DNA from: Mesorhizobium atlanticum | Lineage (GTDB): Bacteria > Pseudomonadota > Alphaproteobacteria > Rhizobiales > Rhizobiaceae | Assembly: GCF_003289965.1 (NCBI RefSeq) | Contig: NZ_QMBQ01000010.1 | Location: 124,001-188,000 of the forward strand | DNA: 64,000 nt | Direction: 5' to 3' | In this document: piece by piece, positions 1-64,000 of the stretch | How positions within the stretch are numbered: position 1 is the stretch's first letter | How the letters are laid out: the number at the start of each line of letters is the position of its first letter | The notes under the pieces: generated by a model | The model's input: the letters and a program-made list of their open reading frames with translations, nothing else | The model's database searches: none | Told to the model about the DNA's origin: nothing | Translations under genes and position numbers: made by a program

Positions 1-120
1 AGCGCTTATGACAAGCCGGAACTCGTCGGCGGGGCCGTGCTGGCGGGGGTGCCCAATGTGGGCAAACCGACATCGGAGCGGAACCTCCTGGAGGTTCTGG
101 CGAAGCTCTCGACGTCCTGA
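1..120 (+). CDS. C-terminal end of an unidentified protein (partial)
   Basis: An open frame enters from the left edge and ends at TGA 118-120, giving 39 residues that finish LLEVLAKLSTS. Codon use (C/G at third positions) is typical of a real gene here. The piece is too short to assign to a family; it contains a GVPNVGKP stretch but no complete motif. The next gene starts 110 bp downstream on the same strand behind its own palindromic site. Confidence 0.5.
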   Translation, partial: SAYDKPELVGGAVLAGVPNVGKPTSERNLLEVLAKLSTS

Positions 121-193
121 CCTCGCGACCCTGGGCACGAAACCTCATCCCATCGCGATGCAGCGCAATTGAAACAGCAACGAACGGGTATAT

Positions 194-209
194 ACTTAGC
201 TGACTAAGT
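194..209. promoter_or_regulatory. Perfect 6+4+6 palindrome upstream of the first complete gene
   Basis: ACTTAG-CTGA-CTAAGT, positions 194-199 and 204-209, sits 21 bp before the ATG at 231 and follows a TATATA stretch (189-194) that could be a -10 box. The short symmetric TTAG/CTAA form is typical of operators for small dimeric regulators such as the MarR family. The binding protein is unknown. Confidence 0.4.
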
Positions 210-230
210 GATTCATGGCACGGTGAACCG

Positions 231-416
231 ATGGCCAAGAAGAAGGACAGACAGGCCAGTTCGGGCATCGCGGAGGCGTCCCCCGCCGAAATCCATGAGG
301 CGGCTTATTTTGCCCGCAAATGCGGCCTCACCCGCGACGAAGCCCTGCGGATGATCCGCGAGGCGCACGCCTCGCCGGTCCTCAAGCCGGCCGGAAGCGA
401 AAAGCGCAAACACTGA
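231..416 (+). CDS. Small hypothetical protein (61 aa)
   Basis: The product has a basic start (MAKKKDRQ), a predicted helix around EIHEAAYFARKCGLTRDEAL, and a basic tail ending EKRKH. The pattern 'AAYFARKxGLTRDEAxxMIREAH' recalls the small helix-turn-helix-like DUF3606-type proteins of rhizobia, and the gene at 6330 has a similar 'LSPKQARELIREHGHDR' segment. This resemblance is weak. No signal peptide or membrane segment is seen. A palindrome and TATATA box lie just upstream, so it is probably a regulated single gene. Function unknown. Confidence 0.6.
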   Translation: MAKKKDRQASSGIAEASPAEIHEAAYFARKCGLTRDEALRMIREAHASPVLKPAGSEKRKH

Positions 417-442
417 TCCGTATTGCTCAAAGGAGCGGGACC

Positions 443-748
443 TCATTTGCTCGTCTGCGGCGGCACCTCGCCCGGCTTGATAATCGGCATTTCGCTGCCG
501 GTCGGCGGCGGGGGCGTCGCGTTGTCGTCACCGGTCGGCGGCGGCTTCAGCACGCCGCCGCAATTGCTGAGCTGTTTTGACAGTTCGTCGGTATCGGCCT
601 GTTGCTTCTGTTTCTGCTGCTGGCCGTTGGCGTCGGTCTGGGCCTGGCAGTTCTGCGTCGGCTGACCCTTCGGTTGGGCGGCGGTCTGCGCCGCCGCCGG
701 CATGGCGGGGATCAGAGCGAAGGCCACTATGAGAAGTGCTTTCTTCAT
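443..748 (-). CDS. Small secreted Gln/Pro-rich hypothetical protein
   Basis: The chosen start is the ATG at 748 because AGGAGGATCCC lies directly upstream and the product then begins with a clear Sec signal peptide (MKKALLIVAFALIPAMPAAA, cleavage after AAAQ or nearby). The mature part of about 80 residues is rich in Gln, Lys and Pro, carries two Cys (NC..., SNCGG) and a PPPPTG stretch, and ends at PQTSK. It looks like a periplasmic or surface protein of low complexity. It lies 16 bp downstream of the SDR gene on the same strand and is probably co-transcribed with it. No family recognised. Confidence 0.65.
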   Translation of the reverse strand: MKKALLIVAFALIPAMPAAAQTAAQPKGQPTQNCQAQTDANGQQQKQKQQADTDELSKQLSNCGGVLKPPPTGDDNATPPPPTGSEMPIIKPGEVPPQTSK

Positions 749-764
749 GGGATCCTCCTGATGG

Positions 765-1784
765 TCAGTAGCCCCCGATGATCGGCAGGATCTCGCCGGT
801 GATGTAGCTGGAGCATTGCGGCGAGGCCAGGAACACATAGGCCGGCGCGATCTCCTCCGGCTGGGCGGGCCGCTTCATCGGCGTCTTGGCGCCGAACTGC
901 GAAACGTCCCCCGCCTGCTTTTCCGACGGATTGAGCGGCGTCCAGACCGGACCGGGCGCCACCGCATTGACGCGGATGCCCTTCGCGATGAGGTTGCCGG
1001 AGAGCGCGCGCGTGAAAGCGTGGATGCCGCCCTTGGTCATCGAGTAATCAACCAGTTCCTTTGAGCCTTCGATGCCGGTGACGGAACCGGTGTTGATGAT
1101 CGCCGAGCCGGGTTTCATGTGCGGCACGGCTTCCTGCGCCATGTGGAAATAGCCGTAGAGATTGGTCTTCAGCGTGGTGTCGAAATGCTTTTCGGTGAGA
1201 TCGGCGAAGTCGGCTGAGTGGACCTGGAAGGCCGCGTTGTTGACGAGCACGTCGAGCCTGCCGAAGGCCTTGACCGTCTCGGCCACCGCCTTGCGGCAGA
1301 AGGCGCGTTTGGCCACGTCGCCGCGCAGCGTGACGCAGCGCCTGCCCTCGGCCTCGACCGCCTGCTTCGTCGCCTTGGCGTCGCGGTCCTCGCTGAGATA
1401 GACGATGGCGACATCGGCGCCTTCGCGCGCGAACAGCACGGCGACCGCGCGGCCGATGCCGGAGTCGCCGCCGGTGATGAGCGCGACCTTGTCCTTGAGC
1501 TTGCCGGACCCTTGCCAGAACGGCGCGTCATAGAGCGGCGCCGGCTCGATCGCCCATTCCTCGCCGGGCTTGGGGTGATGCTGCTTCGGGAAAGGCGGCG
1601 TGGGATAGCGGCGCGCGCCGGCCTGCATCGCGCCGGAGGCTTTCGGCTTCGGCTTGCCGCGATCGGTGGCATCGACCTGGCGCTGGACGCTGCGCTGCCT
1701 GCGCGCGGCCTTGGCGGTGTCTGGTTTCTCGCCAGTCACCGATTTCCGGGCTGCATCTGATTTCGTTCGGCTGCTGATCGGCAT
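765..1784 (-). CDS. SDR family oxidoreductase with basic N-terminal extension (YghA / general stress protein type)
   Basis: A 339-residue short-chain dehydrogenase/reductase. The first 60 or so residues are Lys/Arg-rich, followed by the conserved segment YPTPPFPKQHHPKPG typical of the YghA/YdaD group. The Rossmann glycine motif is GGDSGIG near residue 105. NNAA, the catalytic Ser and YSMTK (Tyr/Lys) follow, and the C-terminus has SSYITGEILPIIGGY. Members of this group are NAD(P)-dependent alcohol or aldehyde oxidoreductases often induced by general stress; the substrate is not readable from sequence. It heads a two-gene unit with the secreted protein at 443. Confidence 0.93.
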   Translation of the reverse strand: MPISSRTKSDAARKSVTGEKPDTAKAARRQRSVQRQVDATDRGKPKPKASGAMQAGARRYPTPPFPKQHHPKPGEEWAIEPAPLYDAPFWQGSGKLKDKVALITGGDSGIGRAVAVLFAREGADVAIVYLSEDRDAKATKQAVEAEGRRCVTLRGDVAKRAFCRKAVAETVKAFGRLDVLVNNAAFQVHSADFADLTEKHFDTTLKTNLYGYFHMAQEAVPHMKPGSAIINTGSVTGIEGSKELVDYSMTKGGIHAFTRALSGNLIAKGIRVNAVAPGPVWTPLNPSEKQAGDVSQFGAKTPMKRPAQPEEIAPAYVFLASPQCSSYITGEILPIIGGY

Positions 1785-1940
1785 GATGGTCTCCTTTCAG
1801 GGGACAACGCTTGTCACCAGAAAAGGTTGGCCCCGGTTCGTCGACTGCCGAGATGCCGGCATACATCAAAGTTAAATGCGGCTGACCGGTCCGGGGTGCT
1901 AACCCTTCGTCATTGGGGGGACTCTCGAGGAGGAGTCCCA

Positions 1941-2117
1941 ATGGACGTTCGAATTTTCATCGGCAGCCTGTCGGCCGCTTTGTCGCGCCGGCGCCCCGCC
2001 GCGCCGCCAATCCCGGTGAGGGTGATCCGCGCTTCGCTCGCCGACGTGCCGCTCAGGCCGCGCCCGCGGCCGCCGCACCGGCCGGCGCCGCCGATCCGGC
2101 CCGCGAGCAACATGTAA
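1941..2117 (+). CDS. Small Arg/Pro-rich hypothetical protein
   Basis: This 58-residue frame has a strong Shine-Dalgarno sequence (GAGGAGGAG) 6-7 bp before ATG 1941. The product starts MDVRIFIGSLSAAL and then becomes very rich in Arg and Pro (RPRPRPPHRPAPP). The good ribosome site argues for translation, but the low-complexity composition is also what high-GC non-coding DNA gives. No family recognised. Confidence 0.35.
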   Translation: MDVRIFIGSLSAALSRRRPAAPPIPVRVIRASLADVPLRPRPRPPHRPAPPIRPASNM

Positions 2118-2205
2118 CCCGAGGCTTGTCGTGCTGATTGGCCGGCCGGATGCAACCGACCGGCGACCTCATCGTTTAGGCCCATCCCCAATCTTGTGGT
2201 GCATC

Positions 2206-2316
2206 ATGAAAACCTTGCCTATCAACAGCCCCGTTCTCGTCCTTGCCGCCGCCGTGATCACTCTGGCGCCCTTTGTCGGCCTTGCCTGGCGCACGCGCGA
2301 ATGGCTCGGATGGTGA
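2206..2316 (+). CDS. Possible 36-aa single-pass membrane peptide
   Basis: ATG 2206 opens a 36-residue frame with one hydrophobic segment (SPVLVLAAAVITLAPFVGLAW) and a short basic/aromatic tail (RTREWLGW). It ends 7 bp before the DUF982 gene, so it may be translated from the same mRNA. No strong ribosome site is visible. Alphaproteobacteria carry many such small membrane peptides, but the evidence here is only composition and position. Confidence 0.3.
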   Translation: MKTLPINSPVLVLAAAVITLAPFVGLAWRTREWLGW

Positions 2317-2323
2317 GGACCCG

Positions 2324-2623
2324 ATGAGCCGTTTCCTCCCCCTCACCATCCGCTTCATCAGCGGCGGCACGATGGTGGTCACCACGGTGGCCGAGGCCAA
2401 GAAGGCGCTCGCCGGCACATGGAAGAACAAGGAAGCGCCGGCCTATCTCGAAGCGGCCCGGCTGGTGGACGACGCGATCGCCGGCACCTGCCGGCCGGCG
2501 GTCGCCTTCGCCGCCTTCAAGAAGGCCGCCGCGCAGCAGGGAATGCTGAAGTCGGCCGCGCCTAGCGCCGCGCTCACCATGCTGGACGAGCTGTGGTCGC
2601 GCTCCAAGGTTCCGCCAGGCTAG
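2324..2623 (+). CDS. DUF982 domain-containing protein
   Basis: A 99-residue protein of the DUF982 family, a small cytoplasmic family found almost only in rhizobia. The visible pattern is an N-terminal beta strand region (LTIRFISGGTMVVTTV), the helix AEAKKALAGTW, and the conserved central part 'AxxLVDDAIAGxxxPAVAFAAFKKAAAQQGML'. The start at 2324 is the first ATG that gives the family's usual length. Function of the family is unknown. It may share a transcript with the small membrane peptide just upstream. Confidence 0.85.
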   Translation: MSRFLPLTIRFISGGTMVVTTVAEAKKALAGTWKNKEAPAYLEAARLVDDAIAGTCRPAVAFAAFKKAAAQQGMLKSAAPSAALTMLDELWSRSKVPPG

Positions 2624-2625
2624 AG

Positions 2626-2752
2626 CGTTTCACCGTTTCACGGAAACGGCGAACCGCTCTATCTCTTTGTTTTGTCGCAATTTCCAGGCGGAAGGCTACG
2701 GCGAAGTCGCCGAGCCTAACCGTTCACACTTTTCCTGAAATTGCTCTGGAAG
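2626..2752. repeat. Rhizobial intergenic repeat, family A, variant with an internal 25-bp hairpin
   Basis: The right part (CGCAATTTCCAGG ... CACTTTTCCTGAAATTGC) is the same palindromic unit as at 22341-22399, 61620-61680 and 63835-63885. This copy differs by a 25-bp hairpin at 2693-2717, whose halves AGGCT and CGGCGA pair with AGCCT and TCGCCG. The hairpin lies where the other copies read directly GGA-AAACCG. A second copy of the variant is at 43431. It lies between two convergent genes. Confidence 0.75.
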
Positions 2753-2771
2753 GCCGCCCCGTCCTGCCGGT

Positions 2772-3491
2772 CTATCTAGGCTCGTGCACCATGCTGAGAT
2801 AGGTCGGATCGAACTCGGCGATCGCGACCAGCCGCTGCCAGTCGAGGATCGTGATCATATGGCTCGTCCAGTTGATCACGTTCATGCGGCGCAGCGTGCC
2901 GATGACGCGGTTCATATGGACGACGGACAGGCCCAGAACGTCGGCGAGCTCGGCTTGCGACAGCGGCAGATGGAAGCTCATCTCGCGCGTCTTGTTCACC
3001 ACCTGCAGCCTGACGAACAGCTCGCAGATCAGATGCGCGAGATGGGAGAGCCTGGAACGCCGGCCCATGGCCACGATCCATTCGCGATGGATGGCGCCGT
3101 CGACCAGCGTGTTCAGCCACAGGAGCCGGGTGAGATGCGGCGCCCGTTCGGTGATCGTCTTCAGCTTGCTATGCTCGGCGGCCAGCACATGGCAGGGCGA
3201 CAACGCGATGATGCCGTGATCCATCGTCTTCAGCAGGAAGGCATGAAGGTCGACGAAATCGCCCGCGACCTGCAGCGAGGTGAACTGGCGCCCGCCATCC
3301 TCCAGAACCTTGTAGCGGGCCGCGAGCCCATCGACGATGAGCGTGCTGTAGGTCGGGCGCGTTCCTTCCGTCACGAGGTCTTCGCCGGCAGCGACATATC
3401 TTTCCAGCGACATGGCGCCGGCGAGCAGCGCCTTCTCTTCCTCCGACAGGGCGTCGTGCTGGCCGAGATTGAGATAAAGCGATTCCAGCAT
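2772..3491 (-). CDS. Crp/Fnr family transcriptional regulator
   Basis: A 239-residue regulator with an N-terminal cyclic-nucleotide-binding-like beta barrel (about residues 20-130) and a C-terminal winged helix (LPLSQAELADVLGLSVVHMNRVIGTL, about 170-200). No Cys cluster for an Fe-S centre is present, so it is not a classical oxygen-sensing Fnr. The ligand is unknown. ATG 3491 was chosen because AGAGGA lies about 7 bp upstream and MLESLYLNLGQH is the usual start of this subgroup. It is monocistronic and convergent with the DUF982 gene. Confidence 0.9.
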   Translation of the reverse strand: MLESLYLNLGQHDALSEEEKALLAGAMSLERYVAAGEDLVTEGTRPTYSTLIVDGLAARYKVLEDGGRQFTSLQVAGDFVDLHAFLLKTMDHGIIALSPCHVLAAEHSKLKTITERAPHLTRLLWLNTLVDGAIHREWIVAMGRRSRLSHLAHLICELFVRLQVVNKTREMSFHLPLSQAELADVLGLSVVHMNRVIGTLRRMNVINWTSHMITILDWQRLVAIAEFDPTYLSMVHEPR

Positions 3492-3655
3492 CCGCCGTCC
3501 TCTGTTCGCCACTGCTAACGCTGAGGGGCCGATGCTGGTTGCGAGCGATCCCGCGCACAAGGCCGGCGCACGGCCGATTCTGCCTCCGGATCAGATGTTT
3601 GGAACCATGACCGCGTCCGCGAATTGAACGTCGAGATTGGGGATCGACGAGCCCG

Positions 3656-3889
3656 ATGCAACGCTTCTATTTCGACCTTTGCAACAGCGAGCACTGCCAG
3701 AGGGATAGCGAAGGACAGCTCTTCCCCAGCCGTGAGCGCGCCGGCATGGAGGCGCTGCGGATCCTGCATGACGTCGCTCGCGACGAGATGCCGGTCGGCG
3801 AGCATCTGACCATCACCGTGAAAGTGCTGGACGAAAAGCGCGACCAGATTTTCGAAGCGTCGCTGACGCTCGATTCGGCCTGGACCTGA
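3656..3889 (+). CDS. DUF6894-type small protein
   Basis: A 77-residue protein starting MQRFYFDLCNSE. It has the pattern of a rhizobial small-protein family (DUF6894): an aromatic first strand (RFYFDL), an acidic 'DSEG' turn, the helix 'ERAGMEALRILHDVARDEMP', and a C-terminal strand pair 'ITVKVLDEKRDQIFEASLTL'. Cytoplasmic, function unknown. The hydrolase at 3927 follows by 37 bp on the same strand, so a two-gene unit is possible. Confidence 0.75.
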   Translation: MQRFYFDLCNSEHCQRDSEGQLFPSRERAGMEALRILHDVARDEMPVGEHLTITVKVLDEKRDQIFEASLTLDSAWT

Positions 3890-3926
3890 GGCAGCCGGCG
3901 CCGGTCCAGATACCGGAGGCAAAGCA

Positions 3927-4820
3927 ATGTTCGACGGTTTCGACAGCCGTGAGATCGACACCGGTAAGGCCAGGATCTTCGCTCGCCGCGCCGGCGCCGG
4001 CCCCGGCCTGCTCCTGCTGCACGGCTTTCCGCAGACGCATGCGATGTGGCGCGAGGTGGCGCCAAGCCTGGCGCGGGATTTCACTGTCGTCTGCGCCGAT
4101 CTGCGTGGCTATGGGCGAAGCTCTTGCCCGCCATCGGCCGCCAATCATGCACCCTATGCCAAGCGCGCCATGGCCGCCGACATGGTGGTGCTGATGGAGA
4201 CGTTGGGTTTCAGGCGCTTCATGGTCGCCGGTCACGATCGCGGCGGGCGCGTCGCCTACCGGCTGGCGCTCGATCATCCGGACCGCGTCGAGAAGCTCGC
4301 CGTGCTCGACATCATTCCCACCGCCGATGCGTGGGACCGCGCCGACGCAAGACTGGCCCTCGGCTACTGGCCGTGGTCGTTGCTGGCGCAACCCGAGCCG
4401 CTGCCGGAGACGATGCTTGCGGCCGCCGCCGATGCCATCGTCGACAATGCGCTTTCGGGTTGGGGATCGTCGCCCGACGCGTTCCCGCCCGGGGTGCGGC
4501 AACTCTATATCGACGCGCTGCGCGACCCGGCGCACATCCATGCCATTTGCGAAGAATATCGCGCGGCGGCGTCCCTCGACCGCGACCATGACCATGCCGA
4601 CAGGAAGACCGGCCGGCGCATCGCCTGCCCGCTGCTGGCGCTATGGAGCGAGCATGGGGCGCTGGCCGAATGGTACGTCGAGGAAGGCGGCCCGGAGGCG
4701 CACTGGCGGAACTGGGCGGACGACGTCAGCGGCGGCGCCTTGCCCGGCGGTCATTTCTTTCCAGAGGAGTCGCCGATCGAAACGGCAGCCACGCTCGACG
4801 CATTCTTCTCCGGAAGATAG
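3927..4820 (+). CDS. Alpha/beta hydrolase, haloacetate (fluoroacetate) dehalogenase type
   Basis: A 297-residue alpha/beta hydrolase. The oxyanion-hole segment is HGFPQTHAMW (32-41). The nucleophile elbow is GHDRGGR with Asp104 in place of the usual Ser, which is the mark of haloalkane/haloacetate dehalogenases and some epoxide hydrolases. The catalytic His lies in GGHFFPEE near the C-terminus. The HGFPQ...DRGGR...GGHFFPEE combination matches the DehH1/fluoroacetate dehalogenase group, which hydrolyses 2-haloacetates to glycolate. Real substrate unknown. It follows the DUF6894 gene at close spacing. Confidence 0.85.
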   Translation: MFDGFDSREIDTGKARIFARRAGAGPGLLLLHGFPQTHAMWREVAPSLARDFTVVCADLRGYGRSSCPPSAANHAPYAKRAMAADMVVLMETLGFRRFMVAGHDRGGRVAYRLALDHPDRVEKLAVLDIIPTADAWDRADARLALGYWPWSLLAQPEPLPETMLAAAADAIVDNALSGWGSSPDAFPPGVRQLYIDALRDPAHIHAICEEYRAAASLDRDHDHADRKTGRRIACPLLALWSEHGALAEWYVEEGGPEAHWRNWADDVSGGALPGGHFFPEESPIETAATLDAFFSGR

Positions 4821-4873
4821 CGACCCGCCTTGCGGGAGTTGGCGCGGGCCAGCCAGGCACCTGACGGTACGGC

Positions 4874-5269
4874 TCACGCAAGCATCAGGTAAAGCAACGG
4901 CGCAGCCGCCAGGCCGATTGCCATGATGATGAGCGTCACATGGCCCAGACGCTCCGCGCGCCTGGCAAGGTCGGCGACCTCGTCCTCGTTGTTGATGGCA
5001 TCGAGAAACGAAAGATCGGCAAGGGCGGCTTGGTTGTTGTCGTTGGCAGGCAGGGTTTCGACAGTCTGCCTGGCGGGCTTTGCAGAGATATAGGTCAAAA
5101 CGTCGTCTCGCTCCGAGGCCGGCTTCGCGGCCTTCTTGTTGGTGGATATTGGTGCCCGCCGAATTGCGCCCCCGCCGAACTGCGCGGGGAGCGATCGACG
5201 GGCACCAGTACGGCCGCCGATGGAGGGGGCTTTTCTCGTCGGCCGCTCACCAATTCGCAAAAAGCACAT
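4874..5269 (-). CDS. Hypothetical protein with C-terminal membrane anchor
   Basis: The convincing part is the last 80 residues: acidic, helical ERDDVLTYISAKPARQ and DEVADLARRAERLG, then one C-terminal membrane segment (VTLIIMAIGLAAAPLLYLML). The start is uncertain. ATG 5269 is the first that does not collide with the KGG gene opposite, but a TTG near 5095 or another later codon is possible. It is encoded opposite and immediately before the KGG stress protein. No family recognised. Confidence 0.45.
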   Translation of the reverse strand: MCFLRIGERPTRKAPSIGGRTGARRSLPAQFGGGAIRRAPISTNKKAAKPASERDDVLTYISAKPARQTVETLPANDNNQAALADLSFLDAINNEDEVADLARRAERLGHVTLIIMAIGLAAAPLLYLMLA

Positions 5270-5441
5270 TGGTTGCACAAGCCAGCCCAATGCGCTCTGC
5301 GGATCAGACTTCAGTCGGGCGGAGTCACGAAATATTTCGACCGGAACATGGGTTGCCGGCACTGGTTCCCCTAACTCAAGGATGTCGAACGCGTCCTTGA
5401 TTTCACCCCTGACGAAAAATCCGACCAACGGAGAATTGGAT

Positions 5442-5657
5442 ATGCCCAATCAAGGCGGAACCCACGAACAGCACGTCAAGGCCGGCCAGCAGAGCCACAA
5501 GAACCGCGAGGATCAGCATCGCGGCGGCGGACAGCAGCAGGCCGAGGACCGCAACATGGGTCAGCGCAGCGCGGGCCAGCACAGGGGCGGCAGCGGCAAC
5601 TTCGCCGAAGACCGTCAGCGCGCCTCGGAAGCAGGCCGGAAGGGCGGCCAGCGCTGA
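5442..5657 (+). CDS. KGG-type stress-induced small hydrophilic protein
   Basis: A 71-residue, extremely hydrophilic protein with glycine-rich repeats related to the KGG motif (NQGGTHEQHVKAGQQSHKNR, RGGSGNFAEDRQRASEAGRKGGQ). Proteins of this kind (GsiB/YciG-like) are induced by general stress, starvation or desiccation and are probably intrinsically disordered. ATG 5442 has GGAGA about 8 bp upstream. A strong hairpin follows the stop codon by 5 bp. It opens a run of small stress-type genes on the plus strand. Confidence 0.8.
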   Translation: MPNQGGTHEQHVKAGQQSHKNREDQHRGGGQQQAEDRNMGQRSAGQHRGGSGNFAEDRQRASEAGRKGGQR

Positions 5658-5662
5658 GTTCA

Positions 5663-5692
5663 AAACGGCGTCCGCGGTCGCGGACGCCGTTT
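5663..5692. terminator. Perfect 14-bp stem terminator-like hairpin
   Basis: AAACGGCGTCCGCG (5663-5676) pairs perfectly with 5679-5692 around a two-base loop and ends in TTT followed by CATTT. It lies 5 bp after the KGG gene and should end that transcript; the T run is short. Confidence 0.75.
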
Positions 5693-5809
5693 CATTTGCC
5701 CCGCGAGATCAATGCCTGGATGGAACATCTTCCCCGCCCTCCAGTTGACCTCAGGACCGGCCGCCGCAAACAGGCAGCCGTCGCCGCAGGATGTTCAACG
5801 GAGGCAACA

Positions 5810-6304
5810 ATGTCCTTGCATACACTTCATCCCGAACGCGTCGATGAGACCCGCATGCAGGCCTATTCGACCTTCGGTCCGCTGCTGATCAATGCCCTGG
5901 CGCAAAAGCTGGCGCGCTGCCAGGGCGTGCGCGAATTGGACAGGATCGAACAGTCGCTGGTGCGTCTGGTCGAGGAGACCGACGTGACGGCTCCGGATGC
6001 CGAGGCCATGAAGGAGTTCGCGGTCGAACTCGTCGTCTCGACGCTGCGCAACGCGCGTGAGCATCCCGACGCCAAGCAGGATCTGGAGGAGATCGACGGT
6101 CGCCGCACGGAAGGCCGCTCGGAGGACCCGGACACGCTCGAAGAGCAGTTGCAGTCGGGCCTCGAGGACTCCTTTCCGGCCAGCGATCCGCCGGCCGTGG
6201 TTTCCACGGCGATCACCGGCGGCTCCAAGGACATTGTCGGGACCGACGAGGTGCTGCGCCGCAAGAAGGAAGCACGCCGCAAGCAGTCGCAGACGGCGGA
6301 CTGA
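5810..6304 (+). CDS. Hypothetical protein with acidic C-terminal 'EDSFPASDPP' motif
   Basis: A 164-residue soluble protein. The start at 5810 has GGAGG about 7 bp upstream. The first 100 residues are helical (LLINALAQKLARCQGVRELDRIEQ). The tail contains EEQLQSGLEDSFPASDPPAV, a short motif that recurs at the ends of many otherwise unrelated rhizobial proteins of unknown function. The C-terminus is very basic (RRKKEARRKQ). It belongs to the 5.4-7.1 kb run of small stress-type genes. Function unknown. Confidence 0.7.
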   Translation: MSLHTLHPERVDETRMQAYSTFGPLLINALAQKLARCQGVRELDRIEQSLVRLVEETDVTAPDAEAMKEFAVELVVSTLRNAREHPDAKQDLEEIDGRRTEGRSEDPDTLEEQLQSGLEDSFPASDPPAVVSTAITGGSKDIVGTDEVLRRKKEARRKQSQTAD

Positions 6305-6329
6305 TCAGCGGATATCAAAGGAGACCTGC

Positions 6330-6548
6330 GTGACCCAGGCAAAGGACAACATCCCGCATCGCCCCGGCGCTGCACAAGCTCCCTCCTCCGGCAAGCTGCC
6401 GGTCAAGGGCGGCGACGATCCCGACGTGCGTTTCCTGGCGGAGAACACAGACCTCTCGCCGAAGCAGGCGCGCGAGCTGATCCGCGAGCACGGACACGAC
6501 CGCGCCAAGCTGCTCGAGATCGCACGAACCATGAAGGCGGAGGGCTGA
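6330..6548 (+). CDS. Small DUF3606-like protein
   Basis: A 72-residue protein beginning at GTG 6330, chosen because AAAGGAGA lies 6-7 bp before it and no in-frame ATG fits. After a flexible Pro/Gly-rich start it has one helical unit, 'DVRFLAENTDLSPKQARELI' followed by REHGHDRAKLLEIA, resembling DUF3606 and related small helix-turn-helix-like proteins. It is 25 bp downstream of the previous gene and 31 bp upstream of the next. Function unknown. Confidence 0.65.
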   Translation: MTQAKDNIPHRPGAAQAPSSGKLPVKGGDDPDVRFLAENTDLSPKQARELIREHGHDRAKLLEIARTMKAEG

Positions 6549-6579
6549 GCGCTCTCTCAAAATCGCAAGCGAGGAAGAC

Positions 6580-6777
6580 ATGAGCAACGCACCACGTCCG
6601 GGACGTCCCGGCACCTCCGATCAATGGCCGCGATGGGAAGGTCCGAAGGCCAACAAGCCGCGCGGCTACCTGCCGCCGAAGGACGATCCCGACGAGAACC
6701 GCGATGCGGCCGGCGAGAACAACAAGGACCCGGAGCGGTCCGACCTTGGCGACGTCGCCAAGAAGAAGGGCGATTGA
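6580..6777 (+). CDS. Small Pro/Asp-rich disordered protein
   Basis: A 65-residue protein, almost entirely charged and Pro/Gly-rich (WPRWEGPKANKPRGYLPPKD, DPERSDLGDVAKKKGD), with GAGGAAGAC before the ATG. No globular domain, signal peptide or membrane segment. It lies in the small-gene run between the DUF3606-like and the MPRGDKSKYT genes with short gaps and is probably co-transcribed. Function unknown; an intrinsically disordered stress protein is a reasonable guess. Confidence 0.55.
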   Translation: MSNAPRPGRPGTSDQWPRWEGPKANKPRGYLPPKDDPDENRDAAGENNKDPERSDLGDVAKKKGD

Positions 6778-6818
6778 ATCCCTTCCCGATTCCATTCAGC
6801 GCAACAAGGAGCAAGACG

Positions 6819-7139
6819 ATGCCACGTGGCGACAAATCGAAATACACCGACAAGCAGGAACGCAAGGCCGACCATATCGCCGAAGGCTACGAGAAGCGCG
6901 GCGTCTCGGAGAAAGAAGCCGAGCGGCGCGCCTGGGCGACCGTCAACAGGGACGACGGCGGCGGCAAGAAGGAAGGCGGATCGGGGCGCGGCAAGCACAC
7001 CGGCAATCCGGCCGCGCACAAGGGCGGCAGGATGGGCGGCAAGGCCTCCGGCGAGCGCTCCGCGGCGGACAGATCGGCTTCGGCGAAGAAGGCTGCCGCG
7101 ACGCGCAAGCGGAATGCGGAGCGCCACGCGCATCACTGA
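6819..7139 (+). CDS. Small basic 'MPRGDKSKYTDKQ' family protein (often labelled plasmid stabilization protein)
   Basis: A 106-residue basic protein starting MPRGDKSKYTDKQERKADHI, followed by 'EGYEKRGVSEKEAERRAWATVN', a Gly/Lys-rich linker with KGG-like repeats (HKGGRMGGKASGE) and a Lys/Ala/Arg tail. Database entries of this family carry the old label plasmid stabilization protein, but there is no toxin-antitoxin partner here and the real role is unknown. The context (KGG protein, disordered proteins) fits a stress function better. It ends the run; a repeat of family B follows at once. Confidence 0.75.
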   Translation: MPRGDKSKYTDKQERKADHIAEGYEKRGVSEKEAERRAWATVNRDDGGGKKEGGSGRGKHTGNPAAHKGGRMGGKASGERSAADRSASAKKAAATRKRNAERHAHH

Positions 7140-7146
7140 GGACTTT

Positions 7147-7291
7147 CCTTCTCCCCTTGTGGAAGAAGGTGGATCGGCGCGCAGCGCCGAGACGGATGAG
7201 GGGTGTTCCAGCGGAGTGAGACGTTGGCATTCCCTGGAGCACCCCTCATCCGGCCGCTTCGCGGCCACCTTCTCCCACAAGGGGCGAAGGG
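7147..7291. repeat. Rhizobial intergenic inverted repeat, family B
   Basis: The ends CCTTCTCCCC and GGGGCGAAGG are inverted copies. Inner arms read GATGAGGGGTG and CACCCCTCATC, with GGCGCGCAGCGCC and GGCCGCTTCGCGGCC hairpins inside. Near-identical elements lie at 32460-32641 and 40931-41115, and a related one at 12456-12580. No coding capacity. It sits between two convergent genes. Confidence 0.85.
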
Positions 7292-7297
7292 AAAGCC

Positions 7298-7756
7298 CTA
7301 CAACGGCATCTCCGAGGTCTGCTTGATCGTCTGGCTGGGCACGTCCGTCTTGACGTTCTGCACGCCCTTGATGCGGCTCAGATGCTCCGACTGGAAGCGG
7401 CGGTAGTCGTCGATGCCGGCCGCCACGATCCGCACCATCGCGTCGCAATCGCCCAGCATCAGATAGCATTCCATCACCTCGGGGAATTTCGCCACCTCGG
7501 CGGCGAAATGCTCGATCGTGTCCTCGTCCTGCTGCTTCAGCCAGATGCGGGTGAAGAAGGTCTGGCCGCGGCCGATCTTGGCCGGGTTGAGCACCGCGAC
7601 ATAGCGGTCGATCACGCCCGCCTCCTCGAGCAGCTTCACGCGGCGCAGGCAGGGCGACGGCGACAGGCCGACCTCTTTCGCCAGATCGTTGTTGGCCATG
7701 CGCCCGTCGCGCTGCAGGGCGCGCAGGATGCGCCTGTCGATCTCGTCGAGCTTCAT
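7298..7756 (-). CDS. Lrp/AsnC family transcriptional regulator
   Basis: A 152-residue Lrp/AsnC regulator. The N-terminal helix-turn-helix (MKLDEIDRRILRALQRDGRM, then NDLAKEVGLSPSPCLRRVKL) is followed by the RAM ligand-binding/oligomerisation domain (residues 65-150, with VMECYLMLGDCDAMVRI). It is divergent from azlCD across a 169-bp spacer that holds an extended dyad, the usual arrangement in which an Lrp-type protein controls an amino-acid exporter in response to that amino acid. The start at 7756 gives the standard length. Confidence 0.93.
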   Translation of the reverse strand: MKLDEIDRRILRALQRDGRMANNDLAKEVGLSPSPCLRRVKLLEEAGVIDRYVAVLNPAKIGRGQTFFTRIWLKQQDEDTIEHFAAEVAKFPEVMECYLMLGDCDAMVRIVAAGIDDYRRFQSEHLSRIKGVQNVKTDVPSQTIKQTSEMPL

Positions 7757-7783
7757 GGTTCCAGATTCCAATCGCTTGCCTGA

Positions 7784-7823
7784 ATGCGCTATCCAATGCC
7801 AAATCTTGGCAGAAATGGCGCAT
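7784..7823. promoter_or_regulatory. Extended dyad, probable Lrp-type operator of azlCD
   Basis: TGCCAA-ATC-TTGGCA (7797-7811) is nested inside ATGCGC (7784-7789) and GCGCAT (7818-7823), all nearly on one centre. It lies between the divergent lrp-type gene and azlC. Position and symmetry suggest binding by the neighbouring regulator; this is inference. Confidence 0.5.
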
Positions 7824-7925
7824 TTTCGCAACCCGATTGCCGCGCGTTTCGGCTATGGTGCGCGCACCGATGACAGACAACTGAGCAGGAGAACGGCGGC
7901 CGCGAGGCCGGCCGCAGTCAGAGCC

Positions 7926-8669
7926 ATGAGCGTTTCAGAGATCCCCCTCGCCGAGGGCCGGGCCACCGGCGGGCGCGGCGCCGAGTTCCGGCGCGGGCTT
8001 GCCGCCTCGACGCCGGTGCTGCTCGGCATCATCCCCTATGCGCTGGTCCTTGGCGCGCAAGCCGCGCAGAAGGGCCTTTCCGTCGCCGAGGTGCCGCTGA
8101 TGACCGGGCTCAATTTCGCCGGCGGCTCGGAATTCGCCGCGATCCAGCTCTGGACCTCGCCGCCGCATGTCCTGCTGATCGCCGCCATCACGCTTTTGGT
8201 CAACAGCCGGCATTTCCTGATGGGCGCGGCCCTTGCGCCTTTCATCAGGCACCTGCCGAAGCGCCAGGTTTTTCCGGCGCTGTTCCTGATGTGCGACGAA
8301 AGCTGGGCGGTGGGCCTGGCGGACGCGCAGCGGCGCGCCGCCGCCGGCATGCGGCCGGCCTTCAGCCTGCCGTTCTATCTGGCCGCGGGCTTGTCCGTCT
8401 ACCTCGCCTGGGTGGCGTTCACGGCCTGCGGCGCGGCGCTCGGCCCGGTGCTCGGCGACGTCGAGAAATATGGTTTCGCCATGGCTTTCCCGGCCGTCTT
8501 CCTGGTGCTGCTGCGGGGCATGTGGAAAGGCTTTGCCGCGGCGCGGCCCTGGCTGGCCAGCCTCGTGGTGGCGGCGCTCGCCTATCTCCTCGTCCCCGGC
8601 GCCTGGTATGTCGCGGCCGGCGCGGTGTCCGGCCTGGCGGCCGCGTGGTTCCTGGCAGGCGAGACATGA
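7926..8669 (+). CDS. azlC: AzlC family branched-chain amino acid exporter, large subunit
   Basis: A 247-residue membrane protein of the AzlC/BrnF family. After a cytoplasmic start of about 20 residues come 'FRRGLAASTPVLLGIIPYAL', the conserved 'GGSEFAAIQL' segment and 'NSRHFLMGAALAPF', and at least five more membrane segments. With AzlD it forms a two-subunit exporter for branched-chain amino acids or related compounds (azaleucine resistance in Bacillus, BrnFE in Corynebacterium). Its TGA overlaps the azlD ATG. Divergent from an Lrp-type regulator. The start was set at the ATG giving the family's length; the ribosome site is not obvious. Confidence 0.93.
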   Translation: MSVSEIPLAEGRATGGRGAEFRRGLAASTPVLLGIIPYALVLGAQAAQKGLSVAEVPLMTGLNFAGGSEFAAIQLWTSPPHVLLIAAITLLVNSRHFLMGAALAPFIRHLPKRQVFPALFLMCDESWAVGLADAQRRAAAGMRPAFSLPFYLAAGLSVYLAWVAFTACGAALGPVLGDVEKYGFAMAFPAVFLVLLRGMWKGFAAARPWLASLVVAALAYLLVPGAWYVAAGAVSGLAAAWFLAGET

Positions 8670-8965
8670 TCGATCCGCTGACCGTGCTTGCCATCCTGGC
8701 GATGGCCGGCGTGACGTATCTTACCCGTATCGGCGGCTATGTTGTGCTCAAGAACCGCGCGCTCAGCCCACGCGCCACGGCGGTGATGGAAGCCGCGCCC
8801 GGCTGCGTGCTGATCTCGGTGATCGCGCCCGACTTCGTCTCGAGGAACCCGGCCGACCTTGCGGCTTTGGCCATCACCCTGCTTGCCGCGACAAGGCTGT
8901 CGATGCTGCCGACAGTGGTGATCGGGGTGGCCTCGGCGGGCGTCCTGAGATGGCTGATAGGATAA
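8666..8965 (+). CDS. azlD: AzlD family branched-chain amino acid exporter, small subunit
   Basis: A 99-residue protein with three to four membrane segments and the typical AzlD features: LTRIGGYVVLKNRALSP near the N-terminus, 'MEAAPGCVLISVIAPDFV' in the middle and a last hydrophobic helix ending LRWLIG. It overlaps azlC by 4 bp (ATGA), so translation is coupled and the two subunits are made together. Confidence 0.92.
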   Translation: MIDPLTVLAILAMAGVTYLTRIGGYVVLKNRALSPRATAVMEAAPGCVLISVIAPDFVSRNPADLAALAITLLAATRLSMLPTVVIGVASAGVLRWLIG

Positions 8966-8971
8966 CCGGCC

Positions 8972-9451
8972 TCAGGGGCTGTAGAGTCCAAGCTCGTCCG
9001 GCTGGTCGCCCTCCCCGCCCGCGTGCTGCTTCAACGCGGTATCCAGCCTGTCGTTGTCGCCGCCTTGCGGACGGACGATCGCGTTGACGAGCGTATCCAG
9101 CGAAACGCCAAGCTGGTCGAGGCCAAGCTGCCTTTCGATCCTGGGGACCGCCGACGGCGATTGCCGTTTCAGCGCCTCGACGGCGTTCTTGATCGCCGAG
9201 CCGTAGGAAGACACGGAATCGTAGTCTGTCTGATCAACGGCGAATTCCTTGCCGGCGCGCTGCATCAGCCGGACCTTCGTCGCCGTGATGTTGAGGCTGT
9301 CGAGGCTGAACTTGGCGACGACGGGCTCCGCCTGGGTGAGCGGCAAAGCCGCCGGACCGGAAGCGCTGTCGATGCTCGCGGCCGGCCTCGCCGTCGGAGG
9401 CAGGCGCAGCGGCTGCAGGATCACAAGCGTGGTGTTGAACGTCGAAGACAT
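8972..9451 (-). CDS. Hypothetical protein (159 aa)
   Basis: A soluble protein of 159 residues with no signal peptide (MSSTFNTTLVILQPLRLPPT). After a low-complexity Ala/Pro region it has a helical part 'SYGSAIKNAVEALKRQ' and 'RIERQLGLDQLGVSLDTLVN', and an acidic tail ending DELGLYSP. Codon use fits a gene. It converges with azlD, 6 bp apart. No family recognised; it could be a structural or regulatory protein, but nothing in the sequence decides. Confidence 0.6.
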   Translation of the reverse strand: MSSTFNTTLVILQPLRLPPTARPAASIDSASGPAALPLTQAEPVVAKFSLDSLNITATKVRLMQRAGKEFAVDQTDYDSVSSYGSAIKNAVEALKRQSPSAVPRIERQLGLDQLGVSLDTLVNAIVRPQGGDNDRLDTALKQHAGGEGDQPDELGLYSP

Positions 9452-9685
9452 TGCCGGGTCTCGCGCGCGCCTGTCCGTCATGGACCGGACGCCGGACAGT
9501 CGAGCCAAGACGTCATGTCCCGAACAGAGCGTTTCCCTGGCAGTAGCCCGACTGTCCTAAAAGTTCGATAGAATGATGGTTCGCCTTTTAACGATGACTG
9601 GCGCCATCTCTTTGTTCCGGCTCAATCGCTGAGGGCCAAGGCCAGGTCTCTGGGCCGAACCCTTCCGAACTTGCCTTAAACCACG

Positions 9686-9716
9686 CCGGCAGGCAGGGGC
9701 TACCCCTGCCTGCCGG
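9686..9716. terminator. Perfect 14-bp stem hairpin
   Basis: CCGGCAGGCAGGGG (9686-9699), loop CTA, and its exact complement (9703-9716). It lies 40 bp beyond the stop of the Gly/Asp-rich gene on the minus strand and probably ends that transcript. There is no long T run on either side. I see nothing else in 9452-9755. Confidence 0.6.
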
Positions 9717-9755
9717 TCTTGTCCATCCGGGATTGCCGCCCTGAGCCTCGGTGAT

Positions 9756-10148
9756 TCAGTCGTCGCCGCCACCGCCGCCGCTGCCACCGCCGCCGCCATC
9801 ATGCCCGCCGCTGTCGCCGCCGCCGTCATGGCCGCCGCTGTCGCCGCCCCCATCATGGCTGCCGCCGTCCCCACCTTCGTGGTCGCCCTCGTGATCGTCG
9901 CCCTGATCATCGGCTTCCTGGTCGCCTTCATGCGAGCCGGAGGCGGCGCTGTCCCCGCCGGCCTCGTCATTCTCGGAGGCCTGTTGGTCGTCGCCGACAC
10001 TGGATGTGTTGACCTGCTCCTCATCATCGTCGGCCGTCGACGCCGCCGTCACCCCGCCGCCATTATCCGAGCCCGCATGGGATGGCTGGGTGGCGAGGAT
10101 GCCGAGCAGACCGATTGCGGTTGCCGCAAGCAAGGGAAGGGTTTTCAT
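9756..10148 (-). CDS. Secreted Gly/Asp/His-rich repeat protein
   Basis: A 130-residue protein. ATG 10148 gives a clear Sec signal peptide (MKTLPLLAATAIGLLGILAT ... SHA), with cleavage near residue 25. The mature part is first acidic (DDDEEQ, EAGGDSAASGSHEGDQEADD) and then a near-perfect tandem repeat of GGHDGGGDS units ending in a poly-Gly/Asp tail. The Asp/His content suggests metal binding (calcium or transition metals), but this is inference from composition. The repeat is coded by similar 18-24 bp DNA units, so copy number may vary between strains. Confidence 0.7.
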   Translation of the reverse strand: MKTLPLLAATAIGLLGILATQPSHAGSDNGGGVTAASTADDDEEQVNTSSVGDDQQASENDEAGGDSAASGSHEGDQEADDQGDDHEGDHEGGDGGSHDGGGDSGGHDGGGDSGGHDGGGGGSGGGGGDD

Positions 10149-10238
10149 CCAGGCGCTCCGATTCGTTTTGTGACCTCGGATCATCATCGTAGCGGATTAC
10201 GGCGCCCTTAAGTGAGTGATTGCAATTTTAGCAACCGC

Positions 10239-12356
10239 TTATTTTACGCCTAACCTGGCATGCGGCCGTTCCGGTGACATCGTGCCGCTGGCGGCTCTTG
10301 CCACGATCGCCTCCAGCGGCTCGGGCCGGTGCAGGAAATAGCCCTGCCCATAGGCGACGCCCATGCCCATGAGGATCTCCAGCGCGTTTTTCTCCTCGAC
10401 CTTCTCGGCCACCACGGCGGCGCCCATCGAGCGGGCGATGCCGGCGATCGCCGAAACGATCTCGCGGTCGAAGCGGCTGTCGGCGATGTGCTCGACGAAG
10501 GAGCCGTCGATCTTGATGGCGTCGATGGGGAAGCGCCTGAGATATTCGAACGAACTCATGCCTGCGCCGAAATCGTCGAGGCTGACCCGGCAATGGCGGA
10601 GCCTCGCCTTGCGCACGAACTCGGCCGCCGCGTCGAAATTGGTGACGGCGGCGGTCTCGGTGATCTCGAAGCCGACGGCCGACGGCGGCGCGCCGCTCGC
10701 GGCGATGGCCTCGTCGACGAAATCCCAGAGCTGCGGGTCGGAAAGCGTCTGCGCCGACAGGTTGAAGTCGAGCGCGATGGCGCCCGCGCGCATCGCCTGG
10801 CCGTGGCGCGTCAGCGCGGTGCGGATGATCCAGCGGTCGAGCCGCGCGGCAAGGCCGAAGCGTTCGGCGACCGGCATGAAATCGCCGGGCGGGATCATCG
10901 CGCCGGTGCGGGCCTCGAGCCTGGCCAGCACCTCGACATGGCGGCTGTCCTCCCATGGCAGGCCGAGCCGGTGGATCTCCTGGCCGTAAAGCTTCAGCCG
11001 GCCATCCTCCATCGCGTCGACAAGGTCGGCCGCCAGCCGCGCGGCGTTGAGCCCGCCGGCGCCCGACGTCGTGTCGGGCGAGAACACGGCGAAGCGGCCG
11101 CGGCCGCCGGCCTTGGCGGCGTAGCAGGCGTCGTCGGCGCAGGCGAGCGCATCGGCCACGCTCATGTTGCGGTCGCGCACGAAGGCGATGCCGATGCTGG
11201 CGGCAAGCCTGCGCGAGGTGACCGCCGAGCCGAGATCGGCATCGCGCACCGCGGCGAGCACGGCGCGGGCGATCCGCTCGGCACAAGCGTCATTGCAGTT
11301 CGGCACCATCAGCGCGAATTCGTCGCCGCCGAGGCGCGCCGCATGCGCCGACGCGGGCAGGCTGGCGAGGATGCCCGCCGCGACGCTCTTCAGCGCCAGG
11401 TCGCCCGCGGCATGACCGGCATAGTCGTTGAGCGCCTTGAAGTAGTCGAGATCGACATAAAACACCGCCAGCGGCAGGCGCTCGGCCATGGCGATGTTCT
11501 CGGCGAGCAGCCGGTCGAAGGCCGCGCGGTTGAGCAGCCCGGTCAGGGCGTCGTGACGCGCGGCGAAGGCGAGTCCCTCGGCGCGCATCTTCTCCTCGGT
11601 GATGTCGCGCACGGTGCCAAGCACCTGGCCGGCCGAGCCGACATCGGCGATGAAGCGCACCAGCGTCTCGAGATGACGGACCTGGCCGTCACGCCGGATG
11701 ATGCGGTATTGCGAGGCCACGACGTCGTTGGAGCCCGGCGCGATCTGATGGGCGCGTTCGGTGGCTTCCTTATCGTCCGGGTGAAGATAGGTGTGCCACA
11801 GCTCGGCCGACACCTCGTCCCTGTCGGCGACGAGGCCGAATATCTCGCGGGTGCGCGCGTCCCAGAAGCTTTTCCTGGTGCCGATATCGTGGTGCCAGAT
11901 GCCGGTGCCGCTGGCGGCAAGCGCGAGGCGGAAGCGGACATTGACCTGCTCGAGCGCCGCCTCGGCCTCTTTCTGGCGGGTGATATCGGTCTGCACGCCC
12001 ATCAGCCGAAGCGGCTTGCCGTCGGCGTCGCGCTCGACGGTGCCGCCACGGTCGAGCACCCAGACCCAGTGGCCGTCCTTGTGGCGCAGGCGCAGCTCCG
12101 TCTCGATGGAATCGGCAATGCCCGCAATGTGCCGGTCGCCGCTTTCCTGCGCGCGCTGGCGGTCGTCGGGATGGGTAAGCTTCAGCCAGAGATCGGGCGT
12201 GTCGGCGAGTTCGCCGGGCTCATAGCCCAGCATCTTCGACCAGGTCGGTGAATAGTAGCAATCGCCGGTCGACAGATTCCAGTCCCAAAGGCCGAGATGA
12301 GCGCGATCAAGCGCCAGCGCCCAGAACTTGCCGTTGCGTTTATTGTCGTCCGCCAT
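10239..12356 (-). CDS. PAS-PAS-GGDEF-EAL cyclic-di-GMP enzyme
   Basis: A 705-residue cytoplasmic protein. Two PAS/PAC sensor modules (about 10-130 and 140-258) precede a GGDEF domain (265-425) with intact GGDEF at 343-347 and an EAL domain (440-695). There is no membrane segment. The EAL signature reads EVL (475-477), but the other catalytic residues are present: FNLSAQ, FEITET, DDFGAG, KIDGSF, AEKVEE. No RxxD inhibitory site precedes GGDEF. It may make or degrade cyclic-di-GMP depending on the PAS signal. Start 12356 was chosen because upstream sequence is repeat-like. Monocistronic. Confidence 0.92.
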   Translation of the reverse strand: MADDNKRNGKFWALALDRAHLGLWDWNLSTGDCYYSPTWSKMLGYEPGELADTPDLWLKLTHPDDRQRAQESGDRHIAGIADSIETELRLRHKDGHWVWVLDRGGTVERDADGKPLRLMGVQTDITRQKEAEAALEQVNVRFRLALAASGTGIWHHDIGTRKSFWDARTREIFGLVADRDEVSAELWHTYLHPDDKEATERAHQIAPGSNDVVASQYRIIRRDGQVRHLETLVRFIADVGSAGQVLGTVRDITEEKMRAEGLAFAARHDALTGLLNRAAFDRLLAENIAMAERLPLAVFYVDLDYFKALNDYAGHAAGDLALKSVAAGILASLPASAHAARLGGDEFALMVPNCNDACAERIARAVLAAVRDADLGSAVTSRRLAASIGIAFVRDRNMSVADALACADDACYAAKAGGRGRFAVFSPDTTSGAGGLNAARLAADLVDAMEDGRLKLYGQEIHRLGLPWEDSRHVEVLARLEARTGAMIPPGDFMPVAERFGLAARLDRWIIRTALTRHGQAMRAGAIALDFNLSAQTLSDPQLWDFVDEAIAASGAPPSAVGFEITETAAVTNFDAAAEFVRKARLRHCRVSLDDFGAGMSSFEYLRRFPIDAIKIDGSFVEHIADSRFDREIVSAIAGIARSMGAAVVAEKVEEKNALEILMGMGVAYGQGYFLHRPEPLEAIVARAASGTMSPERPHARLGVK

Positions 12357-12455
12357 GTTTTGTTCTTGCCACCCGGTCCCGGCAGCATTGCATGAAAGCA
12401 GAGAAGAAAGAGTTACCGAGCAATCTCCCCCTCGGGGCGCCTCAGGATCAAGGTT

Positions 12456-12654
12456 CCTCGCCCCACGAATGTGGGGAGAGGTGGCTCGGCGAAGCCGAGA
12501 CGGAGAGGGGAGCGCCCTACGAAGGCCCCTCTCCGTCCGCTTCGCGGACACCTCTCCCCCGCCTTTGGCGGGGGAGAGGAACCCAGGCACCGTTACGCCG
12601 GCGGGACAGCGCCCCCCTCTGCCCTGCCGGGCATCTCCCCCACAAGGGGGGAGA
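12456..12654. repeat. Adjacent family B-like and family C intergenic repeats
   Basis: 12456-12580 is an inverted repeat related to family B (CTCGCCCC ... GGGGGAGAGG, with paired GGCTCGGCGAAGCC and CCGCTTCGCGG hairpins). It is followed at about 12608-12654 by a family C unit (CCCCCCTCTGCCCTGCCGGG then CTCCCCCACAAGGGGGGAG). Similar family C units lie near 37036, 46353 and 46467. Both elements fill the gap between the GGDEF-EAL gene and the amidohydrolase. Confidence 0.75.
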
Positions 12655-12687
12655 CTAGCGCTCGACCGCCTTCGTCAACCGCCGACC

Positions 12688-13872
12688 TCACGCGGCCACC
12701 GCCAACCGTCTCCGCACCACAGCCGCATGAAAGCGCGCGCCGTGCAGCAGGGCTTCGTCGTTGAAGTCGTAGGCGGGGTTGTGCAGCGGGGCGGTGCCGC
12801 CATTGCCCATGAAGACGAAGCAACCAGGCACGTGGGTCAGGAAGCGGGCGAAATCCTCCGACGCGGTCATCGGCTCAGCCGCGATGCGAACCGCGTCGTC
12901 GGCCGCGATGCCAACGGCATCGTCGGCCAGCACCGTGCGGGCTGCCGCAAGTGCCTCGGCGACCAGCGCCGCGTCGTTGATCAAGGGGACGAACTCGCGT
13001 GTGTAAGTCACTTCAGCGGCGACATTATAAGCCTGCGCAGTACCCTCGGCGATGCGGCGCATCTCCTTCTCGATCGCGGCGCTCACCTCAGGCCGAAAAC
13101 TGCGGCAGTCGCCCAGGATGCGCGCCAGCCCGGGCAGCGCATTGCGGGTGCCGTCGGTGACGAGCTCGGTCACCGAGACGACGCCGATATCGGCGGGGCT
13201 CAGGCGCCGCGAGACGATGGTTTGCAGGTTGACGATCAGCGCGCAAGCGGCGACCAGCGTCTCCTGACCGGCATGCGGCCGCGCCGCGTGGCCGCCTAGG
13301 CCTTTGAGCACGATCTCGAAATTGTCCTCCGCCGACATCACCGGACCGCTTCGGGTCTCGAAATGGCCGACGGGCAGGCCCGGCATGTTGTGCAGCCCAA
13401 AAATCTCCTCGAAGGGGAAGCGCTCGAGCAGGCCGTCGTCCAGCATTGCCAGCGCGCCCCTGCCCCATTCCTCGGCCGGCTGGAAGACGAAGCGCACCGT
13501 GCCGTCGAAGCCGCCTTCGCCGGCGAGCAGCTTTGCCGCGCCGAGCAGCATCGAAGTGTGGCCGTCATGGCCGCAGGCATGCATGGTGCCGGGCGTTTGC
13601 GAGCGCCAGGCCTGCGTGCCCTGCTCGGCGATGCGCAGCGCGTCCATGTCGGCGCGCAGCGCGATGGCGCGATTGCCGCTGCCCCGGGTCAGCGTGCCGA
13701 CCACGCCGGTGCCGCCGACGCCTTCGGCCACCTCCAGCCCGAACTCCCGCAACTTCTGGGCGACGAAAGCGGCGGTGCGCTTTTCCTCGAAGCCGAACTC
13801 AGGATGAGCGTGGAGATCGCGCCGCCACGCGGTCATCTCGCGGTGAAGAGCTTCGAGGTCGAGTCTGGCCAT
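12688..13872 (-). CDS. M20 family metallo-amidohydrolase (hippurate hydrolase type)
   Basis: A 394-residue M20D peptidase/aminoacylase. Metal and catalytic motifs are visible: 'ALRADMDAL', 'HACGHDGHTSMLLGAA' and 'FQPAEEWGRGA', with the dimerisation (lid) domain in between. Enzymes of this type hydrolyse N-acyl amino acids or small amides. It follows the ammonia-lyase gene at 13918 by 45 bp on the same strand. In E. coli an M20 peptidase (ygeY) is likewise next to diaminopropionate ammonia-lyase (ygeX), so here it may release the amino acid consumed by the lyases. Confidence 0.9.
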   Translation of the reverse strand: MARLDLEALHREMTAWRRDLHAHPEFGFEEKRTAAFVAQKLREFGLEVAEGVGGTGVVGTLTRGSGNRAIALRADMDALRIAEQGTQAWRSQTPGTMHACGHDGHTSMLLGAAKLLAGEGGFDGTVRFVFQPAEEWGRGALAMLDDGLLERFPFEEIFGLHNMPGLPVGHFETRSGPVMSAEDNFEIVLKGLGGHAARPHAGQETLVAACALIVNLQTIVSRRLSPADIGVVSVTELVTDGTRNALPGLARILGDCRSFRPEVSAAIEKEMRRIAEGTAQAYNVAAEVTYTREFVPLINDAALVAEALAAARTVLADDAVGIAADDAVRIAAEPMTASEDFARFLTHVPGCFVFMGNGGTAPLHNPAYDFNDEALLHGARFHAAVVRRRLAVAA

Positions 13873-13917
13873 CGGTCGCCCAAAGCCTTTTCTTAACACG
13901 GAGAACCGGAACTGCTC

Positions 13918-15114
13918 TCAGGCAGTTTGCAGGAAGACCTCTTCGGGCGCCATCCCGACCAGCTCGGCAAAGCGGCCATGGTCGGTCGCGCCCTCGGAAT
14001 TGATGACGAGCACGCGCGAATGCCTGTCGAGGCCGAGCGCCTTGCGCATATGCCTGTCGCCCGCGGCGCGGACCAGCCCGGCGAGGCCTGCCCCGCCGCT
14101 CTCGCCCGAAACGATCGCAGGATCGCTGCCCAAGGGCCGCGCCAGCCGCTTCATCACCGCCACCGCATCCTCCTCGTCCACCGTCATGAAGGCATCGCCG
14201 ACGCGCGCCAGCACGCGCCAGGCGACGAGGGACGGCTCGGCGCATTCGAGCATCGTCATGACGGTCGGCTGCTGATGGCCGATGGTCACCGGACGTCCGG
14301 CCTCGGCCGAAGCGTAGACGCAGGCCGAGCGCTTCGGCTCCACCACCACGGCCTTCGGCCGCCTGGAGCCAAGCATGACCGCCATATGGCCGGCAATCGC
14401 CGCCGCGAAGCCGCCGACGCCGGCTTGCAGGAAGACATGCGTGGGTGGCTCGGCCATGCGCCGCAGCGTCTCGCGCACGATCACCGTATAGCCCTGCATG
14501 ACAAGGCCGGGGACGCGCTCATAGCCGAGCCAGGAGGTGTTGGAGACGATTTTCCAGCCGCGCTCGGCGCCGACGCGCGCGACCTCGCGCACCGCATGGT
14601 CATAGCCGCCCTCGACCTCGACGATCTCGGCGCCGAAGCGGGCGATGGCCGCGACACGCTCGCGGCTGACGCCGGCATGGACGAAGATCACCGAACGCGC
14701 GCCGACGAGGCTGGCGCCCTGCGCCACGGAGCGGCCATGGTTGCCGTCGGTGGCGCAGACGAAGATCATGCCGGACGCGATCTGGCGCACCCGGGCGTCG
14801 TTTATCTCGCCGATATCGACGTCGCGCCCCAGCCACTTGCCGGCCTCCTCCAGCACCAGCCGCATGACGGCATAGGCGCCGCCCAGCGCCTTGAAGGAGC
14901 CAAGGCCAAGACGCTGGCCCTCATCCTTGACATGAAGCGCCGCGATGCCGAGCTCGCCGGCGAGCGCCGGCAAGGCGTGCAGCGGCGTTTCGGCGTCGTC
15001 ATGGCGCGCCTTGAGGTAACGCTCGGCCCGCTCGCCTCCCGCCATGCCGAGCGACTCGGCATCGGCGGCAACCAACGGCTGGTTGTGTTCTGGGCGTTGG
15101 TTGAGAAGCAGCAT
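13918..15114 (-). CDS. Diaminopropionate ammonia-lyase family protein, copy 1
   Basis: A 398-residue fold-type II PLP enzyme. The PLP lysine is K75 in GLGSFKALGGAYA. ATDGNHGRSVA is the substrate/phosphate loop, 'PGLVMQGYTVIVRE' and 'FLQAGVGGFAAAIAGH' are typical of the diaminopropionate ammonia-lyase (YgeX/DpaL) group, and a glycine-rich PLP-phosphate loop SGESGGAG follows. The reaction is 2,3-diaminopropionate to pyruvate and two ammonia; related substrates such as serine or threonine are possible. Start 15114 aligns with the start of copy 2. It has its own 327-bp upstream region sharing an 18-bp motif with copy 2. Confidence 0.87.
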   Translation of the reverse strand: MLLLNQRPEHNQPLVAADAESLGMAGGERAERYLKARHDDAETPLHALPALAGELGIAALHVKDEGQRLGLGSFKALGGAYAVMRLVLEEAGKWLGRDVDIGEINDARVRQIASGMIFVCATDGNHGRSVAQGASLVGARSVIFVHAGVSRERVAAIARFGAEIVEVEGGYDHAVREVARVGAERGWKIVSNTSWLGYERVPGLVMQGYTVIVRETLRRMAEPPTHVFLQAGVGGFAAAIAGHMAVMLGSRRPKAVVVEPKRSACVYASAEAGRPVTIGHQQPTVMTMLECAEPSLVAWRVLARVGDAFMTVDEEDAVAVMKRLARPLGSDPAIVSGESGGAGLAGLVRAAGDRHMRKALGLDRHSRVLVINSEGATDHGRFAELVGMAPEEVFLQTA

Positions 15115-15198
15115 GCTAGTCTTCCTGCTAGGCACTGAATTCTGTCGGCGGGCGCGCTTAAGGCGCGATTCTGGACGCTTTCATTGGCTAAGTGATTG

Positions 15199-15216
15199 AA
15201 GTTTGTTTCGATTGGA
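15199..15216. promoter_or_regulatory. 18-bp motif shared by both lyase promoters
   Basis: AAGTTTGTTTCGATTGGA lies 85 bp upstream of lyase copy 1. The same motif with one change is at 16721-16738, 77 bp upstream of copy 2 and just before the divergent Lrp-type gene. A binding site for that regulator is the simplest reading. I see nothing else in the 15115-15441 spacer. Confidence 0.5.
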
Positions 15217-15441
15217 TGTCGCCGAATGTTCGTTTCGGAGGGGCCCGATACGGCCAACTTGACTATTTTTGGGGGTATTTCGCCGCCGCGACACGGTGTG
15301 GGCCACACCAATCTGCGTTCCTCCCGCGATAAATCGGCCGCCGGCGGCGACGCGCACGAGCCGGCCCTGCGGGTCAGGGTCTCTGCCGCCGGGTTCCTGG
15401 ATGCGGCCCCAGAAGCCGGCCTGGATTGATCGTCAGGTTGC

Positions 15442-16644
15442 TCACGCCGGCTGCATTGCGCTTGCGACCTCGTCCGGCGCCATGCCGACCAGCTCGGCAT
15501 AGCGGCCGGGATCCGTCGCGCCTTCGGAGTTGACGATCAGCACGCGTGAACCGGCATCGAGGCCAAGCGCCGAGCGTATCTTCCTGTCGCCGGCGGCGCG
15601 GATCAGCCCGGCGAGCCCTGCCCCGCCGCTTTCGCCGGAGACGATCGCCGGATCTGTGCCGGAAGGCCGCGCCAGGCGGTTCATCACCGCGACGGCTTCC
15701 TCCTCGTCCACGGTCATGAAGGCATCGCCGAGGCGCGACAACACCCGCCAGGCGACCAGCGACGGCTCGCAGCATTCGAGCATCGCCATGACGGTCGGCT
15801 GGCTGTGCGCGATCGTGACCGGGTGTCCGGCCTTGGCGGTGGCGTAAACGCAGGCCGCCCGCGCGGGCTCGACCACCGTCACGGTCGGCCGATCCTCGCC
15901 AAGCACGACGGCGAGATGGCCGGCCACGGCCGCTGCGAAACCGCCGACGCCGGCCTGCAGGAAGACGTGGGTTGGCGGTTGCGGCAAGCGCTTGAGCGCT
16001 TCGCGCACGATCACGGTGTAACCCTGCATGACCAGCCCCGGGATGCGTTCATAGCCCGGCCATGAGGTGTCGGAGACGACGGTCCAGCCGCGTTCGGCGG
16101 CGACGCGGGCGGCTTCCCTGACCGACTGGTCGTAATCGCCGGCGACGCGGACCATCTCGCCGCCAAAGCGGGCGATAGCCGCCACGCGTTCGTTGCTGAC
16201 GCCCGAGTGCACGAAGATGACCGAGCGCGCGCCGACGAGGCCGGCACCTTGCGCCACCGAGCGGCCGTGATTGCCGTCGGTGGCGCAAGCGAAGGTCATT
16301 TGCGCGGCGATCCCCCTCGCCTCAGGCTTGTTCAGTTCCTCGACCGCGACGGCGCGGCCGAGCCGCCTGCCGGCCTCTTCCAGCACCAGATGCATCACCG
16401 CATAGGCGCCGCCCAGCGCCTTGAAGCTGCCGAGGCCGAGGCGCTTGCCCTCATCCTTGATATGCAACGCGCCGATGCCGAGCTCGCCTGCCAGCGCCGG
16501 CAAGGCATGCAGCGGCGTCTCGGCATGATTTTCACGCGCGGCGAGGAAGCGCTCGGCCTCCCCGGCGCCGGCGAGCCCAAGCGTCGCGGCGTCTTCCTCG
16601 GTCAGCGGCCGGCGATGGTCGGGATGGCGGTTGAGCAGGAACAT
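15442..16644 (-). CDS. Diaminopropionate ammonia-lyase family protein, copy 2
   Basis: A 400-residue paralogue of the downstream gene, alike over the whole length (KDEGKRLGLGSFKALGGAYA with K75, ATDGNHGRSVAQGA, SGESGGAGLAGLIRAAGDRK). All PLP-binding motifs are intact in both copies, so neither looks like a pseudogene. Differences are spread over the length, which argues for an old duplication with possible change of substrate range. It is divergent from the Lrp-type regulator at 16746, which probably controls it. Confidence 0.87.
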   Translation of the reverse strand: MFLLNRHPDHRRPLTEEDAATLGLAGAGEAERFLAARENHAETPLHALPALAGELGIGALHIKDEGKRLGLGSFKALGGAYAVMHLVLEEAGRRLGRAVAVEELNKPEARGIAAQMTFACATDGNHGRSVAQGAGLVGARSVIFVHSGVSNERVAAIARFGGEMVRVAGDYDQSVREAARVAAERGWTVVSDTSWPGYERIPGLVMQGYTVIVREALKRLPQPPTHVFLQAGVGGFAAAVAGHLAVVLGEDRPTVTVVEPARAACVYATAKAGHPVTIAHSQPTVMAMLECCEPSLVAWRVLSRLGDAFMTVDEEEAVAVMNRLARPSGTDPAIVSGESGGAGLAGLIRAAGDRKIRSALGLDAGSRVLIVNSEGATDPGRYAELVGMAPDEVASAMQPA

Positions 16645-16720
16645 GGGTTTCTCCGTCTTGGTCGCTGAAATTTATTGCAAGCCAGGCGAGAAAGGCGCTC
16701 TGTTTTGCCGTTTGAATTGC

Positions 16721-16738
16721 AAGTTTGTTTCGTTTGGA
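16721..16738. promoter_or_regulatory. Second copy of the 18-bp lyase-promoter motif
   Basis: AAGTTTGTTTCGTTTGGA lies in the 101-bp spacer between lyase copy 2 and the Lrp-type gene, only 7 bp before the regulator's ATG. Binding here could control both directions. TTGCAAG repeats (16675-16680 and 16717-16723) also lie in this spacer. Confidence 0.5.
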
Positions 16739-16745
16739 GCACCGC

Positions 16746-17219
16746 ATGTCCCTTTCGTCCGACCTCGACGCTTTCGACCGCGCCATCCTGGCCATCCTGC
16801 AGAAGGACAATGCCACGCCGCAGCGCACGATCGGCGAGAAGGTGAACCTGTCCGCGCCGGCCGTGCAGCGGCGCATCAAGCGCATGGAGGAGCAAGGCGT
16901 CATCCGCGCCAATGTCGCGCTGGTCGACCCGGCCAAGGTCGGCCACCCGATCACCATCTTCGTCGAGGTTGAGGTGGAGAGCGAGCGCGCCGAACTGATC
17001 GACGCGGCCAAGCGCGGCTTCGCGCAAGTGCCCGAGGTGCAGCAATGCTACTATGTCACCGGCGAGGCCGACTTCATCCTTATCATCACCGTGGCGACAA
17101 TGGCCGACTATGAAGCGCTGACCAGGCGGCTGTTCTTCGCGAACAACAATGTCAAAAGGTTTCGCACTTTCGTGGCGATGGACCGGGTGAAGGTGGGGTT
17201 GGAGGTGCCGTTGGCATAG
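16746..17219 (+). CDS. Lrp/AsnC family transcriptional regulator
   Basis: A 157-residue Lrp/AsnC regulator with a typical N-terminal DNA-binding part (LDAFDRAILAILQKDNATPQ and RTIGEKVNLSAPAVQRRIKR) and a RAM domain (CYYVTGEADFILIITV, ending 'RFRTFVAMDRVKVGLEVPL'). The start at 16746 (MSLSSDLDAF) gives the family's length. It is transcribed away from the two ammonia-lyases and probably senses their amino-acid substrate. It is a different branch from the azlCD-linked regulator at 7298. Confidence 0.93.
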   Translation: MSLSSDLDAFDRAILAILQKDNATPQRTIGEKVNLSAPAVQRRIKRMEEQGVIRANVALVDPAKVGHPITIFVEVEVESERAELIDAAKRGFAQVPEVQQCYYVTGEADFILIITVATMADYEALTRRLFFANNNVKRFRTFVAMDRVKVGLEVPLA

Positions 17220-17255
17220 AACGCCAGGCGGCATGGCGCCGCCTGGCGTCTGGTC

Positions 17256-17792
17256 CTACTGGGTCGGTGCCATCGCGTGTTCGCATGACACTTTCGGATT
17301 CATATCGGCGAAGGTGCCGGTCGGGTTGCCTTTCCAGGCCCAGACATGCAGTTCGTAGAACTCGCCCAGACCATAGCGGTTGGGCGCGCTGTTGAAGTTG
17401 AACAACTGGCCGTCGAGCGATGCCGGACCCTTTGAGGTGATGTATTCGACCGCCACGAGTTTCAGCGTGCCGTCCGCCATCGGTTCATACATGACCGCTT
17501 CAGGACGGGCGATGTCGATCTTGTCGTCCTTCAGGTACTGGCCGTTGACGTAGTGGATGCCCATGGCGCCGCCGGTAATGCCGCTGGCACAGGGAATGGG
17601 CGCATAGCCTTCGGCCGTCGCGGCCTTGACGTCGAGGAACCGGCTGTTGGCCGCCCGCACCTTGCCGGCCAGCGGACTGTCGCCGGAGATGGGCGCGGCG
17701 TCTTCCTGATGGGCCCTCGCGAGGCTTGTGCAGGCCGCGGTCACGACCGCAGCCGCGAGAAGCCTGATGCAAAAGTTCGATGTCATGTTCAT
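17256..17792 (-). CDS. Periplasmic hypothetical protein
   Basis: A 178-residue exported protein. ATG 17792 has AGGA about 9 bp upstream. The signal peptide (RLLAAAVVTAACTSLARA) is cut near residue 27, before HQEDAAP. The mature protein contains CASGITGGAMGIHYVNGQYL and later 'FYELHVWAWKGNPTGTFADM' with two Cys that could form a disulfide. The pattern 'GAMGIHYVN...EAVMYEP' recurs in exported proteins of unknown function in proteobacteria. Single gene, no operon partner. Confidence 0.8.
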   Translation of the reverse strand: MNMTSNFCIRLLAAAVVTAACTSLARAHQEDAAPISGDSPLAGKVRAANSRFLDVKAATAEGYAPIPCASGITGGAMGIHYVNGQYLKDDKIDIARPEAVMYEPMADGTLKLVAVEYITSKGPASLDGQLFNFNSAPNRYGLGEFYELHVWAWKGNPTGTFADMNPKVSCEHAMAPTQ

Positions 17793-17907
17793 TCCGTTCT
17801 TCCTGAGAAAGCCCGGCTGGCCGGCCGCCGGAAATATGGCGGCGCGACGGGCAAGCGCCGTGGCTGTTTGTGCTTCATGATCCCGGGTTCGATGCGGTGG
17901 CCGCCGA

Positions 17908-18234
17908 TCATCCCTTCGGCAGGTACGAAATCGTTCCGGCCAGATCGGTGTTGTCGATCATCTGGAAGCGGCTGTCGCTACCGCCCTGGCGGGCCGACAG
18001 GAAGGGCGCGTAGGCCGGATCATTGGTGAAGGCGCGCGCCGCCGCCTCCGACGGGAAGGCCATGAGCGCGATCAGCGTCGTGTCGAGCGGCCTGCCCTCG
18101 AGCGTCTTCACATTGCCGCTGCGCGCCAGATACCTGCCGCTGTGCTTGTGGACGAGGTCGTGCACCGACGCGGCGTAGTCCGGGATCCATTTCGGATCCT
18201 TCACCTTGATGTCCGCAATGATGTAGGTGGTCAT
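17908..18234 (-). CDS. DUF1330 domain-containing protein
   Basis: A 108-residue protein of the DUF1330 family, a dimeric alpha/beta barrel fold (MTTYIIADIKVKDPKWIPDY, 'GRYLARSGNVKTLEGRPLDT', 'FPSEAAARAFTNDPAY'). Related to antibiotic-monooxygenase-like proteins; no substrate known. ATG 18234 has AGGAGA 7 bp before it. It is divergent from an HxlR-type regulator, which probably represses it. Confidence 0.88.
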   Translation of the reverse strand: MTTYIIADIKVKDPKWIPDYAASVHDLVHKHSGRYLARSGNVKTLEGRPLDTTLIALMAFPSEAAARAFTNDPAYAPFLSARQGGSDSRFQMIDNTDLAGTISYLPKG

Positions 18235-18324
18235 TGGATAGTCTCCTGGTTGTGGCGCACGGGACAATTCCGTGCGTCCGACCAAGGGCTCGCATGGCAA
18301 GGCGACCGCCGACCAGTCCGCGAT

Positions 18325-18351
18325 CTGTACCGGGCCGATACAGTTTCTGTA
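18325..18351. promoter_or_regulatory. Overlapping palindromes between DUF1330 and hxlR-type genes
   Basis: Three half-sites lie in a row: CTGTA (18325-18329), TACAG (18339-18343), CTGTA (18347-18351). They form CTGTA-N9-TACAG and the tighter palindrome TACAG-TTT-CTGTA. The position in the divergent promoter region suggests an operator for the HxlR-type protein. Confidence 0.55.
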
Positions 18352-18411
18352 CTCGCGGCTCCATTCATGAAGGTCTAATGTTCGACCCGGCTTCGAGGGA
18401 GGACATCGATC

Positions 18412-19104
18412 ATGGCCCAGCACGGATACAAGCAGTTCTGCCCGCTATCGATGGCCGCCGAAGTGCTGTGCACCCGCTGGACGATGGTGCTGATGCGCGA
18501 GCTGGTGGCAGGGTCCACCCGCTTCAACGACCTGCGCCGCGGCGTGCCGAAGATGTCGCCGACCCTTCTGTCGCAACGGCTGAAGGAGCTCGAAATAGCG
18601 GGCATCGTCGAGCGCAAGGAGGTGCCCGGCGAGAAGGGTATCTTCGAATACCAGCTCACTGAAGCGGGGCGGGATTTGCGCCCCGTGGTCGAGGCCATGG
18701 GCTTCTGGGGACAGAAATGGGTCGAGTCTCGGCTGTCGCTCAAGAATCTCGATCCGTCGCTGCTGATGTGGGACATGCGGCGCAATCTGAACCCCACGCC
18801 GCTGCCCGAGGGGCGAACGGTGATACAATTCCTGTATCAGGACCTGCCGGCTTCGAAACGCTCATGGTGGCTGATCGTCGAGAAGCATGGCGAGGTCGAC
18901 CTGTGCTGGTACGATCCGGGCTTCGAGGTCGATCTCTATGTCTCGACCGACCTACACACGATGACGGCGATCTGGATGGGGGTGCTGACGGTCGCGAAGG
19001 CCGGCGCGAAGGTCGCCTTGACCGGCGATCAGGCCATCGGCAAGCAGATGCAGACATGGCTCGGACTGAGCCCGTTCGCGGTCGAACCCAAGCGCGCGGC
19101 GTAG
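18412..19104 (+). CDS. HxlR family transcriptional regulator with C-terminal SCP2-like domain
   Basis: A 230-residue regulator. Residues 1-110 are a winged helix of the HxlR type (YKQFCPLSMAAEVLCTRWTM, 'GSTRFNDLRRGVPKMSPTLL', SQRLKELEIAGIVER), with the conserved N-terminal Cys (C10) that serves as redox sensor in some members. The remaining 120 residues resemble an SCP2 sterol-carrier-like ligand domain (TVIQFLYQDLPASKRSWWLI ... ALTGDQAIGKQMQTWLGL). It is divergent from the DUF1330 gene. Confidence 0.88.
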   Translation: MAQHGYKQFCPLSMAAEVLCTRWTMVLMRELVAGSTRFNDLRRGVPKMSPTLLSQRLKELEIAGIVERKEVPGEKGIFEYQLTEAGRDLRPVVEAMGFWGQKWVESRLSLKNLDPSLLMWDMRRNLNPTPLPEGRTVIQFLYQDLPASKRSWWLIVEKHGEVDLCWYDPGFEVDLYVSTDLHTMTAIWMGVLTVAKAGAKVALTGDQAIGKQMQTWLGLSPFAVEPKRAA

Positions 19105-19222
19105 GACGTCATCGGGATCACCTCGCCCGACAGATGACGTCGGCGAGGCGTCGCGAACTGCAAGGCGATTGCTTTTCGTCGCGCCGACGGTTGGCGCCGG
19201 AGGAAGCGGCGCGGGTTCCCGT

Positions 19223-19930
19223 TCACCACGGCAGCCGCTTGCCATCGCGGAAAAAGCCGCCGGTCGGGCCATCGTCCGGCAGGGTCGCGGCCCAGACGAT
19301 GCCGGCGGCACCTTGCGCCACGGGGCGCCCGCCCGGGCCGCCCATGTCGGTCGCGACCCAGCCGGGACAGATCGAATTGACGAGCACGCCCGAGCCGCGC
19401 AGTTCGGCCGCCAGGATGCGGGTCAGCGCGTTGAGCGTCGCCTTGCTGGTCGAATAGGCCGGCGCGCCGGCGCCCATCGAAGCGAGCGAGCCGCCTTCCG
19501 ACGAAACATTGACCAGCCGGCCATTGCCGGAGGCCCTGAGCAGGGGCGCAAAAGCGGCCGCCACACGCCAGGCGCCGAAGACATTGGTCTCGAAAGCCTC
19601 GCGGATGACTGTCCAGTCGGGCTTGAGCGCCCGCGCCGACGGGTCGTAATGAATCGCGGCGTTGTTGACCAGAACGTCGAGCCGGCCGAAGCGGCGCTCG
19701 ACTTCCGCCGCGGCGTGCGCGGCGGCATCATGGGCGGCGACGTCGAGCGCGATGGCCTCGACCTTGCCGCCGATCTTCCTGGCCGCCACCTCGCCCTTGG
19801 CGAGGTCACGCACGCCCAAGAGGACGGTGAAGTCGAGTTGCGCGAGTTGCCGGGCCGTTTCCAGGCCGATGCCGCGGTTGGCGCCGGTGACGAGCGCCAG
19901 CTTGGCGGAGTGATGTGTGCCGCGGGTCAT
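19223..19930 (-). CDS. SDR family oxidoreductase (carbonyl reductase type)
   Basis: A 235-residue short-chain dehydrogenase. The NAD(P) motif is LVTGANRGIG. NNAA, the catalytic Ser (VSSEGG) and YSTSK are present, followed by 'NSICPGWVATDMGGPGGR'. The overall pattern is that of NADPH-dependent carbonyl reductases from bacteria and plants, which reduce diverse aldehydes and ketones. Start 19930 has GGGAG about 9 bp upstream. It stands alone. Confidence 0.9.
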   Translation of the reverse strand: MTRGTHHSAKLALVTGANRGIGLETARQLAQLDFTVLLGVRDLAKGEVAARKIGGKVEAIALDVAAHDAAAHAAAEVERRFGRLDVLVNNAAIHYDPSARALKPDWTVIREAFETNVFGAWRVAAAFAPLLRASGNGRLVNVSSEGGSLASMGAGAPAYSTSKATLNALTRILAAELRGSGVLVNSICPGWVATDMGGPGGRPVAQGAAGIVWAATLPDDGPTGGFFRDGKRLPW

Positions 19931-20282
19931 TGCTGCAGCTCCCTTGGTTCCTTGCACCACCTGCAAGATGGCATCGAGCGCACCGTTTGATTAGGGCGAA
20001 AAGTTCGCAATCATCATGCGACGCGGCTCAGCACTGAACCAACCGGATTCGCACCACCGAGGCGGGAGTGTAATCGCATCCGAAGCGCTGCTCCGCCGGC
20101 CGCCAAGCGGCCACCTCCCTCGCCGCATGGGAGCGTAGGCCTCGCCGGACACAATCCAGAAACAAGATTCAACAATCCGGAAAAACTCGCGAAAAAACCC
20201 TCTGTCATAAACTGTACCGGAGCAGCCGAACGATTGCGGCGCGCGACAAAAGACATCGATCTTGAACCAAGGATTGACGACC
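19931..20282. other. Gap without a recognisable gene
   Basis: About 350 bp between divergently oriented genes. No open frame with coding composition. It should hold the promoters of the SDR (minus) and the His/Lys-rich protein (plus); I cannot point to a clear -35/-10 pair. Confidence 0.4.
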
Positions 20283-20606
20283 ATGAAAAAGACGCTTCTT
20301 TCCGCTCTCGGCCTGACCGTTGCGCTCGCTTTCGCGGTGCCGGCCGCCAACGCACAGACCGCCACGACGACGACCACCGCCCCGGCAACGACCACCGCTC
20401 CGGCCGCGACCACCGCTGCTCCGGCAGCCACCACCGCGACGGCGAAGCCCGCCGCCAATGGCCCGCACAAGAAGCATCACCGCAAGCATCACCGTCATCA
20501 CGCCCGCAAGCATCATCACGTGGCGAAGCACCACAAGCATCACGTCAAGAAGCATCACGTGAAGAAGCATGCGGCGAAGAAGCCTGCCGCGAAGAAGGCC
20601 GCGTAA
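20283..20606 (+). CDS. Secreted His/Lys-rich repeat protein, acid-shock (Asr)-like composition
   Basis: A 107-residue protein. A signal peptide (MKKTLLSALGLTVALAFAVP, cut after NAQ or ANA) is followed by a Thr/Ala/Pro linker (TATTTTTAPATTTAPAATT) and a C-terminal half made almost only of His, Lys and Ala (KKHHRKHHRHHARKHHHVAK). Order and composition resemble the enterobacterial periplasmic acid-shock protein Asr (signal, Thr/Ala/Pro linker, Lys/His tail), though low complexity makes homology hard to prove. Possible roles are proton buffering, metal binding or anionic-polymer binding. ATG 20283 (MKKTLL) was preferred over an upstream codon. Confidence 0.75.
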   Translation: MKKTLLSALGLTVALAFAVPAANAQTATTTTTAPATTTAPAATTAAPAATTATAKPAANGPHKKHHRKHHRHHARKHHHVAKHHKHHVKKHHVKKHAAKKPAAKKAA

Positions 20607-20717
20607 GCGCTGCCTCTGCTTCCGCGCAATTCCAGGAAAACCGCTTCAAAACTGCGAACACCTTCATGACCGGATGATCCCGGACCGCTTCCAAAGGGTT
20701 CAGATCATCGCTTCCCG

Positions 20718-20750
20718 AAAACGCCGCCCCTCCTACCGGGCGGCGTTTTT
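20718..20750 (+). terminator. Intrinsic terminator after the His/Lys-rich gene
   Basis: AAAACGCCGCCC (20718-20729) pairs with GGGCGGCGTTTT (20738-20749), followed by T and GTATC. Strong stem with T run on the plus strand; the mirrored A run makes it usable in both directions. The stretch before it, from about 20622, has a partial copy of repeat family A (GCAATTCCAGGAAAACCG). Confidence 0.85.
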
Positions 20751-20834
20751 GTATCATCTTCGAAGCGGCATGGTCTTTTCCGGCAACCGGCAACCCCCTT
20801 TCGTCAAGCCGGTCCTTCGGTTCGGGATCATTCG

Positions 20835-21431
20835 CTATTTCTTCTGCGGATGGATCGTCTCGCCGCGCTTCAGCATCGCCACCAGATCGGCGATCTTCTT
20901 CTTGCGCCCTGCCTTGGTCTTCATGTTGTGGGTGCGGAAGGCGAGCGCGAAGCGGTTCTGCGCCGAAAGCTTCTCCAGCATCGCTTTCGCCTTCGGCTCG
21001 GCATCGATCGCGGCCTGCAGGTCTGGCGGAATGGTCATCTCCTTCGAGCCGGCATAGGCGCGGTGCCAGCGGCCGTCCGCCTTGGCGGCCTCGACCTCGC
21101 GCAGCCCGTGCTCAGTCATGCGGCCTTCCCCGATCAGGCGCGCGACATTGTCGATGTTGATCTTGCTCCAGAGGCTCTTCCTGCCGCGCGGCGTGTAGCG
21201 CTGCAGAAAGCTCTTGTCGTCGAGCGACTTGCGCACCGCGTCGATCCAGCCGAAGCAGAGCACGACGTCGACCGCCTCCTTCGGCGTGATCGAGGGTAAC
21301 CCCGAGCCCACCTTGTGGATCTTGATCCAGATCTCGCTTTCGCGGTCGTGGTTGTCGGCCAGCCAGGCATAGAAACTGTCGGCATCGGGGAATTCCCGGA
21401 CCTTTTCCGGATCGACCTTGATCGGGGCCAT
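20835..21431 (-). CDS. YdeI/OmpD-associated family protein
   Basis: A 198-residue cytoplasmic protein of the YdeI (bacteriocin-resistance/OmpD-associated) family. Family marks are 'ESEIWIKIHKVGSGLPSITP', 'DVVLCFGWIDAVRKSLDD', 'YTPRGRKSLWSKIN' and a C-terminal helical part ending 'KKKIADLVAMLKRGE'. The role is not firmly known. ATG 21431 has GGAGGAACA upstream. A half-copy of repeat family C lies directly upstream (21464-21486). Confidence 0.9.
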   Translation of the reverse strand: MAPIKVDPEKVREFPDADSFYAWLADNHDRESEIWIKIHKVGSGLPSITPKEAVDVVLCFGWIDAVRKSLDDKSFLQRYTPRGRKSLWSKINIDNVARLIGEGRMTEHGLREVEAAKADGRWHRAYAGSKEMTIPPDLQAAIDAEPKAKAMLEKLSAQNRFALAFRTHNMKTKAGRKKKIADLVAMLKRGETIHPQKK

Positions 21432-21589
21432 CGTTGTTCCTCCTTGCGCGGCGTCGAAGCTGCTGATCTCCCCCTGGCGGGGAGATTGGCTGGATCATCA
21501 TCATCGGACCTTCCGATATAACTATCGGTTTCTTCCGTTTCCGCTACGAGCGCAGGCCTGCCACATGACCGTCCATGCAAAGGAAAGGC

Positions 21590-22312
21590 ATGGACATGGA
21601 AAAGATCCTGATCGTCGGCGGCAGTTCGGGCATGGGGCTGGCGCTTGCCAGGCGCTGCCTCGAGGAAGGCGCGCACGTCATCATCGCCGGGCGTGGCGAA
21701 GCGAAGTTGAGCGCGGCGCGGGATGGGCTCGGCCGGCCGGAAGCGCTCGAAACCGCGGTGGCCGACATCAGCCGCGAGGATGAGGTCGCGGCGCTGTTCG
21801 CGCGCATCGGCAGGCTCGATCATATCGTCAGCACAGCCGCCGCGATCGAAGGCGCCTACCGGCTGTTGCCCGAGATCGAGCTTTCGGCCGCGCAGCTTGT
21901 GGTGGAGAGCAAGCTCTACGGCCCGCTGCTGCTCGCCAAGCACGGCGCGCCAAAACTGCCGCCGAGCGGCTCGCTCACCTTCGTCTCCGGCATTGCCGCC
22001 TACCGGCCGGCGGCGCGCGGCGCGGTGGTTGCCGCCGTCAATGCGGCGCTCGAAGGGCTGGTGCGGGCCTTGGCGGTCGAGCTGGTGCCGATCCGCGTCA
22101 ACGCCGTCTCGCCCGGCTGGGTCGACACGCCGATCTGGGAGTTTGTCGCCGGCGACAAAAAGGAAGAGACGCTGGCCGCGATGGCGGAGCGCCTGCCGGC
22201 CGGGCGGGTCGGACGGCCCGAGGACATCGCCGACGCGATCCGCTTCCTGATCGGCAACGGCTTTACGACGGGAGAGACGCTGCATGTCGAGGGCGGGCAC
22301 CGGCTGGTGTGA
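21590..22312 (+). CDS. SDR family protein lacking the YxxxK catalytic pair
   Basis: A 240-residue short-chain dehydrogenase-fold protein. The nucleotide motif GGSSGMG (10-16) and the Ser region (FVSG, S133) are present, as is the typical 'RVNAVSPGWVDTP' segment. At the position of the catalytic YxxxK the sequence reads VAAVN (147-151), so Tyr and Lys are Val and Asn. A subgroup of SDRs with this change is known in bacteria, so it is not a sequencing error. The protein may bind cofactor without standard catalysis or use another mechanism. ATG 21590 has AAAGGAAAGG upstream. Confidence 0.85.
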   Translation: MDMEKILIVGGSSGMGLALARRCLEEGAHVIIAGRGEAKLSAARDGLGRPEALETAVADISREDEVAALFARIGRLDHIVSTAAAIEGAYRLLPEIELSAAQLVVESKLYGPLLLAKHGAPKLPPSGSLTFVSGIAAYRPAARGAVVAAVNAALEGLVRALAVELVPIRVNAVSPGWVDTPIWEFVAGDKKEETLAAMAERLPAGRVGRPEDIADAIRFLIGNGFTTGETLHVEGGHRLV

Positions 22313-22338
22313 CCGGCGCGAAGTACCCCCTGCAGCGG

Positions 22339-23271
22339 CTATTTGTTTTTCCGCAATTCCGGACGGAAAACCGTTGCACACTTTTCCTGGAATTGCTCCA
22401 GCAGCGCCTTCAGCGCCGGCGGCTGGGCGCGACGGCGGCGCCAGACCATCACGATGTCGGCCGAGCGGACCGGACCTGGCCAGGCAAGCTCGGCCACCTC
22501 GCCGCGCTCGATCGCGGCGGCGACCGCCAGCCGCGGCACGAGCCCAAAGCCGGCGCCGGCCGCCACCAGCCCGGCAATCGCGTCGATGCTGCCGGCTTCG
22601 GCGGCCAGCCTTGGCTTGCCAAGCCCCGCTTCGCCGAACGCCTTGTCGACCATGGCGCGGTAGACGCAGCCGGTCTCGGTGGCGACGAAGCGCTTTTCGG
22701 CCAGCGCCGCCAGATCGATATCCGCCCGGTTGTCGCGGGGCGGGGCGATCAGCGCCAGCGGCTCGACGGCAACCACGCGCCTAGCAAGGCGCTGGTCGGA
22801 TGCGTCGGTGTCGAGCACAGGCGGCCGCTCGAAGCAGAAGGCGACGTCGATCTCACCCTCACCCAGCCGGCGCAGCAAGTCGCCGCTGCCGGCGATCCGG
22901 AGCTTGATGTCGATGCCGGCGTGATCCGCGCGGAAACCGGCGAGCCATGGAGCCAGCCTTGCCGAGGCGATCGTCTCCAGCGCGCCGATCGACAGGCTGC
23001 CTGCCATCCCGGCTTTGGTGGTATCGACGGCGGCGCGCGCGTCGTCGGCCAGCGCCAGCAGGTCTTCGGCATAGGGTTTCAGCGCCTCACCCGCCGGCGT
23101 CAGGCTGAGCCCCTGCCGCGCGCGGGTGAAGAGGCTGGCGCCAAGTTCGGTTTCCAGCGCCTGGATCTGGTCGCTGACGCTCGACTGGGCGAGATTGACT
23201 TCTTGCGCGGCGCGCGTGACGTTGCCCGTCCGCGCGACCGCGAGAAAGGTCTTCAGCAGCCTGGGATGCAT
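22339..23271 (-). CDS. LysR family transcriptional regulator with repeat-derived C-terminus
   Basis: A 310-residue LysR regulator. The N-terminal winged helix is RLLKTFLAVARTGNVTRAAQ with NLAQSSVSDQIQALETELGA, and the periplasmic-binding-like effector domain spans about 90-292. The last 18 residues (QFQEKCATVFRPELRKNK) are encoded by a copy of repeat family A, so the original stop codon has been replaced. Target genes are unknown; the divergent neighbours do not form an obvious pair. Confidence 0.9.
   Translation of the reverse strand: MHPRLLKTFLAVARTGNVTRAAQEVNLAQSSVSDQIQALETELGASLFTRARQGLSLTPAGEALKPYAEDLLALADDARAAVDTTKAGMAGSLSIGALETIASARLAPWLAGFRADHAGIDIKLRIAGSGDLLRRLGEGEIDVAFCFERPPVLDTDASDQRLARRVVAVEPLALIAPPRDNRADIDLAALAEKRFVATETGCVYRAMVDKAFGEAGLGKPRLAAEAGSIDAIAGLVAAGAGFGLVPRLAVAAAIERGEVAELAWPGPVRSADIVMVWRRRRAQPPALKALLEQFQEKCATVFRPELRKNK
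22341..22399. repeat. Rhizobial intergenic repeat, family A, inside the 3' end of a LysR gene
   Basis: TTTTTCCGCAATTCCGGACG followed by GAAAACCG and CACACTTTTCCTGGAATTGC matches 61620-61680 and 63835-63885 closely. Here it is read through by the LysR gene and supplies its final codons. Confidence 0.8.
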
Positions 23272-23277
23272 CCGGCG

Positions 23278-24180
23278 CTACTGCAGCTGCGGCTTCTTCA
23301 GGAAGGAATTGCGGTCCGCGGATTTGACGCGCAGCCAGGTCTCGCGGCCGTCGCGCACGACGCGCAGCGGGATTTCCGCGCCGGCCGGATTCTGCCAGAG
23401 TTTCCTGTAGAAATCGGCCAGACCGTCGACCTCGCCGTCGCGCACGTCGGAGATGATGTCGCCCTGGCGCAGGCCCGCCTTTGCGGCGGGGCCGCCTTCG
23501 GCGACGCTCATCACCACCACCATGCCGTTCGACTCGGCCGAGAAGGCGCCGAGCCACGGACGCGGCGCCTTGGCCGCCTGGCCGCGCTTGATGAGATCGT
23601 CGAGGATCGGCGTCAGAAGATCGATGGGCACGACCATGTTGATGTCGGCCACCTCGCCGGCGCGGCTCATCTGCAGGCGCAGCGAGCCAATGCCAAGCAG
23701 CTTGCCGTCGCGGTCGAACAGCGCGGCCCCGCCCCAGGACGGATGCGCCGGCGCGATGAAGATCGCCTCGTCGATCAGATATTCCCAGTAGCCGGCGAAC
23801 TCCTGCTTGGTGACGATGTGGGCGTCGACCTGCTGGCCGATGCCGTCGGCCAACGTGACGGCGTCGCCGATATTGGCCTTCCTGGCGTCGCCGAACTGGA
23901 CAGCCGGCAGATTGAGCGGCGACAGTGCCTGCACCAGGCCGAAACCGGTCTCCTGGTCATAGGCCAGCGCATGCGCGGCGACCACGCGGCCGTCCTGGTC
24001 GGTCAGCCACACTTCCTCGGCCTCGGTGATGAGATAGCCTATCGTGAGCACCAGGCCATTGTCGCGGATCACCACGCCGCTGCCTTCGCGGCGCGTGCCC
24101 AGCGCGTTGGCGGTAAAGGCATCGTCCGGAACCGTGGCGCGCACGGCAACGACGGAGCGCGAAATTTTTTCGATGGTCAT
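23278..24180 (-). CDS. HtrA/S1C-like serine pseudoprotease with PDZ domain
   Basis: A 300-residue protein with the trypsin-like fold of the DegP/HtrA family (GSGVVI at 33-38) and a C-terminal PDZ domain (about 210-290, 'GPAAKAGLRQGDIISDV'). All three catalytic positions appear lost: the His site reads LTIGYLI (Tyr49), the Asp site DQETGFG (Gly79), the Ser site HPSWGGA (Trp148). No signal peptide is seen, so it is probably cytoplasmic, unlike most HtrA proteins. It may bind peptides or act as a chaperone-like adaptor. ATG 24180 has AGGA 8 bp upstream. The LysR gene starts 6 bp after its stop codon. Confidence 0.87.
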   Translation of the reverse strand: MTIEKISRSVVAVRATVPDDAFTANALGTRREGSGVVIRDNGLVLTIGYLITEAEEVWLTDQDGRVVAAHALAYDQETGFGLVQALSPLNLPAVQFGDARKANIGDAVTLADGIGQQVDAHIVTKQEFAGYWEYLIDEAIFIAPAHPSWGGAALFDRDGKLLGIGSLRLQMSRAGEVADINMVVPIDLLTPILDDLIKRGQAAKAPRPWLGAFSAESNGMVVVMSVAEGGPAAKAGLRQGDIISDVRDGEVDGLADFYRKLWQNPAGAEIPLRVVRDGRETWLRVKSADRNSFLKKPQLQ

Positions 24181-24274
24181 CGATCCATCCTGCATTGCGG
24201 GTTTTTTCTATAAGTATGGCCAAAGGGCCGTGGTGCAAGGGTGATCTTCCCCTTGCCGGGCTGGCACAAGCGCT

Positions 24275-24294
24275 AGTTCAACGAAGATTGAACT
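24275..24294. promoter_or_regulatory. Palindrome AGTTCAA-N6-TTGAACT upstream of the YghU-type gene
   Basis: AGTTCAA (24275-24281) and TTGAACT (24288-24294) form a perfect 7-bp inverted repeat 87 bp before the GST start, followed by a T run. It may be an operator or, given the T run, a small terminator of a leader transcript. Confidence 0.45.
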
Positions 24295-24380
24295 TTTTTC
24301 TTTGACGTCGGCAAACCCGCACCTAAATTTAGCGCCATCAGCGGACGCGCTGCCCTCCCGAACCCGCAAGGCCCTTGCAC

Positions 24381-25250
24381 ATGAACCAATATATCCCGCC
24401 GAAAGTCTGGACCTGGAACAAGCCGAATGGCGGCGAGTTCGCTTCGATCAACCGGCCGATCGCCGGCCCGACGCATGAGAAGGAGCTGCCGGTCGGCAAG
24501 CACCCGTTGCAGCTCTATTCGCTGGCCACGCCCAATGGCCAGAAAGTGACGATCATGCTGGAAGAGCTTCTGGCGCTCGGCCACAAGGGCGCCGAATACG
24601 ATGCCTGGCTGATCAAGATCGGCAATGGAGACCAGTTCGGCTCGGGTTTCGTCAAGGTCAACCCGAATTCGAAGATCCCGGCGCTGATGGACCACAGCGA
24701 GCCAAAGCCGGTGCGGGTGTTCGAATCCGGGTCGATCCTCACCTATCTCGCCGAAAAATTCGGCGAATTCATGCCGACCGAGCGCGCGGCCCGCGCCGAA
24801 ACCTTCTCCTGGCTGTTCTGGCAGATGGGTTCGGCACCCTATCTCGGCGGCGGCTTCGGCCATTTCTACGCCTATGCGCCGGAGAAGATCGAATACGCCA
24901 TCGACCGTTTCGCCATGGAGACCAAGCGGCAGATGGACGTGCTCGACCGCCGTCTGGCGGAGAGCGAATATCTCGCCGGCCCCGACTACACGATCGCCGA
25001 CATGGCCGTGTGGCCCTGGTATGGCGGGCTGGCCAAGGGCCGCAGCTACAACGACGCCGCGCAGTTCCTGTCGGTGCATGAATACAAGAACGTGCAGCGC
25101 TGGGCCGACGCGATCGACGCCAGGCCGGCGGTGAAGCGCGGCCGCATGGTCAACCGCATGTCCGGCGATCCGGCCTTCCAGCTGCGCGAGCGCCACGACG
25201 CCAGCGACTTCGAGACGAAGACGCAGGACAAGCTGGAAGCAGCGGAGTGA
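24381..25250 (+). CDS. yghU: Glutathione S-transferase family disulfide-bond oxidoreductase (YghU type)
   Basis: A 289-residue GST of the Nu class. The N-terminal extension 'YIPPKVWTWNKPNGGEFASI' with 'NRPIAGPTHEKELPVGKHPL' is the YghU signature. The thioredoxin-like domain contains 'YSLATPNGQKVTIMLEEL' and 'VNPNSKIPALMD', the helical domain runs from about 145 to 270 with 'YTIADMAVWPWYGGLA'. YghU enzymes bind two glutathiones and show disulfide reductase activity. ATG 24381 was chosen; a TTG six bases earlier is in frame. A palindromic site lies upstream. Confidence 0.92.
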   Translation: MNQYIPPKVWTWNKPNGGEFASINRPIAGPTHEKELPVGKHPLQLYSLATPNGQKVTIMLEELLALGHKGAEYDAWLIKIGNGDQFGSGFVKVNPNSKIPALMDHSEPKPVRVFESGSILTYLAEKFGEFMPTERAARAETFSWLFWQMGSAPYLGGGFGHFYAYAPEKIEYAIDRFAMETKRQMDVLDRRLAESEYLAGPDYTIADMAVWPWYGGLAKGRSYNDAAQFLSVHEYKNVQRWADAIDARPAVKRGRMVNRMSGDPAFQLRERHDASDFETKTQDKLEAAE

Positions 25251-25257
25251 TAGGTGA

Positions 25258-25440
25258 TCTCCCCTCGCGCCGGCAGGCAGAGGGGGTGCTGTCCCGCCAG
25301 CATTTCGGCGCTTGTTCTCCGGCTCCGCCAGTGCTTCGTCATCCTCGGGCTTGACCCGAGGATCCATGCCGTGACGGCCGCCGAAGGGCGCAACGGAGCA
25401 AAATTCCCAACCGTTGCAACACCTTAGCGTCACCTAGGAT
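25258..25440. repeat. Composite intergenic repeats (family C half plus a 'CCTCGGGCTTGACCCGAGG' element)
   Basis: 25258-25292 is a half-copy of family C (CTCCCC ... GGCAGGCAGAGGGGGTGCTG). 25339-25370 holds the hairpin CCTCGGGCTTGACCCGAGG, a widespread alphaproteobacterial element, and the region ends with CACCTAGGATGACGAAG (about 25430-25446), its usual right side. No coding capacity. Confidence 0.65.
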
Positions 25441-25475
25441 GACGAAGGCGAAGGTCGCCGGGAGGTCAACTGTAG

Positions 25476-26021
25476 CTACCTTCCATAAGTATACGTCGCC
25501 GTCGCCTCGCCGAGCGCCGAGCTCTTGGCGGCGACGGAGACCATATCCGGCAACGGGTTCTCCGGTATGCGCAGGGTCTTTTCGCCCAACGCATAGAGCG
25601 TGAAGACATAGTGATGCTGGCCGCTGCCTGGCGGCGGGCATGGGCCGAAATAGCCGGCGCGGCCGATGCCGCCCTTGCCCAGCACCGAGCCCTTCGGCAT
25701 GTGCTTGCCGCCCTCGGCGCCGGCGCCTTCCCCCAGGCCCTTGGCGCTGGCGGGGATGTTCCAGGCCAGCCAGTGCCAGAAACCCTTGCCGCCATTGGCG
25801 TCGGGGTCGAACATGGTCAGCGCGTAGCTTTTGGTGCCTGCCGGCGGGTCCTTCCAGGCGAGCGCGATCGAAACGCTCTTGCCGCCGCAGCCGGCCTTGT
25901 CGCCGAGATATTTCGCATCCCATTTGCCGTCCGAAACAGATGGGCTGGAGATCTCGAAAGCCGCTGCATGGCCGGCGAAGGCGACAACGGCAAGCATGGT
26001 CAAGCCGAAACGCAAGGTCAT
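25476..26021 (-). CDS. YbhB/YbcL family Raf-kinase-inhibitor-like (PEBP) protein, exported
   Basis: A 181-residue protein with a signal peptide (RFGLTMLAVVAFAGHAAA, cut before FEISSP). PEBP-family marks are 'YALTMFDPDA', 'FWHWLAWNIPA', 'GYFGPCPPPGSGQHHYVFTL' (the anion/phosphate-binding pocket). Bacterial members are of unknown physiological role. Two further Cys (GCGG and PCPPP) could form a disulfide. ATG 26021 has GGAGGATCAG directly upstream. An intrinsic terminator lies 86 bp upstream in the same direction. Confidence 0.9.
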   Translation of the reverse strand: MTLRFGLTMLAVVAFAGHAAAFEISSPSVSDGKWDAKYLGDKAGCGGKSVSIALAWKDPPAGTKSYALTMFDPDANGGKGFWHWLAWNIPASAKGLGEGAGAEGGKHMPKGSVLGKGGIGRAGYFGPCPPPGSGQHHYVFTLYALGEKTLRIPENPLPDMVSVAAKSSALGEATATYTYGR

Positions 26022-26101
26022 CTGATCCTCCCTGAACGCTATAGCCTAGCGGAAAAGCGGCCCGAAAAAGGGCAGACCGGCGCGCTGACCGCCGGGGCAA
26101 C

Positions 26102-26139
26102 GAAAAAAGCCCCGCCGGTGGAGGCCGTCGGGGCTCTTT
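26102..26139 (-). terminator. Intrinsic terminator facing the PEBP gene
   Basis: AGCCCCG (26108-26114) and CGGGGCT (26129-26135) form the stem; on the minus strand it is followed by TTTTTTCG. It ends a minus-strand transcript that starts upstream of the PEBP gene, either readthrough from the aminotransferase or a separate RNA. Confidence 0.8.
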
Positions 26140-26330
26140 CGTTCGGACCATGAAGGTGGGAACCCCACGGTCGGGTCGATCCAGGGAGTGTTGGATCGGC
26201 CGCGACCCTAGCCGAGGAATGGGGCGCGCGGACAATCACGCCTGCGCACTACCAATTGCGCCTGCGCGAGATCGGGGTGATAGGCGGCAATGCAACTGCT
26301 CAACTTCCCGCGACGGGGAAGATTGGCGGC
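26140..26330 (-). other. Structured non-coding stretch, candidate small RNA or leader
   Basis: No coding frame is convincing. A hairpin at 26174-26201 (GGTCGATCCA against TGGATCGGCC) and the terminator at 26108-26135 could form a minus-strand RNA of 200 bp or less between the aminotransferase and PEBP genes. I do not recognise it as a known RNA family. Confidence 0.35.
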
Positions 26331-27548
26331 TTAGGCGCCCAAATCCCGCAGCAGTTTCGCCAGCCGCGGCACGCCTTCGTTCACCGCGCGGTCGTCGGCA
26401 AGCGTGAACGACATGCGCAGCGTGTTGCGGCCGCTGCCGTCGGCATAGAAGGCGTTGCCCGGCACGAAGGCGACACGGGCCTCCTTGACCGAACGCGCCA
26501 GAAGTTCAGTGGCGTCGGCGCCTTCCGGCAGCGTCAGCCAGACGAACATGCCGCCTTCCGGGCGGCTCCAGGAAATGCCGTCGGGCATGTTGGCCTCGAG
26601 CGCGCCGAGCAGCGCGTCGCGCCGTTTGCGGTAGGCGCCGATCAGCTTTTCCACCTGGGCATCGAAGATGGTGTCGGCGACGCGGTGCATGACCATCTGG
26701 TTGATCGAGGGGCTGTGCAGGTCGGACGCCTGCTTCATCAGCACCAGCTTCTCCACCACATGGCGCGGCGCGCAGACCCAGCCGACGCGCATGCCGGGCG
26801 AGAGGATTTTCGAGAAGGAGCCGCAATAGAGCGTCCGCGCCTTGTCGATGCCGCCTGAGCGGGCGCAGTCGAGCGCCAGGATCGGCGGCACGCCCACGCC
26901 GTCATAGCGCAGCGCGCGATAGGCGGCGTCCTCGATGACAGCGATGTCGAGCTCGCCGGCGAGATCGAGCACCGCCTCGCGCTGCTTGACGTCCAGCGTG
27001 TTGCCGGTCGGGTTGGCGAAATCCGGCACCAGATAGGCGAACTTCACCTTGCCGCCATTTGCCGCGGCGGCGGCGCGGTAGGCCTCCGGCGTCATGTTGC
27101 CGCCGGCGGGATTCAGCCGGTCGTAGCGCGGTTCGTAGGCGTTGAAGGCCTGCAGCGCGCCAAGGTAGGTCGGCCAGGTGACCAGCGCCGTGTCGCCCGG
27201 CGACAGGAACAGCTTGCCGAGATAGTCGAGCGCCTGCTGCGAGCCGGAGGTGATGAAGATGTTGCCCTCGTCGCATTGAACGCCGAGCTTGCCCATATAG
27301 GCGGCCAGCCATTTGCGCAGCGGCAGGTAGCCCTCGCTGACCTGGTATTGCAGCGCGGCCCCAGCCTCCTTGCCCCCCAGCACCGCCTGGTAGGCGTCGC
27401 CGATGGCCTGCGCGGGAAACAGCGACGGGTCCGGGATGCCGCCGGCGAAGGAGATGATATCGGGCTGGTCGAGCAGCTTCAGCAGCTCGCGGATTTCCGA
27501 GGCTTTCATGCGCGACGAGCGCGAGGCCAGAAGGTTCATCAGGGTCAA
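26331..27548 (-). CDS. PLP-dependent aminotransferase (2-aminoadipate transaminase / MocR-like fold-type I)
   Basis: A 405-residue class I/II aminotransferase. 'FAGGIPDPSLFP' and 'YQVSEGYLPLRKWLA' mark the 2-aminoadipate/aromatic group (LysN, ARO8-like). 'VPDFANPTGNTL' is the substrate/PLP segment and GSFSKILSPGMRVGW holds the PLP lysine. C-terminal RMSFTL carries the carboxylate-binding Arg. The TTG at 27548 is taken as start because GGGAGGT lies 5-6 bp before it; the in-frame ATG nine bases later has poor spacing. A palindrome lies 31 bp upstream of the start. Confidence 0.9.
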   Translation of the reverse strand: MTLMNLLASRSSRMKASEIRELLKLLDQPDIISFAGGIPDPSLFPAQAIGDAYQAVLGGKEAGAALQYQVSEGYLPLRKWLAAYMGKLGVQCDEGNIFITSGSQQALDYLGKLFLSPGDTALVTWPTYLGALQAFNAYEPRYDRLNPAGGNMTPEAYRAAAAANGGKVKFAYLVPDFANPTGNTLDVKQREAVLDLAGELDIAVIEDAAYRALRYDGVGVPPILALDCARSGGIDKARTLYCGSFSKILSPGMRVGWVCAPRHVVEKLVLMKQASDLHSPSINQMVMHRVADTIFDAQVEKLIGAYRKRRDALLGALEANMPDGISWSRPEGGMFVWLTLPEGADATELLARSVKEARVAFVPGNAFYADGSGRNTLRMSFTLADDRAVNEGVPRLAKLLRDLGA

Positions 27549-27577
27549 GGCGCACCTCCCACGGGGCGTGTTCTATT

Positions 27578-27598
27578 TAGGTCAACCTGGCTGACCTA
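27578..27598. promoter_or_regulatory. Palindrome TAGGTCA-N7-TGACCTA upstream of the aminotransferase
   Basis: A perfect 7-bp inverted repeat (27578-27584 and 27592-27598) with a 7-bp spacer, 31 bp before the TTG start and likely overlapping the promoter. The regulator is not encoded next to it. The spacing suits a GntR- or TetR-type dimer; that is inference. Confidence 0.5.
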
Positions 27599-27804
27599 TT
27601 ATCAGGCTTTTCTGCCGAGTTGAATAGCCCAGCCGCGCATCGGGCGCAGGCCAATCCCTCCGGCCGCGCCCCTGCCTCCTGCCCAGGCCGCAATAGTCAC
27701 CGAAACGTGACCGTCGGTAAATATCAGCTGCCTCTAATTCAACCAGCATAGGTGGTACTGATGAAGGTGGCTCCGCATGGGGCTAAAAAGATGGGAGATC
27801 GAGC

Positions 27805-28080
27805 ATGAAAACCAAAACCGCGTTTCTGAGCCTGTTGGCCGCATCCGTCATCGCCGGCACGGCTTTCGCCGGCATTCTCGACGAGCCGAAGATGATGGCG
27901 CCCTTCTTCACCGACAAGACCATGAAGACGATGAAGTCGGACGCCGACATGAAGAAGGTCTGGGCCAAGATGTCCAAGAAGCACCAGGCGGCGATGATGA
28001 AGGAATGCCAGGATGCGGCGATGAGCAAGCCGCATGCCGAATTCTGCGCCAAGCTGAACGCGCTGGCCGGCCACGCCTGA
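27805..28080 (+). CDS. Small secreted Met/Lys-rich hypothetical protein
   Basis: A 91-residue protein with GGGAGATCGAGC before ATG 27805. The signal peptide (KTAFLSLLAASVIAGTAFA) is cut before GILDEP. The mature part is Met- and Lys-rich (PKMMAPFFTDKTMKTMKSDA, MSKKHQAAMMKECQDAAMSK) with two Cys (KECQ, EFCAKL) in a helical C-terminal unit. Met/Cys content could mean copper or oxidant handling; no family recognised. Confidence 0.75.
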   Translation: MKTKTAFLSLLAASVIAGTAFAGILDEPKMMAPFFTDKTMKTMKSDADMKKVWAKMSKKHQAAMMKECQDAAMSKPHAEFCAKLNALAGHA

Positions 28081-28410
28081 CATACTCTACAACCATGGGT
28101 GGCGGACCGGGAGGGGACCGCCACCCTGACCAATCGGTCGATTCGAACATGTTAGCGATTGCGAACAAAAACCGTCGCGCCAGCCGCCGACGACGGTCGA
28201 TAAGCCGGCGCGCGCCGGCGCAGGCACATAGCGGGATTGCCGTTATATTAGAAGAAGCGCATATTGCAGGAGGCCGAAGCCATGCTCCGGCTGAACCGCT
28301 GCTGGCGATGTTGCCCAGGCGGTCCACGAACCAGGCAAATGTCAGGAAAAGACCGGCAAGTCCGCGCTGCCGAGGCAGGCGGGCCGTCGTGATATCTGGA
28401 GGAGGATCGC
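28081..28410. other. Gap without a recognisable gene
   Basis: 330 bp between two plus-strand genes. It contains Arg-rich low-complexity open frames but nothing with coding signature or a ribosome site. No clear promoter or terminator identified. Confidence 0.4.
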
Positions 28411-28725
28411 ATGAAGGTTACCATATTGGCGAGTTACGAACCCCATGCCGCCAAGGGGCTGATGCAAGGATCGAACCGGGAAGTTGCAATCAAGGCGCTC
28501 TTTGAAAGCGTGGGCGGCAAGATGAACAGCCTGATGTTCACGCGCGGCATCTATGACGTCATCGTCAATGGCGAGGTGCCGGACCAGATTGCCGGCATGG
28601 GCATGACGCTTGCCGTGCGGGCGAGCGGCTCGGTGAGCGATCTCGTCGTCCTCGAAGAGCTCGATATGAAGGCTGTGATCGCGGCCGCCAACAAGGCCGC
28701 CGGCGCCTACAAGCCGGCCGGCTGA
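28411..28725 (+). CDS. GYD domain-containing protein
   Basis: A 104-residue protein of the GYD family (named after a Gly-Tyr-Asp motif, here GIYDVIV at about 49-55). The fold is a ferredoxin-like/dimeric alpha-beta barrel relative. GGAGGAGGATCGC precedes ATG 28411. The next gene starts at the stop codon region 24 bp downstream, so the two small-domain proteins are co-transcribed. Function unknown. Confidence 0.8.
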   Translation: MKVTILASYEPHAAKGLMQGSNREVAIKALFESVGGKMNSLMFTRGIYDVIVNGEVPDQIAGMGMTLAVRASGSVSDLVVLEELDMKAVIAAANKAAGAYKPAG

Positions 28726-28748
28726 TGTCTCATCGAACGGAGGACGCC

Positions 28749-29042
28749 ATGACCGCCTATAACGTAGTCCGCTTTCGCACCAAGCCAGGCAAGGAGAAGG
28801 CCTTCGTCGAGGCACACGAAAAGGTCTCACTGAACGCCAAGGGCTTTCGCAAGGGTGCCTTGATCAAGACCGGCGAGCGCACCTTCTGCATGGTCGGCGA
28901 ATGGGACGACATGGACAGCCTCGCCGCGGCGCGCCCGATGATGATCGGCATTCTCGACACGTTCCGAAATATGCTCGAAGACCTCGGCGGCGATCTCGGC
29001 GTGACGGATCCGGTGTCCGGCACGGTCGTTGCGGAAATATAG
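28749..29042 (+). CDS. Small ABM-like (dimeric alpha/beta barrel) protein
   Basis: A 97-residue protein starting MTAYNVVRFRTKPGKEKAFV, with 'TFCMVGEWDDMDSLAAARPM' in the second half. This is the pattern of antibiotic-biosynthesis-monooxygenase-like proteins, which detoxify or modify small aromatic or quinoid compounds in some cases. ACGGAGGACG precedes ATG 28749. It follows the GYD protein in one transcript, both sharing the same fold class. Confidence 0.75.
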   Translation: MTAYNVVRFRTKPGKEKAFVEAHEKVSLNAKGFRKGALIKTGERTFCMVGEWDDMDSLAAARPMMIGILDTFRNMLEDLGGDLGVTDPVSGTVVAEI

Positions 29043-29156
29043 GCTGAAGGCGCCGCCGTCTGGCGCCGGCCGGGCCGCCTTGCGCGCCGGGCCGGCGCGT
29101 CGGCGCGACGAGCCGCGAGATGCCGGCCGCGCCGGTGTGGCGCCCTTGCGTCCGCC

Positions 29157-29312
29157 TCAGAACGGCAAACGAATCTCGTCGTCCTGCGCGACCTGCGGCC
29201 AGCCGATGTCCTTGCGGATCTCCGGCGGCAGCTCGTTCAGCTCGCGCGTCGTGCGGCGGCGCTTGCTTGCTTCGGCGAAGGCGGCGCGGATCCGGTTAAG
29301 GTTCTTGAACAT
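29157..29312 (-). CDS. DUF1127-type small Arg-rich protein
   Basis: A 51-residue frame, MFKNLNRIRAAFAEASKRRR followed by TTRELNELPPEIRKDIGWPQ and a short tail. It has the pattern of DUF1127 (YjiS-like) proteins: a basic helix, 'TxRELxxLPxExRKDIGW', and a short tail. DUF1127 proteins in rhizobia and Agrobacterium influence phosphate, carbon and RNA metabolism and can bind RNA. Convergent with the ABM-like gene. Confidence 0.75.
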   Translation of the reverse strand: MFKNLNRIRAAFAEASKRRRTTRELNELPPEIRKDIGWPQVAQDDEIRLPF

Positions 29313-29442
29313 GAAAGCCCCCATAAATCAGCAGCGGAAAGCCCGGCGCCGCTTTTGCGATGCGTCTGTAACCGGTGGATTTCGCGGAAACGGTGAAATG
29401 CTTCACGAAACCGGAGCGGCCTGAAACATATGCATGCAAACC

Positions 29443-29482
29443 AAAGCGCGTCGCGCTGAAGCGGATTCAGGCGACGCGCTTC
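29443..29482. repeat. Inverted repeat, rhizobial intergenic element
   Basis: AAGCGCGTCGC (29444-29454) is complementary to GCGACGCGCTT (29471-29481) around GCTGAAGCGGATTCAG. It sits between the DUF1127 and DUF2934 genes. Just downstream, GTGCGTGGTGATT is followed by GTGCGTGGTGG (about 29496-29522), a short tandem duplication. Confidence 0.6.
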
Positions 29483-29556
29483 AGGTCTTTGCTTTTGTGC
29501 GTGGTGATTGTGCGTGGTGGTGTTCAATCACGTTCCGCGCCGAAAGCGGCCGGCGG

Positions 29557-29724
29557 CTATTGGCTGGCAGGCTGCTTCGACGGATCGTTGCGCTGATCCT
29601 CTTCGTCGATCTCACCCATCGCCTGTTCCCAAAAGCGCAAGTCGGCGCCCTCGGGCTTTCCTTCCTTTTCCCAAAGTTCGTAGGCACGCCTGCGGATGCG
29701 CTCTTCTCTGGTTTCATCTGCCAT
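29557..29724 (-). CDS. DUF2934 domain-containing small protein
   Basis: A 55-residue frame, MADETREERIRRRAYELWEK then EGKPEGADLRFWEQAMGEID and an acidic, Gln-rich tail. The pattern 'RIRxRAYELWExEGxPEGxxxxFW' is the DUF2934 signature. GGAGGAACCG lies directly before the ATG. Cytoplasmic, function unknown; members are abundant in rhizobial genomes. Confidence 0.85.
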   Translation of the reverse strand: MADETREERIRRRAYELWEKEGKPEGADLRFWEQAMGEIDEEDQRNDPSKQPASQ

Positions 29725-29819
29725 CGGTTCCTCCCGATCTCGATTTCATCAGGAGGAACGTCGGTGACGGCGAAACGATCCATGCCGGAACGAGCCGCTG
29801 CCGGTTTCCCGCGCCGCGC

Positions 29820-31016
29820 TCAGCCGATCATTTCGCCATTCCTGGCGATCGCCCTGCCGCCTCGATAGACGGCGCGGTCCTTCGGCACCGCCACCACCGC
29901 TTCCGGAACATGCTCGGCCCTGAGCGCGACAAAGTCGGCTTTGGCGCCAACCCTGATGCCGTAGCCCTCCAGCCCCAGCGCCCTGGCGCCGGCATGGCTC
30001 ACCACGTCATAGGCGGCTTCCAGCTCCCAATCCTCGTAGAAGCCCGAGCGGTAGCCGATCATGTTGGCGCGGTTCAGCATGTCGCCATCGCCATAGGGCC
30101 ACCAGGAATCGCGGATGTTGTCGGACCCGGCGAAGACGGTGACGCCTGCCTTGCGCAGTGCCGCCACCGGCGGGAAAGCATGGTCGCCAGGCGCGTTGGT
30201 CATGATGGCGACGCCGGCGGCGGCGATGCTCTCGCCGGCCCTCGCCAGCGCTTCGGCGGAGATGTCGCCCAGCGCGTAGGCGTGGCTGACGGCGACTTCT
30301 CCTTGCATGCCCGATGCCGAGGCGCGGGCGACGATCTCCTCGATCTCGAAGAGGCCGAGCGCGCCGCGGTCATGCAGGTGGATGTCGATGCCGGCGCCGC
30401 GCTTTTCGGCAAGGCCGAAGACCACGTCGAGATGGGCCTTCACATCGCGGTCGAAGCTCGCCGGATCGAGCCCGCCGACCAGGTCGCAGCCGAGCTTCAG
30501 CGCTTCGTCGAGCAGCTCGGCCGTGCCGGGTGAGGACAGGATGCCGCTCTGCGGAAAGGCGACGAGCTGGATGTCGATCAGGTCCCGATATCTCTCGCGC
30601 ACGCCAAGGATCGTCTCGACATGCTTCAGCCCGACCGCGGCATCGACCATGACATGGCTGCGCATGGCGAGGCTGCCATGGCCGACGCAAAGCTCGATCT
30701 GGTTTTTCGCGCGCTCCGCCATGGGTGCCGCCTGCTCAAGGTTGCGCATCTGGAAAGCAACCCGCTCGCGCACATCAAAACCGTTGGTGCAGGGAATATG
30801 CGGCCGCCAGGTATCGCCATAGAAGGAGGTATCGAGATGGATATGGCCCTCGACGAAGGCCGGCAGCACGAGCTGTCCGGCGAGGTCGACGGCGCCTGGC
30901 GGCGGCGATGCGGCATTGGCGGCAGGAGCGATGGCGCTGAAGCGCCCATCAACGATGGCGAGGTCGGCGACGGTGCCGTCGGCAAGCCTGGCATTGAGAA
31001 AATGAGCCTGGTTCAA
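29820..31016 (-). CDS. Amidohydrolase family protein (cytosine deaminase-like)
   Basis: A metal-dependent hydrolase of about 398 residues. Metal ligands are visible as VEGHIHLDTS, IHLHDRG (third His), VSHAYALGD and FAGSDNIRD (the Asp). The pattern fits the cytosine deaminase/N-isopropylammelide group, which deaminate or hydrolyse N-containing rings. The start is uncertain: TTG 31016 gives 'NQAHFLNARLADGTVADLAI' and has GGGA at good spacing, while ATG 31043 is also in frame. It stands alone on the minus strand. Confidence 0.88.
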   Translation of the reverse strand: MNQAHFLNARLADGTVADLAIVDGRFSAIAPAANAASPPPGAVDLAGQLVLPAFVEGHIHLDTSFYGDTWRPHIPCTNGFDVRERVAFQMRNLEQAAPMAERAKNQIELCVGHGSLAMRSHVMVDAAVGLKHVETILGVRERYRDLIDIQLVAFPQSGILSSPGTAELLDEALKLGCDLVGGLDPASFDRDVKAHLDVVFGLAEKRGAGIDIHLHDRGALGLFEIEEIVARASASGMQGEVAVSHAYALGDISAEALARAGESIAAAGVAIMTNAPGDHAFPPVAALRKAGVTVFAGSDNIRDSWWPYGDGDMLNRANMIGYRSGFYEDWELEAAYDVVSHAGARALGLEGYGIRVGAKADFVALRAEHVPEAVVAVPKDRAVYRGGRAIARNGEMIG

Positions 31017-31149
31017 GATGCATCCCACTGAAAGTGAACGCATCAGTGGTCGTCGCTTGGCTGGCCAAGGTCAATGCGGGATGGGATAGAAAGTGTTTCG
31101 CCATTGCCTTCTCCCGTTGTGAAAGAAGGCAGGTACAACGCCCGTTATA

Positions 31150-31328
31150 TAGCGCTTTCGCGGAAGTTTCAGCGGACGGCAAATGTGCCATGATGAAGTC
31201 TGCGGTATGAGGCCGCCGTGGTCGACGCGGACGCCCAAGCACATCCCCAACAATGCGCCCCCAACGGCCGCGTCGACCATGAAAGGAAGTGCCGACGGCG
31301 ACCTTGCCCAGGGTCGCCGTTTTTTTTT
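31150..31328 (+). ncRNA. Candidate small RNA ending in a strong terminator
   Basis: The stretch has no plausible gene yet ends with CGGCGACC (31296-31303)/GGTCGCCG (31312-31319) and nine T's on the plus strand, with no plus-strand gene before it. Inside, GGTCGACGCGG (31220-31230) pairs with CCGCGTCGACC (31268-31278). TATATA at 31146-31151 may be a -10 box, though a -35 at proper spacing is not clear. Not recognised as a known RNA. Confidence 0.4.
31296..31328 (+). terminator. Intrinsic terminator with nine T's
   Basis: CGGCGACC, 8-base loop, GGTCGCCG, then T(9) at 31320-31328. It points toward the 3' end of the convergent GFA gene, so it must end an unannotated plus-strand transcript. Confidence 0.85.
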
Positions 31329-31346
31329 CGATCGGCCTTGTTTCGA

Positions 31347-31802
31347 TCAGGCTTGCGCTCCGGCGTATTCGGCGACCAGCCCCTCATAGTCCGCGAAGGC
31401 AGGCAGCGTTTCGTAGCTGTGCACCGCCGATGTCGCCGCCCAGGGCAGTTTCTCGGCCGTCCAGGTCTCGATGAAGGGCGTGAACCAGGCATGGTGGTCG
31501 AGCATGGTCGGGCGCAGATTGACGAACCAGTCGATCCCTTCGGGTCGGGTGAACATCCAGGTCATGCAGTAGGCGCAGAAATAGTGCTTCGAGGCGCCAT
31601 GCAGGCCGCCGATCACCGGCTCGCCCTTCGTCACCTCGAAACCTTCCGAGGGGATCGCCGCGCTCAGCGAATAGGCGCTGGATGACATAAGCTGGCAGCC
31701 GGTGCAGTGGCAGGCCATGGTGAGCAGCGGTTTTGCCGAGATTTTCAGGCGCACGCGGCCGCAGCGGCAGCCTCCTTCGGCGGGAAGAGCGAGGGTGGGC
31801 AA
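31347..31802 (-). CDS. GFA family (glutathione-dependent formaldehyde-activating enzyme type) protein
   Basis: A 151-residue zinc protein of the GFA family. Cys pairs are at CRCG (C12, C14), CHCTGC and CAYC, the expected zinc ligands. GFA-family members include the debated glutathione-formaldehyde adduct enzyme and centromere-protein-V-like proteins; most bacterial copies have unknown substrates. The next gene upstream on the same strand (isochorismatase-like) is 56 bp away, so the two may be co-transcribed. Confidence 0.88.
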   Translation of the reverse strand: MPTLALPAEGGCRCGRVRLKISAKPLLTMACHCTGCQLMSSSAYSLSAAIPSEGFEVTKGEPVIGGLHGASKHYFCAYCMTWMFTRPEGIDWFVNLRPTMLDHHAWFTPFIETWTAEKLPWAATSAVHSYETLPAFADYEGLVAEYAGAQA

Positions 31803-31858
31803 GATGGACTCCTTGGGTTGGGGTGTTCCCTTCTCTCTGTGGGAGAAGGAGAAGGCGC

Positions 31859-32410
31859 TCAGCCTTCAGTCAACTCCGCCGTCGTCGTCATCCGCGCGCC
31901 TTGCCCGGCGAAGGCTTCGTTGTGGCGGGCGATGATGTCGGGCGCTTTCTCCTCGAGCGAATCCAGCGTCGAATGCGCATCCGATACCACAGTGACGCCC
32001 AAGCCCTCGGCCAGGGCGCCCTTGACCGTTGCGGCGACGCAGAAATCCGTCTGGGCGCCGATGAGCACGACGTCCTTCGCGCCCTGCCCCGCAACCCATT
32101 CTGCGAGTTCGGGATTCGAGAAGGCGTTGCCGACGCTCTTGCCGAAGGTCGGCTCGTCGGCCGCCTGGCCGAGCAGCGGCCAGACCGGCCAGCCGGACGC
32201 ACCCGGCGCGAGCGGATCGCCTTCCGGCCCGTCATGGCGGATGAACGCCACCTTGCGACCGGAACGCCGCGCCCAGTCGATCAGCGCGCGCGAGCGCTCG
32301 GCGATGGCATCGGCGTCATGGATCGGCGGGTCGAAACGACCGTCGAACATGCCGGTCTGCAGGTCGATGACGATGAGCGGCGCAGCGGCGGAGGGAGCGG
32401 TGTTCGGCAT
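31859..32410 (-). CDS. Isochorismatase-like cysteine hydrolase
   Basis: A 183-residue hydrolase of the isochorismatase/nicotinamidase superfamily. The catalytic Asp is in VIDLQTG (D16), the Cys in 'VVLIGAQTDFCVAATVKGAL', and the Lys is expected in the middle (around FGKSVGNAF). The family's cis-peptide position (GAQTDF) is present. Substrate could be an amide such as nicotinamide or an N-carbamoyl compound; not decidable. Probably co-transcribed with the GFA gene. Confidence 0.88.
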   Translation of the reverse strand: MPNTAPSAAAPLIVIDLQTGMFDGRFDPPIHDADAIAERSRALIDWARRSGRKVAFIRHDGPEGDPLAPGASGWPVWPLLGQAADEPTFGKSVGNAFSNPELAEWVAGQGAKDVVLIGAQTDFCVAATVKGALAEGLGVTVVSDAHSTLDSLEEKAPDIIARHNEAFAGQGARMTTTAELTEG

Positions 32411-32459
32411 GGCGCGAAGATAGCGTCGGCGGGGAGTGGGTCAAGGCAGCGCGACTTCC

Positions 32460-32641
32460 CCTTCTCCCCTTGTGGGAGAAGGTGGATCGGCGCGATAGCG
32501 CCGAGACGGATGAGGGGTGCGCGAAGGAATGGGGCTTGGAAGAACAAGTGCTTCCAGCGCTTAAATCTCAGACTTGGCGATCCTTCCAACACCCCTCATC
32601 CGGCCGCTTCGCGGCCACCTTCTCCCACAAGGGGAGAAGGA
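32460..32641. repeat. Rhizobial intergenic inverted repeat, family B (long copy)
   Basis: The outer arms CCTTCTCCCCTTGTGGGAGA (left) and the inverted copy at 32619-32640 pair almost perfectly. Inner GATGAGGGGTG/CACCCCTCATC arms pair too. The centre (about 32522-32590) differs from the copies at 7147 and 40931. Placed between the isochorismatase-like and LysR genes. Confidence 0.85.
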
Positions 32642-32648
32642 GGAGCCC

Positions 32649-33557
32649 TCAAGACATCAACGGCATCGGCCCCTTCAGCGCTTCCGCCAGCGCGTCGCGG
32701 AAGACGGCGATCGGGCGCGCCAGCCTGCCGGCCGGCGGGCGGTGCAGCAGCCAGCAGCGCACCTGCGGCTTGAAGCCGGGGCAGTCGACCACCTCGACTG
32801 CGTCGCGCCATTGACTGCCCGACAGCGCGCCGGGCGTGACGACGCCGATGCCGTGACCGCGGGCCACCAGCGACATCCTGAGATCGGCGCCCTGCGCCTC
32901 GACGCCGACATGGAAGGGCAGCCGCGCCGCCTCGAAGCGGTGGCGGATGAAGGCGCGGAAGCCGCAGCCGGTTTCGTTGAGCACCCAGGGGTAGCGCGCA
33001 AGATCATCGAGCTCGGCGGGCTTCGGCACGCCGAGACTTGGCGAGGCCACCAGCAGCACGGCCTGCACGCCGAGATCGTCGCCGACGAGTTCGGGCGGCG
33101 GTGCGACGCCCTCGGCCAGGCAGACGGCCACCGCGTCGATCTCGCTGTGCAGCACCTGCTCCACCAGGCGCGGCGAGAGGCTTGAGGTGATCTTCAGCGT
33201 CAGTTGCGGAAAGGCCCCTCGAAGACTGTCGAGCGGCTCGGACAGCGCGCTGGTCGAGAGATAGGGCATGATGCCGAGGCGAAACTCGCCCCTCACTTCG
33301 CCCGCCGGCGAGACGCCCGCTTTCAGGTCCTCCAGCGAGCGCAGAACGCGGCGGCCATGCTCATAGGCCTCGCGGCCGGACGCGGTGGGCTTGAGCGGCT
33401 TCGACTGGCGGTCCAGCAAGGGCGTCGCCAGCCGCTCCTCGAGATTCTGAACCCGACGCGTCACGCCGGGCTGGGTGAGGTTGAGCCTTGCCGAAGCACC
33501 GACGATGGAGCCGGTTTCGACGACGGCGACGAAGGCCTCAAGGTCGTGGATATTCAT
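32649..33557 (-). CDS. LysR family transcriptional regulator
   Basis: A 302-residue LysR regulator. Winged helix in 1-60 (NIHDLEAFVAVVETGSIVGA, ARLNLTQPGVTRRVQNLEER), effector-binding domain 90-290. It is divergent from an MFS transporter over a 90-bp AT-rich spacer and presumably controls it. It ends 8 bp before a family B repeat. Confidence 0.93.
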   Translation of the reverse strand: MNIHDLEAFVAVVETGSIVGASARLNLTQPGVTRRVQNLEERLATPLLDRQSKPLKPTASGREAYEHGRRVLRSLEDLKAGVSPAGEVRGEFRLGIMPYLSTSALSEPLDSLRGAFPQLTLKITSSLSPRLVEQVLHSEIDAVAVCLAEGVAPPPELVGDDLGVQAVLLVASPSLGVPKPAELDDLARYPWVLNETGCGFRAFIRHRFEAARLPFHVGVEAQGADLRMSLVARGHGIGVVTPGALSGSQWRDAVEVVDCPGFKPQVRCWLLHRPPAGRLARPIAVFRDALAEALKGPMPLMS

Positions 33558-33647
33558 GCGTAACTCGCATAATCATTATCATATCATTTCAATTGTAGCA
33601 TTATGATTGATGCCAATAAAGTCCTCGCGAAACTGTGAGGCCAACCC
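33558..33647. promoter_or_regulatory. Divergent AT-rich promoter region with dyad
   Basis: In an otherwise GC-rich sequence this spacer is AT-rich. CATAAT (near 33568) and ATTATG (near 33600) are inverted, and several TNATCAT repeats lie between them. This is where a LysR-type regulator would bind between its own gene and the transporter gene. Confidence 0.5.
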
Positions 33648-34901
33648 ATGAACGGAACAGACAATGCGCGGGTCGCCACGGCCGAGTTGGCCGAACGGCC
33701 GCGACATACCGGCGGCAGCGCCATCACCAGGTCCCAGATCCTGTTGTTCGCCACCTCGGTCGGCATCATCGTCACCAATCTGTTCGCGCCGCAGACACTG
33801 GTCGGGCTGATCGGCCCGTCGCTCGGCGCCGCGGCATCGGAGGGCGGCCTGGTCTCGATGGCCACGCTGCTAGGCTATGCGGCTGGCCTGTTCTTCCTGG
33901 TGCCGCTGTCGGATCTGGTCGAGAACCGCGTGCTGGTGCTGCGCATGCTGTGCGCGGCCGTGCTCGCGGCGGCGGTCGCCTCGCTCGCGCCGTCCGCCGC
34001 CTCGCTGCTGGTTGTGCTGTTCATCCTCGGCGCCGCCTGTTCCTGCATCCAGGTGCTGGTGCCGGTGGCCGCCTCGATGGCGCCGCCACGACAGGACGGG
34101 CGCGTCATCGGCGACGTGATGAGCGGCCTGATGTTCGGGATCCTGCTCTCGCGTCCGATTGCCAGCCTCGTCGCCGACGCCTTTGGCTGGCGCGCCTTCT
34201 ACGGCATCAGCGCCGCGGCGCTTGCGTTGCTTGCCATCCTGCTCGGCCTCACCTTGCCGAGACGGCAGCCGCTGGCGCATACGAGCTATGCCGGGCTCAT
34301 CGCCTCGCTGGTCGCTCTTCTGCGTCAGGAGCCGGTGCTGCGGCGCCGCGCCTTCACGGCGAGCCTGGTGATGGCGGCGTTCAGCGTGTTCTGGACGGCG
34401 GTGGCGTTGCGCCTCGCCGCTCCGCCCTTCGACCTCGGCCAGAAAGGCATCGCGCTGTTCGCGCTGGTCGGCGCCGGGGGCGCGGCGGTGACGCCGATCT
34501 TCGGCCGCGCCGGCGACCGCGGTTTTACACGCTCCGCCACGATCCTCTGCCATCTGGCGCTGATCGCGGCGCCCGGCCTCGCCGCGTGGGCTGGCGCGGC
34601 CAGGACCGGCGACGCGTGGGTGCCGCTCATCCTCATGGGCGTCAGCGCCGTGCTGCTCGACATCGGCGTCACCGGCGATCAGACGCTGGGCCGCCGCGCT
34701 GTCAACCTGCTGCAGCCGAAGGCGCGCGGCCGCATCAACGGGCTGTTCGTGGGCATCTTCTTCATCGGCGGCGCGATCGGCTCGCTGCTGGCCGGCCTCG
34801 CCTGGGCCTGGGGCGGCTGGAACGCGGTATGCGCGGTTGGAGCGCTGTTCGGGGTGGCAGCGCTGATGGTGGACTGGGTGGAGTATGCTTTGTGGAGGTA
34901 G
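33648..34901 (+). CDS. MFS transporter
   Basis: A 417-residue major facilitator with about 12 membrane segments. After a 28-residue cytoplasmic start, TM1 is 'QILLFATSVGIIVTNLFAP'. The central loop around residues 195-230 is cytoplasmic ('LPRRQPLAHTSYAG'). The arrangement resembles the arabinose-efflux-permease-like (AraJ) group of exporters. The substrate is unknown. It is divergent from LysR. Half a family C repeat follows the stop codon. Confidence 0.92.
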   Translation: MNGTDNARVATAELAERPRHTGGSAITRSQILLFATSVGIIVTNLFAPQTLVGLIGPSLGAAASEGGLVSMATLLGYAAGLFFLVPLSDLVENRVLVLRMLCAAVLAAAVASLAPSAASLLVVLFILGAACSCIQVLVPVAASMAPPRQDGRVIGDVMSGLMFGILLSRPIASLVADAFGWRAFYGISAAALALLAILLGLTLPRRQPLAHTSYAGLIASLVALLRQEPVLRRRAFTASLVMAAFSVFWTAVALRLAAPPFDLGQKGIALFALVGAGGAAVTPIFGRAGDRGFTRSATILCHLALIAAPGLAAWAGAARTGDAWVPLILMGVSAVLLDIGVTGDQTLGRRAVNLLQPKARGRINGLFVGIFFIGGAIGSLLAGLAWAWGGWNAVCAVGALFGVAALMVDWVEYALWR

Positions 34902-34960
34902 CGCCGGCGCCGGAGCGCTCAATCTCCCCCCTTGTGGGGGAGATCGGCAGCTTCGGCGCC

Positions 34961-36964
34961 TCAGCCAATCCCGCCCGTCACAACATAGGCACCGCCGACC
35001 ATCCCATCCGGCAACCTCACAATGGCCGTGACGATCGAGCCATAGGAACCGCGCCAGACACTGTGAAAGCCTTGATGAGTCGCGGCCGGGAGGATCACGC
35101 GACCAACAAGGCGGCTGGGGCCGTCTTCCATGGAAACCGGCTCGCCGTTGACGTGGACTTTCACCGTCGCCACCTCACCGCCGCCCGCCTCGATCTCCAG
35201 CGCAATCGCTATTTCGTCCATCTCCCCGGCCCGGCTCGTCTCGGCGGTCAGCCTGAGGCCGAGCGGAGCGTCGCCAGTCGTGCTGACCGCCCTGCCTTCG
35301 AATACATCGTCCGCCAGCGCCGGCGTGCGCGGCGGGACGGTGCGGCGGCGCGTGGCGCGCTCATAGTCGCCGGCGATCATCAGCAGCGCCGTGTCGTCAT
35401 AGGCCTTGCCGGCGAAGGTCAGGCCCACCGGCATGCCGATATCGGCCATGGTGCCCATCGGGACCGTCACCGTCGGGATGCCCAGATGCCGCCAAACGAG
35501 ATTGCCGTTGGCGACCCATGTGCCGTTGCGCCAGGCGAGCCGGGCGGAAGCCTCGTTGACGTCGGCATCGGCAGGCCCGACATCGGCGATCGCCGGCAGT
35601 ACCACTGCATCGAGGCGATTGGCATCGAGCCAGTCCTCGAAGTCGACGCGGCGCGTTGCCTCGAGGCCTTTCAGGCCTTCCTCTATGACTGGGATATGTT
35701 CCAGCCGCGCCACGCCCCGCTTCGCCCGCTCGACATACTGCGCCAGATCGAAATCGGCGTCGCCATAACGGTCGCGCAACGCGCCCGGCGGCTGCGGGAA
35801 GATCTTTGCGCCGTCGACCGAAGCAAGGTTGGGGATGGCCGGATCGGCATTGGCGCGCAGGAAATCGTCCCACGACCAGATGGACAGATCCCAGATCTCG
35901 CGCGCGGCGAATTCCTCAGGCACCAGCCCGCGATCGACCATGGAGCGGGTGCCGGGACGGTCGCGCTCGTAGTTGGACAGGACCGGGAAATCGACCTCGA
36001 CAACTTCGGCGCCGAGCCTTTCCAGGTCGCGCGCAGCTTGCCGCCACAGCTCCAGCACCGAGGCGCGCGTTTCGATCGGCCGGTCGGCGCCCTCGTCCTT
36101 GCCGATATACATCCTCGGCACGCCGAGCCGCTTGCCCTTGAGCGCGCCTTGCAGCGGAAGGGCGGCGTAGCTCGCCGGCCTCAGCGCCCAGGCTTTCGGG
36201 ATATCGATCCAGAGCTGCACGCGCCAGAAATCGCCGCGCGTCTCGGCGTCGTCGGCGACGATCACGTCGAGCAGTTCCAACATGTCGGCGATGCCGCGCG
36301 TGTGCGGCACCACCACATCCATGGTCGGTACCAGGGGCCAGTTGCCGCGCACCGAGATCACGCCGCGTGAGGGCGTGTAGGCGGTGAGCGCATTGTTGGA
36401 GGCCGGCGCGCGGCCGGACGACCAGGTTTCTTCACCCAGGCCGAAAGCCGCGAAGCTGGCTGCGGTCGCGGTGCCCGAGCCGTTGGACGAACCGGAAGCG
36501 AAGGCGGCGGTGAGGAAATCCTTGTTGTACGGACTTTCGGCTCGGCCATAGACGCCGCGCTGCATGCCGCCATTGGCCATCGGCGGCATGTTGGTGAGGC
36601 CGATCAGCACCGCGCCGGCGGCGCGCAGCCTGGCGATGGTGAAGGCGTCTTCCGTTGCGACGAGATGCTCGAAGGCGGGCGAGCCGGCCGCGACCGTCAG
36701 GCCCTTCACCTTGTAGCTGTCCTTGGCGGTGTAGGGGATGCCGTCGAGCGGCCCGAGCGCCTTGCCCGCGCGGCGGCGCCGGTCGGACGCTTCCGCCTCC
36801 TCGAACATGTTCGGGTTGAGGACGGGAACCGCGTTGAGCGTGATGCCGTGCCGGTCGTAATGGGCGATGCGCCTGAGATAGGCGGCGACGAGCTCGACGC
36901 TGGTGACGGTGCCGTCTTCGAGCGCGCGGCGGAGGTCGGCGATCGAGGCTTCGACTATGTTCAT
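34961..36964 (-). CDS. Amidase signature family protein with C-terminal extension
   Basis: A 667-residue amidase. The core (1-540) has the amidase signature: Lys in GIPYTAKDSYKVKG, cis-Ser in FASGSSNGSGTATAASFAAF, nucleophile Ser in ETWSSGRAPASNNALTAYTP, so the Ser-cisSer-Lys triad is intact. The last 130 residues form an extra beta-rich domain (AEMDEIAIALEIEAGG-like segment, ending in 'YGSIVTAIVRLPDGMVGGAY'). Substrate is unknown; it is not GatA, which is shorter and lies in the gat cluster. ATG 36964 starts the family-like part (MNIVEASIADLRRAL). Confidence 0.88.
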   Translation of the reverse strand: MNIVEASIADLRRALEDGTVTSVELVAAYLRRIAHYDRHGITLNAVPVLNPNMFEEAEASDRRRRAGKALGPLDGIPYTAKDSYKVKGLTVAAGSPAFEHLVATEDAFTIARLRAAGAVLIGLTNMPPMANGGMQRGVYGRAESPYNKDFLTAAFASGSSNGSGTATAASFAAFGLGEETWSSGRAPASNNALTAYTPSRGVISVRGNWPLVPTMDVVVPHTRGIADMLELLDVIVADDAETRGDFWRVQLWIDIPKAWALRPASYAALPLQGALKGKRLGVPRMYIGKDEGADRPIETRASVLELWRQAARDLERLGAEVVEVDFPVLSNYERDRPGTRSMVDRGLVPEEFAAREIWDLSIWSWDDFLRANADPAIPNLASVDGAKIFPQPPGALRDRYGDADFDLAQYVERAKRGVARLEHIPVIEEGLKGLEATRRVDFEDWLDANRLDAVVLPAIADVGPADADVNEASARLAWRNGTWVANGNLVWRHLGIPTVTVPMGTMADIGMPVGLTFAGKAYDDTALLMIAGDYERATRRRTVPPRTPALADDVFEGRAVSTTGDAPLGLRLTAETSRAGEMDEIAIALEIEAGGGEVATVKVHVNGEPVSMEDGPSRLVGRVILPAATHQGFHSVWRGSYGSIVTAIVRLPDGMVGGAYVVTGGIG

Positions 36965-37035
36965 CGGCTGGCGCCTTCCTGTCGGTGACCAAAGCGTTAA
37001 ATAACGGGCAATCGCCAAGGCTACGTCCCGCCACA

Positions 37036-37080
37036 CCCCCCTCTGCCCTGCCGGGTATCTCCCCCGCAAGTGGGGAGATC
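37036..37080. repeat. Rhizobial intergenic repeat, family C
   Basis: CCCCCCTCTGCCCTGCCGGG followed by TATCTCCCCCGCAAGTGGGGAGAT. The same unit occurs near 12608, 46353 and, inverted, 46467, with halves at 25258 and 34923. Confidence 0.75.
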
Positions 37081-37184
37081 GATGTCGCGATCGCTTCGCA
37101 AATTTTCGGGCTGGGTGTAAGGCGGCGCATGTTGCTGCCCCCCTGCGAGAGAGACGGCCGGGCTTTGCCAAAACTAAGTGCGGG

Positions 37185-37360
37185 GGACATCACCGAGGCG
37201 AAGAATGTGCCTCCATAGAGAACCTTTCTGACTGGCCAGCCCACGACTGTGCGCGGAAAGCCACATTCCCAAGAATAGCTGAACCGGTTGGAGGGCGCAT
37301 TGGTTGACAGCACAGGATGTTGTGAGATCATCCGGCGGGGATTTTGCAGGAGAGCTTGGC
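37185..37360 (+). promoter_or_regulatory. Upstream region of peptide 1, with duplicated promoter
   Basis: Two blocks are shared with the region before peptide 2. GGACATCAC (37185-37193) with ATGTGCCTC (37205-37213) is one. The promoter TTGACA (37304-37309)-N17-ATCATC (37327-37332) is the other, 57 bp from the T to the ATG in both. The sequence between the blocks is not conserved. AGGAGAGC is the ribosome site. Confidence 0.6.
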
Positions 37361-37462
37361 ATGAAGAAAGTCTACGAGAAACCCACTTTGGTTCTTAGAG
37401 GCAGGCTTGGGGCGATCACCGCCGCGAATGCCCCGGTGGTGTTGTCCAACCCGCCGCAATAA
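37361..37462 (+). CDS. Putative RiPP-like precursor peptide 1 (33 aa)
   Basis: A 33-residue peptide, MKKVYEKPTLVLRGRLGAIT then AANAPVVLSNPPQ. The first 20 residues match the pattern YxxPxLxxxGxLxxxT, which in lasso-peptide precursors is the part recognised by the RiPP recognition element. The remainder would be the core, but it has no Asp/Glu for a lasso ring, so a classical lasso peptide is unlikely. AGGAGAGC precedes ATG 37361. A paralogue lies at 39215 with the same promoter geometry. No modification enzymes are seen nearby. Confidence 0.6.
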   Translation: MKKVYEKPTLVLRGRLGAITAANAPVVLSNPPQ

Positions 37463-37602
37463 TGCGAGGCTCCCGCCAAGCAGGAGCAATCATTCCTTGG
37501 CGTGATGCAATTCCAAAACGGCGTGCGGGCGCTTCCGGCCGCAATGCCGGGACAAGATGCCGATGGCACTCCGCCGCACTGGCCAAAAGGTGGCCACGCC
37601 GC

Positions 37603-38790
37603 TCAGCGCGCCAGCACAAGATCGTCCAGCACGAGCTGCCAGTAGTGCCTTGTTGAAACGCGCACGCGCGTAACAGCCTTCAGCATGGGCGCGTAGTGGA
37701 CGGGCGCCAGCGCCGATAGCATCACCTCATCACTGGCGACGAGTTCGTCGCCCAGCCAGCTTTCAATCAGCGCCAACTCGCCTTCCGATCTCAGCCAGGC
37801 GGCGGTCAACATGACCGAATGAAAGCCGAAGGGCGTCGCGCCGCCGAACTCGGCCGGGTGACCGCTGCTGGTATAGGCTGCGTGGTCGCCGCGGATGCTG
37901 CCGTTGAGATAGCCCTCGCTCTCCTTGACGTAGTTTCTCGCGATGGCGTTGATGTTGCGCCACTCCAGCCCGGCATGGCCGGAAGGCACTTTCTTGAAGT
38001 CGAGCGATGTGACGTCGTCAAAGCCGATCCGCGACAGCACGGCCTCGTCGTCGATTGCGCCCGGCCTCAGTTCGCCGAGGTCGGTAGGATAGGGAGAAAG
38101 CGCCAGACGCCGCCCGATATCCGCGCCGGAAATCTCCAGTGTGTCGGCCTCGTCCGGGAGGTGGAAATGAAAGCTGCCTGCCGCGAGCGGCAGGGTCTGG
38201 AGCAGTTCACCCTTGCCCATCACCTTCAACGTCGCCTGCGCCGATGCCGGGACCCTGCCGCTCAGGCTGCGCCCCGGGACCAGCCCGACAAGTCCAGGCA
38301 GATCCTCTCCCACCAGGCCGGCGGGCGACCCCGGCAATTCGACGAGCCGCAACGTCTGGCTTTCATTGCCCGTGCTCACGCGCCAGCCCCTGGGAACCGA
38401 CACCGCAAACCGGTAGTGACCAGCAGCGCGGAGGCTTGCCCAGCGCTTCCTGGTCGACATGAGGAAGTTGGCGAAGCCGGAACTGTTGCTACGGGTCGAA
38501 GTGATGAACGTGCCCCTGTCGTCGAAAACCCGTACAACGATGCCGCCCATCGGCCGGTCCGCCTCGCCGAACCGACCGTCGCCGTCGACATCCATGAAGA
38601 CGAAGGACGAGTAGTTCAGCGCCTGGCCACTGGCGGACCAGTCGGTGCGGACGTGATAATCGTGGCTGGGGTCGGCGCTGCGGCGCAGCTTTCGGCGCTT
38701 GCGGCGCCGGCGCAGGGCCAGCGCTATGAGCGCAATGGCGCCCGCAAGCACGAGCGCTGTGACGACCAGGGCAAGGGCTTTATCGGCCAT
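37603..38790 (-). CDS. Membrane-anchored protein with SdrD-B-like domain
   Basis: A protein of about 395 residues. Start ATG 38790 gives an N-terminal membrane anchor (KALALVVTALVLAGAIALIA) followed by a very basic stretch (RRRRKRRKLRR); an ATG at 38805 is also possible. Then comes an SdrD-B-like (transthyretin-like, calcium-binding) domain, 'FVFMDVDGDGRFGEADRPMG' with 'GIVVRVFDDRGTFI'. A beta-rich second half of unknown type has no membrane segment. The gene lies between the two RiPP-like peptides and runs opposite to them. An extracytoplasmic structural or adhesive role is likely; function unknown. Confidence 0.75.
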   Translation of the reverse strand: MADKALALVVTALVLAGAIALIALALRRRRKRRKLRRSADPSHDYHVRTDWSASGQALNYSSFVFMDVDGDGRFGEADRPMGGIVVRVFDDRGTFITSTRSNSSGFANFLMSTRKRWASLRAAGHYRFAVSVPRGWRVSTGNESQTLRLVELPGSPAGLVGEDLPGLVGLVPGRSLSGRVPASAQATLKVMGKGELLQTLPLAAGSFHFHLPDEADTLEISGADIGRRLALSPYPTDLGELRPGAIDDEAVLSRIGFDDVTSLDFKKVPSGHAGLEWRNINAIARNYVKESEGYLNGSIRGDHAAYTSSGHPAEFGGATPFGFHSVMLTAAWLRSEGELALIESWLGDELVASDEVMLSALAPVHYAPMLKAVTRVRVSTRHYWQLVLDDLVLAR

Positions 38791-38995
38791 AGCGCCCGCG
38801 GCCATCACAGCCGCCCAGCTGGTTGCCGGCGCCGCTGTCCCGGGGCTTGGCGAAACAGACAATGCCGACGACGAGCATCGCCAGCGCAAGCAGCCTTTCC
38901 GTCGATCTTTGCATCGGTCTCCCCCGCGCCCCTCGCCGTCCGATGGCGGCAAGCGGCCAATATCCTAGCCGAGCCCTCCGCCGTGGCGAAGTGCC

Positions 38996-39214
38996 GGACA
39001 TCACAGAGAGGCCATAAATGTGCCTCGATAGATCCCTGCCGGCTCCCGGCGATATATTCCGCATCCGGCTCCAGCCGCCGCGACCATCACACCATTGGGC
39101 GACGGTTACTTCAGCAGAACGCTGTCCCCAGGAAACAAAACGGCCCTCGCCGCTTACTTGACAGGAACTGGTCACATGAGATTATCGGACAGGATTTTCG
39201 AGGAGAGCAATCGC
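38996..39214 (+). promoter_or_regulatory. Upstream region of peptide 2, with duplicated promoter
   Basis: GGACATCAC (38996-39004), ATGTGCCTC (39018-39026) and the promoter TTGACA (39158-39163)-N17-ATTATC (39181-39186) correspond to the blocks before peptide 1. The -35 T to ATG distance is 57 bp in both. GAGGAGAGC is the ribosome site. The first block lies also upstream of the oppositely oriented SdrD-B gene and might serve it. Confidence 0.6.
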
Positions 39215-39295
39215 ATGAAGAAGATTTACGAGAAGCCGGTTTTCGTCCGCAAGGGCAAGCTTTCGGCGATTGTGGCCGGTTCGCAGCCCGTCTGA
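39215..39295 (+). CDS. Putative RiPP-like precursor peptide 2 (26 aa)
   Basis: A 26-residue paralogue of peptide 1: MKKIYEKPVFVRKGKLSAIV then AGSQPV. It keeps MKKxYEKPxxVxxGxLxAI but the Thr is Val and the C-terminal part is shorter. ATG 39215 follows GAGGAGAGC; an in-frame ATG at 39176 would add 13 residues but would start inside the promoter and lacks a ribosome site. An intrinsic terminator follows the stop codon by 31 bp. The leader-like half is conserved and the tail differs, as expected for a precursor family. Confidence 0.6.
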   Translation: MKKIYEKPVFVRKGKLSAIVAGSQPV

Positions 39296-39326
39296 TCGGG
39301 ATAGCCAAAGCCAGGTCTCAACGGTC

Positions 39327-39350
39327 CCCGCCACGGCGGGATTTTTGTTT
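39327..39350. terminator. Terminator after peptide 2
   Basis: CCCGCC (39327-39332), AC, GGCGGG (39335-39340) and then ATTTTTGTTTT on the plus strand. A short stem with a good T run. It separates the peptide transcript from the convergent exonuclease gene. Confidence 0.75.
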
Positions 39351-39352
39351 TC

Positions 39353-40126
39353 TCACCCCAACTCCACCCAGACCGGGGCATGGTCGCTGGCGTTTTCCCC
39401 ACCCCGCACCTCGCGGTCGACGCCCGCCGCTTTCAGCTTTCGCGCCAGCTTCTTCGACAGCAAGATGTGGTCGAGCCGCAATCCGGCGTCGCGCGGCCAG
39501 CGGTTCCGGCGGTAATCCCAGAAGGTGTAGAGCTTCTCTTCCCTGGGAAAGACCTTGCGTAGCGCATCCGTCCAGCCCTGATCGATCAGCGCGGCGAAGG
39601 CGGCGCGGCTTTCAGGCTGCACCAGCGCGTTGTCGTCATAGGAGCGGGTCTGGTAGATGTCGCGCGGCTCGGGCACGATGTTGAAGTCGCCGGCGAGCGC
39701 CACCGGCAGGCCGGTGTCGAGGAGATCGCCGGCATGCGCGGCGAAGCGTTCGTGCCAGGCGAGCTTGTAGTCGAATTTCGGCCCGGGCTGCGGATTGCCG
39801 TTCGGCGCATAGAGGCAGGCGATGACGACGCCGTCGACCGCCGCCTCGATGTAGCGCGCCTGGCGGTCGGCATCGTCGCCGGGCAGCGCCTCGCGCGTCA
39901 GCACCGGCTCGGCGCCGCGCGCGAGGATCGCCACGCCGTTCCAGGTCGGCTCACCCTTCCACACCGCGCCATAGCCGGCGTGGGCAAGCCTCGTCAGCGG
40001 GAACTGGGTATCGCGGGATTTCAGCTCCTGCAGGCAGACGACATCGGGCTTTGCCTTGGCGAGCCAGACCAGGAGGTTTTCCAGCCGGCTGTTGATGTTA
40101 TTGATGTTGAAGGTGGCGAGTTTCAT
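39353..40126 (-). CDS. xth: Exodeoxyribonuclease III
   Basis: A 257-residue endonuclease/exonuclease/phosphatase-fold enzyme. Motifs: 'KLATFNINNINSRLENLLVW', VCLQELKS (the metal-binding Glu), 'GDFNIVPEPRDIYQT' (Asp/Asn catalytic), 'RLDHIL', and 'ENASDHAPVWVEL' (the terminal His). It acts as an AP endonuclease and 3' exonuclease in base-excision repair. ATG 40126 is the start; TTG three bases upstream is possible. Convergent with peptide 2. Confidence 0.95.
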   Translation of the reverse strand: MKLATFNINNINSRLENLLVWLAKAKPDVVCLQELKSRDTQFPLTRLAHAGYGAVWKGEPTWNGVAILARGAEPVLTREALPGDDADRQARYIEAAVDGVVIACLYAPNGNPQPGPKFDYKLAWHERFAAHAGDLLDTGLPVALAGDFNIVPEPRDIYQTRSYDDNALVQPESRAAFAALIDQGWTDALRKVFPREEKLYTFWDYRRNRWPRDAGLRLDHILLSKKLARKLKAAGVDREVRGGENASDHAPVWVELG

Positions 40127-40127
40127 C

Positions 40128-40271
40128 AAGTCTGCCGATATTCAGGTGATGCCGGCCTGCAAATGGCGGCTTCCTGCGCTTCCGGTGCTCACGTACTTTA
40201 AGTACGCTCCGCTCCGGTTCTCGAAAACCACCATTTTCGGCTCGGCCTGACCTGAATCTCGGCAGACTTGG
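40128..40271. repeat. 143-bp palindromic element (MITE-like)
   Basis: The left end AAGTCTGCCGATATTCAGGT is inverted at the right end (about 40250-40269) with one mismatch. The interior is a long imperfect palindrome centred on GTACTTTAAGTAC. It fills the gap between exonuclease III and the hydrolase, beginning in the start codon region of xth. It has no coding capacity. Confidence 0.75.
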
Positions 40272-40279
40272 CGGCGCAG

Positions 40280-40915
40280 TCAGCCCGCCATTCGGATTTT
40301 GATCGTCTCCGCCACCGTCTTCAAATGATCGCCGGTCGAAAAGCCCGAGATCGCCTTGCGCGGCTTCAAATCGTGGTCGCCGTCCTCCAGCCAGACCACC
40401 TCTATCGCCGGGGACAGGCCGTAGGTCGCGACCTCGTCCTTGGTGCCGAACTCGTCGCGCGTGCCCTGGAAGATCAGCGTTGGGGTTTTCAAGTCGAGGA
40501 GATGCTTTGTCCGCAGTTGCTCCGGCCTGCCCGGCGGATGGAACGGGTAGCCGAGGCAGACGAGACCGACGATCTCGCCTTTTTCGAACATCTCGTCGGC
40601 GACCATCGAGGCGACGCGGCCGCCCATCGACTTGCCGCCGATGATCAGCTTGCCGGTCACGCCCCTGGCGCGCAGGTCGGCGATCGCCTTGATGTATTCG
40701 GGGTTGACCGTCTCGGCGCGCGGCGGCGGCTTGCGGTGGCCGTAGCGGCGCGCCGCCATATAGTGGAACTCGAAACGCGCGACCTGGAAGCCGGCCGTAC
40801 CCAGCGCCTTGGCGGTGGCGGTCATCGAGGGCGAGTCCATCGACGCGCCGGCTCCATGGGCGAGCAGGATGGTGACGGGAGCGGTGTCGAAGCCGTCGAA
40901 GAGGAAGTGGGTCAT
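40280..40915 (-). CDS. KANL3/Tex30-like alpha/beta hydrolase
   Basis: A 211-residue alpha/beta hydrolase of the KANL3/Tex30 type. 'ILLAHGAGASMDSPSM' starts the core, the nucleophile elbow is GGKSMGGR, then 'LGYPFHPPGRPEQLRTKHL' and 'LIFQGTRDEFGT' with the Asp, and 'WLEDGDHDLKP' with the His, so all triad residues are present. Substrate unknown; members are annotated as hydrolases or dienelactone-hydrolase-like. Family B repeat follows upstream. Confidence 0.87.
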   Translation of the reverse strand: MTHFLFDGFDTAPVTILLAHGAGASMDSPSMTATAKALGTAGFQVARFEFHYMAARRYGHRKPPPRAETVNPEYIKAIADLRARGVTGKLIIGGKSMGGRVASMVADEMFEKGEIVGLVCLGYPFHPPGRPEQLRTKHLLDLKTPTLIFQGTRDEFGTKDEVATYGLSPAIEVVWLEDGDHDLKPRKAISGFSTGDHLKTVAETIKIRMAG

Positions 40916-40930
40916 GGATGCGCCAGCCTT

Positions 40931-41115
40931 CCCTTCTCCCCTTGTGGGAGAAGGTGGCCGAGCGAAGCTCGGACGGATGAGGGGTGCTCCAGCTTGGCGG
41001 CCACGCCCATCGATATCCTTACCTGCGACAAGGTCACCAGCGCGTCATTCCTTCCAACACCCCTCATCCGTCTCGGCGCTGTGCGCCGATCCACCTTCTC
41101 CACAAGGGGAGAAGG
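40931..41115. repeat. Rhizobial intergenic inverted repeat, family B
   Basis: CCCTTCTCCCCTTGTGGGAG at the left and the inverted CCACAAGGGGAGAAGG at the right, with inner arms GATGAGGGGTGCTCCA and ACACCCCTCATCCGTC. Centre differs from the other copies. Between the hydrolase and the TPR gene. Confidence 0.85.
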
Positions 41116-41123
41116 TTAGGCGT

Positions 41124-42233
41124 TCACCCTGCCGTGCGCGCCATGTGCAAATCCACGAACTGTATCCCCTTTTGCGCAGTCCGTGCCCATTCGGACTCCG
41201 CGTCCAGCTCCAGATAACGCATCCATAACCGGCGGGCCTCCATCAGATTGCCCGCATCGAATTCCAGCCGGGCGAGATTGAACACCGGGTCGGCATAGGC
41301 CTTGTCGAGCGCGATCGCCTTTTGCAGATGGCGCCTTGCCGACGCCACCTTGCCCTCGTCACTCATCAGCCCGGCGAGGTTGAACCAGGCTTCGACGAAG
41401 CCAGGATCGAGTTTTATGGCGCGGGCATAGTCATGCGCCGCTTCGGCGATCCGGCCGGCGCCGCGCAGGCAGTTGGCGCGGTTGAAGGCGGCAATCGCAT
41501 CCTTCGGGTCGATCGCCAGGCAGCGCTGGTAGAGGACGGCCGCATCGTTGTGGCGCTCCTCCACTTCCGCCATCTCCGCTTCGGCGAAGAGTTCTTCCAG
41601 CGTGTCGTCTTCCGGCGAGCCGAGGTCGAACAGCAACTGGCCGTCGAGCTCGCTCGTCCCATCGTCGAGATAGATCGCGTCCGGGCGGCCATGCTGCGAG
41701 CCGAGATTGAGCGATTTTGCCGTGAGCGAGGCGACCGGGCCGGAGCGGTGCACCGAGCGCGCGATCGCCCCCCAGCTGGCGCCGCTGGCTATCAGCCCGG
41801 CATATTTGCGCGCAAGGATCAGGTCGCGGAAGGAATAGGGCTCGCCGTCATGCTCGAAGGCGTCGAACAGCGACAGCATGTCGAGATCGTCGCCGGCAAG
41901 CCGCGACTGGTCGATGAGCGATTGCCTGGAGAGCGACGAGGCGTCGGGCGCCTTCATCAGCCCGAGCAGGCGCAGGAAACCGTTCTCGCTGATGAGTTGG
42001 CGGCCGGCTTCGCGCTCGGCCTTGGCGCGGCGCTCGATCTCGGCATCGCCGGATTTCGCCTTGGCGAGAAGCGCGCGGCCGAACACGACATGGCTGGTGC
42101 GGCGGGTGACGCCGCGCCTCAGCTCCGCATGGCGGCGCTCGACCTCGCGCGCGGCAAGCCGCAAAGGAAAGGCGGCCAGCGCGCCGACGACGCCGAAGAC
42201 GGCGCCGGGAACGATCACCGGCCCTCCCGTCAC
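41124..42233 (-). CDS. Tetratricopeptide-repeat protein coupled to Ku
   Basis: A 369-residue protein. The first 25 residues could form a membrane segment (VIVPGAVFGVVGALAAFPL), followed by a coiled or helical basic part (REVERRHAELRRGVTRR...), a middle region of unknown fold, and four or so TPR repeats from about 230 (AAVLYQRCLAIDPKDAIAAF, HDYARAIKLDPGFVEAWFNL, RHLQKAIALDKAYADPVFNL). It overlaps the Ku stop by 4 bp (ATGA), so it is translated with Ku. TPRs suggest a protein-interaction role. The link to end joining is inference from the coupling. Confidence 0.82.
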   Translation of the reverse strand: MTGGPVIVPGAVFGVVGALAAFPLRLAAREVERRHAELRRGVTRRTSHVVFGRALLAKAKSGDAEIERRAKAEREAGRQLISENGFLRLLGLMKAPDASSLSRQSLIDQSRLAGDDLDMLSLFDAFEHDGEPYSFRDLILARKYAGLIASGASWGAIARSVHRSGPVASLTAKSLNLGSQHGRPDAIYLDDGTSELDGQLLFDLGSPEDDTLEELFAEAEMAEVEERHNDAAVLYQRCLAIDPKDAIAAFNRANCLRGAGRIAEAAHDYARAIKLDPGFVEAWFNLAGLMSDEGKVASARRHLQKAIALDKAYADPVFNLARLEFDAGNLMEARRLWMRYLELDAESEWARTAQKGIQFVDLHMARTAG

Positions 42234-43141
42234 TTCTTGCTCTTGCCGACGGCCTTCAACAGGTTCGCCTTCAGCGGGTTCTCAGGCGCCGCACCGCCGG
42301 CAGCCGCCTTCCTGGCGGGCTTCGCCGGCGCTTCCTCGGCCTTGCTTTTCGACTTGGCCGGAGGCTTTGCAGACTGCGACAGGCTCGCCTTCAGCGCATC
42401 CATCAGGTTGATGACATTGCCGCGCTCGGGTGCGGCCGCGATGATCGGCTTGTGGCCCTTCAGCTTCTCGCGGATCATCGCCATCAGCGCCACTTCGTAG
42501 CGATCCTCGTAGTTCTTCGGATCGAAGTGGGTTTCCTTCTGCTTGATCAGCGCCATGGCCAGCTCGAGCATTTCCGGATCCGGCTTGCCTGCCGGGATGT
42601 TGCCGAAATATTCAGCCGTGCCGCGCACTTCGTTGGGATTCCTCAAGGTGCAGACGAACATGCCGTTCTCGCGCGCGCCGATCGTCACCACGCGCTCGCG
42701 GCTGGAGAGCACCAGGCGGGCAATCGCCAGCTTGCCGGATTTGCGCATGGCCTCGCGCAGCACCGCGAAGGTTTCTTCCGCCATGGCGCCGTCGGGCGCG
42801 AGATAATAGGGCGAGTCCTGGTAGATGACATCGACCTCGCCCTCGTCGACGAAGGCCTCGATGTTCATCGTGTGGTTGGATTCGATCCTCACCGCGTCGA
42901 GATCGGCGTCATCGATGATGATGTACTGCTTGTCCTCGTATTCATAACCGCGCACCAGGTCCGAGCGCTCGACCAGGCCAAGCTCGGGATCGACCGGCTT
43001 CATGTTGATGCGGTTGTGCGTCTTCTTGTGCAGCTGATTGAACGAGATGCGCTCGCTCGCGCTGGTGGCCGGGTAAAGCCGGACCGGACAGCTGACGAGG
43101 CTGAGCTTGAGGTAACCTTTCCAACTTGCCCTGGGCGCCAT
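42230..43141 (-). CDS. ku: Ku protein, DNA end-binding factor of bacterial NHEJ
   Basis: A 303-residue bacterial Ku. 'SWKGYLKLSLVSCPVRLYPA' starts the barrel domain, followed by 'FNQLHKKTHNRINMKPVDPE', 'IIDDADLDAVRIESNHTMNI' and 'LVLSSRERVVTIGARENGMF'. The last 50 residues are a Lys/Ala-rich tail that binds DNA in this family. As a homodimer it encircles broken ends and recruits LigD. It is upstream of the TPR gene and 670 bp from ligD, all on the same strand. Confidence 0.95.
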   Translation of the reverse strand: MAPRASWKGYLKLSLVSCPVRLYPATSASERISFNQLHKKTHNRINMKPVDPELGLVERSDLVRGYEYEDKQYIIIDDADLDAVRIESNHTMNIEAFVDEGEVDVIYQDSPYYLAPDGAMAEETFAVLREAMRKSGKLAIARLVLSSRERVVTIGARENGMFVCTLRNPNEVRGTAEYFGNIPAGKPDPEMLELAMALIKQKETHFDPKNYEDRYEVALMAMIREKLKGHKPIIAAAPERGNVINLMDALKASLSQSAKPPAKSKSKAEEAPAKPARKAAAGGAAPENPLKANLLKAVGKSKK

Positions 43142-43171
43142 GACGAACTCCTACGCGGCCATGCACTGACA

Positions 43172-43288
43172 TTATGTTGGAGCATGGTCTTGTCCAAACC
43201 GGTTCCCGGTTTTTTGGGACCGTGCTCTTTATGTTGGAGCATGGTCCTATCCAAAAACCGGTTCCCACTTTTTGGGACCATGCTCATT
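43172..43288. repeat. Two tandem copies of a rhizobial 'AAACCGGTTCCC' palindromic repeat
   Basis: ATGTTGGAGCATGGTC...CCGGTTCCC...GGGACC.TGCTC occurs at 43173-43232 and again at 43233-43284. Each copy contains an inverted repeat GAGCATGGTC/GACC(G/A)TGCTC and the AACCGG core. They lie directly upstream of ku and could provide transcript structure. The end of the unit abuts another repeat region. Confidence 0.75.
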
Positions 43289-43430
43289 GCAGCGCTTCGC
43301 CCGTAGGACGATTGGCGCTCTGGAAATCCTACACCGACCCCTCACCTTACAGCCGAATTCCTAGCGAAGTGTTCTTGAGGGTGGGTTGGCGCGGAGGATA
43401 ATTCAAATTGTAGGAAGCGTCGATGGAGGT

Positions 43431-43455
43431 AGGCTACGGCGAAGTCGCCGAGCCT
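43431..43455. repeat. 25-bp hairpin, second copy
   Basis: Identical over 25 bp to 2693-2717: AGGCT and CGGCGA arms pair with TCGCCG and AGCCT, with one bulged A on each side. It is embedded in a degenerate family A unit: the flank CGTTCACATTTTTCGTGGCATTGC is close to that at 2720-2745. Confidence 0.8.
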
Positions 43456-43596
43456 AGCCGTTCACATTTTTCGTGGCATTGCGCTTGTTGCGAGATCGGC
43501 CAAAAGATCGGCCAATTTCCATATTCAGTTTAAAAAACCTCTTATGATTATACGGTTATAGGATTTCCAGATCGGCCAGAATTAGGAATCGAGTCG

Positions 43597-43809
43597 ATGG
43601 AAGAAAGCGTACAACGGATAGAGCCGGCCCGTTTGGTGGACGTGCCCGAGACGATTTCGGACGCCGTGGCGGAGCTTTCGGCGGCATCCGCGACTTTGGG
43701 CAACAGCCTCCATCCTCTCACGTCTCAAACGCCGAAGGGGCCCGTGTCCCTGCGCTTCCCTGTGGACGCACTAGACATCCTGTTTCCAAGACTCTTCCCG
43801 GAAACCTGA
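43597..43809 (+). pseudogene. Fic family protein remnant with internal deletion
   Basis: A 70-residue frame. Residues 1-45 (IEPARLVDVPETISDAVAEL, SAASATLGNSLHPLT) match the N-terminal region of long Fic proteins, where it is followed by the conserved MNxYYSNLIEGH segment. Residues 46-70 ('SQTPKGPVSLRFPVDALDIL', ending FPRLFPET) match the C-terminal winged-helix end. The whole AMPylation core (HPFxDGNG motif) is missing, so an in-frame internal deletion removed it. The product cannot be an active Fic enzyme. The assignment is by pattern memory and should be tested by alignment. Confidence 0.55.
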
Positions 43810-43811
43810 AG

Positions 43812-46301
43812 CTACCCGACCACCGGCAGATCCCTTGCAGCCTCATCGATCTCCGCCCAGGGATCGCCCGAGGTTTCGAGCAGCCCCGGCAGCGAGGCGT
43901 AGTTCAGGTCCTCAGGCGCGTCGATCGTCTCCAGGTCCGTCCAGCTCACCGGCGTCGAGGCCGGCAGGTTGGTGCGGGCGCGCAGCGAATAGGGCGCGGC
44001 CGAGGTGTGGCCGCGGGCGTTGCGGTGGAAATCGATGAAGATGCGCTTCTTGCGGTTTTCCTTGCCCATGGTCGTGGTGAAGGTGTCGGGCGCGCTTGCC
44101 GCGAGCAAAGTGGAAATGGCGCTCGAGGCCTGGTGCAGTTTCTTCCAGTTCTGCTTTCTGGTTACCGGCACGGTGATGTGGATGCCCTTGCCGCCGGAGG
44201 TCTTGACGAAGGGCACCAGGCCGAGGCTTTCCAGCCCGCCCTTGATGTGGACCGCAGCCTCCACCACCTCGCGCCACGAGATCCCCTCGCCCGGGTCGAG
44301 GTCGAAGACGATCTGGTCCGGCCTGTCGAGTTTTGTGCGGTGCGTGCCCCAGGTGTGGAACTCGACGACGCCGAATTGCGCCAGCGCCAGATAGCCCTTG
44401 GCGTCCTCGACCGAGAGATAGGTTTTCGTCTCGCCTTCCGAATTGACGCTCTCGAACACCGCCACCGAAGGCGGCATGCCGGTGAAAGCGTGGCGCTGGA
44501 AGAAGCAGTCCTGCGGTTTTCCCGTCGGACAGCGCACCAGCGACACGGGACGCCCGATGATATGCGGCAGCATGAAATCGCCGACCAGAGCGTAATAGAC
44601 GGCGATGTCGAGCTTGGTCGGCCCGGTCTTGCCGAACAGTCGGCGTTCCGGATTGGTCACCCAGATAGTGGCGAGGTCGGATTCAGCGATCAGCCGCTTG
44701 CGTTTGACCGGCGCCGGCGTGGTGAGCCCGCCGACATCGCGCAACCCCCGAAAGACGCCGTGGCGGATCGCATTGTCGGCGGTGCGGTTTGAATAGCGCA
44801 CGCGCGCCGACAGCAGCGGCTTCACCCAATGCATCTCGCGCATGATCTCGCGCGGCACGCCTTCAGGCGGGCTGGCGCCGGCCGTCAGCCGCTCCAGCCT
44901 GGCAAGCAGCTCGGTCGCCATGTCGCGGTCAAAGCCGGTGCCGACCTTGCCGCGATAATGCAGCTCGCCGTTCTCGAACTCGGCCATGCCAAGCGCGGCC
45001 AACCCTTCCGCCCGGTCGGAGACGGTGTAGCCGGCGATGACGAAATCGTCCGTCTTTTGCGCCTTCACCTTGGTCCAGCTCTTGGTGCGGCCGCTCATGT
45101 AGATGGCGTCGGCGCGCTTGGAGACGACGCCTTCGAGCCCCAGCTCCGAGGCTTGATCGTAAAGACCCTGCCCGTCGCCCTCGACATGGTCGCTGTACTG
45201 GATGGCGGCATTGGCGGCCTGGCCGGCGAGCAGCTCGGCAAGCAGCGCCTTACGCTTGATGAGCGGCGCCTTGCGCAGGTCCCAGCCGTCCAGATGCAAA
45301 AGGTCGAAGGCGTAGAAATGCAATTTCGAGCCGGCGCCTTCGGCCAGCGCGTCCTGCAGCAGCGCGAAGCGCGAGATGCCCTTGTCGTCGAGCACCATGA
45401 TCTCGCCGTCGATGATCGCTTGGGCGACCGGCAGGCGCGAGAACGCCTGCGGGAGATCGCCATAGCGCTTCGTCCAGTCGATGCCGCCACGGGTGATCAG
45501 CCGCACCTCGCCATCCACCACATGCGCCATGGTGCGATAGCCGTCGAATTTGATCTCGTGCAGCCACAGCTCGCCCGTCTTCTCCGCCGGTCCCTCGCCG
45601 CCCGGAGGCTTCGGCACCTGGGTGGCAAGCTGCGGCTCGATGCGGCTCGGCGGATCGCCTTTTACCGCGCCGGGCAGCGCGCCCGGTTTTAGCGAGCCCG
45701 GCTTGGGCGGCAGGCGTTCCCGCTTCCTTGGCGGCGCCGCCAGTTCCTCGATGCGACGGCCGGACTTCACACTTTCCGGCCGGGCTTCGAGAATGTCGAG
45801 CTTGGTGTCCGAAGCGAGGTCGCGCTCCTTGAACAACAGCCAGTTCTTCTTGTTCTCGTCCTCGCCGGGCTTGGGCTTCAGCCTTGTCAGCATCCAGCCG
45901 CCATTCAGCTTCTCGCCCGCCAGCCGGAACTTGAAGGCGCCGGTCCTGAGGCTCTTTTCGACGTCCTCCATCGGCGCCCAGGTGCCGGTGTCCCAGACGA
46001 TCATCGGCCCGCCGCCATATTCCCCTTCGGGGATGACACCCTCGAAGTCGATATATTCGATCGGGTGGTCCTCGGTCTCGACGGCAAGCCGCTTGTCGGC
46101 CGGGTTGAGCGACGGCCCGCGCGGCACCGCCCAGCTCTTCAGCACGCCGCCGATTTCGAGGCGCAGGTCGTAATGGTCGGCGGTGGCCTGGTGCTTGTGG
46201 ACGACGAAGCGGTTGGAGCCCTCGCTGGCGGTGCTGCCTGCAGGCTCGGGAGTGCGGGAGAATTCGCGCTTGGCGCGGTAGGATTTGAGGTTGGCGGGCA
46301 T
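43812..46301 (-). CDS. ligD: ATP-dependent DNA ligase LigD (3'-phosphoesterase, ligase and polymerase domains)
   Basis: An 829-residue multidomain NHEJ ligase. PE domain (about 29-160) has 'FVVHKHQATADHYDLRLEIG' and 'GVLKSWAVPRGPSLNPADKR'. The ligase domain (about 220-520) has the nucleotidyl Lys at HEIKFDGYR (K251), followed by 'IIDGEIMVLDDKG' and 'EGVVSKRADA'. The polymerase (AEP) domain (about 545-829) has the metal pair in VFDLDPGEG and 'VKTSGGKGIHITVPV'. Order PE-LIG-POL is that of Pseudomonas and rhizobial LigD. Works with Ku in double-strand break repair. Confidence 0.95.
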   Translation of the reverse strand: MPANLKSYRAKREFSRTPEPAGSTASEGSNRFVVHKHQATADHYDLRLEIGGVLKSWAVPRGPSLNPADKRLAVETEDHPIEYIDFEGVIPEGEYGGGPMIVWDTGTWAPMEDVEKSLRTGAFKFRLAGEKLNGGWMLTRLKPKPGEDENKKNWLLFKERDLASDTKLDILEARPESVKSGRRIEELAAPPRKRERLPPKPGSLKPGALPGAVKGDPPSRIEPQLATQVPKPPGGEGPAEKTGELWLHEIKFDGYRTMAHVVDGEVRLITRGGIDWTKRYGDLPQAFSRLPVAQAIIDGEIMVLDDKGISRFALLQDALAEGAGSKLHFYAFDLLHLDGWDLRKAPLIKRKALLAELLAGQAANAAIQYSDHVEGDGQGLYDQASELGLEGVVSKRADAIYMSGRTKSWTKVKAQKTDDFVIAGYTVSDRAEGLAALGMAEFENGELHYRGKVGTGFDRDMATELLARLERLTAGASPPEGVPREIMREMHWVKPLLSARVRYSNRTADNAIRHGVFRGLRDVGGLTTPAPVKRKRLIAESDLATIWVTNPERRLFGKTGPTKLDIAVYYALVGDFMLPHIIGRPVSLVRCPTGKPQDCFFQRHAFTGMPPSVAVFESVNSEGETKTYLSVEDAKGYLALAQFGVVEFHTWGTHRTKLDRPDQIVFDLDPGEGISWREVVEAAVHIKGGLESLGLVPFVKTSGGKGIHITVPVTRKQNWKKLHQASSAISTLLAASAPDTFTTTMGKENRKKRIFIDFHRNARGHTSAAPYSLRARTNLPASTPVSWTDLETIDAPEDLNYASLPGLLETSGDPWAEIDEAARDLPVVG

Positions 46302-46352
46302 GGATCAGGCGGAGGTGACGGCAAGCTTACCTTGCCAGCGCCGCGTTCCGGC

Positions 46353-46530
46353 ACACCCCCCTCTGTCCTGCCGGACATCTCCCCCGCAAGGGGGGAGATC
46401 AGATGTCGCCGCCGGTTTCGCCAATCGCCGACGTTGTAAGCAGAGCGCCGGCGCCCAAACTGCCAATCTCCCCCCTTGCGGGGGAGATGTCCGGCAGGAC
46501 AGAGGGGGGTGCTGTCCCGCCAGCATTTCG
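46353..46530. repeat. Two inverted family C repeats facing each other
   Basis: 46347-46400 reads CACCCCCCTCTGTCCTGCCGG...CTCCCCCGCAAGGGGGGAGAT and 46467-46525 is the inverted counterpart (CTCCCCCCTTGCGGGGGAGA...GGCAGGACAGAGGGGGGTGC). Together they form a large palindrome of about 180 bp between ligD and the small gene at 46567. Confidence 0.8.
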
Positions 46531-46566
46531 GATTTTCCTATATCGCGGCGAAACAAGGGACCGGGA

Positions 46567-46791
46567 TCAATCGTCAATCGCCGGCGTCAGCTCCAGCTCG
46601 GCCGGGGTCAGCCCTTGCCGCAGCTGGCTCAGCCGGAACTCGTCGACCCAGTAGGCCTCGCCGTCGACAAGGACGCGGGCGCTGTAGGAGCCGCCGGAAA
46701 AGCGCTGCGCGGTGACATAGACCTTGTGGCGCTCGAGCGCCGATTTCACCGCGGCGCGGCGGGACTTTTCTCTGGCGACGGGACTGGCCAT
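46567..46791 (-). CDS. Small basic hypothetical protein
   Basis: A 74-residue frame, 'MASPVAREKSRRAAVKSALE' then RHKVYVTAQRFSGGSYSARV and an acidic end 'LELTPAIDD'. Charged, with a likely beta-hairpin in 'SYSARVLVDGEAYWVDEF'. Start 46791 is the first ATG giving a sensible product. Family C repeats lie just beyond its 3' end. Coding composition is convincing but no family is recognised. Confidence 0.55.
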   Translation of the reverse strand: MASPVAREKSRRAAVKSALERHKVYVTAQRFSGGSYSARVLVDGEAYWVDEFRLSQLRQGLTPAELELTPAIDD

Positions 46792-46887
46792 GGCCTCACT
46801 CGAACACGCTGCCGCCGAAGGATGCGGCTGGCCATAAGCATGGCGGAGAGCGGAATATGAGTCAATTTGCCGGGCACAGGCCGCCAC

Positions 46888-48117
46888 TCACCGCCCAGCC
46901 CGCAGCCGCCGCCAGCGCTGCATGAATTCCTGCGCGAGCTTGAACAGGCGCGGGTTGTCGCGCACGAAGGCGACGCCCCGGCCGCGATACTTGATGGCGC
47001 CGCTCGCCGCCACGCCCTTCAGCGTGATGCCGTAGCAGAGTTCGGACAGAACCGACTTCACCGCGCCCATATGCTCCTTGTAGCTCTGGTTGCCGACCGA
47101 CAGATCGAAATAGTCGAAGCCCTGCCCGCGGCCCCAGCGGATCAGCTCGCCCATGATGCACAGGCCGGGCGAAACGTTGGGCACCGCGCTCTGGTCGATC
47201 GCGACCAGCAGCGCATGCAGTGTGCCCTGATGGACCGCCAGGTACTGGACCGCGACCATGACGTCGCCGGCGCGCAGGCCGAAGAGGCGTACCGAACCGT
47301 CCGCCAGGCCGCGCTGCGCTGCGCTGCGATAGAAATCGACGACCGGCGGCTGCGCCAGGAGATCGAACCGGCCCAGTTCGCGAAAACGGCTGAGCCGCAT
47401 TTCGACCAGCTTGCCGAAAATCGAGTCCACCAGAGCCGGCGTGTCGGCTTCCACCAACGCCAGGCCGCCATTGCGGTCCAGCCGGCGCAGGTCCTTGTTG
47501 AGGGCCTTGACGAAGGACGGACGGCAGATGCGCTTGACGACCGTCTCGGCGTCGCCGTCCATGGCGATGCCGTAGTGGGAATGGATGGAATCGCGTGCCG
47601 GCGAAAGCAGCGCCAGGGGATTGGCGACGCCGCCGATCGCTTTCGGGATACCGGTGATGTGGATGCGGTCCGCCGGCGGCAGCACGGAAAGCACCGCCGC
47701 CCACGCGGCCGCGGCGGACTGCCTCGTCCAGGGCGTGGCGTCGGCGAGCAGAGGTGCCGCATAGTCGCAGACCCCGCAGCTCAGCCACTCGATCACCCAA
47801 TGGCCAAACGCGCGGCGCCGCATCAGCGGCACAAGCATGACCGGTTCGCCCGACGCGGCGTCCCGCAATTCGACGATGGCAAGTTCGGCTTTCGAGGGCA
47901 TGAGCCGTTCGACGATCCCCTCGGCCCAGGCGAAATGCTGGTGGCCGGTGCACATGCCGGTCGTCTCCAGGCGCAGCCAGAGGGGTTTGACCGCTTCGAG
48001 GCTGGTGTGCAGCCGCGCCGCATAGGCGCCGCTGGCGGCGCCGGCGGGGTGCAGCGCCGCCTCGTCGTCGGCCAGGCCGGTCGTCATCACGGCCATCGGC
48101 ATTACCTGGCTTGCCAC
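46888..48117 (-). CDS. GNAT family acetyltransferase, FemAB/CelD-like (polysaccharide locus)
   Basis: A 409-residue protein with a C-terminal GNAT/FemAB-type domain (about 200-400, PSFVKALNKDLRRLDRNGGL ... 'CIMGELIRWGRGQGFDYFDL', SVGNQSYKEHMG). Such proteins (CelD/BcsL-like) sit in exopolysaccharide or cellulose loci and are thought to acylate sugar residues. Start is GTG 48117 with AGGAG upstream. It follows the flippase gene by 9 bp and is co-transcribed with it and the GT4. Confidence 0.88.
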   Translation of the reverse strand: MASQVMPMAVMTTGLADDEAALHPAGAASGAYAARLHTSLEAVKPLWLRLETTGMCTGHQHFAWAEGIVERLMPSKAELAIVELRDAASGEPVMLVPLMRRRAFGHWVIEWLSCGVCDYAAPLLADATPWTRQSAAAAWAAVLSVLPPADRIHITGIPKAIGGVANPLALLSPARDSIHSHYGIAMDGDAETVVKRICRPSFVKALNKDLRRLDRNGGLALVEADTPALVDSIFGKLVEMRLSRFRELGRFDLLAQPPVVDFYRSAAQRGLADGSVRLFGLRAGDVMVAVQYLAVHQGTLHALLVAIDQSAVPNVSPGLCIMGELIRWGRGQGFDYFDLSVGNQSYKEHMGAVKSVLSELCYGITLKGVAASGAIKYRGRGVAFVRDNPRLFKLAQEFMQRWRRLRAGR

Positions 48118-48126
48118 ATCATTCTC

Positions 48127-49434
48127 CTATCGTCTCTGCACGGCGAGCGTCGCCGCGCGGCGCCAGGCGCCGACAACGGTGGGGCGCTGCTCGTTGGGGT
48201 GCTTGAGGTTCCACATGCGGTTGGCCGCGAAATACCATGAGGCCACCAGCACGAAGGTCTCGGAAACCGCCGCGCCCGCCAGCGACCATGTCGGCGGCGC
48301 TGCCGCCAGCAGGATCCCGATCGTCGCCAGCCCGACAATCGCGCCGGCCAGGGTGATGAAGGCGACGATGCGGAAATCGCCGACGATCTCGAGGACCACG
48401 CGGGGCATCACATAGGCCATGATCGGCACATAATTGGCGATGGCGAAGATCCCGATCAGCCCGACCGAGGCATGCTGCAGGGCCTGGGATTTGATCATCG
48501 GCAGGATGAACAGGATGCCGCCGCCATAGACGAGGCTGGCGACCCCCATGATGACGGCCCAGACTTTGGCCTGCGTCCACACGCGCTCGAACTCGCCGTT
48601 GCGCACCAGCTTCGCGAGCTCCGGCTGCGTCATGTTGGAGAAGGCAAGGCTGACGATGCGCAGCGGCGCGAACAGCACCAGCACCGCCGCCAGCGGCGCG
48701 TAGGCGGCCGGTCCGGCGATGCCGGCGACCAGCAGCGCCAGGCATTGCCCCTGGATGTTCGTGGTGGTGGCGCTGAACCCCGACCAGGAGAGCTGCCGCC
48801 ACAGCCTTGCGTAGCGCCGCCAGGTCGGCGCGCGGAAAGAGACACGCAGCCTGCGGCGCGCCAGTTTCACCAGCACGGCGATGCCGACCACATTGGCCGC
48901 GGCGAGCGCGAAGAAGGTGGCCTGAAGCGCGTCGGCGAAGAACCAGATCGCCCCACCCGCCAGCGCTATGCCCGCGATCGTGAACACGGCATCGCTGATG
49001 GAGACGACGAGCTGCATGCGGCGCGCGAAAAATGCCGTGCGCATGTGGCTGCGCAGCGACCAGGCGCCGACGAAGCAGGCGGCGCCGATGCCGCTCGGGT
49101 CGCCCAGCAGGCGCATCAGCAGCCCCGTGCCGAGCCCCATCAGCAGCGCCACCACAAGCGCCGCCGACCCGAAGGTCACGTCATGCGCGTCGACCCCGGC
49201 GCGGTTGGTGCTCTTGCTCATCCATATGCTGGCCGGAACGGCGGTGAGCGAGCGGATATAGGACAGGCCGACGCCGCCCATCACCATGGCCAGCGCGAAG
49301 AGGCCGTAGCCTTCCGCCGACAAAAGATGCAGCAGCGCGATGTTGAGGGCGAAATGGAAGCCGCTCTGCATCGCCTCGCCGCCGATCATCAGCATGAGGC
49401 GCCGCACCAGATGGGCCGGGAAGGTGAACTTCAC
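48127..49434 (-). CDS. Oligosaccharide flippase family protein (Wzx-like)
   Basis: A 435-residue membrane protein with 12 or more membrane segments ('YGLFALAMVMGGVGLSYI', 'LAFSNMTQPELAKLVRNGEF'), pattern of the MOP/Wzx polysaccharide exporter family. It would flip the lipid-linked repeat unit to the periplasm. ATG 49434 overlaps the end of the GT4 gene by 4 bp (ATGA), so the two are translationally coupled. Confidence 0.88.
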   Translation of the reverse strand: MKFTFPAHLVRRLMLMIGGEAMQSGFHFALNIALLHLLSAEGYGLFALAMVMGGVGLSYIRSLTAVPASIWMSKSTNRAGVDAHDVTFGSAALVVALLMGLGTGLLMRLLGDPSGIGAACFVGAWSLRSHMRTAFFARRMQLVVSISDAVFTIAGIALAGGAIWFFADALQATFFALAAANVVGIAVLVKLARRRLRVSFRAPTWRRYARLWRQLSWSGFSATTTNIQGQCLALLVAGIAGPAAYAPLAAVLVLFAPLRIVSLAFSNMTQPELAKLVRNGEFERVWTQAKVWAVIMGVASLVYGGGILFILPMIKSQALQHASVGLIGIFAIANYVPIMAYVMPRVVLEIVGDFRIVAFITLAGAIVGLATIGILLAAAPPTWSLAGAAVSETFVLVASWYFAANRMWNLKHPNEQRPTVVGAWRRAATLAVQRR

Positions 49435-50615
49435 GGGCTCGTCTCCGCCTCGCGGGCGACACGCGCCCGTCCCCGCCGCGGCGTGGTGGCCTTCAGCTTG
49501 TCGGCCACGATCGCCACGATCGCGGCGGCGGCGATATGTTCGCTGAAGAGCGTCTCGTAGCGCGCCCGGCCGGCGGCGGCGAAGCCGCGCCAGAGCTCCG
49601 GCCGCTGGATGATCTCGCTGAGCTTGCCGGCAAGGGCCTTGGCATCGCCCGGCGGCACATGCCAGCCGGTCTCGCCGTCGGCCACCACTTCCACCAGCCC
49701 GCCGATCGCCGACACCAGCGGCGGCCTGCCCCAGCCCATCGCCTCGATGGCGACGCGGCCGAGCGATTCCGGGCGGCGCGACGGCACCGCAACGATGTCG
49801 GCCCAGCGATAGTGGTCGGTGGGGTCGGAGACGAAGGGCAGCACCTCGACATGTCCGGTCAGCCCCATGCGTCCGACCAGCTCGGCCAGGGCCCGCTCGC
49901 GCTCGACGCTTTCGAAGGCACCGCCGACGAGGCGGACCTCGACGCGATCGCGCAGCGCCGCGGGAAACGAGGCGACCGCTTCGAGCAGCACCTCCTGCCC
50001 CTTGATGCGGTTGACGCGGCCAAGCATCAGGACCCGGAGCGGACGGCTGCCGTCATAGGTCACCGGCAGGGCGGCCAGCGGCCCGGCGACGCCGTTATAG
50101 ACGACATGCGTGCGCCGCCCCCTGGCATCGACGGCCGACGGATCGCCGAAAGTGGCGCGCGTGGCGCGCGAGTTGAAGATCAGGTCGGCACGGCTCCAGC
50201 GCATCAGGGCGACAAGCACCTTGCGCAATATGCCCTCGGGGATCTCGTGGATGTGCAGCAGCGCCTTGCGCGGCATAAGCCGCGCCGCCAGCGCGTAGTC
50301 GGCGATGATCGAGGTGTTGATATAGGTCAGGTCGCTGCCCCGCATGCGCCGCCAGGCGCGCCAGAGCGCCGCCGGCAGCCGCGCCATCTCGACGGTGGCG
50401 AGCCTGAGCATCGCCTGGCGCCTGAGCACCCAGAGCGGCTCGAACACGATGCGGCTGGCATGCGGCGCGAGGATATCGACGATCGGCCCCTCGCGCGGCA
50501 GCACGACCTCGATCTCGGCGGCCGGAAACGCGGCGCGCAGCGCAGCCACGCTCTCCGCGAAGCTGCGGTCAGAACCATAGAGCTCGTAGCCCTGATGAAC
50601 GCAGGCTATGCGCAT
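49431..50615 (-). CDS. Glycosyltransferase family 4 protein
   Basis: A 394-residue GT-B glycosyltransferase. The N-terminal half includes 'ACVHQGYELYGSDRSFAESV', an activated acceptor-binding domain; the C-terminal half has 'LMLGRVNRIKGQEVLLEAVA' and the retaining-GT4 E-x7-E motif within 'PSRRPESLGRVAIEAMGWGR' and 'VSAIGGLVEVV'. It adds a sugar to the growing repeat unit. First gene of the GT4-flippase-GNAT unit. A sigma-54-like sequence lies 120 bp upstream on the minus strand (50736-50750). Confidence 0.9.
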   Translation of the reverse strand: MRIACVHQGYELYGSDRSFAESVAALRAAFPAAEIEVVLPREGPIVDILAPHASRIVFEPLWVLRRQAMLRLATVEMARLPAALWRAWRRMRGSDLTYINTSIIADYALAARLMPRKALLHIHEIPEGILRKVLVALMRWSRADLIFNSRATRATFGDPSAVDARGRRTHVVYNGVAGPLAALPVTYDGSRPLRVLMLGRVNRIKGQEVLLEAVASFPAALRDRVEVRLVGGAFESVERERALAELVGRMGLTGHVEVLPFVSDPTDHYRWADIVAVPSRRPESLGRVAIEAMGWGRPPLVSAIGGLVEVVADGETGWHVPPGDAKALAGKLSEIIQRPELWRGFAAAGRARYETLFSEHIAAAAIVAIVADKLKATTPRRGRARVAREAETSP

Positions 50616-50735
50616 TTCTATCTTTCCACCTTGCACCCCGAGTCCGCTCAGCACCGGACCCTTCAAGCGCGGAAGGAACTTCATGCCAAATCCGCACGCC
50701 GCTCTACCCAGCGGTGGCCACTGCCGGCCTCGGGA

Positions 50736-50750
50736 GCAAGGATCGTGCCG
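50736..50750 (-). promoter_or_regulatory. Sigma-54 promoter candidate for the GT4-flippase-GNAT unit
   Basis: On the minus strand: CGGCACGATCCTTGC, against the consensus TGGCACG-N4-TTGC, one mismatch (T to C at the first position). The GG/GC elements are 12 bp apart as needed. It lies 121-135 bp upstream of the GT4 ATG. Confidence 0.55.
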
Positions 50751-50901
50751 GGTCGCGAATGTCCGTCTGCGACCCCAACAACCCAGCCGTGCCCCGTATC
50801 GACACAGATACGTCGCGAAAGTTGACCGATAATGAAGCAAGCCCCGCGTTCTGAAGAGAAATTTTACACCTTCGTGCGAGTGTTCGTCCCGGGGGTACCC
50901 C

Positions 50902-50916
50902 TGGCACGGAAGTTGC
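50902..50916 (+). promoter_or_regulatory. Sigma-54 promoter for the DUF1972 glycosyltransferase and GH5
   Basis: TGGCACGGAAGTTGC matches the -24/-12 consensus TGGCACG-N4-TTGC at every fixed position. It lies 56 bp before the TTG start at 50972. A GGGGTACCCC palindrome (50892-50901) abuts it on the upstream side. Confidence 0.75.
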
Positions 50917-50971
50917 TGGCGGTCATTGACATAACGACAACCATGACCGGACCCCGGGGAATCCTTTTATT

Positions 50972-52159
50972 TTGAAACCGGAACGACCTTCCAACCCGAT
51001 CGAAAAGCCTTCGATCCTGATCCTGGGCACGCGCGGCATTCCGGCTTCCCATGGCGGCTTTGAGACCTTCGCCGAGCGGCTGGCGCTTTTCCTGGCCGGG
51101 CGCGGCTGGAAGGTCGGCGTCTATTGCCAGAAGGAAGTCGAGCGCGTCGGCCAAAGGGTGACGAGCGACACCTGGCGCGGCATCGAGCTCATCACCATCG
51201 AGGTCGCCTCCAAGGGCCCGCGAGCGACGCTGGAATTCGACTGGCAATGCGTGCTTGACGCCGCCAGGCGGCCGGGCGTGTGCCTGGTGCTCGGCTATAA
51301 CGGCGCGGTGTTCCTGACCTGGCTCAGGCTCATGCGGCGCAAGATCATCACCAATATGGACGGCATCGAGTGGCGGCGGCCGAAATGGGGGCCGGCGGCG
51401 CGCGCCTGGTTCTGGCTCAACGAATGGATCGGCGCCTGGCTCTCGCACCGTCTCGTCGCAGACCATCCGGCGATCGCCGACCACCTCGCGACAAGGCGGC
51501 CGCGCAGCGCCATCGCCACCATTGCCTATGGCGCCGACCCGGTGACCTCGGCGCCGGAGGAACCCCTTCACGCGCTCGGGCTGGAGCCCGGCAAATATCT
51601 GGTCTCGATCGCGCGCATCGAGCCGGACAACAACATCCTGCCGATCATCGAGGCCTTCCGCCGCCGCGATCGCGGCGACATGAAGCTGGTTGCGCTGGGC
51701 ACGCTCAACGACGACATCCCGTATCACCGCGCCGTGCGCGAGGCGGCAGGCAGCGCGGTGATCATGCCGGGCGCGATCTACGACCAGGCGACCGTGAAGG
51801 CGCTGCGCTACCATGCGCGCGCCTATATGCATGGCCACACGGTGGGCGGCACCAACCCCTCGCTGGTCGAGGCGCTGGCCGCCGGCAACATGGTGATCGC
51901 GCATGACAACCGCTACAACCGCTGGGTCGCCGGCGAGGCGGCCATCTATTTCAACGATACCGACAGCTTGAGCGCACGGATCGACGAGGCGCTGGCCGAC
52001 GACGCGCTGGTGGCGCGCTGCAGCAAGGCGGCGCGGGCACGCGCCCGCGAGGCCTTCCGCTGGGAAGACGTGCTCAGCGCCTATGAGAAGGAAGCGCTGC
52101 GGCAGCTCGGCGCCGCCACGGCCGCGCCGGCGCAAGCCGACCGCGCCAAGCATGCATGA
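50972..52159 (+). CDS. DUF1972 / GT4-type glycosyltransferase (rhamnosyltransferase-like)
   Basis: A 395-residue glycosyltransferase with the DUF1972 N-terminal domain ('ILGTRGIPASHGGFETFAER', the signature) and a GT4 C-terminal half ('YLVSIARIEPDNNILPIIEA', 'GHTVGGTNPSLVEALAAGNM'). Related enzymes transfer rhamnose to polysaccharide primers. The start is the TTG at 50972, the only in-frame start near the family's N-terminus. Its stop overlaps the GH5 start (ATGA). Sigma-54 promoter 56 bp upstream. Confidence 0.88.
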   Translation: MKPERPSNPIEKPSILILGTRGIPASHGGFETFAERLALFLAGRGWKVGVYCQKEVERVGQRVTSDTWRGIELITIEVASKGPRATLEFDWQCVLDAARRPGVCLVLGYNGAVFLTWLRLMRRKIITNMDGIEWRRPKWGPAARAWFWLNEWIGAWLSHRLVADHPAIADHLATRRPRSAIATIAYGADPVTSAPEEPLHALGLEPGKYLVSIARIEPDNNILPIIEAFRRRDRGDMKLVALGTLNDDIPYHRAVREAAGSAVIMPGAIYDQATVKALRYHARAYMHGHTVGGTNPSLVEALAAGNMVIAHDNRYNRWVAGEAAIYFNDTDSLSARIDEALADDALVARCSKAARARAREAFRWEDVLSAYEKEALRQLGAATAAPAQADRAKHA

Positions 52160-53430
52160 GTGGCTGGTCGCGCCGCCGTCTGCTCGGCGCGGCGCTGGTC
52201 GCGGCAATGGGGCCGCTGGCGGCAATGGCTCCGCCATCGATCCCGCCGGCGAAAGCCGCGACCGGCGAATGGCCTTTCAGGCGCGGCGTCAACGCCTGGC
52301 CGTGGTTTGCGCTGACGCGCGAATTTCCCGCGCCGCGCACCGACTATGACTGGCCGCCTTTCCAGTCGCAGCGGCCCGTGCCGACGCCGGCCGACCTTAC
52401 CCGGCTGCGCGCCGCTGGGCTCGACTTCATCCGCCTGCCCGTCGATCCGGGCCCGTTCCTGGCCGCCGATGCGGGCCGGCGCGCCGACCTCATGGCGATG
52501 CTCGGCGCGGCGGTCGAAGCGGCCGTAGCCGCCGATCTCGGCGTCATCGTCAACGTGCAGGCCAATGGCGCAACCCATTACTGGAATCCCGAGCGCATGG
52601 TTTCCAGCACCGACGCGCCGGAATTCCCCCGTTACCGGGCCTTCGTCGCCGACGTGGCCGGCATGCTCAAGGACATGGCGCCCGGCAGGGTCGCGCTGGA
52701 ACCGGTCAACGAGCCGCCGCAGGACTGTTCCTCCGAGGCGTGGCCCAAGGTTCAGGCGGCGCTGCTGACCGCCGCGCGGGGCTCGGCGAAAGACCTGCCG
52801 ATCGTCGTCACCGGCGGCTGCGGCTCGATGGTGCGGGGCCTCACCGCGCTCGACCCGGCGCCGCTGGCGGAATTCGACCCGATCCTGTTCACCTTCCACT
52901 TCTACGAGCCTTACCTGTTCAGCCATCAGGGCGCGCCGTGGATGCGCGAGCCGGTCTACCGCGCGCTGAACAATGTGCCCTGGCCGGCCTCGGCCGGATC
53001 GCTGGAACAGACTCTGGCCTCGGTCAGGGCAAGGTTGGCTGAGGATACCGAGAGGTCCGACGAAGCCAAGCGCGCCGCCTATGCCGAGACCGAGAAGGTG
53101 CTCAAAGTCTATTTCGACGCGCAGCCCGACCGCGGCTTCATCGACGGCTATCTCGCGCAGGTGAGCGACTGGGCGGACGGCCACCACATCGCGCCCGGGC
53201 GCATCATCATGGGCGAGTTCGGCGCGCTGCGCACCGATGCCCGCTACACCGCCGCGCCCAACCCCGACCGCGCCCGCTACATCGCCGATGTGCGGCAGAG
53301 CGCCGAAGCCGCCGGCTTTCCCTGGGCGTTCTGGAACCTGTTCGACGGCATGGGCATGATGGACGACACAACCCGCGCGCTCGACCCCGCCATGGTCGAG
53401 GCGCTGGGGCTAAGGATGCCGCCAACTTGA
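52156..53430 (+). CDS. Glycoside hydrolase family 5 protein, exported
   Basis: A 424-residue protein. Twin-arginine-like signal (SRRRLLGAALVAAMGPLAAM) cut near residue 35. GH5 motifs: 'FIRLPVDPGPF', the acid/base Glu in LEPVNEPP, the His/Tyr region 'FTFHFYEPYLF' and the nucleophile Glu in IIMGEFGAL. It probably cleaves the exopolysaccharide during export or length control. Overlaps the preceding glycosyltransferase gene by 4 bp; no close family member of known substrate. Confidence 0.87.
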   Translation: MSGWSRRRLLGAALVAAMGPLAAMAPPSIPPAKAATGEWPFRRGVNAWPWFALTREFPAPRTDYDWPPFQSQRPVPTPADLTRLRAAGLDFIRLPVDPGPFLAADAGRRADLMAMLGAAVEAAVAADLGVIVNVQANGATHYWNPERMVSSTDAPEFPRYRAFVADVAGMLKDMAPGRVALEPVNEPPQDCSSEAWPKVQAALLTAARGSAKDLPIVVTGGCGSMVRGLTALDPAPLAEFDPILFTFHFYEPYLFSHQGAPWMREPVYRALNNVPWPASAGSLEQTLASVRARLAEDTERSDEAKRAAYAETEKVLKVYFDAQPDRGFIDGYLAQVSDWADGHHIAPGRIIMGEFGALRTDARYTAAPNPDRARYIADVRQSAEAAGFPWAFWNLFDGMGMMDDTTRALDPAMVEALGLRMPPT

Positions 53431-53623
53431 TTTGTTGAATCACCAAACCACGCTAAAGCCTTGGTTTGATGCGGGAGCCGGCGGGTGGGAAGCCGGCGCA
53501 TTCTTGCGAAATCGAGCCAGCGGCTCACAAATAAGGCGTGCCGGTGCCCGCCGCCAATCGCACCGCCACCGACAGCGAGAATGTACATCTATTTGCGCAT
53601 TTCCGTTCATAGGTGGAGCAAAT

Positions 53624-53641
53624 TGTGCAAATAATTGCACA
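53624..53641. promoter_or_regulatory. Palindrome TGTGCAA-N4-TTGCACA, probable HicB operator
   Basis: TGTGCAAATAATTGCACA, a perfect 7-bp inverted repeat, 22 bp before the GTG start of hicA. HicB antitoxins repress their own operon by binding a palindrome in this position. Confidence 0.65.
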
Positions 53642-53663
53642 TCAGCTTCCCAAGGGATCCCTT

Positions 53664-53846
53664 GTGCCGGAGACCAACACCACCAAGATCAAGGCTCGGC
53701 GGGAACGGGAAGGCTGGCAGCTTGTCGGCGGCTCGAAACATGACAAATACAAGAAGGCCGGGATGCCGACGATCATGGTTCCCAGGCACAAGACGGTGAC
53801 GCCCTTGGTAGCCCGGTCAATCGCAAAAGCGGCCGGCTGGGAATAA
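53664..53846 (+). CDS. hicA: HicA family mRNA interferase toxin
   Basis: A 60-residue toxin with the dsRBD-like HicA fold. It has 'REREGWQLVGGSKHDKYKKA' (with the conserved Gly/Ser and catalytic His), 'MVPRHKTVTPLVARSIAKAA' and a GWE end. GTG 53664 was chosen: AAGGGA lies 6-7 bp upstream, the length equals the family's, and upstream GTG 53613 would place the palindromic operator in the coding part. HicA cleaves mRNA in translating ribosomes. The partner hicB downstream is frameshifted. Confidence 0.85.
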   Translation: MPETNTTKIKARREREGWQLVGGSKHDKYKKAGMPTIMVPRHKTVTPLVARSIAKAAGWE

Positions 53847-53905
53847 TACCGACTCCTCACCATGTTCCATGAAGAGCAAGGCAACGAAGAACATAGGACC
53901 AGGTC

Positions 53906-54315
53906 ATGGCTCGCTACATCGCACTCGTGGATGCCGCGGACGGCATCGTCGGTGTGTCGTTCCCCGATGCACCAGGCTGCGTGGCCCAATCGGAAAACCG
54001 GGATGAGGCATTCAAGGATGGAACCGCGGCTCTTGCCGAATGGGTAGCTGAAGAACTGGCGGAGGGTCGTGATGCTCCCCGCCCCGAAGCATGGATGAGC
54101 TTATGGCCGACGGAGAGGTACGATCGGCCTTGGCCGATGGCGCCGTTTTGATCTCGGTCCCTCTCATTCGCGACTATGGCCGGCCGGCCCGGGCCAATAT
54201 CTCATTGGATGCAGGCCTGCTGGCCGACATCGACGAAGCAGCCCATCGACTGGGTGTCACCAGGTCTGCGTTTCTAGCTGCGGCGGCCAGGGAGAGGCTT
54301 AAGGAAACTGTCTGA
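53906..54315 (+). pseudogene. hicB: hicB antitoxin, frameshifted by a 5-bp duplication
   Basis: Frame 1 (53906-54151) gives the HicB N-terminus 'MARYIALVDAADGIVGVSFP' and 'DAPGCVAQSENRDEAFKDG', then diverges. Frame 2 (54091-54315) gives the rest: 'MDELMADGEVRSALADGAVL', the DNA-binding ribbon 'RANISLDAGLLADIDEAAHR', and 'LGVTRSAFLAAAARERL'. The two overlap at a tandem CCCCG-CCCCG (54077-54086). Removing one copy gives the continuous reading A-P-R-S-M-D-E-L, a typical HicB junction. The restored protein would have 134 residues. The 3' end overlaps the vpsF stop by 42 bp. Confidence 0.8.
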
Positions 54316-55611
54316 TCGTTCCCGCGCCGGCCTATACAGCGCCAGGGCGATCACCACGAATTTGGTCATCAGCGTTGTCTTGGACGCAAGGCTTTCCGAG
54401 GTGTTGATGATGAGAAGCCAACCCAGCATCGGCAGCCAGATGCCGGGATGGCAGCGGCGGGCCACCTCGTGCATGAACAGCGCGAAGCCGAAGAACATCA
54501 AAAGCGTGAAGAAGGCGCCCTGGTAGAGCGTCATGCGGATGATCGGATTCTCGATGCCCTGTTCGAGGCCGCTGATACGGCGGGTGCTCTCCAAAAGGTC
54601 GATGTCAGGGCCGACGATGATGTCGCGCAGTTCCAGCCGGCTGAACAGGTCGAACATCTGGACGCGCGCGTTGGCGCTGCCATTGTCGGAGACGAAGCGC
54701 TCGAGCAGCGCGTCGAAGAAGCCGTAATAGCCGGCGAGCATGATCGCCAGCGGCAGCAACGCCGCAAGCATGGTCACGAGCGCCGCGGCCAGGAGGTTGA
54801 CACGCCCGGTCCTGAGCTGGGCGACGCCGCGGGTCAGCAGATAGACGCTGCCGAGCAGGACCGTCAGCACCATCGCCGAGCGGCCGCCGAAGGCAACCAG
54901 CGCGCAGAACTGCAGGCCGACCAGCGCCAGCCTGAGCGGCGTCGACAGGGAGCGCGCGCCGGACAGCAGCGACAGCACATAGATCAAGGTGACCGTGGCA
55001 TTGGACAGCGGGTGTCCCTGCAGCGCCGTCGAGCGCGGGTCGTTGACGAACACCGCGCCGTCGAACCTGTAGGGGAATACCAGATGCTTGGTGCCGAACT
55101 CGAACAGCGCCAGCAGCGCGTTCACCGTCATCACGGCATGGATGACGAGTTGCAGCCGGGCAAAGGTCTTTTCGTCATCCTCGCTCAGCACCAGGACGAA
55201 CAGCGCCGGCGCGACGAAGGTGTCGATCATGCCGGCCATGCCGGGGCGTTGCCTGACGATGACGACGAGGAGAAGCACCGTGGCGATCACCGCCAAAAGC
55301 GCGGTCGCCGGACGCCGGTTGGTGACGTTGACGACATAGCCGACGGGATTGCCGAAGGTGCAGGACCGCCAGGCAAACACCAGGACCACGAGATAGGTGG
55401 ACGGATGGATCTTGGTCAGCGCGCTGCCTTGCAGGCCCTCGTAATTGTAGCCGAGCAGCCAAAGCATGCCGCCGGATACGGCAAACAGGAGAAGCACCGC
55501 CACGGTGATGCCAAGCCGGGTCAGCGTGTCGACGGGGACAGCGCGCCGGCCCGCAATGCCGTAACCCGAAGCCGGGACAGGCCGGGCGGAATCAGCCAGG
55601 ACCGAGGCCAT
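54274..55611 (-). CDS. VpsF-type polysaccharide biosynthesis membrane protein (O-antigen-ligase/polymerase-like)
   Basis: A 445-residue membrane protein with about 12 membrane segments (e.g. ITVAVLLLFAVSGGMLWLLG, FVAPALFVLVLSEDDEKTF), of the VpsF/Wzy-like family. It would polymerise or ligate repeat units of the exopolysaccharide. It starts 1 bp after the Wzz stop codon (55613) and is co-transcribed with it. Its last 42 bp overlap the frameshifted hicB on the opposite strand. Confidence 0.85.
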   Translation of the reverse strand: MASVLADSARPVPASGYGIAGRRAVPVDTLTRLGITVAVLLLFAVSGGMLWLLGYNYEGLQGSALTKIHPSTYLVVLVFAWRSCTFGNPVGYVVNVTNRRPATALLAVIATVLLLVVIVRQRPGMAGMIDTFVAPALFVLVLSEDDEKTFARLQLVIHAVMTVNALLALFEFGTKHLVFPYRFDGAVFVNDPRSTALQGHPLSNATVTLIYVLSLLSGARSLSTPLRLALVGLQFCALVAFGGRSAMVLTVLLGSVYLLTRGVAQLRTGRVNLLAAALVTMLAALLPLAIMLAGYYGFFDALLERFVSDNGSANARVQMFDLFSRLELRDIIVGPDIDLLESTRRISGLEQGIENPIIRMTLYQGAFFTLLMFFGFALFMHEVARRCHPGIWLPMLGWLLIINTSESLASKTTLMTKFVVIALALYRPARERSDSFLKPLPGRRS

Positions 55612-55612
55612 G

Positions 55613-57748
55613 TCAGGCGGCCTCGTCGACCAGCATGGCGCCGGTCGGCAGCCGCCCCATGACGGAGACCGCTTCCGAGGTCGAGGCGACGTCGCGCATC
55701 GGCGTCGCGTTCAACCTGGCGACGAGCAGGATCTCGTCGGCCATGGCGACCAGCGGCAGGACGTTGAGGTCGTCGGCCAGGGCGCCGCCGTCGACGACGA
55801 CGAGCTCGAAGCTGCGATTGGCCTCGGCCAGCATGCGGTGGGCGAAATAGAGCGCCTGCGCTTCCTGGAACACCGCCGCGGGCCGGCCCCGGCCGATGAG
55901 CGCGACGGAACTGCCGGGCGCATAGCGGCTGACCGCGTCGAGCGGATATTCGCCGCGCAGCACGTCGAGCACGCCGGGCTGCGGGTCCTTCTGGCCCTTG
56001 CCGGCATTGATGTCGATGAACAGCACGCGTCGCCCCCTGGCCGCCGCCGCGTTGGCGAGCTGCCACGCGACCCTCGAGCGCTGCGCCTTGTCCTCGGGTG
56101 GCGACGCGACCAGGATCGAAGGCACCAGCGGCCAGTCGGGCGGACGCCTTGTGGTGGCGGCGATGCGCTGCAGCGCCAGTCCGGCCACGGCGTCGGTCTT
56201 TTGCGCCACGCCGCCCGCGCGGCCGAAGCGGCGGCGTCCCCTGCCCGGCAGCACGCCCAGCACCGGCGCCTCGATGGCCGACTGCATCTGGTTGGCGGAA
56301 AGCACGGTCGGCGAAAGATATTCGGCGATCAGCGCCATGCCGATGCCCAGCGCCAGCCCGCCGAACACGGCGCCGAACACAAGCAGCCCCTTCGGCGGCC
56401 AGCTCTTCTTCAGCGCCGGCATGGCTTCGGAGATGATGCGGGCATTGGTGCTGTCGACATTGGTCTGCTCGCGCGTTTCCTGGGCGCGTTGCAGGTAGTT
56501 GGCATAGACGGTGCGCACGGCGTCGAGGTCGCGCTGCAATTCGCGCAGGCGCACCGAAGCCTGGTCGGTATCGAGCGATTTCGACTTGAGCGCCGCCACC
56601 TTGGCCTGCAGCGCCTGCTGGTTGGCCAGGGACCGCTCATAGTCGGTTTCCGCCGCGGTGACGATGCGGCCGAGCTCGCGCTGGATCAGCGCGCGCAGGT
56701 CGCGCAGCTGCTGCTGGGCGGCGATCATCGAGGGGTGGCGCGGTCCGAGCCCGGTGCCGAGCTGGGCGATCTGGTCGACCAGCGCCGCTTCCTGTGCCCT
56801 GAGGCTCGAAATCGTCGAGGAGCGCGTGGCTTCCGAGGTCGCATCCGGCGCGCCGCCCTGCCTGCGCAACTGATCGACCTGCGCCTTGAGCTGCTGGGTG
56901 CGCGCCTGCGCGGCGGTCAGCTCGGCATTGAGCCCGGTCAGTTCCTGGTCGCTCACCAGATTGCCCTGGGCCATCACCATGTTGTGCTGCGAGCGGTAGG
57001 CCTCGACGGCGTTCTCGGCCTGCTCGACGCGCTTGCGCTGTTCGTCGAGCCGCGCGGTGATCGCCTCGGAGGCCTTGGCCGCCTTTTCCCTGCGCGCGTA
57101 GGCCTGGTCGGCAAGGTAGGCGTTGGCGATGGCGTTGGCGATGTCCGACGCCTTCTGCGCGCTCTTGGCGGTGATGATGATGTTGAGCACCAGCACCTTG
57201 TCGTCGCGCTTCACCGCGAGCACGCGTCGCAGCGAATCCAGCGTGGTTGCCGCCCTGTCGCTCTCATTGTCGCCGAAGATCATGCCCATCCAGCGGCCGA
57301 GAACGCCCTGCCCGTTGAACTCCGGATCCTCGGTGAGGTTCTTCGCCTTGATCGCGCGCAGCAGGACGCCGTTCGACTGCGCGACGCTGACCTGGCTCTC
57401 GACCTGGGTGATGCCGCCGTCGGGCGAGATGCGGCTCGGATTGACGTCGTTGGTGACGACCTGGAGGTCCTCGGGATCGACGATGATCTGCGCCGTCGAG
57501 GAGTAGAGCGCCGGCGTCAGCATGGTGTAGACGAGCGTCGCGGCGGTAAGCAGCGCTGAGACGGCGAGGATCAGGAAGCGGCGCCGCAACAGGATGCGGC
57601 CGAGATCGCCAAGCTCGACCGTGGCCGACGCTGGCGCGGGCGCGTAGTAGGCTGGCGCCGGCGCGACCGCCTCCGAAGCGTTCTGCTGAGGCACCATGAG
57701 CAGGGGTGGTTGCAAAGGTCGCTCCGACAACGCTCCATCGGCCGGCAA
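55613..57748 (-). CDS. Wzz/exopolysaccharide chain-length protein with degenerate BY-kinase domain
   Basis: A protein of about 711 residues with two membrane segments (about 58-78 and 435-455) framing a large periplasmic coiled-coil region (200-400), the Wzz/GumC pattern. The cytoplasmic C-terminus (from 510) resembles tyrosine autokinases, but the Walker A motif is absent ('VASPPEDKAQRSRVAWQLAN' where GKS/T should be) and there is no Tyr-rich tail. So it probably regulates chain length without kinase activity. TTG 57748 is the start taken; ATG 57697 is possible. Confidence 0.85.
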   Translation of the reverse strand: MPADGALSERPLQPPLLMVPQQNASEAVAPAPAYYAPAPASATVELGDLGRILLRRRFLILAVSALLTAATLVYTMLTPALYSSTAQIIVDPEDLQVVTNDVNPSRISPDGGITQVESQVSVAQSNGVLLRAIKAKNLTEDPEFNGQGVLGRWMGMIFGDNESDRAATTLDSLRRVLAVKRDDKVLVLNIIITAKSAQKASDIANAIANAYLADQAYARREKAAKASEAITARLDEQRKRVEQAENAVEAYRSQHNMVMAQGNLVSDQELTGLNAELTAAQARTQQLKAQVDQLRRQGGAPDATSEATRSSTISSLRAQEAALVDQIAQLGTGLGPRHPSMIAAQQQLRDLRALIQRELGRIVTAAETDYERSLANQQALQAKVAALKSKSLDTDQASVRLRELQRDLDAVRTVYANYLQRAQETREQTNVDSTNARIISEAMPALKKSWPPKGLLVFGAVFGGLALGIGMALIAEYLSPTVLSANQMQSAIEAPVLGVLPGRGRRRFGRAGGVAQKTDAVAGLALQRIAATTRRPPDWPLVPSILVASPPEDKAQRSRVAWQLANAAAARGRRVLFIDINAGKGQKDPQPGVLDVLRGEYPLDAVSRYAPGSSVALIGRGRPAAVFQEAQALYFAHRMLAEANRSFELVVVDGGALADDLNVLPLVAMADEILLVARLNATPMRDVASTSEAVSVMGRLPTGAMLVDEAA

Positions 57749-57829
57749 GACGAGAAATGCGGCGTCAGCCTAGCTATTCCCGGCAACGATTAAAACACTG
57801 TTAATTATGTTCATAAATTGAGGCTGCCC

Positions 57830-57844
57830 TGGCACGAAGTTTGC
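57830..57844 (+). promoter_or_regulatory. Sigma-54 promoter for the beta-propeller/FAD oxidoreductase unit
   Basis: TGGCACGAAGTTTGC matches TGGCACG-N4-TTGC at every fixed position. It lies 118 bp before the ATG at 57962. The 213-bp spacer also has to serve the divergent wzz-type gene, for which I found no sigma-54 site. Confidence 0.75.
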
Positions 57845-57961
57845 ACCAACACAGTGGAAATCTGGTGCAGCTGAAATTGGAGACATCGTGCGCATGCGGC
57901 GGGAACTAGACCCGGCGGGACTGCCTGCCAGTTCCGGAGGCGAGTCGCCCGGGGACCGGCC

Positions 57962-59494
57962 ATGCGCCTGAGCCTGCGCCTCAACGGCGATCGCGTGCGC
58001 GCTTTCCATGTCATGCTGGCCGAACGGCTGTCGCTGCTGCCGGGCGTCGAGCTTTGCGTCGACGCGCGTCCGGCGGCGGGCGGCGTGCCGCGCGCGGCCG
58101 AGGCGCTGTTCCAGCTTGAAACGCTTATCCACCGGCTGCCCGCCAATGGGACGGCCAGGCGTGTGCCAATTTCGGCTCTGGCCGGCCATGCGAGGGCGTC
58201 CCAGTCGGCCGATCTCGCCATCGACCTTGTCGGCGATGTCGAGCCGCAAAGCGGACAGGTCTGGCGGCTCGCCTATGACGGCGTCTGCGGCGAGGAAGCC
58301 CTGCTGGCGCTCATCCTTGCCGGCCGCACGCCGCTCGCCCGCCTGGAGCAGAACGGCGCGACCATCGCCGAAGGGCGGCTCGGCACCGAATATCACGGCA
58401 TCGCGCTGGCGTCCTTCCAGGACATACTGGCGCGCACGGCCAGCCTGATCGCGGCGGCGGTGGCCGGCGCCGCGCGCTCGCATTTGCCCGTGCTGCCCGA
58501 ACCGCCATCCGGCGCATCGCCTCCGCCCATGCCGTCGGCCACGAAGCTCGGCGTGCGGGCCGCCAAGGCGACAGTGCGGCGCATCGTCCAGCAGATCTAT
58601 CATCTGTGCTACAACGCCCCACACTGGCGGGTCGGCTGGCGCGAGACGCAAGGCAAGGACCTTTACGATCTGCGCGCCCACCCGCAATCGGGATGGCGCG
58701 ACCTGGCCGACGACGGCAGCCGTTTCTACGCCGATCCCTTCCCCGTGCTTTACCGCGGCCAGGTGACGCTGTTCGTCGAGGATTACATCCATAGCGCCGG
58801 CAAGGCGATCCTGTCGGCGGTGGCTTTCGGGCCGAACGGGCCGGCAGGCACGCCGAAGCCGGTGCTGGAACTGCCCTACCACCTCTCCTACCCCTTCGTG
58901 TTCGAGCGCGACGGCCAGATGTGGATGGTGCCGGAAAGCGGCGCCAACCGCAGCGTCGACCTCTACCGCGCCACCGCCTTCCCGGGCGGCTGGGTGAAGG
59001 AGGCGACGTTGGTCTCCGACATCGTCGCCAGCGACGCCACGCTTGTCGAGCATGGAGGACGCTGGTGGATGTTCGCCACGGTGCGCGACGGCGGCGGCGC
59101 CTTCTCCGACCAGCTGCATCTGTGGTCGGCGCCGGATTTCCGCGGGCCGTGGACACCGCATCCGAAGAACCCGCTGCTGGTCGACATCGCCTCGGCGCGG
59201 CCGGCGGGCCGCATGGTGAGCCGTGGCGGCCAGCTTCTGCGTCCGGTGCAGGACTGCCGCAGGAGCTATGGCGCCGCGCTCGGCATCGCACGCGTCACCC
59301 GACTCGACGATGACGGCTTCGAACAGGTCGTCGAGACGATCCTCAACCCGGGCGCCGGCTGGGCCGGCCGCAAGCTGCATACGCTCAACGAAGCGGGCGG
59401 ACTGGAATTCATAGATGGTTCGGCAATGGCACCGCGCTGGAAGCAGACCCAGCGGCGGGACAGCATGCCCACGGGCCGTGGAGACAAGCAATGA
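57962..59494 (+). CDS. Beta-propeller glycosyltransferase-like protein (GIPC-transferase N-domain type)
   Basis: A 510-residue protein. The N-terminal 170 residues are of unknown fold ('MRLSLRLNGDRVRAFHVMLA'). The C-terminal 300 residues contain repeated beta-blades with 'WRDLADDGSRFYADPFPVLY', 'PYHLSYPFVFERDGQMWMVP', 'WTPHPKNPLLVDIASARPAG' and 'VQDCRRSYGAALGIARVTRL', the pattern of a five-bladed propeller found in plant GIPC transferases and bacterial formyl/glycosyl-transferase-like proteins. Role unknown but in a polysaccharide locus it is likely a sugar transfer or modification enzyme. Overlaps the next gene by 4 bp. Confidence 0.75.
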   Translation: MRLSLRLNGDRVRAFHVMLAERLSLLPGVELCVDARPAAGGVPRAAEALFQLETLIHRLPANGTARRVPISALAGHARASQSADLAIDLVGDVEPQSGQVWRLAYDGVCGEEALLALILAGRTPLARLEQNGATIAEGRLGTEYHGIALASFQDILARTASLIAAAVAGAARSHLPVLPEPPSGASPPPMPSATKLGVRAAKATVRRIVQQIYHLCYNAPHWRVGWRETQGKDLYDLRAHPQSGWRDLADDGSRFYADPFPVLYRGQVTLFVEDYIHSAGKAILSAVAFGPNGPAGTPKPVLELPYHLSYPFVFERDGQMWMVPESGANRSVDLYRATAFPGGWVKEATLVSDIVASDATLVEHGGRWWMFATVRDGGGAFSDQLHLWSAPDFRGPWTPHPKNPLLVDIASARPAGRMVSRGGQLLRPVQDCRRSYGAALGIARVTRLDDDGFEQVVETILNPGAGWAGRKLHTLNEAGGLEFIDGSAMAPRWKQTQRRDSMPTGRGDKQ

Positions 59495-60699
59495 GCACCA
59501 CCGGCAACTCCGAAGCGCCCGCCGCCCCGCCCGGCCGGACCGAGGTGGAGGTGGCAATCGTCGGCGCCGGGCTGGCCGGAACCGTTCTGGCGATAACGCT
59601 CGCCAGAGCGGGCCGCAAGGTGGCGCTGATCGATCCGCACCGTGTCCATCATGACGAATTCCGGGCCGAGAAAACCCGCGCGGAACAGATGGGGCTGTTC
59701 GAAAAGCTCGGCCTGGGCTCGGTCTTCAGGTCGATCTCCACGCCGATGACCGATCTCCATATCTTCCGCTTCGGCCAGTTGTTCGAGCGCAAGCAGACCT
59801 TCGAATACGCCTTTTCCTACGCGCCGCTGGTCAACGGCATGCGAGCGGCGCTGCCTCCAGAAGTGCTGCTGACGGTGGGCAAGGTCGCCGAGGTGTCGAC
59901 CGGACCGGACCGGCAGCGCCTGGTGCTCACCGACGGCTCGGTCATCGATGCCCGGCTCTTGGTGGTGGCCACCGGCTACAGCGAGGCGGTGCGGCGCGCC
60001 ATCGGCGTCGAGCGCATCGAGGAATCGAAGGCGCATTCGCTGACGATGGGCTTCGATCTGGCGATCAGCCCGCAGGAATTCGGCCTGCAATCCCTCACCT
60101 TCTACGGAAGGCGGATCGCCGATCGCATTGCCTTTCTTACCATCTTCCGGATCGGCGAGCGGCTGCGGGCGAACATGTTCGTCTATCGGACCGTCGCCGA
60201 CCCGTGGGTGCGTGCGTTCCGCGAGAACCCACAACAGATGCTTCTCGACCTGATGCCGGAGATTGCCGAGCGATGCGGCAACTTCGCCGTCGCCAGCGAG
60301 GTCGAGGTGCGGCAGGTCAGCCTGACGACGACCCAGGGCCATCGCCGCGACGGCGTGGTCTTCATCGGCGATGCGTTCGTCACGACCTGCCCTGCGCAAG
60401 GCGACGGCATCCACCGCGTGCTCACCGATGTCGAATGCCTCAGTTCCACGCATATCCCCGCCTGGCTCGCAACGCCCGGCATGGTGGCCGACAAGATCTG
60501 CGCCTTCTATGACGATCCGATCAAGATCGCGGCCGACACCAGGGCCCTGCGCGCCAGCATCTATGCCAAGCGCATCACCACCGAGACCGGACTGGAATGG
60601 CGCCTGCGCCGCCTGCGCAACAACACCGCGCGGCAGTTGATGGTCTTCGGCCGACGGTTCCGCGAAGCAGGAAAACCGGCCGAGCCGCGCGCGGCGTGA
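59491..60699 (+). CDS. FAD-dependent oxidoreductase (monooxygenase-like)
   Basis: A 402-residue flavoprotein. The dinucleotide motif is VAIVGAGLAGTVLA near residue 22, the middle DG motif is 'VVFIGDAFVTTCPAQGDGIH' (near 290), which also binds FAD. The group resembles p-hydroxybenzoate-hydroxylase-like and geranylgeranyl-reductase-like enzymes. Substrate is unknown; a lipid carrier or sugar moiety is possible given the locus. Starts with ATGA overlap with the propeller protein, and the two form a transcription unit under a sigma-54 promoter. Confidence 0.85.
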   Translation: MSTTGNSEAPAAPPGRTEVEVAIVGAGLAGTVLAITLARAGRKVALIDPHRVHHDEFRAEKTRAEQMGLFEKLGLGSVFRSISTPMTDLHIFRFGQLFERKQTFEYAFSYAPLVNGMRAALPPEVLLTVGKVAEVSTGPDRQRLVLTDGSVIDARLLVVATGYSEAVRRAIGVERIEESKAHSLTMGFDLAISPQEFGLQSLTFYGRRIADRIAFLTIFRIGERLRANMFVYRTVADPWVRAFRENPQQMLLDLMPEIAERCGNFAVASEVEVRQVSLTTTQGHRRDGVVFIGDAFVTTCPAQGDGIHRVLTDVECLSSTHIPAWLATPGMVADKICAFYDDPIKIAADTRALRASIYAKRITTETGLEWRLRRLRNNTARQLMVFGRRFREAGKPAEPRAA

Positions 60700-61104
60700 G
60701 AGGCGTTGCTTCCACCCAGGCCGGCAGGCGGCCGGGCGTTGCGCCGCCGGGCGCGCCCGGGAACGCCATTGTGAGCGAGCTTACGAATCCGTAAGTCGCG
60801 CTGCCTGGCGATGCCGGCGTAAATCAACGTTGAGCAGTGTCTCCTGCTTGGCGGGACAGCGTCGCTTCAATGGCCCGCTGCCGCCTCTATCGGTTCGGCA
60901 GCGGGCTATCGAGCGGCGGCACGCAGGGACCGGCTCTCACCGCCGCGGAGCCCGCGCCGGGGTTGCTTCGGATCGTTTCAGCCGCCCGTGATACCCGCTC
61001 GAACGCCCGGCGCGGGCGCCGACAGGATCCGCGCCTTCCGCGCACGGGGATTGGCCCCGCACCGGGCTTCGCCCTATCTTCGGATCGAAACAAGGACAAC
61101 GACC
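60700..61104. other. Gap of about 400 bp with one hairpin
   Basis: No coding frame. GCCCGCTGCCG (60873-60883) pairs with CGGCAGCGGGC (60896-60906), a perfect 11-bp stem with 12-base loop, which may terminate the oxidoreductase transcript though it lacks a T run. The rest shows nothing I can name. Confidence 0.45.
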
Positions 61105-61602
61105 ATGACCCGCATCCGCGCGATGACGAGGAACGATCTTGCCGACGTGTCACGGCTGCTCGGCCAATCCTGGCGGCGGACCTACGCGCCGATCATGGGC
61201 GACGAGACCGTGGCCCGGCTTTCCGACGAAAGGCATGCGCCGGACAAGCTCGCGGAAGAACTGGAGGACGAGGACAAGATGTCCTTCGTCGCCGAACGCG
61301 CCGACGGCTCGATCGCCGGCTATGCGATGGCGGCGATGGATGGAAAAGGCGACGTCTCGCTGGAGCGGCTGCACATCGAGCCGCAGGCGTTCGGCAGCGG
61401 GCTTGCGGTCGACCTTTTGCATGCCGTGCTTGCCGCGCATGCCGGCATCCCCTCGATCGCGCTGGAGGTGATCGAGGGCAACGACCGCGCGATCGCCTTC
61501 TACCGCAAGCACGGCTTCGAGGTGGTCGAACGCCGCGAGGCCGCCCACGGCGTCGACGGCCACGCCTCGCTGATCATGCGGCGCATGCTGCCGAGGGCTT
61601 AG
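61105..61602 (+). CDS. GNAT family N-acetyltransferase
   Basis: A 165-residue acetyltransferase. 'MTRIRAMTRNDLADVSRLLG' starts the fold, acetyl-CoA binding motif A is around 'LERLHIEPQAFGSGLAVDLL', and 'EVIEGNDRAIAFYRKHGFEV' is the typical motif B end. Substrate unknown. Start 61105 follows an A-rich stretch with AAGGACAACGACC. Single gene, followed by a family A repeat. Confidence 0.88.
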   Translation: MTRIRAMTRNDLADVSRLLGQSWRRTYAPIMGDETVARLSDERHAPDKLAEELEDEDKMSFVAERADGSIAGYAMAAMDGKGDVSLERLHIEPQAFGSGLAVDLLHAVLAAHAGIPSIALEVIEGNDRAIAFYRKHGFEVVERREAAHGVDGHASLIMRRMLPRA

Positions 61603-61616
61603 AACCGCGAGCCGCT

Positions 61617-61684
61617 CTGTCTGCTTGTTTTGACGCAATTCATGACGGAAAGCCGCTCACACTTTTCCGGGAATTGCTCCGGAG
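61617..61684. repeat. Rhizobial intergenic repeat, family A
   Basis: TTGTTTTGACGCAATTCATG, ACGGAAAGCCG and CACACTTTTCCGGGAATTGC in order. A typical copy without the 25-bp hairpin, between convergent genes. Confidence 0.8.
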
Positions 61685-61690
61685 GCTCCC

Positions 61691-62722
61691 TCAAGCCGAA
61701 CGGCGCAGCATCAATTCGGCGTTGAGCAGGACACGCGCGTTGTCGCGCTTGGCGGGCGGGGCGTCTTCATCCAGCCGCTGCAGCAGGAGCTCGATCGCCA
61801 GGCGGCCGATCTCGTTGTAGTTCTGCGCCACGGTGGTGATCGGCGGGCAGGCATAGCGCGACAAGGGATGGTCGTCATGGCCGGCGACGCGCAGGTCGCA
61901 ATCGGCGCCGTGACCGACCTTGAGGCCAAGCGCGTAGGCTGCGCTGATGACGCCGAAGGCGATGCGGTCGTTGGCGCACAGCACGGTTCCGGTCGGGAAT
62001 CCCTGCCCCTTCAGGATGCGCAGCGCCTCGTCATGGCCGAACTTCTCGAAATCCCAGGAGCCGGCATCCTCGACCGCCACGATCGACGGCGTCACTTTGA
62101 ACTCGCGCATGGCCTCGACATAGGCTTCCTGCCTCGCCGTGGCGTTGTTGTTGACCAGCGGCATGCCGAAATAGCAGGGCGGCTCGCCCGAGCGGCAGAG
62201 ATAGTCGACGATCAGCCGAAAGCTTTGCCGGTTGTCGGTGCCGACGAAGGACGACGTCTCGTCGAGCGGCGAGTCGACATAGATCAGCGGGATCGACGCG
62301 CCGAGCTCGGCAAGCACGCGATGGTGCGAGCGCACGCCAAGCGGGGCGATGATGGCGCCGGCGATGTTCATCGAGCGGAACGTCTGGATCGCCTGGTCCT
62401 CCATCTCGGCGCGGCCATCGGACGACAGCACGAAGGCGAGGAAGCCGGCCTCGTTGGCGATCGTCTCGATGCGGCGCGTCAGCGCCATGTAGAACGGATC
62501 GGTCGAATTGGGGATGATGACGCCGAGGATGTTGGAGCGGCGGCGGTTCAGATTGACCGCGAATATGCTGGGCCGGAAGTCCGACTTCTTCAGCGCCGCC
62601 TCGATGACGCTGCGGGTGTTCTGCCGCACGGAACCCGGATCGTTGAAGTATTTCGAGACCGTGGTGCGGGACAGGCCGACAAAGGCGGAGAAGTCCTCCA
62701 TCGTCCTGATCGTCTTTGCCAT
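61691..62722 (-). CDS. LacI family transcriptional regulator
   Basis: A 343-residue LacI regulator. N-terminal headpiece 'MEDFSAFVGLSRTTVSKYFN' and 'DPGSVRQNTRSVIEAAL', followed by the periplasmic-binding-like core (VIIPNSTDPFYMALTRRIET, 'SIPLIYVDSPLDETSSFVGT'). It binds a sugar or polyol effector. ATG 62722 begins MAKTIRTMEDF; an earlier in-frame start at 62782 gives an extra tail without support. Probably controls the dehydrogenase genes upstream. Confidence 0.92.
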   Translation of the reverse strand: MAKTIRTMEDFSAFVGLSRTTVSKYFNDPGSVRQNTRSVIEAALKKSDFRPSIFAVNLNRRRSNILGVIIPNSTDPFYMALTRRIETIANEAGFLAFVLSSDGRAEMEDQAIQTFRSMNIAGAIIAPLGVRSHHRVLAELGASIPLIYVDSPLDETSSFVGTDNRQSFRLIVDYLCRSGEPPCYFGMPLVNNNATARQEAYVEAMREFKVTPSIVAVEDAGSWDFEKFGHDEALRILKGQGFPTGTVLCANDRIAFGVISAAYALGLKVGHGADCDLRVAGHDDHPLSRYACPPITTVAQNYNEIGRLAIELLLQRLDEDAPPAKRDNARVLLNAELMLRRSA

Positions 62723-62804
62723 CCTTCTGCCCCTGTCGGTACCGCCGTCACGACTGTCTACTTGAGTCACCGCTTGGCGCAAAGGCGGGCAATCGTGCCT
62801 CCGT

Positions 62805-63818
62805 TCAAGCCTCGGCCGAGAATTGTACCTTCATCGTCGCGGGATCGCCGCCCCCCTTTGCGAAGAACGGCAGCACCTCGCCAAGCGGCAGCCGGTGGCT
62901 GACCAGCTTCGCCATGGTGCCGTCGTCGCGGCTCAGGATCGCAAGCGCCTGCGGGATGTTCCGGTTCAGCGAATGCGATCCGACCAGCCTGATCTGGCGA
63001 CGGAATATCTCGAACGGTGCGACCGCGATGCGAGCATCCGGCGGGCAGACGCCGAAAACCAGCGCCGTGCCGCCATCGGCGGTGAGGCCGATCATGCTTT
63101 CGACCACCTTGGCGATGCCGGTCGCGTCGGCGACGAAGTCGAAGCCGCGCGCCCGCGCCGCGATATCCTGCGATCCGGACACCAGCGGTTCCAGTCCAAG
63201 GGAGGCTGCGAAGGCAAGACGCGGCTCGCTGATGTCGGCCACCGCCACTTTCGCCACGCCGCTGGCCTTGAGCGACAGCGCCATCAGCAGACCGATCGGT
63301 CCGGCGCCGAAGACGAGCGCGTTGCCGGGCACGTGGCCGCCTGCCCCTACCCCGGCCGCGCCGAGGCCGTTCAGCACGCAGGCCAGCGGCTCGGCGAGCG
63401 CCGCCGTCTCGAAAGCGAGATCGCCGATGCCATGGAGATGATCGACGGCGACGAGGCTGTACTCGGCAAAACCGCCATTCTCCGTCACGCCATAGGCCTT
63501 CAGCGTGGAGCAGAGGTTGGTCAGGCCTTTCGCGCAAGCCGGGCAGTGCCCGCATGGGATGTTGGGGTCGACGGCGACGCGATCGCCGGGCTTCACCGAC
63601 GTCACGTCCTCGGCGACGGCCTCGATCGTTCCGGCATATTCATGGCCAGGCACCAGCGGAAACGCGCCTGAACCATAACGACCGTGCAGCACGTCGATAT
63701 CGGTGTGGCAAAGGCCCGCCGCGCGCACCCTGACCAGAGCGTGGCCGGGCCGGATGCCCGGCATTTCGAGTTCCGCCATGCCGGCAACGCCCGCGGCGGC
63801 AAATCGGATCGCCTTCAT
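62805..63818 (-). CDS. Zinc-dependent alcohol dehydrogenase (sorbitol/polyol type)
   Basis: A 337-residue MDR-family dehydrogenase. Catalytic zinc ligands GLCHTDIDVLHG (Cys) and GHEYAG (His, Glu), structural zinc cluster 'CGHCPACAKGLTNLC' with four Cys, NAD-binding 'VFGAGPIGLLMAL'. Fits sorbitol/xylitol/threonine-like dehydrogenases. ATG 63818 has CAGGAGACGACG upstream; an extended start would run into a family A repeat and is not real. Between the LacI gene and an SDR, a polyol-catabolism neighbourhood. Confidence 0.92.
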   Translation of the reverse strand: MKAIRFAAAGVAGMAELEMPGIRPGHALVRVRAAGLCHTDIDVLHGRYGSGAFPLVPGHEYAGTIEAVAEDVTSVKPGDRVAVDPNIPCGHCPACAKGLTNLCSTLKAYGVTENGGFAEYSLVAVDHLHGIGDLAFETAALAEPLACVLNGLGAAGVGAGGHVPGNALVFGAGPIGLLMALSLKASGVAKVAVADISEPRLAFAASLGLEPLVSGSQDIAARARGFDFVADATGIAKVVESMIGLTADGGTALVFGVCPPDARIAVAPFEIFRRQIRLVGSHSLNRNIPQALAILSRDDGTMAKLVSHRLPLGEVLPFFAKGGGDPATMKVQFSAEA

Positions 63819-63832
63819 CGTCGTCTCCTGCT

Positions 63833-63885
63833 TGACGCAATTCCGGACGGAAAACCGCTGCACACTTTTCCTGGAATTGCTTTGC
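63833..63885. repeat. Rhizobial intergenic repeat, family A
   Basis: TGACGCAATTCCGGACGG, AAAACCG and CACACTTTTCCTGGAATTGC; nearly identical to the copy in the LysR gene at 22341. It lies between the SDR and dehydrogenase genes, in the middle of a probable operon. Confidence 0.8.
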
Positions 63886-63888
63886 GTC

Positions 63889-64000
63889 TCAACTCATCCA
63901 ATTGCCGCCGTCGACATTATAGGTCTGCGCGAGGATGTAATCGCTGTCGGATGAGGCCAGGAACACGGCGAGCCCGGCAATATCCTCGGGCTGCGCGAAA
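63889..64000 (-). CDS. SDR family oxidoreductase, C-terminal end (partial)
   Basis: The C-terminal 36 residues of a short-chain dehydrogenase: PEDIAGLAVFLASSDSDYIL, then AQTYNVDGGNWMS and TGA. The pattern 'AxxVFLASxxSDYIxxQxYxVDGG' is typical of polyol or gluconate/2-dehydro-sugar dehydrogenases. The gene continues beyond the right edge. Located upstream of the zinc dehydrogenase on the same strand. Confidence 0.85.
   Translation of the reverse strand, partial: FAQPEDIAGLAVFLASSDSDYILAQTYNVDGGNWMS

Follow-up and report, generated by a model that had tools for sequence, protein, structure and literature searches.

Two short genes of Mesorhizobium atlanticum as probable dispersed precursors of a cyclase-less, lasso-related RiPP pathway

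Two short genes and their upstream regions

The window analysed here is the whole stretch of 64,000 nucleotides of Mesorhizobium atlanticum (contig NZ_QMBQ01000010.1, positions 124,001 to 188,000, forward strand). It harbours two tiny genes, A and B, whose features are given below in window coordinates; ribosome sites were assigned from the sequence and leader/core boundaries are predictions.

37185..37213, + strand: upstream block of gene A, GGACATCAC-N11-ATGTGCCTC
37304..37332, + strand: promoter of gene A, TTGACA-N17-ATCATC
37348..37354, + strand: ribosome site of gene A, AGGAGAG
37361..37462, + strand: precursor gene A, 33 aa, MKKVYEKPTLVLRGRLGAITAANAPVVLSNPPQ; family model E 7.6e-13
37361-37423: predicted leader of A, 21 aa
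37424-37459: predicted core of A, ANAPVVLSNPPQ, then stop
38996..39026, + strand: upstream block of gene B, GGACATCAC-N13-ATGTGCCTC
39158..39186, + strand: promoter of gene B, TTGACA-N17-ATTATC
39201..39207, + strand: ribosome site of gene B, AGGAGAG
39215..39295, + strand: precursor gene B, 26 aa, MKKIYEKPVFVRKGKLSAIVAGSQPV; family model E 1.8e-13
39215-39277: predicted leader of B, 21 aa
39278-39292: predicted core of B, GSQPV, then stop

The initial annotation of this DNA had described two short frames with a common leader, TTGACA-N17-ATnATC promoters, a 57-bp spacing and the same ribosome site, all of which we recovered on re-reading the sequence, the start of TTGACA lying 57 bases before the ATG in both genes. 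The paired 9-mers that it had placed further upstream are also there, GGACATCAC at 37185 and 38996 and ATGTGCCTC at 37205 and 39018, with start-to-start distances of 20 and 22 bp. Neither 9-mer has a further copy on the + strand of the window. Among the loci fetched up to that comparison the complete pair occurs solely before A and B, and versions with three substitutions lie upstream of two relatives (L193 and L199). A regulon signature was considered and is unsupported: the form with the 13-base spacer, searched genome-wide with up to three mismatches, gives a perfect match at gene B alone and three-mismatch matches at two further places. The block before gene A is perhaps a remnant of duplication.

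The NCBIfam lasso leader model gives 14 bits on the window peptides (cut-off 19), and Pfam one weak sub-cut-off match to peptide A and none to peptide B. The first core serine stands at position 8 in peptide A and position 2 in peptide B, both atypical for the family described below. That the window holds no B, C or PqqD-like enzyme is borne out by tblastn at E<=1e-3, in which both B1, both B2, the cyclase, both kinases, the transporter and the nucleotidyltransferase found elsewhere in the genome returned nothing.

Peptide family, selection and promoters

The leader pattern, with up to three mismatches, is found at six places in the M. atlanticum genome, against one for the reversed control. 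A 29-position family model, applied as the follow-up that the initial annotation had proposed for further MKKxYEKP peptides, detects five copies altogether (E 6e-15 to 8.4e-13; next match E 0.019): C29:161361 and C29:163215, which are the two in the window, C29:233817, C24:421162 and C13:747434. Homologous short frames are present throughout the genus, with 524 copies in 67 of 99 genomes and 3-20 per carrying genome (E<=1e-6), including tandem runs such as four copies in G036. In the order, nine of 297 genomes carry the peptides according to the same model.

The consensus leader is MKKIYEKPxLxKRxKLSxVTA. It measures 21 residues in 165 of the 166 members sampled (the remaining one is without anchor, and two of the original 168 peptides, of 47 and 62 aa, were excluded), and this length sets the leader/core split of A and B. 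Across 161 distinct sequences Leu16 is invariant, position -2 is Thr in 121 and Val in 36, and position -1 is Ala in 157. Lys3, Tyr5 and Pro8 were fixed by the extraction pattern, and YxxP, as part of that pattern, is a defining feature of the set. The cores span 5-16 residues and are rich in Ser, Pro and Gly. By the plain rule, a Ser is present somewhere beyond residue 21 in all 212 distinct Mesorhizobium peptides, a count obtained with a search model that includes core columns and may favour Ser-bearing copies; the anchored split gives a core Ser in 209 of 210, with two unanchored and ten loci (other genera or locus absent) excluded. The serine occupies core position 5 in 115 of the 161 distinct cores. 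Outside the genus, four of five Aquibium cores have Thr and no Ser. A lasso-like ring pattern, defined as Gly/Ala/Ser/Cys at position 1, Asp/Glu at positions 7-9 and at least 13 residues, is matched by 0 of the 161 distinct cores, of which 16 have Asp/Glu at 7-9 and 70 a small first residue.

Substitution patterns indicate that the leader is under purifying selection; the core is short and variable. The initial annotation had asked whether selection acts on the peptides, and leader dN/dS is 0.09 in the gene B group (seven sequences, B included) and 0.09-0.29 across six partly overlapping groups, in which core pN/pS runs from 0.12 (conserved) to 0.95 (nearly free). When the NCBIfam lasso leader model was applied to eight proteins, namely seven family members and the precursor of the lasso cluster presented below, one family member and that precursor passed.

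Of 217 distinct Mesorhizobium upstream regions, 163 contain a TTGAC element; in an earlier set it was present in 119 of 164, 110 of these at -54 to -67, as compared to 5% for single-base shuffles. Related genes at five loci (L017, L194, L199, L209, L216) keep both TTGAC and GAGAT(T/C)ATC. A second promoter type, GGAAC-N17-GTT, occurs in 23 of the 217 regions (shuffles 0.4%), and all 23 copies, among them the C13 copy of M. atlanticum, have TAQI..SG cores; the window pair has the TTGACA type, not the GGAAC type. GGAAC-N17-GTT fits the consensus recognized by the general stress sigma factor of Alphaproteobacteria. Many precursors have a promoter of their own, and one group appears to be under that factor.

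Two enzyme sets and their association with the peptides

Outside the window, contig C23 carries two enzyme sets about 24 kb apart, a lasso cluster (type 1) and a set with no cyclase beside it (type 2).

C23:456295-459042: type-2 set (B1, B2, HprK-like kinase and a convergent NTP_transf_5 gene)
C23:456295-457320, + strand, convergent: NTP_transf_5 protein, 90 bits
C23:457308-458300, - strand: type-2 HprK-like kinase, fold from model
C23:458297-458731, - strand: type-2 B2, NF033537, 67 bits (cut-off 33)
C23:458728-459042, - strand: type-2 B1 (RRE), PF05402, 45 bits
C23:482751-488550: type-1 lasso cluster (precursor, B1, B2, cyclase, HprK-like kinase, ABC transporter)

The follow-up proposed by the initial annotation for PqqD-like RRE, transglutaminase-like and asparagine-synthetase-like genes elsewhere in the genome was run and turned up the RRE protein B1 and the leader peptidase B2, together with a lasso cyclase (NF033535, 774 bits, cut-off 525) located in the type-1 cluster. 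The underlying domains are widespread, with PqqD in 90 and Transglut_core3 in 78 of the 99 genus genomes. The type-1 cluster has its own adjacent precursor with leader YETPSLTVHGSIETIT. The type-2 block of M. atlanticum has no adjacent precursor, and the block contains no exporter gene; across the 66 type-2 loci compared, 57 stretches include a gene related to the lasso ABC transporter somewhere, and at five loci with known positions (L318-L321 and L323) it lies several kb from the block, with 27-29% identity. Between the two sets of M. atlanticum are exopolysaccharide-type genes, one encoding a GumC-like protein (TIGR01005, 550 bits) and the rest named by reading. At the type-2 loci fetched from other genomes, genes that read as acyl-CoA-synthetase-like and dihydroxyacetone-kinase-like flank the block wherever the stretch is long enough.

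Of the type-2 enzymes, B1 resembles the solved RREs TfuB1 and TbiB1. A sequence search of solved structures gave no match for B2, in which Cys74 and His111 are conserved in 15 of 15 sequences and Asp117 in 14. In all 25 sequences compared, four of which come from lasso clusters, the kinase has the GxGK loop, His137, Thr162 and Asp177-Asp178. At the sequence level it is below the NCBIfam cut-offs (30 bits vs 200) and without a match to the Pfam HPr kinase family, and its profile gives weak, mixed matches to solved structures (best E 0.07, one HPr kinase at E 0.08). A structural model built from the 25 sequences (pLDDT 91.6) replaced a poor first one from 14 close sequences (pLDDT 51.6), which was discarded. 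Its alignments with HPr kinases cover 135-140 residues (Z 13.3-13.6, rmsd 2.5-3.0), and those with PEP carboxykinases span the full length (Z up to 16.0; rmsd in most comparisons 4.6-5.4).

Peptides and type-2 B2 agree in all 99 genus genomes, 67 having both and 32 neither (Fisher p 1e-26), where the type-2 B2 group comprises the 67 genomes with PF13471 matches of 41.8-49.5 bits and excludes a 26-bit match in G090, a genome with neither peptides nor NTP_transf_5. By comparison of two result tables, NTP_transf_5 is present in 67 of the 99 genomes, a set identical to the peptide-bearing one. The 67/67 co-occurrence was observed within a single genus whose genomes are not independent events, and since relatedness inflates the p-value, physical linkage counts for more. 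At the level of the order, the kinase is found in 13 of 297 genomes, all nine peptide-bearing ones among them; the other four are without a peptide match by model, two of these have divergent linked precursors, and no precursor was found in kinase-positive G255 and G256. A class-wide kinase search over 385 genomes returned M. atlanticum alone at E<=1e-20 among the best five candidates per genome, a search that is insensitive because at most five were scored in each.

The loci used to assess linkage derive from 81 relatives, of which 80 were kept and 71 are Mesorhizobium-type (67 titled Mesorhizobium, four unclassified). In 19 of the 71, a precursor precedes B1 on the same strand by less than 400 bp, and in 15 one lies 2.5-4.6 kb downstream; either arrangement is seen in 29, and the remaining 42, M. 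atlanticum included, are without a linked precursor. Kinase and transferase are present at all 71 loci, whose stretches, extending up to 10 kb on each side, contain no lasso cyclase. Linked precursors also occur outside Mesorhizobium, in Kaistia terrae, K. defluvii, Aquibium (five in tandem), Ahrensia (two), a Hyphomicrobiales MAG (L328) and G228, and more divergent ones in Ancylobacter (two), G174 (three) and G373 (six in tandem). No precursor was seen by the block at L322, L326 and L327, the latter two being short stretches, and no NTP_transf_5 gene was seen at L322.

These observations bear on whether the frames are precursors at all. Small regulatory or structural proteins with an accidental likeness to RiPP leaders would be in keeping with copies that are mostly scattered, many with a promoter of their own; however, their exact co-occurrence with RRE/B2 genes and their physical proximity to them in several families, as well as a conserved leader joined to a variable core, make this reading highly improbable.

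They also bear on which set would act on the peptides. If A and B were extra precursors of the type-1 pathway (B1-B2-C-kinase-ABC transporter), cyclised in trans, the same class of leader motif, the complete lasso cluster with its high-scoring cyclase and the presence of both kinds of B2 in 64 of the 99 genomes would fit. Yet type-1 B2 mismatches the peptides in 13 genomes, ten with B2 and without peptides and three the reverse, counting among the 74 type-1 genomes three (G016, G020, G121) whose clusters resemble the lasso cluster of M. atlanticum at only about 30%. Moreover, of 12 genomes searched, six peptide-bearing ones yield no cyclase match above the curated cut-off: there is no match whatsoever in G228 and G337, and G063, G091 (an assembly 79% complete), G092 and G141 show weaker asparagine-synthase-type matches that may be other asparagine-synthase-like genes. 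Together with the lack of lasso-like cores and the lasso cluster's own adjacent precursor, this leaves cyclisation in trans improbable. The proposal that A and B encode RiPP-like precursors with a lasso-type leader and are modified in trans is well supported by the enzymes found elsewhere in the genome, the exact co-occurrence in 99 genomes and the partial linkage. A lasso product is not supported, in view of the 71 cyclase-less loci, the six genomes without a cyclase above the cut-off and the cores without a lasso-like ring pattern.

Proposed pathway and comparison with known systems

We consider A and B to be probable dispersed precursors of a cyclase-less, lasso-related RiPP pathway whose product would be linear, leader-cleaved and phosphorylated on serine, perhaps also glycosylated. 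The gene set, co-occurrence, partial linkage, leader conservation, kept serine and kinase fold are the observations behind this reading, from which we infer binding, cleavage site, phosphorylation, glycosylation and linearity of the product. In the proposed scheme, the RRE protein B1 would bind the YxxPxL leader and B2 would cut after residue 21 (mostly Thr/Val at -2, Ala at -1), which would free the core, 5-16 residues long. By analogy with the linear polyphosphorylated peptides (LPP) of Bacillota, the HprK-like kinase would phosphorylate the conserved core serine, and by analogy with pseudomycoidin the NTP_transf_5 protein may add a further group, e.g., a sugar or nucleotide; the chemistry is suggested by these two systems. 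No ring would be formed, and a single enzyme locus would serve many scattered precursors, five in M. atlanticum.

The LPP report (Popov et al. 2026, PMC13381572) describes a family from Bacillota, to which it is said to be restricted, in which LppK phosphorylates core Ser3, an RRE-assisted peptidase removes the leader and the leader motif is YxxPxVLxHQxIxFETxxS. LPP and the type-2 system have in common a discrete RRE, an HprK-like kinase, an NTP transferase, no need for a macrolactam synthase, a YxxP leader, a variable Ser-bearing core, and coexistence with both a lasso cluster and polysaccharide genes. They differ in the leader peptidase (lasso-type B2 in the type-2 block vs SipW-like, SpI, in LPP), perhaps the transporter (none within the type-2 block itself, a lasso-transporter relative elsewhere in most stretches vs MsbA-like in the LPP cluster), core length (5-16 residues in the Mesorhizobium family vs 45 in the LPP studied) and taxon (Alphaproteobacteria vs Bacillota), whereas precursors of the Mesorhizobium family are mostly scattered, 3-20 per genome, unlike in LPP, and their consensus leader does not fit the LPP motif. 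The best reading of the comparison is that the type-2 system is an alphaproteobacterial counterpart of LPP with a different peptidase. Against the phosphoserine reading speaks that threonine, which prevails in the Aquibium cores, was not accepted by the LPP kinase (PMC13381572).

Other relatives share parts of the machinery. According to two reviews (PMC8498205, PMC9266682), pseudomycoidin and paeninodin, like the type-2 set, have B1, B2 and an HprK-like kinase, pseudomycoidin also having a nucleotidyltransferase, and its PsmN installs hexoses on phosphorylated Ser (PMC9266682). Both form a threaded ring via cyclase C, whereas the type-2 locus is without a cyclase, and both bear the phosphate on a C-terminal Ser, whereas the Ser is internal in the Mesorhizobium family, mostly at core position 5. 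Lasso peptides in general share the YxxP leader, RRE B1 and B2 peptidase with the type-2 system. The type-1 cluster of M. atlanticum resembles the type-2 set in its B1/B2 pair, kinase and YxxPxL leader with a Thr at the presumed -2 position, and differs in having a longer-core precursor of its own, a cyclase over the curated cut-off and an ABC transporter.

Another conceivable role for the kinase and transferase is that they act elsewhere, e.g., on polysaccharide intermediates, while RRE and peptidase process the leader and leave the tails unmodified as short linear signal or effector peptides. The exopolysaccharide-type genes near the block of M. atlanticum (the GumC-like one included) and the mostly Ser-free Aquibium cores agree with this. 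We find it unlikely, however, given that kinase and transferase are found at all 71 Mesorhizobium-type loci, that the genomes with the transferase are exactly those with the peptides, that Ser is kept in otherwise variable Mesorhizobium cores and that related kinases phosphorylate a precursor Ser (PMC13381572, PMC9266682).

Beyond the probable cyclase-less pathway, we see about an even chance that this is a separate Hyphomicrobiales RiPP family, in which one RRE-B2-kinase-NTP transferase block acts on fast-changing scattered precursors to yield a mixture of short linear phospho- or phosphoglyco-peptides that differs from strain to strain and may be connected with exopolysaccharide or with kin/competitor recognition. 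Any connection of the product with the exopolysaccharide genes nearby is conjecture. If the pathway is real, cyclase-less lasso-related phosphopeptides would extend outside Bacillota, with a different leader peptidase and a layout of many precursors for one machine, and hundreds of tiny Mesorhizobium genes would be accounted for. Since the majority of the precursors lie away from the enzymes, cluster-based mining would miss such a system. Mesorhizobium is a well-studied nitrogen-fixing genus open to a simple genetic test.

Among the open PMC papers listed by our searches, none was seen to link the Mesorhizobium peptides to these enzymes or to describe a cyclase-less pathway in Alphaproteobacteria. 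In a plasmid collection, three records match a consensus-like peptide, all from Mesorhizobium; the best place is annotated as 'putative RiPP precursor' (WP_258589678.1) in one record and unannotated in two, and this NCBI name for one plasmid copy indicates that the peptides had already been noticed in annotation.

Precursor subgroups and variants

Two further groupings of the precursors could be delineated. Copies whose core, the part after the 21-residue leader, carries TAQI..SG comprise one at C13:747434 of the genome harboring the window (fetched as loci L006 and L116) and 22 similar ones, all preceded by GGAAC-N17-GTT, apparently a general-stress-sigma promoter. The second subgroup, MTKKxYxAPVLRKxGKLSxV, adjoins the NTP_transf_5 gene of the cyclase-free type-2 block and is found at loci L117, L121 and L126 and, among the named loci, at e.g. 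L255, L265, L275, L278 and L315.

L325:11217-12029, five precursors in tandem, Aquibium sp. ELW1220

Ser is missing from four of these five cores, and a VT(L/V)I stretch is common to four of the five; the array is perhaps a Thr-modifying variant.

The ordinary lasso cluster

C23:482751-488550 (= L113:12752-18551), complete ordinary (type-1) lasso cluster that includes a kinase and an ABC transporter, same genome

Its precursor sequence begins MEQNVEKHEYETPSLTVHGSIETITQGGAGTTALDV. The type-1 B2 leader peptidase is present in 74 of the 99 genus genomes, including three whose clusters are only distantly related.

Other genes in the window

37603-38952, minus, 449-aa frame between peptide genes A and B
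42230-46301, minus, two genes near the peptide genes
56246-57535, minus, GumC-like homolog (exopolysaccharide chain-length)

The 449-aa frame, whose weak SdrD_B-like match (E 1e-4) falls under the cut-off, has no known link to the peptides. The two genes probably encode Ku and LigD, the latter a multidomain DNA ligase, and would form a non-homologous end-joining pair. The GumC-like homolog shares 27% identity with the GumC-like one near the type-2 locus.
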